From the IMG/VR virus record IMGVR_UViG_3300031223_000027, positions 1-32,093 of that record: 32,093 bases of DNA; one strand, given 5' to 3'. The translations under genes were made by a program, and so were the position numbers. Shown piece by piece: positions 1 to 32,093 of the stretch (its first letter is position 1; each line of letters starts with the position of its first letter). The notes beneath the pieces are model-generated. The model did not search any database. It was not told the origin of the DNA and saw only the letters and a program-made list of their open reading frames with translations. The stretch is from a virus.

Positions 1-1
1 G

Positions 2-1069
<1,068 letters not shown>

Positions 1070-1091
1070 ATATAGCGCGTATCGTTATACT

Positions 1092-1129
1092 AAACCAGCT
1101 TGAGACTTCGGTTCCTGCTGGTTTTCTTT
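1092..1129 (+). terminator. Rho-independent terminator
   Basis: The arms AAACCAGC (1092-1099) and GCTGGTTT (1117-1124) enclose a 17-nt loop and lead into a T-rich stretch. It lies just after the first gene. Confidence 0.75.
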
Positions 1130-1241
1130 GTGTCATTGTGTCATTGTTTAATTATTTAAAACCAAGCATAGCAGCACAATTCTTTTTGACTGTTATGCAA
1201 GTCAACAACTTCTTGAAAGTTTATGCAAAGCAACAATTTTC

Positions 1242-1303
1242 TTTTGAAAATTTAACACTTTAAGTTGTCATGTAACCACTAATTGTTATATATTTATATA
1301 ACA
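1242..1303 (+). promoter_or_regulatory. Repeated promoter-like element with AT-rich inverted repeat, copy A
   Basis: This is one of three copies in the window (the others are at 11067-11132 and 11414-11474). It has TTTAACACTTTA, then a TTG (1265-1267) about 20 nt before a TATATATTT stretch, a spacing compatible with the Bacteroidota promoter form TTG-N17-20-TAnnTTTG. The distal end is an inverted repeat, GTTATATA-TT-TATATAAC (1285-1302), ending 18 nt before the ATG at 1321. Upstream (about 1193-1260) there is a partial tandem repeat of a TATGCAA..CAACAA..TTTCTT..TGAAA block. Whether the palindrome is an operator, a -10 region or an mRNA 5' hairpin cannot be settled by reading. Confidence 0.6.
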
Positions 1304-1320
1304 ATAAAAACAAACATATT

Positions 1321-1773
1321 ATGGCGACTCAAGTAACAATATTAAATGTTTTAAAATTAGCGTACCAAGCAGGAAGAGCCTCAAAAAATATGTGGACTGA
1401 AAAACATGGTGACCATCCAGAATATACATTTAATAAATTTATAGAAAAATTAAATGCACAAGAAAGACTTGAACAAGAATTAATTGATATGGACGAAATA
1501 AAAAACCAACTTAGCCAAACAGGATTTACCCTTGATAGGTTGCACCAAGACAAGAAAATAAGCGATGAGGCTTACACAATTTTAAAAGAAAGAAACAAGC
1601 AAGCTAAGGAATTAGATATGCTTGCTGTTAGTAGTTGCTATGCAATTTTTGATGAAGACGAGAATATAATTCGACTTTACCAAACGGAAGAAAAAGCAGA
1701 TAAAGCCAAAGACGAATTTAAAATGATTCACAAAGATTCTGAATTTTATGTAGAAACAATTCAGATACATTAA
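1321..1773 (+). CDS. Hypothetical 150-aa protein
   Basis: I do not recognise this protein. It is charged, rich in Lys and Glu, and mostly predicted helical by composition (residues about 35-105). It ends with a short aromatic section containing 'YAIFDEDENIIRLYQTEEKA', which could be a small beta unit. The ATG follows an A-rich leader 18 nt after the copy A regulatory element, which supports this start. It is the first gene of a run of small genes reaching 3210 and ends 47 nt before the next one. No signal peptide or membrane segment is visible. Confidence 0.75.
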   Translation: MATQVTILNVLKLAYQAGRASKNMWTEKHGDHPEYTFNKFIEKLNAQERLEQELIDMDEIKNQLSQTGFTLDRLHQDKKISDEAYTILKERNKQAKELDMLAVSSCYAIFDEDENIIRLYQTEEKADKAKDEFKMIHKDSEFYVETIQIH

Positions 1774-1820
1774 TAACTGTTTAAAGAAAAAGTAATAAAA
1801 AAGAATAAATTTATACAATC

Positions 1821-2063
1821 ATGAAAATACAAGATGTAAAAAACCAGTTAAATGAATTTAAAAATGCTGACATGAAACTGGCGTCAGTTAAATTAATTAA
1901 TGACATACGTGGAGGTGGACTATTAAGGTCTAAGGAAATAGCAGATGCATACTATACAGGTAACAGCAAAAAGCTTTTTGGTACACTAGTCATTGAAGAA
2001 CTCAAGGCCTCAGCAGAGTGGTCAACTGTAAAAAAGAATATCAGAGCGCTAACAATCTATTAA
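1821..2063 (+). CDS. Hypothetical 80-aa protein
   Basis: This is a small soluble protein I do not recognise, with alternating charged and hydrophobic residues and a central 'RGGGLLRSKEIADAYYTG' section. It lies 47 nt after the previous gene and 10 nt before the next, so it is probably co-transcribed with both. Function is unknown. Confidence 0.65.
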   Translation: MKIQDVKNQLNEFKNADMKLASVKLINDIRGGGLLRSKEIADAYYTGNSKKLFGTLVIEELKASAEWSTVKKNIRALTIY

Positions 2064-2073
2064 AGACAACAAG

Positions 2074-2478
2074 ATGACACAATCTGAACTACTAGTCCTA
2101 AAGGCAAAAATTGACCAGTTACGTAAAGTCATTTACGAAAAACAGACCGGGTACAGTTTTAGTGCAACTGGTGCAAGAGTTAAAGCATTCAAGGACCTTA
2201 TTGCAAAAGAGTCAGTCGAGTTACAAAAACTATGGCGTACATACAGGCTGCATATGGCGTACACTTGCAAGACCATTGATACTAGGTATGACCGGGGCTC
2301 ATTAATGACTATTGCACAATTTGTTGATCTTTGCAAAAATGAAAGAATCGAAGACCATGACGGTTATGGTCAATATGCAACGGCTACTGAAATATCAAAT
2401 ATAACCTTTATACCAAGTGACACCTTGCATAACAAAGTAAGAACTGACTTTACCCACATGATGTGGTTTAACAAATAA
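2074..2478 (+). CDS. Hypothetical 134-aa protein
   Basis: The N-terminal half (residues 1-70) is basic and helix-prone. The C-terminal half contains 'TIAQFVDLCKNERIEDHDG' and an aromatic, His-containing end. No known motif was recognised. The start follows the previous stop by 10 nt, consistent with an operon. An overlapping 64-codon frame inside it looks like a shadow. Confidence 0.7.
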   Translation: MTQSELLVLKAKIDQLRKVIYEKQTGYSFSATGARVKAFKDLIAKESVELQKLWRTYRLHMAYTCKTIDTRYDRGSLMTIAQFVDLCKNERIEDHDGYGQYATATEISNITFIPSDTLHNKVRTDFTHMMWFNK

Positions 2479-2489
2479 ACGACCAGACT

Positions 2490-2606
2490 ATGGAAGACAT
2501 GATTAAAAAGGCACAAAAAATGATCAAGCGAGCAAAGAACCAAGACGACTTAAACAGTGCCCGGTTACTGTTGGCAAAAGCAAAGGCAAAAAATAAAAAA
2601 ATATGA
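2490..2606 (+). CDS. Hypothetical 38-aa Lys-rich peptide
   Basis: This short frame (MEDMIKKAQKMIKRAKNQDD...) is strongly basic and amphipathic-helical: about a third of its residues are Lys or Arg, and it ends in a Lys-rich tail. It fits neatly between the 134-aa gene (11 nt gap) and the ATG at 2611 (4 nt gap), which supports it being real. It could bind nucleic acid, but nothing in it proves this. Confidence 0.5.
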   Translation: MEDMIKKAQKMIKRAKNQDDLNSARLLLAKAKAKNKKI

Positions 2607-2610
2607 CAAA

Positions 2611-3210
2611 ATGATAAACAGTAACGATACCACTGAAAAAGTTTGGTATGCAAGCTATGGTAGTAATATGCTAAAAGAAAGATTCATGTGCTACATAGAG
2701 GGTGGTCAGGCTGCCGGTAGTAACAGAATAAATCCCGGTTGTACAGATAAGACACCGCCACAGAGAGACAGTCCATGCACAATTAACCACAGTCTAGTCT
2801 TCGCTAAAAGGTCAAAGTCTTGGCAAGGTGGTGTTGCATTTATTGATCCAAACCCTACGCCAGGTGCCAAAACCCTAGGTAGAATGTGGTTAATCACTAA
2901 GGCACAATTGATAGAGGTTATGATGCAAGAATGCAATATACAAGGGGAAGTCATCTCAATAGACTTCGACGAGGCACAAAGACTGGGCAGTATGACAATT
3001 AGACGAGGCTCTTGGTATGGACAGCTTGTTAGTCTAGGCATCAAGGACGGTGCACAAATATGGACTATGACACACTGCACTAGTCTAGTCAACGAAAAGA
3101 ACGGACCAAGCAAGACATACGCTGAGGTTATTAAACGTGGTCTATATGAAACATGGGGCATAAGTGAAAACAGTGCACACATTTACATCATCGAGCATAG
3201 TAAAACATAA
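2611..3210 (+). CDS. Gamma-glutamylcyclotransferase-like (GGCT fold) protein
   Basis: The protein opens with 'VWYASYGSNM' (about residues 11-20), the YGSN loop that binds substrate in the GGCT/BtrG-like fold. It continues with 'GVAFIDP' and 'GRMWLITKAQL', matching a family of about 200 aa seen in bacteria and phages. Family members act on gamma-glutamyl peptides or related amines; the substrate here is unknown. A longer frame begins at 2557, but the ATG at 2611 places the YGSNM motif at the usual distance from the N-terminus and avoids overlap with the 38-aa gene. It is the last gene before the duplicated cassette. Confidence 0.75.
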   Translation: MINSNDTTEKVWYASYGSNMLKERFMCYIEGGQAAGSNRINPGCTDKTPPQRDSPCTINHSLVFAKRSKSWQGGVAFIDPNPTPGAKTLGRMWLITKAQLIEVMMQECNIQGEVISIDFDEAQRLGSMTIRRGSWYGQLVSLGIKDGAQIWTMTHCTSLVNEKNGPSKTYAEVIKRGLYETWGISENSAHIYIIEHSKT

Positions 3211-3314
3211 CGGCTGGGCCACAACGAATAGGTTACTAATTTCTGTCAATAGATATATACTTTATAGAAACAAAACAAAATGAAATCACTAAGCACACAC
3301 ATTACAGAATCTTT
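3206..3314 (+). repeat. 109-bp promoter/leader/targeting-peptide cassette, copy 1
   Basis: Bases 3206-3314 match 3798-3906 at about 106 of 109 positions. Each copy contains an unidentified CATAACGGCTGGGCC block, a TATATACT box (3254-3261), an AAACAAAACAAA leader, the ATG and the first 11-12 codons. The repeat stops just after the predicted protease site, so the promoter and the N-terminal peptide were duplicated as one unit. Confidence 0.9.
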
Positions 3315-3786
3315 CGTTAACGAAGATTCAGAAAAATACGACATAAATTTACCGTTTAATGATCGTGGTTGTACTATAACAACTAAAGCTAATTTCTCAG
3401 GAGGCCAAGACGCATACTTGGTCAATCCACCTGAAAGCAATTTTAAATATGGCAGACCGTTAGTCTTTATAGACAAAAAAGAAGCAACTAATTTTTTAAA
3501 TACTAAAAAGACAGACTACGTCTCTGTTTATGCGTACAAGACAAAGTCTGAAGACTCTAACGGTCAATGGGGAATTTTTAAAAAAGGTGGATTTAGTGGT
3601 AATATGACGGAAGAGAACGAACACGACAAGTGGGGTTTGCACCTGACTAGCTTTAAAAATGAAAAAGAAGCAAAGGAATATTGCCTACTTAGTAATATGT
3701 CTCTGCAGTGGGGCAACAACGGTGGTGGTTTTGTTACTGTAAGAAAAGTTGATGGTACAACTGTGGCAGCCTATAATAAAAAATAA
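3280..3786 (+). CDS. Predicted internal head protein with N-terminal targeting peptide (168 aa)
   Basis: The first ten residues, MKSLSTHITE, are followed by Ser and are shared with five other proteins here; a seventh has a looser version. The Ile-Thr-Glu end matches the T4 gp21 cleavage rule, so the mature protein should begin at Ser11. The body contains GIFKKGGFSG and a Gly/Asn-rich 'WGNNGGGFVTVRKVDGT' near the C-terminus, and I do not recognise the fold. By analogy with the T4 internal proteins and Alt, it would be packed in the prohead core and possibly ejected with the DNA. Expression is probably late, from the TATATACT box 18 nt upstream of the ATG. Confidence 0.7.
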   Translation: MKSLSTHITESFVNEDSEKYDINLPFNDRGCTITTKANFSGGQDAYLVNPPESNFKYGRPLVFIDKKEATNFLNTKKTDYVSVYAYKTKSEDSNGQWGIFKKGGFSGNMTEENEHDKWGLHLTSFKNEKEAKEYCLLSNMSLQWGNNGGGFVTVRKVDGTTVAAYNKK

Positions 3787-3797
3787 AAAATCTAAGC

Positions 3798-3906
3798 CAT
3801 AACGGCTGGGCCACGACAAATAGGTTACTAATTTCTGCCAATAGATATATACTTTATAGAAACAAAACAAAATGAAATCACTAAGCACACACATTACAGA
3901 ATCTTT
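3798..3906 (+). repeat. 109-bp promoter/leader/targeting-peptide cassette, copy 2
   Basis: This is the second copy of the cassette at 3206-3314, with its TATATACT box at 3846-3853 and its ATG at 3872. The two proteins diverge completely right after the shared peptide. Confidence 0.9.
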
Positions 3907-4753
3907 TCGACTAAACGAGGCAGCAAAAGACGAACAAAGAATTGAAGGTATCATGAGGAAAGCTGGTGGTTCACCTTCTAAAGAGGCTCAATTTGCCAAA
4001 AATATGGCTAAATCAATAACAGGTCTAACAAAAATAGAAGCTAGGTGGCAAGCAGCAGTCAGTATAGCTGGTCCTGATAGTCCAATTACTAAAGAGTTTG
4101 CAATAGCAGCACAAGCTATGGGCTCAAAATTAGTAGACTTAGAATCAGGCTCTAAGGCAGAGACTAAAGTAATACCTAGAAAAAGAGTAGCTAATGATTT
4201 TCATATGACCGAAAATAATATGTCGCCAGTTTTAGATTTGTTTATCGAAGATAACGGCAAGGCTACTTCGAACTGCAACCAATGGAAATACAATTTTACA
4301 GACATCATTAGAGAGAAGATACGAAAAAAATACGCTAAAGATGGCAATATTCGAACAAGTGGTGATGTTGGGGTCACTTCAGGCGCGCCACTATTATTTT
4401 GGTCTGGTGACAATAAGAAATTTTATACTTTTGGTCATGCCTATAGGTATGATAACACGGCGATTGGCGGTGGTGGTGGTATGTACGGATTAAACTACTT
4501 TATTGAACATGAAGTCAGTAGTACTACGCTAAAACCAAACAAGGTTAAGATCACCCCGATAGAAGCCGACATCTTACGTAGATACAACATCGAAACATAC
4601 AGAGGAGGTAGTTTTTCTTTTGAACAAGCCAATCAGTACTTAGAAAAAGCATTAGGCCTAAGGAATAATTTCATGATTGATTCTGCTATTGGTGACCAAA
4701 ATCGAAACAATGAAATAGCATTCAGAGACTTCATAACAAAAAGAGACAAATAA
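3872..4753 (+). CDS. Predicted internal head protein with N-terminal targeting peptide (293 aa)
   Basis: It begins MKSLSTHITE-SF, identical to the 3280 protein, and is predicted to be cut after Glu10. The remaining ~280 residues have an N-terminal helical part (about 15-105) and a mixed alpha/beta part with 'GAPLLFWSGDNKKFYTFGHA' and a Gly-rich 'AIGGGGGMYG'. No catalytic signature was recognised. At this length it is closer to an effector such as T4 Alt than to the small IP proteins, but an enzymatic role would be speculation. Two terminators follow before the protease-scaffold gene. Confidence 0.7.
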   Translation: MKSLSTHITESFRLNEAAKDEQRIEGIMRKAGGSPSKEAQFAKNMAKSITGLTKIEARWQAAVSIAGPDSPITKEFAIAAQAMGSKLVDLESGSKAETKVIPRKRVANDFHMTENNMSPVLDLFIEDNGKATSNCNQWKYNFTDIIREKIRKKYAKDGNIRTSGDVGVTSGAPLLFWSGDNKKFYTFGHAYRYDNTAIGGGGGMYGLNYFIEHEVSSTTLKPNKVKITPIEADILRRYNIETYRGGSFSFEQANQYLEKALGLRNNFMIDSAIGDQNRNNEIAFRDFITKRDK

Positions 4754-4844
4754 AGAAGAATGAATATCGTTAGATTCGTAATGATAACAAGAAAGTAAAG
4801 AAATTAAATACTCCGCTCGATTCGCTACCGACCGAAAGAAAAAA

Positions 4845-4869
4845 GGCAATCTTTAAGATTGTCTTTTTT
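4845..4869 (+). terminator. Rho-independent terminator
   Basis: The arms GGCAATCT (4845-4852) and AGATTGTC (4856-4863) pair through one G-T wobble and are followed by a T-tract. It lies 90 nt after the 293-aa gene. Confidence 0.75.
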
Positions 4870-4938
4870 CGTGTCCGGTCAGTAGAGCCGCAAAATAAAA
4901 GCCCATATTTAATCTGAGCAACAACTGCTTTGCAAACA

Positions 4939-4973
4939 GTGCAATCTTTTTTAAAAAGATTGCACTTCTTTTT
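4939..4973 (+). terminator. Second rho-independent terminator
   Basis: The arms GTGCAATCTTTT and AAAAGATTGCAC (4939-4965) form a long perfect stem followed by TTCTTTTT. Together with the stem at 4845 it insulates the capsid genes from upstream transcription. The rest of 4754-5097 holds no gene; its last 100 nt are very AT-rich and probably carry the promoter of the next gene. Confidence 0.75.
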
Positions 4974-5053
4974 GTGACTGTGTCTTTATTTTTACATATA
5001 AGTTACATATGTCATTTTTAATATATTGAACATGTTAAAATTAACCTAACTTG

Positions 5054-5061
5054 AATACATA
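5054..5061 (+). promoter_or_regulatory. Late-promoter-like box AATACATA
   Basis: This is a one-base variant of the TATACATA box found elsewhere in the window, 36 nt upstream of the protease-scaffold ATG. It resembles the T4 late box TATAAATA. Confidence 0.4.
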
Positions 5062-5097
5062 TAACCTATTTAATAATTAACTTAATTCAAACTTAGT

Positions 5098-6759
5098 ATG
5101 AACAACAAAAAACTTATCGTTGAGGTTTACCGGGGTTCACAACTAAAACAAATTCAAAGTGACACAGTACCAGCTGGTATGATGTTAGTCGAAGGTGTTT
5201 TTGGTAGAGTGGATTCTCAAAATCGCAACAAGCGTTTCTACCCGCGAGATGAGTATGCTAAACACGTTGAATTAATGCAAAAAAGAATCTCTGAAGAAAA
5301 TGGTATCTTTGGAGAAATGGAACACCCTAAATCAATGAATATTAATCTTCAAAACGTATCACATAAGATTATGTCGATTCGTTTAGACGAAGATGGATTT
5401 GTTAGAGGTCGGGTGCTCTTATTAGACACACCAAATGGTAAAATTGCCCAATCAATTGTACGTTCTGAATCAACATTGCCAATTAGCTCTAGAGCTGTAG
5501 GTAATGTAGCAGAAGGCGGCTCTGTTAAACTTGACTATATGTCTACGTTTGACCTTGTTGGTACTGCTGGATTTGCTGAAGCTGGTCTTCAACAGTCAGT
5601 GTACGAATCATATGATGGCGACGGTGCTATAATAGCAGAAACTTATGAGTATCCGTTGGATGCTCAAGGGGATGTTATTACAGAATCTGCCTTATTAGGT
5701 GTGTATGAAACAGTTGAAGCTAGATTAAAATCTAATTTTGTTTCAAAAGATGCAGTACAGGATATGATCAACGAAGCAGTGAAAGCTGCCGGTATTGAAA
5801 ATCCTGAAGATGCATTGGATGGAATGGATATGGATGATGAAATGGCTGAATCTAAAGTAGTTGCATTAATGAATGAGCGTTTTGCTACAATTTACTCGCC
5901 GATTTTAGAAAATTGGATCAAGTCTCACTTTGCACCTAGTTTTGGTCAAACAATCCAGGAATGGCTTGTTGCTGACTATGCTGCGGTTACTGAAGCTTGG
6001 ATCAAAGAAGATGTATTACCACACAATGCTGCGGTTACTGAAGCTTGGATCAAAGAAGATGTATTACCACACAATGCTGCGGTTACTGAAGCTTGGATCA
6101 AAGATGAAGTATTACCACACAATGCGGTACTTACAGAATCTTGGATCACTTCACAATTTGCACCTATGTTAGGTGAGTCAATTCAGGAATGGATTTCTGG
6201 TGACTATGCAAATGTACTAGAAGGCTGGATTACAGAATCTAAAGGTATGTATAGTGACAAAGACGAGGACGAGGACAAGGACAAAGACGAGGACGAGGAC
6301 AAGGACAAGGACAAGGACAAGGACAAGGACAAAGACAAAGACAAAGTTGATGAAATGTCACACTTATTTTCATCTAAGTTATTAGGTCAAATAAATGAAG
6401 ACCTTGCTGCTGCCAAATCTATGCCATCTGAAATGCCTAAACCTGACCAAGTAAAAGTAGATGAAGCATTTTTCTTTTCTGGTGCACCGTCATGGTTAAG
6501 AATGATACCAGAAAACCTAAAGCCAATGTGGCAAGCGCTTAATGAAACACAACGCAGTGTTGTATACAAGAGAGCATCTATTCGTGTAATGGAATCTGAC
6601 AGTGATGTTAGTAGATTTTGGAAGTCTTTAGATTTTGAAACAATGCATGGCGGCAAAGTTCGCACACGCAACGTTAATGAATCTGCCGAAGCTCAAGGTC
6701 AAACTGCACATCGCAATAGTTTTATTAGTTTCGCCAAAGGGTTGCAAGGCGGATTCTAA
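5098..6759 (+). CDS. Prohead protease-scaffold fusion (gp21 + gp22-like)
   Basis: Residues 1 to about 165 form a T4 gp21-type prohead protease, with 'GEMEHP' (His76), 'LPISSRAVG' (Ser130/131) and 'STFDLVGTAGF' (Asp151). At 194-197 there is ITE-S, a consensus gp21 cut site, so the enzyme can separate itself from the C-terminal part. That part (197-553) is acidic, helical and scaffold-like. It contains three 16-residue repeats with VTEAW (295-342), a wider duplication around them (WI.S.FAP....IQEW), a Lys/Asp/Glu run (about 385-418) and NVNE-S near the end. In T4, protease and core scaffold are separate genes. The product should build the prohead core, then cut the scaffold, the capsid protein and the targeting peptides of the internal proteins. 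The capsid gene follows after 58 nt. Confidence 0.9.
   Translation: MNNKKLIVEVYRGSQLKQIQSDTVPAGMMLVEGVFGRVDSQNRNKRFYPRDEYAKHVELMQKRISEENGIFGEMEHPKSMNINLQNVSHKIMSIRLDEDGFVRGRVLLLDTPNGKIAQSIVRSESTLPISSRAVGNVAEGGSVKLDYMSTFDLVGTAGFAEAGLQQSVYESYDGDGAIIAETYEYPLDAQGDVITESALLGVYETVEARLKSNFVSKDAVQDMINEAVKAAGIENPEDALDGMDMDDEMAESKVVALMNERFATIYSPILENWIKSHFAPSFGQTIQEWLVADYAAVTEAWIKEDVLPHNAAVTEAWIKEDVLPHNAAVTEAWIKDEVLPHNAVLTESWITSQFAPMLGESIQEWISGDYANVLEGWITESKGMYSDKDEDEDKDKDEDEDKDKDKDKDKDKDKDKVDEMSHLFSSKLLGQINEDLAAAKSMPSEMPKPDQVKVDEAFFFSGAPSWLRMIPENLKPMWQALNETQRSVVYKRASIRVMESDSDVSRFWKSLDFETMHGGKVRTRNVNESAEAQGQTAHRNSFISFAKGLQGGF
5980..6123 (+). repeat. Three 48-bp tandem repeats in the scaffold region
   Basis: Units at 5980-6027, 6028-6075 and 6076-6123 are nearly identical and encode AAVTEAWIKEDVLPHN, with KDE replacing KED in the third. 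Each unit carries a V-T-E motif resembling the prohead protease site. Near-perfect DNA identity implies recent expansion. Confidence 0.95.
6255..6345 (+). repeat. Lys/Asp/Glu codon repeat
   Basis: Imperfect tandem hexamers of the GACAAG/GACGAG type encode an alternating acidic-basic run in the scaffold. It may form a single charged helix or a flexible spacer, and its length probably varies. Confidence 0.85.
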
Positions 6760-6767
6760 GTTAACAA

Positions 6768-6775
6768 TATATACT
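6768..6775 (+). promoter_or_regulatory. Late-promoter-like box TATATACT
   Basis: The box is 42 nt upstream of the major capsid ATG. The same octamer lies 18 nt upstream of both duplicated-cassette genes (3254 and 3846). Confidence 0.4.
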
Positions 6776-6817
6776 CAACAATTTAAACAATTCAATTAAA
6801 CTTTTAATAAATAAACA

Positions 6818-8635
6818 ATGAGATATCGTACTTTAAACGAAGACCAAGCATTTGAAGGCTGGTCTGAACTAATTACAGAGTCTACTGGCGTAAAAGATGC
6901 GGGTAAACTAAAATGGATGTCGACTATGTTGCAGGTTAACGAAAACCTATTGACAGAGTCTGCACGTGGTAACATCAACGAAAGCTATGGTAGTCAAGGA
7001 CCAGAAGCAGTTCCAGGTATGGGACCAGTAAAATTTCCTGGTGTAGGACAAAATCACGGTGATATTGTATCACCTGGTTATTCTAAAGGTTCTGGTGATA
7101 TGCCAAATCAACAACTTGCTATAGCAATGAATGTTGCAGCATACACAATGGGACTTGAACTTCTACCGGTAATTCCAATGGAATTCCCTTCTATGATGTT
7201 CGGTTATTTAGATAGTGTTTACTCTGGTAATCTTGACCAAAATCAAGAAAAGCAAGGTGAATCTGATATTTTTATCGAACTATCTGGTGACAAATCTGGT
7301 ACGGCTGCAGGTCGTTACGAGAACCTAGTAAAAGGAGATAAGGTTGCATTGGCGAAAACCGCTGCAGCTGGACAAGCTCAGGCTACACAGTCTGCACTTT
7401 ATGGAACTTTTCTTGGTAAGCACAGAATTAATGGTAACCCAATCATTAAGTTTGACGGAGCGGTTGCACTTACCGGTGGTGCTGCAGCAACTGAATTTGC
7501 ATTTGGTGATGTAACTGATGTTGTACCAAGTACACTATTAAAAATTGCTGCTGGAGCAGGTAGTACATGGATTTTAGTGAAAGGCCTTTCTGGTGCTAAT
7601 GGTGAAGCTATTGCTGATATTGTTGCACAAACAGTTGCTGGTGATAACCTTACAGTTTCAGGTGATCTTGTATCTGCAGTTGACATGCACATTCCAGAAT
7701 TTACTAAGCCAGGTGCTACATATGATGGTTCAGAGCAATATACTTCAACTCGTGAAAGAGGTGAAGATGGAACTCAAAACATCGTATCTTTAAGAATGTT
7801 TAGTACTTCAGTTGAAGCTGGAACTCAAGAAGTTCTTGCTGAGATTACAAGAACTCAACTTAGAGACCTTGCTGCTTACGGACAAGATGGAATGAGTCAA
7901 ATTTATAAGACTGCCCAGAATGAACTTACTCAGTCATTAAACAAAGATATCCTCAAGACTATGTTCCGCATGGGTGTTGACTCTGCTGCAAAGCTTAGAA
8001 ATGCACAAGGTGTTGATTTCAACTTGTTTATTGGTGATCCTGCAGTTAATGCAAATAAGGACCTTGCTGATTTTGGTCTAACTGAATTTAAGGACCTTCA
8101 AGGTAGTGATAAGTTTGCTGAATTTACAGCAGTTAAGAATGCTGAAGCAAATAGTTCTGCAGAGAACAATGCTACTCGTTCTAGACGTATCCTTACAAGA
8201 ATCCTAGCCGCATCTAACTTGATCTCCTTAGTTGGTCGTCATGGTGCAGGTGATATATGTGTTATTAACGGACAATTAGCTACTGCTATCCAGGACGTTA
8301 AAGGTTTCAACTATCTGCCTTTTGAAAATCAGGTTGGATTGAATAAGAAAAACCTTTATTCTATTGGTGAAGTAAACGGTGGTATCAAAGTTTACGTTGA
8401 CCCTAACATGGCATGGTATGATAACCGTGTACTAGTTGGTCGTCGTGGTACTGATCAGGACCCAGGTCTAAAGGCGTTTATCTACACGTTAGGTGAATCT
8501 TTAGAAACTATCTCTGAAACGTCTATGGCGCCTAAGGTAGTCGTAACTTCGCGCTATGCTTTAGTTCCTGCTGGTTTCCACCCTCAGGCACAGTACATCA
8601 CTTTCGGTGTAAGCAATGACTTTGGTATTGTATAA
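6818..8635 (+). CDS. Major capsid protein (T4 gp23-like)
   Basis: The protein is 605 aa, somewhat longer than T4 gp23 (521). The N-terminal propeptide holds LITE-S (18-22), LLTE-S (44-48) and INE-S (53-56). The middle one matches the T4 gp23 site (FLTE-A), and the residues after it (GNINESYGSQGPEAVPG) resemble the T4 mature N-terminus, so cleavage after Glu47 or Glu55 is expected. The core has the gp23-type sections 'QEVLAEITRTQLRDLAAYG' and 'RILTRILAASNLISLVGRHG', and near the C-terminus 'VYVDPNMAWYDNRVLVG' and 'YALVPAGFHPQAQY'. It follows the protease-scaffold gene as 21-22-23 do in T4, and is closed by a UUCG terminator. Codon use is regular, suggesting high expression. Confidence 0.95.
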   Translation: MRYRTLNEDQAFEGWSELITESTGVKDAGKLKWMSTMLQVNENLLTESARGNINESYGSQGPEAVPGMGPVKFPGVGQNHGDIVSPGYSKGSGDMPNQQLAIAMNVAAYTMGLELLPVIPMEFPSMMFGYLDSVYSGNLDQNQEKQGESDIFIELSGDKSGTAAGRYENLVKGDKVALAKTAAAGQAQATQSALYGTFLGKHRINGNPIIKFDGAVALTGGAAATEFAFGDVTDVVPSTLLKIAAGAGSTWILVKGLSGANGEAIADIVAQTVAGDNLTVSGDLVSAVDMHIPEFTKPGATYDGSEQYTSTRERGEDGTQNIVSLRMFSTSVEAGTQEVLAEITRTQLRDLAAYGQDGMSQIYKTAQNELTQSLNKDILKTMFRMGVDSAAKLRNAQGVDFNLFIGDPAVNANKDLADFGLTEFKDLQGSDKFAEFTAVKNAEANSSAENNATRSRRILTRILAASNLISLVGRHGAGDICVINGQLATAIQDVKGFNYLPFENQVGLNKKNLYSIGEVNGGIKVYVDPNMAWYDNRVLVGRRGTDQDPGLKAFIYTLGESLETISETSMAPKVVVTSRYALVPAGFHPQAQYITFGVSNDFGIV

Positions 8636-8668
8636 GCATTAGCATATACAACACTAATTTTAATATGG

Positions 8669-8694
8669 AAAGCCACTCTTCGGAGTGGCTTTTT
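8669..8694 (+). terminator. UUCG-tetraloop rho-independent terminator after the capsid gene
   Basis: The arms AGCCACTC (8671-8678) and GAGTGGCT (8683-8690) close a TTCG loop and are followed by a T-tract. It is flanked by A/T so could also act on the reverse strand. Confidence 0.9.
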
Positions 8695-8771
8695 GTTGTT
8701 TATTGTTAAGCATATCGAATTCTGCATCACCAGAATGACTAAACATAATTTAATTAAACATAAATCAAATT

Positions 8772-10397
8772 ATGACGACTGAGGGATTCTTAAATGAGGC
8801 TAATAAAAAATGGATAGCTAAAGGTTATGAATATGACATGTCTAATTGGGTTAATTTAGACACTAAACTTAACATTAAATGTACGTTGCATGGCACAGAA
8901 TTTCAACAAAAAGCATGGCAGCACTTAAAAAGGTCTGCTTGTAGAGGTTGCAGCCGTATGAAATGGACGACCGAACAGGTTGTTATACATTTTATCGAAA
9001 CTCATGGCTCACTATATGATTACAGCAAAGTGTTGTATCGTTCTGCTACAGATAAAGTTACTATAGTTTGCAATATTCATGGTGAATTTCAGCAAACCCA
9101 CAAGAGACACAAAGAAGGCCAAGCATGTCCAATGTGCTCAGGTAGAGCTAAAAAGACTAGTCATATAGTACAGGAATTCATTAACGTGCATGGCAAAGGA
9201 AAGTTTGATTGGTCTGAAGTTAAGTATAAAGGACCTTTAGTGCCAGTTACTGTTATATGCAATGAACACGGGCCATTTTCAATAACACCAAGAACACACA
9301 TAACAGGGAAAAAACATTGCCCTAGCTGCTACAATAATCCACTTTTGGTAGAATTAGCAAGCACGCTAGAGTCTAGATGCAAACATGTACACGGAGAAAA
9401 GTATGAATACGAAGATGCTGTTTACTTAGCAAGGTCGTCAAAAATAGTAATTGCTTGCCCTAAACATGGCAACTTTAGACAAAGAGTAGACAACCATCTT
9501 AGTGGCAAAGGTTGCCCAAAATGTGCTGCTACTTGTTCAAAACAAGAGCAAGAAGTCAGAGATTTTATTCATTCATTAGGTTTACGTTTTAAGGTAAACT
9601 GTAGACAAACAATAAGCCCTAAAGAAATAGACATTGTCATAGAAAGCCATAAACTTGCAATTGAATATAATGGTCTATATTGGCATAGCAAAAAAGGCAA
9701 AAATTATCACGCTAATAAAACAGAAAGCTGTAAACTGGCTGGTTTTAGACTTATTCATATTTTTGAAGATGAATGGCTAGAAAAAAGGCAAATTGTTGAA
9801 TCTAGAATACGTAATATTTTAGGTCTTAGCAAAAACAAAATAGGTGCTAGGCAGTGTACAATTAAACAAATAGGTGCTAAAGAATGTAATGTGTTTTTAG
9901 TCGACAATCACATACAGGGTAGTGTAGGCTCTAAACATAGGCTTGGTCTTTTTTATAAAGAAACATTGGTTAGTGTTATGTCGTTTGGTAATCAACGATC
10001 TGTATTAGGATCAAAGTCAAAAATTGGACAATATGAATTACTAAGGTTTGCAGTTCTTAAACATAGCATTGTGCATGGGGCAGCCAGTCGAATGTTTGCT
10101 CATTTTTGTCAGGACAAAAGACCAGAACAAATTATTAGCTATGCAGACAAAAGATGGTCTATTGGTTCTTTATACGAAACTCTAGGTTTTACTTGGCAGC
10201 ACGATAGTAAACCTAATTATTTTTATGTTATTGGTCAACAAAGAAAACATAGGGCTCAATTCATGAAGCATAAATTAGTAAAAAGTGGTGCAGACCCAAA
10301 CATGACAGAAAAAGAAATAATGTTAAAGAAAGGCATAGATCGAGTGTATGATAGTGGACATAGCGTTTGGGTTAAGCAGTTTAGCAGCGTTGTCTAA
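8772..10397 (+). CDS. Free-standing homing endonuclease, Hef/Vsr type with zinc-ribbon repeats
   Basis: Residues 1 to about 255 contain four repeats of a C-x-x-H-G ... H ... C-x-x-C form (CTLHG/CRGC, CNIHG/CPMC, CNEHG/CPSC, CPKHG/CPKC), which look like zinc-binding DNA-recognition units with DUF723-like 'HG.KY.Y' segments. Residues about 255-350 form a Vsr-like nuclease: 'EQEVRDFI', 'KEIDIVIESHKLAIEYNG' and 'YWHSK', then 'LIHIFEDEW'. The C-terminal 190 residues resemble the conserved tail of phage Hef-like enzymes ('HIQGSVGSKHRLGLFY', 'ELLRFAVLKHSIVHGAASRMF'). Such enzymes cut intron-free or homing-free alleles of rival phages and spread their own gene. Its place directly after the capsid terminator is a typical insertion site. 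It has its own short promoter region and appears intact. Confidence 0.85.
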   Translation: MTTEGFLNEANKKWIAKGYEYDMSNWVNLDTKLNIKCTLHGTEFQQKAWQHLKRSACRGCSRMKWTTEQVVIHFIETHGSLYDYSKVLYRSATDKVTIVCNIHGEFQQTHKRHKEGQACPMCSGRAKKTSHIVQEFINVHGKGKFDWSEVKYKGPLVPVTVICNEHGPFSITPRTHITGKKHCPSCYNNPLLVELASTLESRCKHVHGEKYEYEDAVYLARSSKIVIACPKHGNFRQRVDNHLSGKGCPKCAATCSKQEQEVRDFIHSLGLRFKVNCRQTISPKEIDIVIESHKLAIEYNGLYWHSKKGKNYHANKTESCKLAGFRLIHIFEDEWLEKRQIVESRIRNILGLSKNKIGARQCTIKQIGAKECNVFLVDNHIQGSVGSKHRLGLFYKETLVSVMSFGNQRSVLGSKSKIGQYELLRFAVLKHSIVHGAASRMFAHFCQDKRPEQIISYADKRWSIGSLYETLGFTWQHDSKPNYFYVIGQQRKHRAQFMKHKLVKSGADPNMTEKEIMLKKGIDRVYDSGHSVWVKQFSSVV

Positions 10398-10430
10398 TCG
10401 ACGATAAACAACTTGGTAATTGTTATATTA

Positions 10431-10438
10431 TATACATA
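10431..10438 (+). promoter_or_regulatory. Late-promoter-like box TATACATA
   Basis: An exact copy of the recurring octamer, 27 nt before the ATG at 10466. Confidence 0.45.
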
Positions 10439-10465
10439 CTAAAACAAACAAACTAAAAATACAAA

Positions 10466-10960
10466 ATGATGAAAAAATTTTTATTACTTTTTATGCTTAT
10501 GTTTACCTTTTCAGGTACACTAGCAATCGCAGCGGTTACAGACCCGCCAGTTGAAACCGTAGTGGTTGATACTGTAGCAGTTGATACTGTAGCAGTTGAT
10601 ACTGTAGCAGTTGATGAACCTGCAGTAACAGATGCTGGAGAATTAGTTACTAGCATTAGTGCAATATGGGCATTCTTTTTGCCATTTATTTTAGGCCAAG
10701 TGTTGATACTTCTTGCTGAAGCCAAAAAACATATTACGTCTAACAATGTTGATTGGGCAATATTCATACAAACTAACTTAAAACCATTTGGTGTTACACT
10801 TGGAGGCGCAATAGTAATTTATTTGTTACTGGCATGGCTACCCGTCTTGCAACCTCTATTAGAATCTGCAACTGGTGTTACGTTTACAATAATTTCTGCA
10901 ACAACCTTAGGAGCAGCCGCTACCGGTATCTACAAAGGTTTTACTGCGCAGACTAAATAA
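10466..10960 (+). CDS. Secreted/membrane protein, holin candidate (164 aa)
   Basis: A signal peptide-like N-terminus (Lys-Lys then a hydrophobic core, ending about residue 23 in LAIAA) is followed by three and a half copies of VDTVA (about 32-52). Then come hydrophobic segments at about 66-84, 108-128 and 139-156. The tandem repeat is also seen in DNA as a 15-bp unit. Small membrane proteins of this layout near cell-wall enzymes are often holins, but no holin family motif is visible and the glucosaminidase gene is 800 nt away. A strong terminator follows. Holin is therefore only a hypothesis; the membrane location is better supported. Confidence 0.65.
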   Translation: MMKKFLLLFMLMFTFSGTLAIAAVTDPPVETVVVDTVAVDTVAVDTVAVDEPAVTDAGELVTSISAIWAFFLPFILGQVLILLAEAKKHITSNNVDWAIFIQTNLKPFGVTLGGAIVIYLLLAWLPVLQPLLESATGVTFTIISATTLGAAATGIYKGFTAQTK

Positions 10961-10990
10961 ACACTACAAGCTTAAATCTACGTTAAGAAA

Positions 10991-11020
10991 AACCCTGCTA
11001 CTTAGTTAGCAGGGTTTTTT
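10991..11020 (+). terminator. Rho-independent terminator
   Basis: The arms AACCCTGCTA (10991-11000) and TAGCAGGGTT (11007-11016) form a perfect 10-bp stem, followed by T6. Confidence 0.9.
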
Positions 11021-11066
11021 GTGCCCTTAACTCAACGGTCTTTTGACTGTTTGGCAAGGCAACATA

Positions 11067-11132
11067 TTTCTTTTGAAAGTTTAACACTTTAAGTTGTCAT
11101 GCCATCACTAATTGTTATATATTTATATAACA
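11067..11132 (+). promoter_or_regulatory. Repeated promoter-like element, copy B
   Basis: It matches copy A nearly base for base, from TTTCTTTTGAAA to the inverted repeat GTTATATA-TT-TATATAAC (11114-11131). The next ATG is 52 nt downstream, further away than for copies A and C. Confidence 0.6.
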
Positions 11133-11183
11133 CCAAAAGATTTGGTTAATTGCATCAAAGATGCATAACATAAAACTAAAACA

Positions 11184-11387
11184 ATGTCAAACAGCAAAGG
11201 TCGTAGATTATTTCGTGAATACGCACAAAGTAAAGGTAAAGTGGCAAAGTCATTTGTTAACATCAGTAGTGAGTGCTATGAACAGGATACGTTAACAACT
11301 ATGGACGACAGTGGCAAAAAGGAAGAAACAACGATATCATATAAGGATATGGTACACTTACTTATAGCCGGTAAACTAAAAATATAA
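11184..11387 (+). CDS. Hypothetical 67-aa protein
   Basis: I do not recognise this small protein. It has a basic N-terminus (SKGRRLFREYAQSKGK) and a more acidic, hydrophilic remainder ending in a short hydrophobic helix. It is a single-gene unit between regulatory element copies B and C, with an ATG preceded by AAACTAAAACA. Confidence 0.65.
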   Translation: MSNSKGRRLFREYAQSKGKVAKSFVNISSECYEQDTLTTMDDSGKKEETTISYKDMVHLLIAGKLKI

Positions 11388-11413
11388 ACAAACTGGCACT
11401 ATAGTTAACAACT

Positions 11414-11474
11414 CCTGAAAATTTAACACTTTAGGGTTCATTTTAACCACTAATTGTTATATATTTATATAACA
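11414..11474 (+). promoter_or_regulatory. Repeated promoter-like element, copy C
   Basis: The third copy keeps CTGAAAATTTAACACTTTA and the inverted repeat (11456-11473) but differs in between (GGGTTCATTTTAACC). It ends 19 nt before the ATG at 11493, almost the same spacing as copy A. Confidence 0.6.
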
Positions 11475-11492
11475 ACAAAACATAATACCAAC

Positions 11493-11765
11493 ATGAACAT
11501 AGAAGATTCAATTTTAGAAATACTAGACACAGCTAAAGCCCTAACAGAAGCACAAAAACAAGAAATGGCAACGTCTATTTTAGGCATACAAGGCATAAAA
11601 ATACTATCGTATTTTGTTGCATGCCCTCATCCAAGCGGCTGGGAACAATTAAGTCCAGCAACAGAGTTTAGCATTGCAAAAAAGGCATACGCCGGTGTTA
11701 ATCTAGACTTACACCAGTACCCATACATTTTAGCAAAATGTTCATTAGACATTACACAAGACTAA
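11493..11765 (+). CDS. Hypothetical 90-aa protein
   Basis: The start at 11493 is preferred over an in-frame ATG at 11454, because the latter lies inside the inverted repeat of regulatory copy C. The protein is small and soluble, with a helical N-terminus (EDSILEILDTAKALTEAQKQ) and a central 'CPHPSGWEQLSPATEF'. I do not recognise it. The next gene begins 10 nt later, so the two are likely co-transcribed. Confidence 0.65.
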   Translation: MNIEDSILEILDTAKALTEAQKQEMATSILGIQGIKILSYFVACPHPSGWEQLSPATEFSIAKKAYAGVNLDLHQYPYILAKCSLDITQD

Positions 11766-11775
11766 AACAAACATT

Positions 11776-12339
11776 ATGAAAAATGCTTATCGATTTAATC
11801 AAGAAACACTACAATACGACAAGATACCACACTATGCAACGAGGCAATGCCTCTTTGTTGCCTTGTCTTGCACCTTGGTCTTACTGACAATTACTGCATT
11901 CGTGCCAAAAGAGGTTACAGATACCAGTCCTACAGGTATAGAATCCGAACTTATTGTTGTTAATGTAAAGCGTCAATTTAGTCCACTTGCACTTCGTTCT
12001 GAATTACAGTCTCTTAATTTTAGACATGCTGATATTGTTTATGCACAATCTGTTCTTGAAACTGGCTCTTTTACGTCTACAATATTTAAGGAAAACAACA
12101 ACCTGTTTGGCATGAAAGCTGCAGCATTAAGAACAACAACACATAAGGGTCTTAATCGAGGTCATGCAATATATGACTCTTGGTACGACAGTGTACTAGA
12201 CTATGCAATGTATCAATCAAAATACCTAAGCAGGTTAGATCGCAATGCCTACTTTGCCTACTTGGCACAAAACTACGCAGAAGACCCAAACTACGTTACT
12301 CAACTAAAGGCAATCATAAATGGAACAAAAAATGACTAG
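11776..12339 (+). CDS. Membrane-anchored N-acetylglucosaminidase (GH73/FlgJ-like)
   Basis: A single hydrophobic segment (about residues 25-43) precedes a glucosaminidase domain. 'YAQSVLETGSFTSTIF' (about 89-104) carries the expected catalytic Glu95, followed by 'NNNLFGMK', 'HAIYDSWYDSVLDYAMY' and 'YAEDPNYVTQLKAI', all typical of the GH73 family. The enzyme hydrolyses glycan strands of peptidoglycan. The N-in/C-out anchor would place it on the periplasmic side, suiting late lysis or local wall opening. With only ~187 aa and no tail domain, it is not an obvious virion-associated lysin. It overlaps the following 34-aa frame. Confidence 0.85.
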   Translation: MKNAYRFNQETLQYDKIPHYATRQCLFVALSCTLVLLTITAFVPKEVTDTSPTGIESELIVVNVKRQFSPLALRSELQSLNFRHADIVYAQSVLETGSFTSTIFKENNNLFGMKAAALRTTTHKGLNRGHAIYDSWYDSVLDYAMYQSKYLSRLDRNAYFAYLAQNYAEDPNYVTQLKAIINGTKND

Positions 12340-12424
12340 TTTAGAAAATGAAACAAAAACAGCAACCGCTGACGGTACAATTACAGCTAACAGCATAAGT
12401 TATACATATAAAAAGACAACATAA
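12320..12424 (+). CDS. Possible 34-aa Thr-rich peptide
   Basis: This frame opens inside the end of the glucosaminidase gene (or at a second ATG, 12332) and stops in a TAATG that overlaps the start of the CapA-like gene, an arrangement typical of translational coupling. The peptide is Thr-rich and unrecognised. It may be a real small gene or only a leader that carries ribosomes to the next start; the same DNA holds a TATACATA box. Confidence 0.35.
   Translation: MEQKMTSLENETKTATADGTITANSISYTYKKTT
12401..12408 (+). promoter_or_regulatory. Late-promoter-like box TATACATA
   Basis: An exact copy of the octamer 15 nt upstream of the CapA-like ATG. A transcript from here would have almost no leader. 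Confidence 0.4.
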
Positions 12425-13284
12425 TGATAAAATTATCTGATGCAGTACCCGTCATAGCTGAAACAAAAACAGTTACTATTGTTGGTGACATTATGCAACA
12501 TGAGAAGCAACTTGCAGCAATAGCGGCATTGCCTAGTATGTATTATGATACATTTATTGAGATTGCACATCACCTTTTAGAGTCAGAATGGTCCATTGGT
12601 AATTTAGAAACAACAGTCTCTGAAAACTTTAAACTGTCTGGCTTTCCAAAGTTTAATAGTCCAGTCAAGCTTCTCTTGGCTCTTGAAATGCATGGCTTTA
12701 ATGTTATGTCACTGGCCAATAATCATACTTTTGATATGGGCAAACTGGGGCTTGATGATACACGAGACAACTGTATAAAGTCTGGCATTGTACCAATTGG
12801 TCACCTAGGAAAAAGAACACTGTTGCTTGAAGGCACAGATGTTTGCATACATACTGCAACAACACTTTCAAATAACATGAATGGTTCTCACTTATTAGAA
12901 TGGTTAGAACCTGCACTTTTTACACCAGTACCCGGCAAGTATAATATTGCATACATACATGGCGGTCGTGAGTATCGTAAAGACCCAACACTAACCCAAA
13001 GAGGTCAAACTGCGGCCTTATGGTCAATGGGTATTGACATGGTTGTTTACACACATTCACACATGGTAGGTCAAATTGAACAGGTTGGTGACAATATTGC
13101 AGTATGGGGTATGGGTAACTTTTTATCTGACCAAGAAAAGCTAGACCGCCAACAGGGCAGAATGCTTAAACTTGCATTTACTGGTAACAAGCTACGAGGT
13201 ATTAATGATATTAGAACAGAAACAGTGTGGGCAGGCTATTCAAATATCATAACCGAAACTGGCTCAGAATACATTAAGGTGTAG
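12424..13284 (+). CDS. CapA/PgsA-family calcineurin-like phosphoesterase
   Basis: The motifs appear in family order: GDIM (21-24), GNLE (59-62), 'SLANNHTFDMG' (96-106), 'YIHGGREY' (177-184), 'DMVVYTHSHMV' (205-215) and 'GMGNFLSDQ' (229-237). These match the PGA_cap domain of CapA-like proteins, whose Asp, Asn and His residues bind two metals. Bacterial relatives take part in poly-gamma-glutamate capsule handling and in other poorly defined surface chemistry. At 286 aa the domain is complete, and there is no signal peptide, so the phage protein is probably cytoplasmic or a virion component. Its place after the glucosaminidase suggests an envelope-related task. Such genes are not part of the T4 core set, so acquisition from a bacterium is likely. 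Confidence 0.85.
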   Translation: MIKLSDAVPVIAETKTVTIVGDIMQHEKQLAAIAALPSMYYDTFIEIAHHLLESEWSIGNLETTVSENFKLSGFPKFNSPVKLLLALEMHGFNVMSLANNHTFDMGKLGLDDTRDNCIKSGIVPIGHLGKRTLLLEGTDVCIHTATTLSNNMNGSHLLEWLEPALFTPVPGKYNIAYIHGGREYRKDPTLTQRGQTAALWSMGIDMVVYTHSHMVGQIEQVGDNIAVWGMGNFLSDQEKLDRQQGRMLKLAFTGNKLRGINDIRTETVWAGYSNIITETGSEYIKV

Positions 13285-13317
13285 CAGGTCAATATTTAAT
13301 ACTAATTAACGCAATTG

Positions 13318-13325
13318 TATACATA
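13318..13325 (+). promoter_or_regulatory. Late-promoter-like box TATACATA
   Basis: An exact copy of the octamer 18 nt before the ATG at 13344. Confidence 0.45.
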
Positions 13326-13343
13326 AATAAAATACTAATTATT

Positions 13344-13481
13344 ATGGACGTAATGCACAAAAAATGGGGTCAAGGCTCTATTATCAACAAGGCAGATGCT
13401 ACTGCAACAGTAAAGTTTTATGGCGATGGCGTAACTAGAGAGGTTAACACATCTGAACTACAACAAGTCATTAACGGCTAA
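13344..13481 (+). CDS. Small SH3/Tudor-like 45-aa protein
   Basis: The sequence reads H-K-K-W-G-Q-G-S-I-I ... A-T-V-K-F-Y-G-D-G-V-T-R-E-V ... L-Q. This resembles the small beta-barrel repeat found at the C-terminus of UvrD/PcrA and in related nucleic-acid or polymerase contacts (pattern H..WG.G.V......V.F..G...L). The similarity is from memory and the domain is only 45 aa. It starts 18 nt after a TATACATA box and ends 11 nt before the next gene, supporting it as a true gene. Confidence 0.55.
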   Translation: MDVMHKKWGQGSIINKADATATVKFYGDGVTREVNTSELQQVING

Positions 13482-13492
13482 TAAAATAAAAC

Positions 13493-14092
13493 ATGAAATC
13501 ACTAACAAGTACGATTGCTGAATCTTTTTCTGTGACTGGATTAACAAAAACTTCAGTTAAGTTAGTACCTATTTTTCTAAAAGCTTCAGGTGAGACATTA
13601 ACCGATAGCAATGTTTATCATTGTTACTCTGTTACTAATAACTCTATATCGAGTATTACTTGGAAATCTGATGATAATATTATAGTAGACACGCAGTTAT
13701 ATTCTAACAGACCGGGTTTTCGTGGTAAACTTACAGTAGAACAGGTTAACAAACTTGGCCTTATACCAATCCGCGACCCTGATATTCGTAACATAAAAAA
13801 TGTTGCTAAGTCATTACGGTCCGATGACGATATTGCCTTATTATTATCGTGCTTTGATGCACTAGAGTTAGGTGCCGCATATGAAGTAACAACCAAAGAA
13901 GCTAGGTCAGGTAAGAGTACAGCCAGCTTTCAATTACGAGACGGTTCAACGTGCATTGTTAGCCTATATATTTCTAGTAATAAAGTTGGTGTGACTACGT
14001 CAGCCAAAACCAAGCAATATAAATATGAAGGCAATTTCGAAACGTTTTTAGAAATTGCAACTCATTACTTTTTGCTGTTTATGAAAGACTAA
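13493..14092 (+). CDS. Predicted internal head protein, variant targeting peptide (199 aa)
   Basis: The N-terminus MKSLTSTIAE-SF differs from the MKSLSTHITE group at several positions but keeps the length and an Ile-Ala-Glu cleavage site before Ser11. The mature part looks like a compact beta-rich domain ('FQLRDGSTCIVSLYISSNKVGV') and I do not recognise it. The gene lies directly after the 45-aa protein and before the gp4-like nuclease, among head-completion functions. Confidence 0.65.
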   Translation: MKSLTSTIAESFSVTGLTKTSVKLVPIFLKASGETLTDSNVYHCYSVTNNSISSITWKSDDNIIVDTQLYSNRPGFRGKLTVEQVNKLGLIPIRDPDIRNIKNVAKSLRSDDDIALLLSCFDALELGAAYEVTTKEARSGKSTASFQLRDGSTCIVSLYISSNKVGVTTSAKTKQYKYEGNFETFLEIATHYFLLFMKD

Positions 14093-14112
14093 CAAACTAA
14101 CAAACAAAAAAC

Positions 14113-14616
14113 ATGCCTAACAAAATCAAAAACCTCAAGCCGCAAATGGGTAAGAAGTCGAGATTTAAGCAAGGCTATTTTGATGTTACAAAGTCACTTA
14201 AGTATCAAAATCCAACAGAACCCTGCATATATCGAAGCTCATACGAGTTTAAGTTTATGCACTGGTGTGAAGTGTCTGACATTGTAGCTAGATGGTCATC
14301 AGAACCATTTAGCATTAAGTATCTTTGTCTAAATACAGGAAAGCAGCGCAATTATTACATTGATTTTACTGTCACGACAACTAAGCCAGAAGTTTGGCTA
14401 ATTGAAGTTAAACCTGTACACGAAGTGACAGAGGCTGAACGTTTTGGTAACAAATGGCAAAGGTTACAAAACCTAAAAGAAAAAAGACGTTTTGCTGATG
14501 CCAATAAACGAGCGGCTAAAAATTGGTCAAAGTGGCAGCATGCGCAAAAAGTTTGTAATGATAGAGGGTGGCGATTTATTATTGTAACAGAAAAGTTTTT
14601 AAACAAACCAAAGTAG
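14113..14616 (+). CDS. Head completion protein gp4-like, TnsA-like nuclease fold
   Basis: The pattern 'YRSSYEFKFMHWCE' (Glu45), 'RNYYIDFTVTT' (Asp84) and 'VWLIEVKP' (Glu98, Lys100) gives the E...D...E-x-K set of TnsA-type nucleases. Together with the basic 'K.RFKQGYF' N-terminus, 'W.SEPFSIKY' and 'C.DRGWRFIIVTEK' end, it resembles T4 gp4 (167 aa here, about the usual length). In T4 gp4 acts in head completion before neck and tail joining. No transposon genes or ends lie nearby, so TnsA proper is unlikely. Confidence 0.8.
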   Translation: MPNKIKNLKPQMGKKSRFKQGYFDVTKSLKYQNPTEPCIYRSSYEFKFMHWCEVSDIVARWSSEPFSIKYLCLNTGKQRNYYIDFTVTTTKPEVWLIEVKPVHEVTEAERFGNKWQRLQNLKEKRRFADANKRAAKNWSKWQHAQKVCNDRGWRFIIVTEKFLNKPK

Positions 14617-14617
14617 G

Positions 14618-14625
14618 TATACATA
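14618..14625 (+). promoter_or_regulatory. Late-promoter-like box TATACATA
   Basis: An exact copy of the octamer 18 nt before the ATG of the 89-aa protein. It overlaps the end region after the gp4-like gene. Confidence 0.45.
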
Positions 14626-14643
14626 TAAAAAATAAACTGAACT

Positions 14644-14913
14644 ATGAAGTCATTAAGTACACACATCACGGAAAGTATGAACCCTAAGGCGCCAGATCGC
14701 GTTATTAAAATTGCCCGTGCTGTAGGTGCTAAACCAGTATGGGATCAAAACCTTAAACTTTGGGACGTATCAACTGAAGATAAACAAGTATCATTTTTAA
14801 CAGTAGACTTAGGTTTTGGCGATCCAGGTTGGCAAGTATTCACTTACGATGGTGACGAGTTATATACAGGCGACGATGACGACAAGGCACTAAAGACAAT
14901 TAATAAAAAATAA
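14644..14913 (+). CDS. Predicted internal head protein (89 aa)
   Basis: The first ten residues are again MKSLSTHITE followed by Ser, giving a mature protein of 79 aa. The mature part is small, with a basic N-terminal helix and an acidic Asp run near the end (GDDDDKA). It is in the size range of T4 IP proteins. Its leader and first 12 codons are duplicated in front of the next gene. Confidence 0.65.
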   Translation: MKSLSTHITESMNPKAPDRVIKIARAVGAKPVWDQNLKLWDVSTEDKQVSFLTVDLGFGDPGWQVFTYDGDELYTGDDDDKALKTINKK

Positions 14914-14956
14914 ACTGAACTATGAAATCATTAAGTACACACATCACGGAATCTTT
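14908..14956 (+). repeat. Second leader/targeting-peptide duplication (partner 14630-14678)
   Basis: The AAATAAACTGAACT leader, the ATG and the codons for MKSLSTHITE at 14630-14678 recur nearly unchanged at 14908-14956 (one difference, AAG/AAA at codon 2). This copy lacks the TATACATA box, so the second gene may rely on the first promoter. Confidence 0.85.
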
Positions 14957-15305
14957 TGTAAATGAAGGCAAAAAGACCAAAGAAGAAATTGAAGAAATGC
15001 GTGAAAATTTAGTAGCAAAAATTAAGTCAGGGCTGCTAAAGTTTTACAAAGAGGCCAGCATAGGGTCAATCTCAGTATTTCCGCTAGAGATCAAAATATT
15101 CTTAAACGAAAAGCCAAATAACTATAGAGTAGTTGGCACAATGAAAGAAATCAGAGATGGTTTTGAGGTATTGCTAGTCGAACGAGTTAAATCAACTAGT
15201 CGTAATAAATTGCTCATGGCTAAAAAATACGAGACTAAATTTGACGAAGTAATGAAGCCGTTGCTAGATGATTATGCTCAACTAAATATGACTAAATATC
15301 AATAA
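14922..15305 (+). CDS. Predicted internal head protein (127 aa)
   Basis: It begins MKSLSTHITE-SFVNEG, matching the 3280 and 16500 proteins through residue 15. The mature protein is rich in Lys and Glu, with helical segments at both ends and a central beta part ('GSISVFPLEIKIFLNEK'). I do not recognise the fold. It lies 8 nt after the 89-aa gene and 30 nt before the neck protein. Confidence 0.65.
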   Translation: MKSLSTHITESFVNEGKKTKEEIEEMRENLVAKIKSGLLKFYKEASIGSISVFPLEIKIFLNEKPNNYRVVGTMKEIRDGFEVLLVERVKSTSRNKLLMAKKYETKFDEVMKPLLDDYAQLNMTKYQ

Positions 15306-15335
15306 AGTCCAACACTAACTGATAAATAATTAACT

Positions 15336-16130
15336 ATGCCAGCACTAACAGCAGACAATAGCAATAATCCTAAATATCAACAGTTAACGTTTGAAGATGT
15401 AGCTTTCCTAGACTTGATTTCTTCAAGAATTACAGGTTCAGGCGCACTACCTTTTGAGTTGCCAGCTGATGCATTTTTTGCTATTGTTGTTAGATCACTA
15501 AAATGGTTTTGGTATTGGTACCCTGACGCAACACAAGATCAAATACTGTTCATACCTAAACAGTCAATAGTTGATGCACCACAGTCAGGTGGCAACATTG
15601 ACCTATTGCTACCTAACGGCATAGAAGGCATACTTGACTGGAAAGCTGCAAACGGTAGTGGTTTAGGTTACAGAATGGATGAAGCACTAAAAATTGGATT
15701 ACTTAATACGTACGGTAGTGGCGGTGGTGGTCGTGGTTCAGGTTACGGTAGCAGTGCACATAATGTTAGTAATGCTGTAATTCAAATGTATGAAATTGCA
15801 CAATACAAAGAAACATTCACTAGAGGTATACGTGCAACGTTTAACAAAAACACTAGAATATTTAGACTAATGACTTCTATACCAGACGGTTTAGCGTTAG
15901 AAGCTGCAACAAGACTACACCCTGCACAATTGTATGGTGACTATATGTTTGAAGACTATGTTACTGCTGCAGTAGAAGAGCAACTAGGTCGAATTATGAC
16001 AACATTTAACTTTAAAATGCCCGGCGGTGTACAGTTAAACTATGACCAAATAGCATCAAACGGTCGTGATCGCAAAAGAGAGCTAGAGGACGAAATTAAG
16101 AAAATGAGTACATACGCAGGTATGCAATAA
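15336..16130 (+). CDS. Neck protein (T4 gp13-like)
   Basis: The C-terminal half carries 'LALEAATRLHPAQLYGDYMF' followed by 'AVEEQLGRIMTTFNFKMPGG' and 'VQLNYDQIASNGRDRKRELE'. This order resembles the conserved tail of T4 gp13 (a hydrophobic strand, a W/Y-rich helix, then a M/L-PGGV.L...I section). A Gly-rich insertion (about 129-145) is unusual. In T4 the gp13/gp14 neck closes the portal and docks the tail. Length 264 aa is close to the family. I am sure of neck-type character and less sure of gp13 over gp14. Confidence 0.6.
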   Translation: MPALTADNSNNPKYQQLTFEDVAFLDLISSRITGSGALPFELPADAFFAIVVRSLKWFWYWYPDATQDQILFIPKQSIVDAPQSGGNIDLLLPNGIEGILDWKAANGSGLGYRMDEALKIGLLNTYGSGGGGRGSGYGSSAHNVSNAVIQMYEIAQYKETFTRGIRATFNKNTRIFRLMTSIPDGLALEAATRLHPAQLYGDYMFEDYVTAAVEEQLGRIMTTFNFKMPGGVQLNYDQIASNGRDRKRELEDEIKKMSTYAGMQ

Positions 16131-16134
16131 AAAT

Positions 16135-16153
16135 AAAAAAAAAAAAAAAAAAG
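16135..16153 (+). repeat. 19-nt poly-A tract before a start codon
   Basis: Nineteen consecutive A residues lie between the neck gene and the ATG at 16156. A second tract of exactly 19 A lies before the terminase gene (28761-28779). Confidence 0.95.
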
Positions 16154-16155
16154 AC

Positions 16156-16479
16156 ATGAAACCTTTACAAGAATTAGTCTTTGAATCATTAGCAAACGAA
16201 GACAAAAAAGAAGACAAGTCAACGTCAAGAAAGCCATTAGACAGTGAACAAACAAACAAAGGTCTAGACAAAAAAGCTAAAGAGTCTGGTATGCCAATTG
16301 GTATACTTCGTGCAGTAATGCGTAGAGGTATGGGTGCATGGAACACTAGTCATCATGCTGGAATGTCACAAGAAGGCTGGGGTTTTGCTAGAGTTAATGC
16401 ATTCATTAAAAAAGGCAAAGGTACATGGGGTGGAGCAGACTCAGATTTGGCTAAAGAAGTTAGAAAGGGCAATAAATAA
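16156..16479 (+). CDS. Small head protein with targeting-like N-terminus (DUF5824-like, 107 aa)
   Basis: The N-terminus MKPLQELVFE-SLANE has the same length and Glu10-Ser11 junction as the MKSLSTHITE group, though the residues differ. The body reads 'AVMRRGMGAWNTSHHAGMSQ' and 'EGWGFARVNAFIKKGKGTWG', resembling a short phage family I recall as DUF5824 (W..GH..G....WG.ARVN.F). Function of that family is not known to me. The ATG follows a poly-A tract. Confidence 0.65.
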   Translation: MKPLQELVFESLANEDKKEDKSTSRKPLDSEQTNKGLDKKAKESGMPIGILRAVMRRGMGAWNTSHHAGMSQEGWGFARVNAFIKKGKGTWGGADSDLAKEVRKGNK

Positions 16480-16499
16480 ATAAACAAACAAACAAAACT

Positions 16500-16859
16500 A
16501 TGAGGTCATTAAGCAATCACATTACGGAATCATTTGTAAACGAAGGATTAGATTCGCCAATTCTACCAATCGGTAAAATGAATCTAAAAACTGGTAAGTC
16601 GAAATACTTTAACGTCTATGACGAGTGGAAAGAAGACTCAACTTATGAAATCTACGAACTAAATAATGGTTCAATTAGAGTAGTTATTACGTCTGGTACT
16701 AAACCAATTGCTAAACCAGATGAAATTCGATCATTTAAGCACGACCAAAACGGTAGACCTCTATTTTTTGGTAAAATGGTTGACTTTGCGGTTGGCTCGC
16801 AAATGAAAAATAAAGCTGCTAAATACGGCAACAGTATTAGTGCCTATGTTTACAAATAG
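16500..16859 (+). CDS. Predicted internal head protein (119 aa)
   Basis: The N-terminus MRSLSNHITE-SFVNEG is a close variant of the shared targeting peptide, with the ITE-S cut site kept. The mature 109 aa appear beta-rich and basic, with no recognised motif. It is the last gene before a strong terminator at 16885, so it closes the 14644-16859 transcription unit. Confidence 0.65.
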   Translation: MRSLSNHITESFVNEGLDSPILPIGKMNLKTGKSKYFNVYDEWKEDSTYEIYELNNGSIRVVITSGTKPIAKPDEIRSFKHDQNGRPLFFGKMVDFAVGSQMKNKAAKYGNSISAYVYK

Positions 16860-16884
16860 TAGACTTTTTAGACCATTATATTAA

Positions 16885-16917
16885 AATCCGGCTAGATTTC
16901 TAGCCGGATTGTTTTAT
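16885..16917 (+). terminator. Rho-independent terminator
   Basis: The arms AATCCGGCTAG (16885-16895) and CTAGCCGGATT (16900-16910) are perfect, with a 4-nt loop, followed by GTTTTATTT. Confidence 0.85.
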
Positions 16918-16918
16918 T

Positions 16919-16926
16919 TATACATA
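16919..16926 (+). promoter_or_regulatory. Late-promoter-like box TATACATA
   Basis: An exact copy of the octamer 11 nt before the kinase ATG. Confidence 0.4.
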
Positions 16927-16937
16927 ACAACTTATAC

Positions 16938-17555
16938 ATGGCACTAGAATTATTAATTATCGATGGTACTGATCGTACTGGTAAGACCACAACAATAAAC
17001 AGCGTAAAGTCAGAATTAACTAGGCAAGGTATTGACTGGATTGACTTCCATAACAAAGACCTTACATATCCTAAGTTTACAGATATTATGCATCCTCGGG
17101 AAAACGAGAACTTTTACATGAAGCAATTGGAATACTTAGCAATACAGGCTAGAACTATTAAGCAAATGTGGCTGAGGTTAGGAAATACCGAAAGGCGCAC
17201 TATAGTCATAGCAGACAGAATGCATTACGCTTTTGCTGTTTATAACATAGTCAACAGGCCAGCGCTAACTAAGCGTTACTTTAACAAGGTCAACATGTAT
17301 CAGTCTGTTTACGAATTTGAGTACTATTTACTGTCAATATTTGACTCAGTAAATCAATTTGTTTTCGTAGCAGGTGAAGACTTTAAATTTAACGATGACC
17401 TTAATCACTTTATGTACAAAATGAAGTCTAGTAAATTACGAGAAGTAAACGAACACTTTAAGTCTTTTTTAGAAACAGAAACAAAAATGAGAATATACAA
17501 GCTTGAAGTAGACACTGCAACTGACAACTCGGGCGAAATTATAAAATGCATATAA
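16938..17555 (+). CDS. Thymidylate-kinase-like P-loop kinase
   Basis: A P-loop 'GTDRTGKTT' (residues 10-18) directly after a hydrophobic strand is typical of dTMP and deoxynucleoside monophosphate kinases (usual form G.DG.GK[ST]T). 'IVIADRMHYAFAVYN' (about 90-104) corresponds to the D-R-Y/H base-binding region. Length 205 aa fits the family. It would phosphorylate dTMP or another dNMP to feed phage DNA synthesis; the exact base cannot be told. It has its own promoter box and is followed after 1 nt by the glycosyltransferase-like gene. Confidence 0.8.
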   Translation: MALELLIIDGTDRTGKTTTINSVKSELTRQGIDWIDFHNKDLTYPKFTDIMHPRENENFYMKQLEYLAIQARTIKQMWLRLGNTERRTIVIADRMHYAFAVYNIVNRPALTKRYFNKVNMYQSVYEFEYYLLSIFDSVNQFVFVAGEDFKFNDDLNHFMYKMKSSKLREVNEHFKSFLETETKMRIYKLEVDTATDNSGEIIKCI

Positions 17556-17556
17556 T

Positions 17557-18687
17557 ATGAACTTAATTTTTATTGCGTCACCAAACCAAAACTATTTAGA
17601 ACTAATAGAAGAAACACTCTTGTCTTTGTTCACTGAAACAAAAGAAAAGTTTATAATATTTGATGGCGTCAGAAGTGAAGCATCGTCAAAAATAGCAAGA
17701 GGCTTGGCGAATACGTATAGCAATAGCATACATGAAACTGTATTCTCAAGTACAGGTGAACTGTATGACACAGTACCATTAATTGATCGTGTTTTCGTTG
17801 TCGGTATGCCTATGTTTAGTGATGTTGGTCAAAAACTGGCAAAGTTAATACATAGTAACTGGCATAATAGCAAGTATGATCGTGTCATAGATGGCGTTGA
17901 CATACCACATGTTTTTATTGATCCAGCATTTCGTTTATATGCCGTGCTTGGCTTATATAGTCAACCTGACTTGTTCCATTTTGTGATAGACCCAAAAGAA
18001 ATTAAGTTTATCTACGAAGGCAATACTCGTCAATTTTATTATGACAAAATGGAAGACTCTGACTATGAGTACTTACCATTACAATTTTACATGTACAGTC
18101 AAGGTCAGGTCAACCCAAGGCTAAAGCTAGCAGATTTCACTCTAGGTATTAGTTCATTTAAGGACAAAACTAGAGACACTATCATTGAGACTGTTAAAGA
18201 AATACAGAGCGCTGGCGACATAACAGTTAACCTTAGATACTCAATGTATGATGCCATTACCGGTGTAAAAACAAAAAGCACAATCGTAAGCAGGAATGAG
18301 TACTTGCTAGAGGTTTTGGAATCTAAAATCACGCTAGTTGTGCCATCTTATCACATAGATACTTTTAGTATGCTTAGGTTTGTTGAATCTGTAATGCATG
18401 ATTGTTTACCTTTAGTTCATCAACATGCAATGTGGACACTAATACCTGACATAGAAGTTATGGCTATCGTAGCAAATAACTTACTAGTTGACAATAACAA
18501 TTTAGAACAAAAGTTGCATGAAATGTTAGACCAAGACAAGTGGCGCGAGGTACTTGACCGTTTGCAGGCAACAAAAATGTTTCAAGACATTATTGACCAG
18601 CGTTGGTATACACCAATGATTGCACAATTGGCCTTGACGAAAAGGTCAGCTAACAATTTTGGCACTAATGGTTTAATTAAACTATAA
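17557..18687 (+). CDS. Glycosyltransferase-like protein (GT-B type)
   Basis: The N-terminal part begins with a Rossmann-like strand 'MNLIFIASPNQNYLELIEE'. The C-terminal part has 'ITLVVPSYHIDTFSMLRFVE' followed by 'SVMHDCLPLVHQ', resembling the donor-binding region of GT-B glycosyltransferases where a partly buried sequence reads E...G..P. In T4-like phages such enzymes glucosylate DNA bases or modify virion proteins, and the neighbouring nucleotide kinase makes DNA modification an option. No clear family could be named. The start overlaps nothing and lies 1 nt after the kinase stop. Confidence 0.55.
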   Translation: MNLIFIASPNQNYLELIEETLLSLFTETKEKFIIFDGVRSEASSKIARGLANTYSNSIHETVFSSTGELYDTVPLIDRVFVVGMPMFSDVGQKLAKLIHSNWHNSKYDRVIDGVDIPHVFIDPAFRLYAVLGLYSQPDLFHFVIDPKEIKFIYEGNTRQFYYDKMEDSDYEYLPLQFYMYSQGQVNPRLKLADFTLGISSFKDKTRDTIIETVKEIQSAGDITVNLRYSMYDAITGVKTKSTIVSRNEYLLEVLESKITLVVPSYHIDTFSMLRFVESVMHDCLPLVHQHAMWTLIPDIEVMAIVANNLLVDNNNLEQKLHEMLDQDKWREVLDRLQATKMFQDIIDQRWYTPMIAQLALTKRSANNFGTNGLIKL

Positions 18688-18837
18688 AACAGTTATTTTT
18701 TATTTTCTCTGTCAAAAAGAAAATGAATGGTGGAGTTAGGAATCAATAAATCAGTTCCCGACCTTATTAATCTTAGGATTAAGTTTTCTTTGCAATCGAA
18801 ATAGGTTAAGATTGGCTAGTTGCTACAAGTAGCTAGA

Positions 18838-18862
18838 TGAGGTTCGACTCCTCACTAAGGAT
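18838..18862 (+). other. tRNA-like T-arm hairpin, possible degenerate tRNA
   Basis: A stem TGAGG/CCTCA closes a TTCGACT loop (18838-18854) and is followed by CTAAGGA-T, as in a tRNA T-arm and acceptor strand. Upstream, a D-arm-like hairpin (CAATC...GATTG with AGG in its loop, 18793-18814) lies at the right distance. However, the best 5' acceptor strand, TTCTTTG (18786-18792), leaves a mismatch, and no anticodon stem of normal geometry forms between. It may be a decayed tRNA, an atypical tRNA or part of the tmRNA transcript. Confidence 0.3.
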
Positions 18863-18952
18863 CATTTTTACCGCATTGGTAAATACAAAATTGCATAGCT
18901 GTTAGGCTTTCAATGGTTCATTAAGACGAGAGTTCGAATCTCTCCGAGTCCA

Positions 18953-18973
18953 CTAAGAATAACATTTTAATAT
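18953..18973 (+). other. Intervening segment of the permuted tmRNA
   Basis: These 21 nt (CTAAGAATAACATTTTAATAT) join the 3' end of the acceptor part to the 5' end of the coding part. In known permuted tmRNAs this loop is cut out by tRNA-type processing to free the aminoacylatable 3' end. Confidence 0.6.
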
Positions 18974-19297
18974 GGGCTCGACTGGCATTGATTAGTGAGT
19001 ATGATTTGATAGTTAGGATATGTGATACTTTAACGGACAACGTTAGACAATTAAACCCTAATCATGTTGCTCTAAGAGCAGCTGCATAAGGTAAGACATC
19101 GGAGGGCATCTTCAAATAGCCCTCCCCCTTTAGGGGGTTAAAAAATAAAAAGACTTGTGTTAGTGAGGGTGTAAGTCCTTTCAAGATATCCACTAACTGG
19201 CTTTAAACCTACTCTTAAAGTGCCACCTATGTTTTAGTAGGCTAAGGAGGCCGAGTCTTTTACACCATTGAAAGTAACACAGTGAGTACGCTGTTAG

Positions 19298-19342
19298 ATC
19301 AAATACAGAAAGGGATTCAGTATTTGATAAACCAGAATCCCT
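19298..19342 (+). ncRNA. H-type pseudoknot at the 3' end of the tmRNA coding part
   Basis: ATCAAATAC (19298-19306) pairs with GTATTTGAT (19320-19328) in nine perfect pairs. Its loop AGGGATTC (19311-19318) pairs with GAATCCCT (19335-19342) in eight pairs, giving a textbook pseudoknot. It most resembles the last pseudoknots of bacterial tmRNA. Confidence 0.8.
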
Positions 19343-19402
19343 GAAAAACCCAAAGCTGGTTGCTTTCTTATTTGCTTATTGTTGGTTGTTATTTGTTGAA
19401 AG

Positions 19403-19430
19403 GCTAGTCAATCGTTGACTAGCTTTTTTT
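19403..19430 (+). terminator. Rho-independent terminator after the tmRNA
   Basis: The arms GCTAGTCAA and TTGACTAGC (9 bp, loop TCG) are followed by T7. It closes the non-coding block 18688-19430. In that block, 18688-18785 shows only short AT-rich hairpins and no gene. Confidence 0.92.
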
Positions 19431-19481
19431 CTTGTGCCATGCTGGCCGCTAAGTTGTAAAAACTCATCATTACATGCAATG

Positions 19482-19489
19482 TATACATA
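19482..19489 (+). promoter_or_regulatory. Late-promoter-like box TATACATA
   Basis: An exact copy of the octamer 24 nt before the large tail protein ATG; likely promoter of the 19514-26306 unit. Confidence 0.45.
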
Positions 19490-19513
19490 TATTACTAAAA
19501 GTAAATTTAGACA

Positions 19514-22500
19514 ATGAACGACAATTCTCTAACAGCACAGCTCGAAAACGTAAACTTATATCACGCTAACATAGTAAAATTAGCAAACGGTTATATGCAA
19601 GCGCTTACTACTCAAGAGTCAGAAATTTCTGTTGCACTCGAAAATAAAGACGGTGGCATAACTAATGTCCTTATACCTTCAAATATTGCCTTGTCTAATA
19701 AGTTACAAAGACTATTACAATCTTTTGATAACTTATCAGGCTTAACTGAAAATCAATCTGCTCTGGTCGCACAGGACGGCAGTTTTAGAGAAATATTCGT
19801 AACTTCTCATCGAAAATCACTGCCTTCTGTAATGGCAAGTGACATTGATATGGCATCTGATGTTAAACTATCAACAAACACAATTATTGAAAGCCTGCTG
19901 TCACCCCTAACTGAAGTTGAGCTGACACTATCTGCTGATTACCAAAAGACTAGACAGACTAGAGTTACTAAGCTGTTTGTTACTGACGGTGATATGTCAA
20001 CATTTAGCGATGGTATGTCATACTCAGAAGCAAAAAGAATACTTGCAACTGGTGACTTTGTTTGGACAGAGCAAGAATATGATAAGTTAAATCAAGCAAC
20101 ACAGGCAAGATATTCAGGTGACTTTAATGTTACTAGCTCTGTTGCAACAGCCAACGATACTGTACTTGTAACACTTGAAAGTTTAAGATACAACGACAGT
20201 TTAAATGTAGTTGAACAGTCAAAAAGACTAGATGTTGGTGACGCGCTAACAACAAAAGATGGCTCAGTAAGAATATCAATACAGTCTATTAACGCAAAAT
20301 CAGATGTGCTTACTTGTATTTATGATGCTGGTATTGGTTCAATCTTAACTGGTGAAGCACAGCTTTCAATTCTGTCAACAGAAGAGTCAAAGGCTATTAT
20401 TAGAATACCTGTTAGACTTAAAGAGCAGTCAATAATTTTTATTAGTCCAATTAACGATCAAACTGGTTTTGCTAGTTCTAAAAGTACAGCAAAACTTTTT
20501 ATTGCTGATAACTTTACAGTTGTACAGGCAGGTGAAACATTTAGATTTAACGAATTCTTTTCAAGTAAAGTGGCAGATGTTGGTCGTTACTTTGAATCTA
20601 TAGTTAGAGAAAGCTTAATACCTGCAAATCTTGGACAAACACCAACAAAACCAACACTTATAGCTCAAGACTTTGAAGTTGTTCAAATAAATGCACACCT
20701 AACAAATTCACCTACGACAGAAAAGTTAAGAAAAATACAAAAAGAAAAAGATGTTATAACTTCACAAATAGAAGTCTTAAACAGTTCTATTTTTACCTTA
20801 ACGTCTAAAATCGCACAAGGTAACTATAGCACTGTTTCAAAAAGAGAAAATGATGTTTCAAAACGAACTGCAATTATTAATGATAAAATGCAAAAGACAT
20901 CTTTGCTAGGCTCTTTAGTCGGTGACATAAACACATTGCTTAAGAATACATCAGAACAGGCAAGCATCAGTCCTAAATACAGGGTTCGTGGCTTTTGGCC
21001 AATACAACGTGACATACCGTCTGACATAACGGACCCACAAAAAATAGTACAATATCAGGCAAGGTTTAGATACGTATCTAATGTAGGTAACAGTGCCAAT
21101 GCTACTCAATTAGTCTATACTGACGGTGAAAATAAAGTTAGTGCTAGCTTTACACCTTGGACTACAGTTAAAACAGAACCCCTTAATAGAGTTGTTGACA
21201 AAGACGGTAATTCAAAATGGTCAATTAATAGTCCATCTGATAGTGATCAGTCAAACATTAATCAGCTAGATGTCGCAATTCAATATGGTGAAAGTGTAGA
21301 ATTTCAAGTTAAGGCAATGTCTGAAGCAGGTTGGCCGGTTGCACCTGTTATGTCTGACTGGTCTGACTTAGTCAGGGTTGACTTTCCAGTTGAACTGCTG
21401 CAAGAATCAGACACTGCAGCAATAGCAAGAAAAAATACAGAAGATGCATTAACAGTTAGAGTGCAGCAAGAATTTAACAATCAAGGCATAACTGAACATC
21501 TTGCTGGCAGCTTTAGAGAACAAGAAAAGTTTTTTGCACACGAGGCTAAACGGATTGCATCTGGTTATGTGACAAACGAACAAACAACGATTTCAATGTT
21601 TGAATACACTAGCCTGCTAGAAAACAGAATTAAATTACTAGAAGAATTAGTCGATAGAAGATATGCCACCGTTTCAGTACAACTAGTTGATGAAGACCTT
21701 AGAACATACGATGTTAATAACTTTTCAACTGTTAAGTTGTTTGCTGGTTACTATACAGAAGAGGTTGATCTAACGGAACAATCTAACTGGGGTTCAATAG
21801 TAACTAAGCAATTTTATCTTAGGTTAATGAATCGTAATGCACAAACGGTTGAATTGCTTTCAATTACGCCTGGTTCATTAAATCAAAATGTAGACAATGC
21901 AGCATACGATAAATCAGCACTGCTTATTAGTGGTTCGAATGAGGTCATAGACCAAAAACAAGGTCAAATATTTTACAATAGAGCAACAAACATTAATGGT
22001 GATGCTGATTTATACTTAGCAACTGGTGGTGAAAGCTCTACGTTGGTTAGCCCTGCTGATATTGACACTACTGCAGTAGACTCTGCCAAAAACGTTATAC
22101 AGCTAGATGGTGGTCTTGTAGAAAACTTTAAGTTGTTAAGCTCTGCTGCTCTTAATGGTTATGTTGCAATGACTAACTTACACCCTGCATATTTAGAATA
22201 TAGAGCACAGCAAGACATTACAATTTTACAAACTGAATTCGATAGAATAAAGCACTTTAACTCTCTTTACAGGGAAGTAATGGTACAAAATGCAAAAAGC
22301 AATGACTTAATTATTGGCTTTAAACAAGATGACAAATATCTTGTAGGTCAAAATACAGTAGGTGCTGCTGCGTACGTTGACCTAAACAGTCTTAGTTCAT
22401 ATCAAGTAGAAGGCATAGACTCTAGCGCATCAAAGCAAATATTTTCTGGTGAACAAGATAGCATATTAATACCTATCATGTTCCAATACAGAATGACTGA

Positions 22501-22714
22501 TGCTCTAGGTAATCCAAGTGGCGTCAGTGGTAATACGATGAATAGCCAATTTGAATACACTAAAAAAATAGGCTTTGATCTTTTAATTTCAGGCAAGAAG
22601 TTTACATTTGACGTTAACATAAACGCTAAATTTAGACCAACAACTGCATCAAATACTAGCTTAGGTATTCAACCAACAACTTCTATTAATGCAACGCAAG
22701 CAAACATAATTTAA
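19514..22714 (+). CDS. Large tail/baseplate structural protein with Fn3-like domain (1066 aa)
   Basis: Residues about 400-465 (LRKIQKEKDVITSQIEVLNS and onward) are coiled-coil-like. About 480-640 resemble a fibronectin type III domain, with 'YRVRGFWPIQRDIPSD', 'YQARFRYVSN' and a final 'SVEFQVKAMSEAGWP' strand typical of Fn3. The rest is rich in Ser, Thr, Asn and Gln like other phage baseplate and fibre proteins. A second helical part (about 700-725) has 'ENRIKLLEELVDRRYATVSV'. No enzyme motif was seen. It heads a tail gene run, with the next gene 20 nt away. Baseplate wedge or fibre-attachment roles (T4 gp7/gp10 class) are possible but not provable here. Confidence 0.7.
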   Translation: MNDNSLTAQLENVNLYHANIVKLANGYMQALTTQESEISVALENKDGGITNVLIPSNIALSNKLQRLLQSFDNLSGLTENQSALVAQDGSFREIFVTSHRKSLPSVMASDIDMASDVKLSTNTIIESLLSPLTEVELTLSADYQKTRQTRVTKLFVTDGDMSTFSDGMSYSEAKRILATGDFVWTEQEYDKLNQATQARYSGDFNVTSSVATANDTVLVTLESLRYNDSLNVVEQSKRLDVGDALTTKDGSVRISIQSINAKSDVLTCIYDAGIGSILTGEAQLSILSTEESKAIIRIPVRLKEQSIIFISPINDQTGFASSKSTAKLFIADNFTVVQAGETFRFNEFFSSKVADVGRYFESIVRESLIPANLGQTPTKPTLIAQDFEVVQINAHLTNSPTTEKLRKIQKEKDVITSQIEVLNSSIFTLTSKIAQGNYSTVSKRENDVSKRTAIINDKMQKTSLLGSLVGDINTLLKNTSEQASISPKYRVRGFWPIQRDIPSDITDPQKIVQYQARFRYVSNVGNSANATQLVYTDGENKVSASFTPWTTVKTEPLNRVVDKDGNSKWSINSPSDSDQSNINQLDVAIQYGESVEFQVKAMSEAGWPVAPVMSDWSDLVRVDFPVELLQESDTAAIARKNTEDALTVRVQQEFNNQGITEHLAGSFREQEKFFAHEAKRIASGYVTNEQTTISMFEYTSLLENRIKLLEELVDRRYATVSVQLVDEDLRTYDVNNFSTVKLFAGYYTEEVDLTEQSNWGSIVTKQFYLRLMNRNAQTVELLSITPGSLNQNVDNAAYDKSALLISGSNEVIDQKQGQIFYNRATNINGDADLYLATGGESSTLVSPADIDTTAVDSAKNVIQLDGGLVENFKLLSSAALNGYVAMTNLHPAYLEYRAQQDITILQTEFDRIKHFNSLYREVMVQNAKSNDLIIGFKQDDKYLVGQNTVGAAAYVDLNSLSSYQVEGIDSSASKQIFSGEQDSILIPIMFQYRMTDALGNPSGVSGNTMNSQFEYTKKIGFDLLISGKKFTFDVNINAKFRPTTASNTSLGIQPTTSINATQANII

Positions 22715-22734
22715 CACGACAATAAGTAAAAAAT

Positions 22735-25122
22735 ATGAAAGATTTAACATCTTCCGGTTTAGTTTTACGAACACTAGACGCATCAGATTGGCCAAAATTT
22801 GTTGAAGACATGAACTTTAATTTGACTCAAATTTTAAATCTACCTGGGTTTAAAGGTCAGCCTGGTTTATCTGTAACAGGACCAGCCGGTGTTGGTATTA
22901 GAGGATCAAAATGGGTTTTCGTGAAAATGTCAGACATGCAAAATGTTTACAATATTACAGATGCTTCTGAAGTTGACTTAGCGTTTATAAATCAATCATT
23001 TGACAATGACTCTGCTCTATTGTTTTCTTCTCTTGACATACCTAGCGACGATGAATTAATTATTGGTGATCTTTTAGTTTTGCCAGAAGGTCAAATCATA
23101 GAATTGTCAGAAGTCGTTAACGGCAACCAAACAACAGTCCAGTTTACAGACACTGGTGTAACATTTGCTCAAGTTTCATCTTTATCAGAATCTAGAGTTC
23201 GTGCAATTTTTAATGAATTGTTTCAAGGCGGCAACCAAACAAACGGTTCGTTTAGAAACTATGCTGCGGTGGCCAAAAATAACACTGATGCAAGCCCAGC
23301 AGTCAATCAAAATATTAACAATGACTCTATTATTGACATATTGGTTAGCAGTTCTGGCCCAGGCGCTGCATTACCGACACATAAATTTGTTGCTGCAACT
23401 GAACAAGATGTAACAACAGACACTCAAATGTGTTTGATAGCTGGATCACCAGTTAGATATCATGAATTGTTACAAGAAACTCAACGAATACACACTAATA
23501 ACTATGCACCAGGCATAGACGACTTTGCTGCCCAAGTTATATTGCAAAACTCATACAAAAATGGACTTATTTTTGGTCACAGAAACTCAGAATCTATACG
23601 ACAATTTGGTCGACTGTATCGTTCTGTTAATTCAACGATATTAACAAGTTCATATTCACCATTAGAAAATGAATACTCAGATATTCAACTAAGCGATGAT
23701 GCGGTAACAATACGAGCAAACAGAGGTGTTATTAGAACGACTTCTCTTGAAATCATGGCTGGTGTCCTAACATCTGAATTTCTTTCTTGGTCTGGTAACA
23801 CAGTAAAACTAGCAAACAAGGCAAACGCAAAGTTAGAAATTTGGGCACCAGAAGGCACATATTTAAAATCAATTGTAGATGCAAATGTATTGTCAACCGA
23901 TGCAACAGGTAAACTAATTAAAGCATACACAGTCCTAACTGCTATGCCGACAACTGCAACAAATTCTCAACTACTAACAGCATTGGCCGTTGCTAATTAT
24001 AGAATTGCAGTTAATACTAGACTGGATGCATTAGAATCGGATGTAACTGATCTACAAAATCAAGACACATCAACATATTTTAAGAAAACTGTTTGGTATG
24101 CGTCTGCTACTAACCTAAATAGCATTACTGTTCATGGTAACAGCCTCGTTGCTATAGGTACTGCAATTTCTAATTTCTTGCCTAATGTAACAGCTGCACC
24201 AGCAGACATGCATATCAACACTTTTGTCATTGACAATGGTGGCACAAAAAATAGAATGTTGCAAGAAGTAACAATGACTGGCGGCACACTAGGTAACTAC
24301 ATGCTTGGTGTTAAATGGTTTAGGACTGCTGAAAAGGCAGGTACTGCACAATGGCAATTTTCTGCATGGTCTAAAACAGTCACCAACATAGATGTTCCAA
24401 CTGGAGACTCAGCGATTGTTGTATCTGGTTCTTTTGCAGATGAATTAAGAATTAGACATGCAGGAACAACTGCAACGTCAACAAACAATGTACAGCCGAC
24501 CGAGGCAGTCAAAAACATTACATTGGATGAATTTGGTCACGTCAGACGTATTGATTCTGAAGACTATGCTAATGTTTTCTTAGGTATTAATGGGCCAGTT
24601 AGCCAATTGCATTGGTCTGCAACAAATCAAACAGCACTAAGCATATATCTTTCAGAGTTTATGCGAATAAATAGACCAATGGTTGTTGTAACAGGAACGT
24701 TTGATATTTATGACGGTCAAACTACAACTTGGGTGTCATTAGGACAATATACAGCAACGAACTCTTCGTTTGATGCTGTAGGACCCGGTCATACTGTTAT
24801 AAAAAGTCTAGTTAAATGGAAAAGAACAAGCCTAGGTGGTCACTATGATTTCGTAGATATTGAAATATACCCTGACGCTTCTGCAACAGCAGCAGAACGA
24901 GTAACATGGAATGATTTACAAGTTATTGCACTACTTACAGTTAGAGAAGGCAGTGCTGATAGAGAACCAATATTTGCACCACAAGAAACAAGAGCAGTAG
25001 TCACAGGTTCAGTTAGCGGATCAACTGTTAGAAGATTTGCACTTCATGAAGGTAACGGACCTGTTCAAGAAGTTTCATTAAAAATAGTTGTACAACGAAG
25101 AAGAACGTATTTACCTTTATAG
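22735..25122 (+). CDS. Tail fibre/baseplate protein with collagen-like segment (795 aa)
   Basis: An N-terminal anchor-like section ('LVLRTLDASDWPKFVEDMNF') is followed by a short collagen-like Gly-x-y run ('GFKGQPGLSVTGPAGVGIRG', about residues 38-58). The middle contains a helical segment, 'RIAVNTRLDALESDVTDLQN', of the kind that forms trimeric coiled coils before a receptor-binding tip. The long beta-rich C-terminus is rich in Thr, Asn and Gly. These are typical signs of a trimeric fibre or baseplate spike protein. No chaperone gene of T4 gp38/gp57 type was recognised next to it. Confidence 0.7.
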   Translation: MKDLTSSGLVLRTLDASDWPKFVEDMNFNLTQILNLPGFKGQPGLSVTGPAGVGIRGSKWVFVKMSDMQNVYNITDASEVDLAFINQSFDNDSALLFSSLDIPSDDELIIGDLLVLPEGQIIELSEVVNGNQTTVQFTDTGVTFAQVSSLSESRVRAIFNELFQGGNQTNGSFRNYAAVAKNNTDASPAVNQNINNDSIIDILVSSSGPGAALPTHKFVAATEQDVTTDTQMCLIAGSPVRYHELLQETQRIHTNNYAPGIDDFAAQVILQNSYKNGLIFGHRNSESIRQFGRLYRSVNSTILTSSYSPLENEYSDIQLSDDAVTIRANRGVIRTTSLEIMAGVLTSEFLSWSGNTVKLANKANAKLEIWAPEGTYLKSIVDANVLSTDATGKLIKAYTVLTAMPTTATNSQLLTALAVANYRIAVNTRLDALESDVTDLQNQDTSTYFKKTVWYASATNLNSITVHGNSLVAIGTAISNFLPNVTAAPADMHINTFVIDNGGTKNRMLQEVTMTGGTLGNYMLGVKWFRTAEKAGTAQWQFSAWSKTVTNIDVPTGDSAIVVSGSFADELRIRHAGTTATSTNNVQPTEAVKNITLDEFGHVRRIDSEDYANVFLGINGPVSQLHWSATNQTALSIYLSEFMRINRPMVVVTGTFDIYDGQTTTWVSLGQYTATNSSFDAVGPGHTVIKSLVKWKRTSLGGHYDFVDIEIYPDASATAAERVTWNDLQVIALLTVREGSADREPIFAPQETRAVVTGSVSGSTVRRFALHEGNGPVQEVSLKIVVQRRRTYLPL

Positions 25123-25183
25123 CATTTTTTCTTGCTAACTATTGGCTGTGATTGTTTAATTTACTAAAATAAAATATTAAAAA

Positions 25184-25828
25184 ATGGCAAAAGCATTCCC
25201 AGAATTATGTGGTCAGTGGTCAAAAAAGACAAACACTGGCGGCACAGAAGTTATATATGTTATAGAAATTGACGGCAACATGGCTAAAGCGGTAGGCAAA
25301 AACATACCAGTCGACGAACTAAAATCAAATTGGACTAAAGTTAATGATGATTTTGGTGATCCATTTAAGTCTATGTCTGGTATGCAAGGTATGGATCGTG
25401 ACCTTATCCGAGAACAAAAAGATACGATTGAACCACCTGAAGTCAAAGCAACCAAAGTTGATGACGTAGGGCAACCTAAACCTCTTGTTGATGACTTAGG
25501 GCAACCTGAAGCAAAAGTTTATGAAGAGACAAAGCCAGAAGAGCCACAACCAATCTCAGGTAAGCATAAATTTATACACGACGCAATTAAAATGCAAGAG
25601 TCTAAGAACAAGCAAAGTAAACTTTCTCTTAATTTTGAATTAGTTATACCTTGTGACATTAACAAACTAAAGATCGTAGCCAATTCTATGGATATTGAAT
25701 ACGAAGTAGTATCAGATGTTATTATGGAACTATTACAAGGACAAACAGAAGACTTCTTTAATCAAGTAAGTAAAGCAGTTAGCAATAACTTACGTGACGA
25801 TAATGATAGAGCTAAGCAAAGTGTCTAA
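25184..25828 (+). CDS. Hypothetical 214-aa protein with acidic repeat linker
   Basis: An N-terminal domain (about 1-60; 'GGTEVIYVIEIDGNMAKAVG') is joined by an acidic Pro-rich linker to a helical C-terminal domain (about 125-214; 'CDINKLKIVANSMDIEYEVV'). The linker contains two copies of V-D-D-x-G-Q-P (about 97-113). I do not recognise the protein; placement suggests a tail-assembly or baseplate role. The next gene overlaps its 3' end in another frame. Confidence 0.6.
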   Translation: MAKAFPELCGQWSKKTNTGGTEVIYVIEIDGNMAKAVGKNIPVDELKSNWTKVNDDFGDPFKSMSGMQGMDRDLIREQKDTIEPPEVKATKVDDVGQPKPLVDDLGQPEAKVYEETKPEEPQPISGKHKFIHDAIKMQESKNKQSKLSLNFELVIPCDINKLKIVANSMDIEYEVVSDVIMELLQGQTEDFFNQVSKAVSNNLRDDNDRAKQSV

Positions 25829-26306
25829 TGAAACGATTTTTGATCAAAGACTATTTGAAGTTGGTGAATACTGTTATGCTATAGCCGCTAGTGTAACAGA
25901 GCCTTTCTTATACACTAGATTTAGATGTACAGTTGCTAAACGTAAAATAAATAATGACGCAGTAACATACTTTTTAGCCATAGAAGAATTGCTAGAGACT
26001 AAAGAATGGGCTCAGCTGCATGTACATCGTAACCGTTTTAGAACTTGGCATACTGCGGCGAATAGAGGTCAACTAAAGTCGCTAGACTGTTTTGACTTGC
26101 TTGTTGATATGTCAACCTTTGAGCAAAAATTTAGCAAACGATACCGACACTTAACTTTAGTAGTCTCTTCTGTCCATGTTGCCGTGACAAGAGAACACAT
26201 AAATGCTATCTGTGAACAAACAGTAGATATTGTATCTAGCCACCTAAAGAGTTCGTTAGATACAATTAGACTGCGACACGCAGAACTTAACAAAATGGCA
26301 CAATAA
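25794..26306 (+). CDS. Hypothetical 170-aa tail-region protein
   Basis: The frame overlaps the end of the 214-aa gene by 35 nt; an alternative ATG at 25803 would shorten the overlap. The sequence has 'EVGEYCYAIAASVTEPFLYT' and a helical C-terminus, and no known motif was seen. The relative frame (+1) is not that of the usual -1 shift in tail-assembly chaperones, so I treat it as separate. A terminator follows at 26334. Confidence 0.6.
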   Translation: MTIMIELSKVSNETIFDQRLFEVGEYCYAIAASVTEPFLYTRFRCTVAKRKINNDAVTYFLAIEELLETKEWAQLHVHRNRFRTWHTAANRGQLKSLDCFDLLVDMSTFEQKFSKRYRHLTLVVSSVHVAVTREHINAICEQTVDIVSSHLKSSLDTIRLRHAELNKMAQ

Positions 26307-26333
26307 CAAAAACATTACAGATTACATATACTG

Positions 26334-26363
26334 AACGCTTGATAAAGTCAAGCGTTTTTTTCT
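26334..26363 (+). terminator. Rho-independent terminator
   Basis: The arms AACGCTTGA (26334-26342) and TCAAGCGTT (26348-26356) form a 9-bp stem, followed by a T-tract. Confidence 0.85.
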
Positions 26364-26366
26364 TGT

Positions 26367-26374
26367 TATACATA
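26367..26374 (+). promoter_or_regulatory. Late-promoter-like box TATACATA
   Basis: An exact copy of the octamer directly after a terminator and 17 nt before the next ATG, a convincing position for a promoter. Confidence 0.5.
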
Positions 26375-26391
26375 TAATAAACAGGATTAGT

Positions 26392-27978
26392 ATGTCGGAC
26401 AACTCAATAATAGAAACTAAAGACACATCACCTTTTTATACATCACCTCATCGAGTAGATGAAGATAAAAAGTCAAAACTGCCTAATGCAGCAAAACGAT
26501 ATACTGATGTTGGCCCAACTGAAACACCTAGAGGCTTAGAAGATATTAGAGATGCAGATGGCAATCCAGTTGCAACTAATATTGGTGAATTGCCTAGGTC
26601 GTCAAATCCATATTTTAACCTAAGAGTTAAGTCTAGTGGTTCTAATAACTACCCACTATTTGACGAAGAGTCTAGAGATCAAGCAGACCTGTATGCTAAC
26701 ATATCAGCAAAAGACCTAGTCGAGCAACCTAAAGGTGCAAGTGTTTATTCTGCAGATGATTTCTTATATGCTAGTCAATTTGGTAAAATGCCACTAAATA
26801 GATTAATAACATTAAGACGTTTCGCTTTTGCAACTAATGATGATATTTTTAGTCAAACAAGTCAACCTGAACCAGATATTTGCAGGGCAATAACTTACTT
26901 TGACCAAGAAAAAAATAAGCTTTCAGATATTTTAACTTTTTCTTCTGGTCTAAAATGGAAGCAATTAGACAGTGCATCGGAACGGGCTGAAATGCTTGGT
27001 GATCAAAACGGTATTGGTGGTGTTGTGGGTAAAGCAATGAAAGTTGTTGATCCTAAGTACGGTCAAGAGTCATTAGCTGGTGCAAACCGGGTTAATTACG
27101 ATCCTCAGCATGACAGCAATAGGGTATATGGTCCAGTTGATAGTATTAGTTCTGCAAGTATAAGAGAAATTGGATTAAAATTTGAACATAACATTGAACT
27201 AGAGTTTTCATATGAAATGCGATCAATCAATGGTGTTAATCAAAAGGCAGCATTCATAGACCTGCTTTCAAACTTAGTCCTAATGTCAACTAACGACGCT
27301 AAATTTTGGGGTGGCGCAAGGCACTGGGTTGGTGTACAACCATCAAAATATATGAATGACATGAAAGCATTGTCACCTAAAAACTTTAATGATTTTGTCA
27401 AAACGTCGACTACATCAATGAAATCTCTTTTAGGTACAATGTCTCAGAAATCATCAGCAAAAGATACACTTAAAAACATAGCAAACAATGCTATGAACTT
27501 GGCACTAGGTAAAATGCTTAATGTGCTTGGTCGACCAGGTATACCTGTTATGAATTCATTACTAACAGGAAACCCAATAGGACCATGGCACGTAACTATT
27601 GGCAATCCAATGAACCCAATACTAGTTGCAGGTGACCTTATTATGGACGATTCAACAATTAGTTTTGGTGATAAAATTGGATATGATGACTTTCCAACAG
27701 AATTAAAGCTAGTAGTTAAAATGAAACACGCCAAACCAAGAGATAGAGCTGCAATAGAATCTATGTTTAATGCAGGTAAAGGTCGAACTTACATGAAACC
27801 TACTAATGTTTTCGACAATCAAACAAGGGATCAACTTAATAGTAGCAGTACTAATCCAAGCGTTTTGACTGAATTGCAAACACAAATGATACAATCGACA
27901 AATTGGGGTGACTTTGGTGAGGCTGATGTTCTAAGAAACAGGGACGCTGTGTGGTCATTTCTTAAAAAAGACGCATAA
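26392..27978 (+). CDS. Tail/baseplate structural protein (528 aa)
   Basis: The C-terminal third carries 'GNPIGPWHVTIGNPMNPILV', 'GYDDFPTELKLVVKMKHAKP' and 'RDRAAIESMFNAGKGRTYM'. This pattern recurs, as I recall, in structural proteins of large myoviruses near the tail tube and baseplate (G.W.LT.GNP.NPI......DFPTELK). The N-terminal ~100 residues are hydrophilic and low in order. An Ala/Met-rich helical stretch lies at about 350-380. The role is likely where the tail tube begins on the baseplate, but that is inference. The endolysin gene follows after 28 nt. Confidence 0.65.
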   Translation: MSDNSIIETKDTSPFYTSPHRVDEDKKSKLPNAAKRYTDVGPTETPRGLEDIRDADGNPVATNIGELPRSSNPYFNLRVKSSGSNNYPLFDEESRDQADLYANISAKDLVEQPKGASVYSADDFLYASQFGKMPLNRLITLRRFAFATNDDIFSQTSQPEPDICRAITYFDQEKNKLSDILTFSSGLKWKQLDSASERAEMLGDQNGIGGVVGKAMKVVDPKYGQESLAGANRVNYDPQHDSNRVYGPVDSISSASIREIGLKFEHNIELEFSYEMRSINGVNQKAAFIDLLSNLVLMSTNDAKFWGGARHWVGVQPSKYMNDMKALSPKNFNDFVKTSTTSMKSLLGTMSQKSSAKDTLKNIANNAMNLALGKMLNVLGRPGIPVMNSLLTGNPIGPWHVTIGNPMNPILVAGDLIMDDSTISFGDKIGYDDFPTELKLVVKMKHAKPRDRAAIESMFNAGKGRTYMKPTNVFDNQTRDQLNSSSTNPSVLTELQTQMIQSTNWGDFGEADVLRNRDAVWSFLKKDA

Positions 27979-28006
27979 CTAGAAACAAATTAAAATTAAT
28001 ACAATT

Positions 28007-28762
28007 ATGAAAAAGCAAACAAAACGTGATATTTTTTTATCAGCTGGTCACAGCAATGTAAAGGGAAAAGATAGAGGTGCTGCAGGTAATGGCTATGTAG
28101 AAGGTGACCTAACAGTTGAATTTAGAGACTTAGTATTCAACTTTCTAACTGATGAATTTGGTTACTGCAACGTTGTTACTGATGACAACAGAAACTTTAC
28201 ATCTCAGACAATTAGACTTTTTAGAAATAAGACAAAGTCAAATTCTATTGTTGTCGACTTTCATTGGAATGCAGCAACACCAGCAGCAACAGGCACAGAG
28301 GTCCTTGTACCACACGACAGTACTGCTCTTGAAAACAGCCTAGCACTAAGCATAGCAAAGTCAATAGGAAGTATCCTGTCGATACCACTTAGAGGTAATC
28401 ACCGCGGAAACAAAGGTGTTAAGTCCGAAATGGAATCACATCATGGCCGATTAGGTTGGATGCGCCTTACAGGAGAAAACGTCCTGCCTGAAATTTGCTT
28501 CATCACAAATAAAAGTGATATGGAAAAGTATCAAGAGAATAAGGTAGAATTAGCAAGGGCTGTCGCAAAAGACATCTTGTCTGCTGCAACAACACCAGTT
28601 GCTAGCAATTCACCAACAAAGGACACTATGCATACTGTTAGTGGTGGTGACACCTTAGGCGCACTTGCAAATAGGTATAACACAACAGTTGCCAATATTA
28701 AAATGTTAAATTCATTAACGACAGATATGATTTATGTTAATCAAGTCTTAAGGATTAAATAA
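28007..28762 (+). CDS. Endolysin: N-acetylmuramoyl-L-alanine amidase with LysM
   Basis: The N-terminal domain (about 7-195) is Amidase_3-like, with 'FLSAGHSN' (His15), 'GYVEGDL' (Glu32), 'VVDFHWNA' (His86) and 'VLPEICFITNKSD' (Glu162) as zinc ligands and catalytic residue. The C-terminal 45 residues (about 207-251) form one LysM domain ('HTVSGGDTLGALANRYNTTV', ending 'VNQVLRIK') that binds peptidoglycan. It cleaves the bond between MurNAc and the stem peptide. There is no signal peptide, so it needs a holin for export. It sits between a tail gene and the terminase; 19 A residues follow its stop. Confidence 0.9.
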   Translation: MKKQTKRDIFLSAGHSNVKGKDRGAAGNGYVEGDLTVEFRDLVFNFLTDEFGYCNVVTDDNRNFTSQTIRLFRNKTKSNSIVVDFHWNAATPAATGTEVLVPHDSTALENSLALSIAKSIGSILSIPLRGNHRGNKGVKSEMESHHGRLGWMRLTGENVLPEICFITNKSDMEKYQENKVELARAVAKDILSAATTPVASNSPTKDTMHTVSGGDTLGALANRYNTTVANIKMLNSLTTDMIYVNQVLRIK

Positions 28763-28779
28763 AAAAAAAAAAAAAAAAA
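28761..28779 (+). repeat. 19-nt poly-A tract before the terminase start
   Basis: Nineteen A residues overlap the endolysin stop region and end in GG-ATG. Same length as the tract at 16135-16153. Confidence 0.95.
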
Positions 28780-28781
28780 GG

Positions 28782-30569
28782 ATGGCACAGACAATTTTTG
28801 ACCCTAGGGTTCATAGTGAAATAGAAAGTGATGCTCCAACTGGAACAGTTTGGACTTCACAATCTGTGCAGTGGGCATTAGACGCAATACGAGTAGGTCA
28901 AAAATTAAAGGCTTCTCCGTTTTTTGAAAAGAATCCAGACTTAAGAAAAGGCAATCTAGTTTTCCAGTATAGTGACGCTGAAATATTAGAAGTTATCAAG
29001 TGTTCTAAGGACATTATGTACTTCATTGAAAAATACTGTAAGATTAAAAGACCTGATGGTAAAATAGGTAATTTTAGACTTCGGCCTTATCAACTAAAGC
29101 AAATAAAAGACTACATAGACAACGACGAAATTATACTTGGGTGGTCAAGACAAAGTGGTAAAACAATTGGTACTTCTTTGTATATTATATGGGCTATGCT
29201 ATTTAATGCAGATAAACATGCTGCACTACTGGCTAATAAATCAAGTACATCTGGTGAAGTTTTGTCTAAAATTAAGTCTATTTATAAGGAGTTGCCATTT
29301 TTCCTAAAGGCTGGAATTATTGGTTACAATGGTAGTACTGTTGTATTCGACAATGGTTGTAGAATGTACACCGGACCAACAACTATTGATGCACTTAACG
29401 GTAAGACTTGTAACATACTTTATATTGATGAATTTGCATTTGTTGGTAAAGGTCGAAATAAAGTAGAATACCAAAAAGACTTTTTAGCCAATGCTAAGCC
29501 TGTCCTGTCTTCACAAAAAGAGTCAGGTTTGTGTAAACTTATAATTAGTTCAACACCATACGGTAAGGAACACTTTTTTACACTGTTTAACGACGCAATA
29601 AAAGGTAAAAACCGAATGCGTGCAAGTAAAGTTTGTTGGTGGGAAATACCAGGCAAAACGCTTAAATGGGCTCAAGATGAAATAAGTTCAATTGGGCTTA
29701 GCAAATTTAAACAGCAGTATGAAATGTCGTTTGATGTGCATGCTGAAACTTTACTTGCTGCTAAGACTATGCGTAGACTAATGAAGCAAAAGACAGATTA
29801 CGTATCTGATCAATTTGATATTCTTTCGAATTATGAAGAGTTTCTATATGTTCATCCTGAGGTAGAAATTGATCCTGATGTAGACGTGTTTTGCTTAACT
29901 GTTGATATCGCAGAAGGTTTAGGTCAAGATTACAGCACGATTCAAATACTTAGAGTCGGTTTTAACGAAAAAACGAGTAAGTTTTTATATGAGCAAATTG
30001 GCTTTTTTGCATGCAACACACTCGAAATCAGTGAATTTGCACTTGTTGCCCGTGAACTATTCGCAGCATTGAATCCAGACTATAGCAAACTATTGGTCGA
30101 ACAAAATACATACGGCGAATATTTCTTTAAATGTTTGCAGGATGAAACAACATCAACTATCGAGGTTCCTTTTGAATCTATTGTTAAGTTTAAGCGAAAT
30201 TCTGACTCAAATAAGAAAATAAAAGGTCTTAGAACTAACGTTGAGGTTAAAAAAGTAGGTGTTAAATCGTTTAAGACTTTACTAGACAATCAAGATATGA
30301 TTATCCACGACGCCACAACTATAGAAGAAATTGAAAATTTCCAAAGAAACAGCAAAGGTAACTATGCTGCATCAATCGGACATGACGATAAGGTAATGCC
30401 ATTAGTAAACTTTTCTTATTGGGCTCAGTTAAACGAACCAGAATTTCAATTTTGGCTTGAAGAATATGTGGCACTAAACGAAATACAATATAGACACCCA
30501 TCCGACATAGAAAATGAAGACATGTCTGGCCTATCGGAAGAAGTAAAACAAATGCTAAAAAGCGTATAA
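28782..30569 (+). CDS. Large terminase subunit (T4 gp17-like)
   Basis: The ATPase domain has a Walker A-type 'SRQSGKT' (122-128), Walker B 'ILYIDEF' (212-218, catalytic Glu217) and motif III 'IISSTPYG' (254-261). The C-terminal RNase H-like nuclease contains 'TVDIAEGLGQDYS' (373-385, Asp375), 'LVEQNTYGEYF' (about 440) and 'IGHDDKV' near 540-550, the acidic positions expected for metal binding. Length 595 aa is close to T4 gp17 (610). It cuts concatemeric DNA and drives packaging through the portal. The ATG follows a poly-A tract and GG. The small terminase subunit was not identified in the window. Confidence 0.95.
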   Translation: MAQTIFDPRVHSEIESDAPTGTVWTSQSVQWALDAIRVGQKLKASPFFEKNPDLRKGNLVFQYSDAEILEVIKCSKDIMYFIEKYCKIKRPDGKIGNFRLRPYQLKQIKDYIDNDEIILGWSRQSGKTIGTSLYIIWAMLFNADKHAALLANKSSTSGEVLSKIKSIYKELPFFLKAGIIGYNGSTVVFDNGCRMYTGPTTIDALNGKTCNILYIDEFAFVGKGRNKVEYQKDFLANAKPVLSSQKESGLCKLIISSTPYGKEHFFTLFNDAIKGKNRMRASKVCWWEIPGKTLKWAQDEISSIGLSKFKQQYEMSFDVHAETLLAAKTMRRLMKQKTDYVSDQFDILSNYEEFLYVHPEVEIDPDVDVFCLTVDIAEGLGQDYSTIQILRVGFNEKTSKFLYEQIGFFACNTLEISEFALVARELFAALNPDYSKLLVEQNTYGEYFFKCLQDETTSTIEVPFESIVKFKRNSDSNKKIKGLRTNVEVKKVGVKSFKTLLDNQDMIIHDATTIEEIENFQRNSKGNYAASIGHDDKVMPLVNFSYWAQLNEPEFQFWLEEYVALNEIQYRHPSDIENEDMSGLSEEVKQMLKSV

Positions 30570-31076
30570 ATGAAGCACATTGAGTATCGAAGTCACCATC
30601 AATTTACAATTGGGCATGACGAATCAGAAAAATTAGAATTTGAGATTGTTAGTACTGATAGGTTTAGGCCTCAACTAGGACTTAGTGCAATTGCTAGTAG
30701 CGGTCGTTCTGTTAATGATGCTAATCGACTATACGAAATGGTTAGGTCGGGCATAACAAAAAGCATTAGTGGTCAACAGCAACCGGTACAATTGACGATA
30801 AAACTGAATGTACTAGTTAATACAAAACCAGAAACAAAAAGCTATGACATATCAAACAGCATTTTTACAAGTTTTGACAGTAAAATAATACTGTTTGATC
30901 TTGTGCCTGCTGGTTCAACCAGTTCAATAACTGCTCAACTAGCAAATGGTGACACTGTAGTGCTTGCTGATGGGCTTAACTGCACTCTGTTTATCATAAC
31001 GTCTCAACTTAGAAAAGTTCAAATAAGTGACATTGTCCTTACGCTTAAGAAAAATAAGGGCTTAATTTACACATAA
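30570..31076 (+). CDS. Hypothetical 168-aa protein between terminase and sheath
   Basis: The ATG directly follows the terminase stop (TAA-ATG), so translation is probably coupled. The protein is beta-rich, with 'QPVQLTIKLNVLVNTKPETK' and 'KVQISDIVLTLKKNKGLIYT', and shows no known motif. In T4, genes 17 and 18 are adjacent; here this gene is inserted between them. The 100-nt gap that follows holds an AATACATA box and A-rich leader but no terminator that I can see. Confidence 0.65.
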   Translation: MKHIEYRSHHQFTIGHDESEKLEFEIVSTDRFRPQLGLSAIASSGRSVNDANRLYEMVRSGITKSISGQQQPVQLTIKLNVLVNTKPETKSYDISNSIFTSFDSKIILFDLVPAGSTSSITAQLANGDTVVLADGLNCTLFIITSQLRKVQISDIVLTLKKNKGLIYT

Positions 31077-31129
31077 GTCACTATTTTAAATTGCATTGGA
31101 CAAAAAAATGATGCCAATTTTCAATAATG

Positions 31130-31137
31130 AATACATA
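31130..31137 (+). promoter_or_regulatory. Late-promoter-like box AATACATA
   Basis: A one-base variant of the recurring octamer, 40 nt upstream of the tail sheath ATG. Confidence 0.35.
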
Positions 31138-31177
31138 TTCTAAAATAACAAATAATTAATTTAAAATACAAACGAAC

Positions 31178-32093
31178 ATGGCTTTACCGTCTCAATTAAC
31201 AAGATTTAAGGCGCCGGGTGTTAAATTCATCACTGATGTTGTTGAATCTACACCAACGGCTGAAGCTCCGCAAGGAGCAAGAGTCTTAGTTATTAACAGT
31301 CGCAAAGGTTCAGTTAATTCTTTAATTTTAGTACGCACAGAAAACGAATATTTTTCAATATTTGATAGTGTTTCTGATGCTGATGAAAGAAGAGGTAACT
31401 GGTCTGCAAGAAGTGCATCATATATGTTGGCCATTGGTCCAATTTATGTAATAAACCTTCGGACTTTTGATAATGAAATCGACCTTGCTGGCTTGCAAGA
31501 GTTGTCAACTGTTGCAAATGTCGTAAATGGCACAGCAAAACAAGTACCTTATACTTCATTGTATAATACTCAACAGTTTTGGAAAATAGACCCTAGTCAA
31601 CTACTGTCTCAAACAAACACAGACAAACTATTAACTTTTGCAAATATTGGTGTATCTAGTCTATCAGTTTTCGTCAGAAAATCTAGACAACCTGCACTGT
31701 CTACATTAACGTTTGAGCGTTGGTACACTACATTAGGAAGAGAAATGCCTGCATATCTTTTACCTCAAGATAAAGTATCAGACTACGTCGTAGATGTTAT
31801 GATATTCGAAAACAAATTTGATGCAAGTTCTGCTGCAAATGCAAGTTATGGTTTTTGTTTCAATACAGACGGTACAGTAAAAGACACAGTAGTAAACGGA
31901 AGTGGTCAAACTGTTGATGCACTTACTCAATTGTCTAGACTACCTGAATCTGGCTTTATGTCAACCGTTACTGGTTCTTTAGTTCAAGGCTTTACCGATG
32001 AATTTGGCACACCATTTGATATTGTACGTTCAGTTAATGAACTAGTACAACAAACTGGATTGGTTGCAAAACTAAATGATGAGTTGTTTGATG
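31178..32093 (+). CDS. Tail sheath protein (T4 gp18-like), 3' partial
   Basis: The frame opens at the ATG after AAACGAAC and runs without a stop to the window's end (305 codons). The N-terminus 'FKAPGVKFITDVV' and 'GARVLVINSRKGSVN' match the way tail sheath proteins start (PGV.., then a strand before a loop). The section 'ENEYFSIFDSVSDAD' followed by 'SASYMLAIGPIYVINLRTF' fits the first sheath domain (F-G.....A.....L..G..Y.VR). It lies downstream of the terminase, as gene 18 follows 17 in T4. The sheath contracts to drive the tube through the cell envelope. The C-terminal interlocking domain is outside the window. Confidence 0.8.
   Translation, partial: MALPSQLTRFKAPGVKFITDVVESTPTAEAPQGARVLVINSRKGSVNSLILVRTENEYFSIFDSVSDADERRGNWSARSASYMLAIGPIYVINLRTFDNEIDLAGLQELSTVANVVNGTAKQVPYTSLYNTQQFWKIDPSQLLSQTNTDKLLTFANIGVSSLSVFVRKSRQPALSTLTFERWYTTLGREMPAYLLPQDKVSDYVVDVMIFENKFDASSAANASYGFCFNTDGTVKDTVVNGSGQTVDALTQLSRLPESGFMSTVTGSLVQGFTDEFGTPFDIVRSVNELVQQTGLVAKLNDELFD

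Follow-up and report, generated by a model that had tools for sequence, protein, structure and literature searches.

We analyzed a viral DNA stretch of 32,093 nucleotides (hereafter, the window; IMG/VR record IMGVR_UViG_3300031223_000027, positions 1 to 32,093) and found one gene that joins a T4 gp21-type protease to a long scaffold-like tail; its product is probably a self-processing precursor of protease and scaffold for the head of a T4-type jumbo phage. The domain content, the conservation of candidate sites, the gene order, the distribution over a clade and the lack of a detectable gp22 were established computationally. By sequence, the product is a single chain with a conserved candidate self-release site; we infer the scaffold function of the tail and the release of the protease.

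The fused gene and its protease domain

The main features of the gene are given below in window coordinates; in the motifs, a hyphen after E marks the candidate cut.

5098-6759, plus strand: fused protease-scaffold gene, 553 aa, ATG start, single open frame, architecture as in relatives
5098-5607, plus strand: gp21/S77 protease domain, residues 1-170, putative catalytic H76 and S130 (PF03420, PHROG 207 and 5jbl matches; T4-aligned residues)
5599-5610, plus strand: VYE-S, residues 168-171, most conserved candidate self-release site (column conserved in fused and split homologues)
5677-5688, plus strand: ITE-S, residues 194-197, second candidate release site (kept in PTm1/pT24 only; same tetrapeptide as in N-terminal tags)
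5689-6252, plus strand: helical scaffold-like region, residues 198-385 (long helices predicted, low confidence)
5978-6148, plus strand: 48-bp tandem array, unit AVTEAWIKEDVLPHNA, each unit with VTE-A or LTE-S (repeat analysis)
6256-6344, plus strand: acidic/charged D-K-E linker (low confidence in the structure model)
6490-6645, plus strand: C-terminal helical domain, residues 465-516 (confident domain model; P-W-FW conserved across the clade)
6670-6684, plus strand: NVNE-S, residues 525-529 (NE aligned in PTm1, TVNEA, and pT24, INES)

The frame contains zero internal stops. The Pfam profile Peptidase_S77 (PF03420) matches residues 29-139 (E 9e-10; 38.8 bits against a cut-off of 27), and the fused protein matches phrog_207 with an E-value of 5e-48. 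The top PDB match to the protease domain is T4 gp21 (5jbl; E 1e-8, TM by target 0.66-0.73), in which the residues H85 and S140 align with H76 and S130 of the fused protein, both invariant in the clade alignment. Thus, the profile, the catalytic His/Ser pair and the fold all place the domain in peptidase family S77 (T4 gp21). The first-pass annotation of this DNA, which put a gp21-type protease and a scaffold-like region on one chain and noted that T4 has separate genes for the two, agrees with this single 553-aa frame, its S77 Pfam match and its acidic helical tail; the motifs that it quoted (ITES, the VTEAW repeats and NVNES) were all found at the residues it named.

An assembly slip was considered as the source of the fusion and rejected, because the separately sequenced genomes of PTm1, pT24, the Lak phages, the huge phages and the MA9V phages are also fused.

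Distribution and phylogeny of the fusion

The fused gene was found in Tenacibaculum phages PTm1, PTm5 and pT24, in Lak phages (584 and 581 aa), in the huge-phage records LR756500, LR756501, LR756502, LR756504 and LR745206 (462-735 kb), in Chryseobacterium phages MA9V-1 and MA9V-2, and in about 80 environmental contigs. The lengths of the open reading frames are bimodal, i.e., 487-807 aa for fused genes (1207 and 1347 aa in MA9V) versus at most 289 aa otherwise. GenBank names such as “prohead core scaffold and protease” were set aside as evidence of fusion, since short gp21 proteins are also named in this way.

Phylogenetic analysis of 65 protease domains places the main fused group in one clade (clade A; support 100/100) that includes the split form of Sphingomonas phage PAU, and a second fused clade (100/99; L129, L130, L140 and L182) is located elsewhere. 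Clade A keeps the C-terminal domain of the tail. A single origin of all fused forms was rejected (AU p=0.00017). The survey of relatives that had been suggested for fused and split versions gives two independent fused clades and, inside clade A, the split form of PAU. In L129, L130, L140 and L182, the protease is fused to a long coiled-coil tail and precedes the capsid gene.

Two side observations were also made. The annotated start of PTm1 gp300 (L009:8998) is probably too late, as the homology and the open frame run 25 codons upstream. Long open reading frames upstream of the protease region at L137:324-2588 and L182:7-2643 have a putative intein- or Hint-like start (VELDNGEKVISTPDHPFMKRDG).

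No description of this fused lineage or of its modular expansion was found in the open-licence papers searched; earlier discussion may exist elsewhere.

Candidate cut sites and predicted release of the protease

T4 gp21 cuts after L/I-x-E (PMC9026906), and T4 Alt is cut at ITE and LTE (PMC5694885). Using an alignment of 94 proteases, in which 25 clade-A fused and 65 split proteases were counted, we found [ILV]xE at the column of E170 in all 25 of the former and [ILVMF]xE in 55 of the latter (ITES is among the split-protease motifs at that column). In T4, phiKZ-like phages and SPN3US, the C-terminus of the protease is known to be processed or expected to be (PMC9026906, PMC5694885). The first-pass annotation had taken ITE-S for the release site; the motif is indeed present, but ITE196-S is limited to the window and PTm1, with VTES in pT24, and is thus local to a subclade, whereas the conserved candidate is VYE170-S171. 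On the most parsimonious view of these sequences, an ancestral site of self-processing would have survived the fusion and come to separate protease from scaffold, and this subclade would have gained a second site.

Candidate sites continue along the tail, with VTEAW at residues 297, 313 and 329 and LTESW at 345. The tail contains 24 [ILV]xE motifs versus 7.0 expected from shuffles of the same composition, and eight [ILV][TN]E[AS] motifs (six if the three near-identical repeat copies are counted once) versus 0.09 expected (p about 0.001, the limit of 1000 shuffles). As a positive control, [ILV]xE was enriched at p<0.01 in 39 of 52 gp22-position proteins of split phages; T4 gp22 itself has 20 versus 10 expected. 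It had been claimed that every repeat unit holds a possible cut site, and each unit does bear VTE-A or LTE-S. It should be noted that the repeat sites have V at P3, where the T4 rule calls for L/I; VTE-A is therefore a less certain cut than ITE-S. The motif IKE-D in repeats 1 and 2 fits L/I-x-E; copy 3 has IKDE, and the motif is gone. The motif enrichment and the tags described below bear only indirectly on the predicted cutting of head proteins after L/I-x-E.

The capsid gene and genes of putative tagged head proteins

The fused gene is followed by the capsid gene, and several open reading frames of the window begin with T4-like tags.

6818-8635, plus strand: gp23-type major capsid protein (Pfam Gp23)
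6974-6985, plus strand: candidate capsid propeptide cut NINE-S, residues 53-56 (junction motif aligned across relatives)
3280-3786, plus strand: putative internal head protein, N-terminal tag MKSLSTHITE-S
3872-4753, plus strand: putative internal head protein, N-terminal tag MKSLSTHITE-S
13493-14092, plus strand: putative internal head protein, N-terminal tag MKSLTSTIAE-S
14644-14913, plus strand: putative internal head protein, N-terminal tag MKSLSTHITE-S
14922-15305, plus strand: putative internal head protein, N-terminal tag MKSLSTHITE-S
16156-16479, plus strand: possible internal head protein, weaker N-terminal tag MKPLQELVFE-S
16500-16859, plus strand: putative internal head protein, N-terminal tag MRSLSNHITE-S

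In T4, a capsid-targeting sequence of 10 residues brings internal proteins into the head, and its processing depends on residues 8 and 10 (PMC9026906). Seven open reading frames of the window begin with short T4-like tags (MKSLSTHITES four times; MRSLSNHITES, MKSLTSTIAES and MKPLQELVFES once each), with I and E at these two residues in six of them and V and E in the looser seventh. The occurrence of MKSLSTHITE-S on unrelated frames likely gives the phage's own cut motif. The tetrapeptide ITE-S is common to the tags, the linker at residues 194-197 and the N-terminal arm of the capsid protein, and this sharing is independent, if still inferential, support for cutting at ITE-S.

Several side observations were made in this neighborhood. 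The tag and its upstream leader are near-identical between the frames at 3280/3872 and those at 14644/14922, as if copied as a module. PTm1 gp299 (L009:8014-8847) matches the window frame 44-1069 (at window 65-496), and its residues 169-212 match the capsid protein near its N-terminus, in the area of the propeptide junction (window 6980-7114; 44%, E 3e-6). The gene after the capsid gene (window 8772-10397) has endonuclease-like and Mom-like regions and resembles PTm1 gp303, which has the same location (39%).

The scaffold-like tail

The tail of ~380 aa is acidic, helical and scaffold-like, and lies immediately before the gp23-type capsid gene; it is the sole coding sequence between the protease domain and the capsid gene, the position of gp22. 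Most of it is modelled at low confidence, whereas the C-terminal domain is modelled confidently. The 48-bp array has 3.6 copies, of which copies 1 and 2 are identical (48/48), copy 3 matches at 45/48 and copy 4 at 25/48; the near-identity of the copies indicates a recent expansion. The D-K-E linker is encoded by a run of GACAAG/GACGAG hexamers (window 6256-6344), itself likely a length-variable repeat.

We looked for homology of the tail to gp22, and none of three approaches gave a significant match. HHalign of the tail against 31 T4/cyanophage-type and 14 PA5oct-type gp22-position proteins gave probabilities below 1%, equal to those of reversed controls. Scans with profiles of the gp22 type (phrog_237 family), which covered the window and the entire genomes of seven relatives, gave no match; the positive controls were found, and the same search also misses gp22 in PAU, which limits its reach. 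Foldseek against viral structures gave credible matches of the C-terminal domain to fused relatives only, which provides no link to gp22. By position and design, the tail would be the scaffold, with kinship to gp22 below detection.

A separate scaffold gene would have contradicted the first-pass annotation; no gene of the gp22 type was detected in the window or in the seven whole related genomes. Since the window is a 32-kb fragment, the evidence against a second scaffold gene comes mainly from its relatives. At most of the huge-phage loci for which the flanks were read, the portal gene comes first, then the fused gene and the capsid gene, and nothing scaffold-sized lies between.

Repeats and modules in relatives

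The 57 distinct huge-phage tails contain arrays of 10-13 (mostly 12) units of 14 residues with the consensus YSEY[IL]AENLDKNIA, a narrow range from which no scaling of repeat number with genome size can be read. The motif [ILVM]xE is kept in 680 of 682 units, where it was required of the first unit per chain only. After this Glu, N predominates in huge phages, and S or A in the Tenacibaculum group, in broad agreement with the capsid junctions INE-N and INE-S. The repeat Glu may also have a structural role.

The chains of MA9V-1 and MA9V-2 (1347 and 1207 aa) have 14 and 12 [ILV]NE[SA] tail sites, respectively, versus 0.27 and 0.29 expected, and contain a DUF5856 domain. The two genes are 90% identical in DNA and align throughout, save for small gaps and one insertion: 133 residues in MA9V-1, which start at an existing INE border and comprise the modules S...VNE (59 aa) and S...LNE (74 aa). 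A search for the MA9V modules as stand-alone proteins elsewhere found none. This gene looks like a polyprotein that gains or loses cassettes, as judged from one phage pair. Small extra segments between the repeats and the C-terminal domain are present in two other chains (L119 and L002).

The split form in phage PAU

The PAU protease gp151 (246 aa) is close to that of the window. The C-terminal domain of the clade is encoded in PAU by an unannotated frame (L011:9121-9417; E 4.6e-8 in a genome search, 1e-13 in hmmsearch with a single target), which follows gp155 directly in the -1 frame, lacks any ATG, GTG or TTG upstream of the domain, and immediately precedes the capsid gene, where split phages have the scaffold gene. 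The last codons of gp155, GCA AAA AAA AAG TAA, contain the slippery heptamer A AAA AAG (L011:9100-9420), and a -1 shift there would join gp155 to the domain. The PAU scaffold is therefore probably a frameshift-extended gp155, or else gp155 has been shortened by a sequencing error. By BLAST and HMM comparison, gp155 alone had no significant match to fused tails; the link came from the adjacent frame.

Between gp151 and gp155 lie gp152-154, all of which begin with MKT...LYEA tags. Given these tags and the probable extension of gp155, the “scaffolding” label of gp152 in the record is doubtful. Tags of the MK[TS] type ending in L[YF]E occur on at least ten PAU proteins. On whether the PAU split is secondary, the AU test gave p 0.076 and, with MA9V added, 0.020, and we only lean toward a secondary split.

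Proposed mechanism and alternative readings

In the following model, all cleavages, the role of the tail as scaffold and the sequence of steps are drawn by analogy with T4. The tail, i.e., the helical repeats, the acidic linker and the C-terminal helical domain, would co-assemble under the capsid shell as a core, and its assembly would also put the protease inside. Once the shell is completed, the S77 protease would cut after [I/L/V]xE and release itself at VYE170-S171 and ITE196-S; it would then cut the scaffold into small peptides at the repeats and NVNE-S, remove the capsid propeptide (NINE-S) and trim the MKSLSTHITE-S tags of internal proteins. The peptides would exit and DNA would enter.

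A protease:scaffold ratio of 1:1, as claimed earlier for this chain, is plausible. A T4 head needs about 576 gp22 and 100 gp21 (PMC5694885); hence, a 1:1 chain implies several times more protease per scaffold than in T4, unless a scaffold-only product is made. Such a product, extra protease-free scaffold from an internal start in the manner of lambda or herpesviruses, would move the ratio away from 1:1. Internal starts are used by lambda and Mu (PMC4378225, PMC8508860), and a Met follows the protease in 55 of 55 huge-phage genes, with raised synonymous identity in the codons before it. However, two other stretches of these genes are under equal synonymous constraint, and because these peaks are as high, the constraint was not accepted as proving an internal start. 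An ATG is missing at this position in PTm1 and pT24, M223 of the window is not conserved, and the start regions inspected have no evident Shine-Dalgarno sequence, so that this signal says nothing for or against the internal Met. We consider this dual output possible but doubtful.

If the tail were processed as a C-terminal propeptide and served only to target or restrain the protease, the scaffold would be another, unrecognised gene. The tail has no detected homology to gp22, the window is incomplete, and the C-terminus of T4 gp21 is itself processed (PMC9026906), all of which are consistent with such a role; nevertheless, it appears improbable, because tails of 350-1170 aa far exceed the short C-terminus of gp21, the fused members of the clade have no scaffold-sized gene between protease and capsid gene, and PAU encodes the end domain of the tail apart from the protease, directly before the capsid gene. 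The motifs might also be uncut by-products of a Glu-rich coiled coil, as Glu-rich helices give hydrophobic-x-Glu by chance (hence the seven expected in the tail). This is very improbable in view of the enrichment over same-composition shuffles, the near-invariant motif of the huge-phage repeats, the alignable release column and the site-bounded insertion in MA9V-1. A broader reading, in which the protease also frees folded internal head proteins that were inserted, cassette-like, from one cut site to the next, extends the precursor model rather than contradicting it, and we see its chances as even. The site numbers of MA9V, the internal DUF5856 and an insertion of exactly two site-to-site modules favor it, as do the segments in L119 and L002; against it, the evidence comes from one phage pair, whose modules were not found stand-alone, and the window chain (repeats, a charged run and a helical end) has no clear extra folded module. 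The window would then be a simple member, and the protease gene of the clade would encode a head-core polyprotein that unites protease, scaffold repeats and, in MA9V phages, several folded internal modules, is delimited by [ILV]xE-[S/A/N] and evolves as whole site-to-site cassettes are gained or lost, a proposition that could equally well prove right or wrong.

Significance and comparison with known systems

The fused gene occurs in a group of giant phages, some of which are among the largest known. The self-processing precursor is a testable candidate for this large group, including records of 635-735 kb, and may bear on the control of capsid size in them; the analysis also yields exact predicted cut sites. 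The MA9V pair provides a natural experiment on whether phage heads are built from polyproteins. The polyprotein strategy is known from small RNA viruses; if the broader reading is true, it would also operate in the head of a double-stranded DNA phage.

Compared to T4 gp21 and gp22, the window shares the protease family, fold and catalytic residues, the order before gp23, the L/I-x-E-like sites and a scaffold dotted with such sites; unlike T4, it has one gene instead of two, and a tail without detectable homology to gp22. In PTm1, PTm5 and pT24, the same kind of fused gene precedes that of the capsid protein, and VxE/ISE and ITE/VTE sites are conserved in it; the proteins of PTm1 and pT24 are 44% and 32% identical to that of the window and have other repeats. 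The records of the Tenacibaculum phages carry T4-derived names only, and no discussion of the fusion was found in the open-licence papers searched. MA9V-1 and MA9V-2 share the clade, the protease and the C-terminal domain, but their chains are longer, with inserted modules bounded by [ILV]NE[SA]. In PAU (gp151/gp155), the protease is close and the C-terminal domain is present; however, protease and scaffold are apart.

Herpesviruses (UL26/UL26.5, UL80) have a protease fused N-terminally to the scaffold, with a self-release site. The HCMV protease is a weak fold match to the protease domain (E 0.02, below significance); the catalytic family and the cut motif are different, and shell and host are unrelated. 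Lambda (C/Nu3), Mu and P2 likewise have protease and scaffold in a single gene (PMC8508860, PMC4378225). In contrast to these phages, the protease here is of the S77/gp21 type; in lambda and Mu, an internal start provides additional scaffold. The single-gene principle is thus already known from lambda, P2 and herpesviruses; here it appears in the T4 protease lineage, where it may be extended to polyproteins. At least two independent protease-scaffold fusions in the T4-type protease family suggest convergence on the design of lambda, P2 and herpesviruses.
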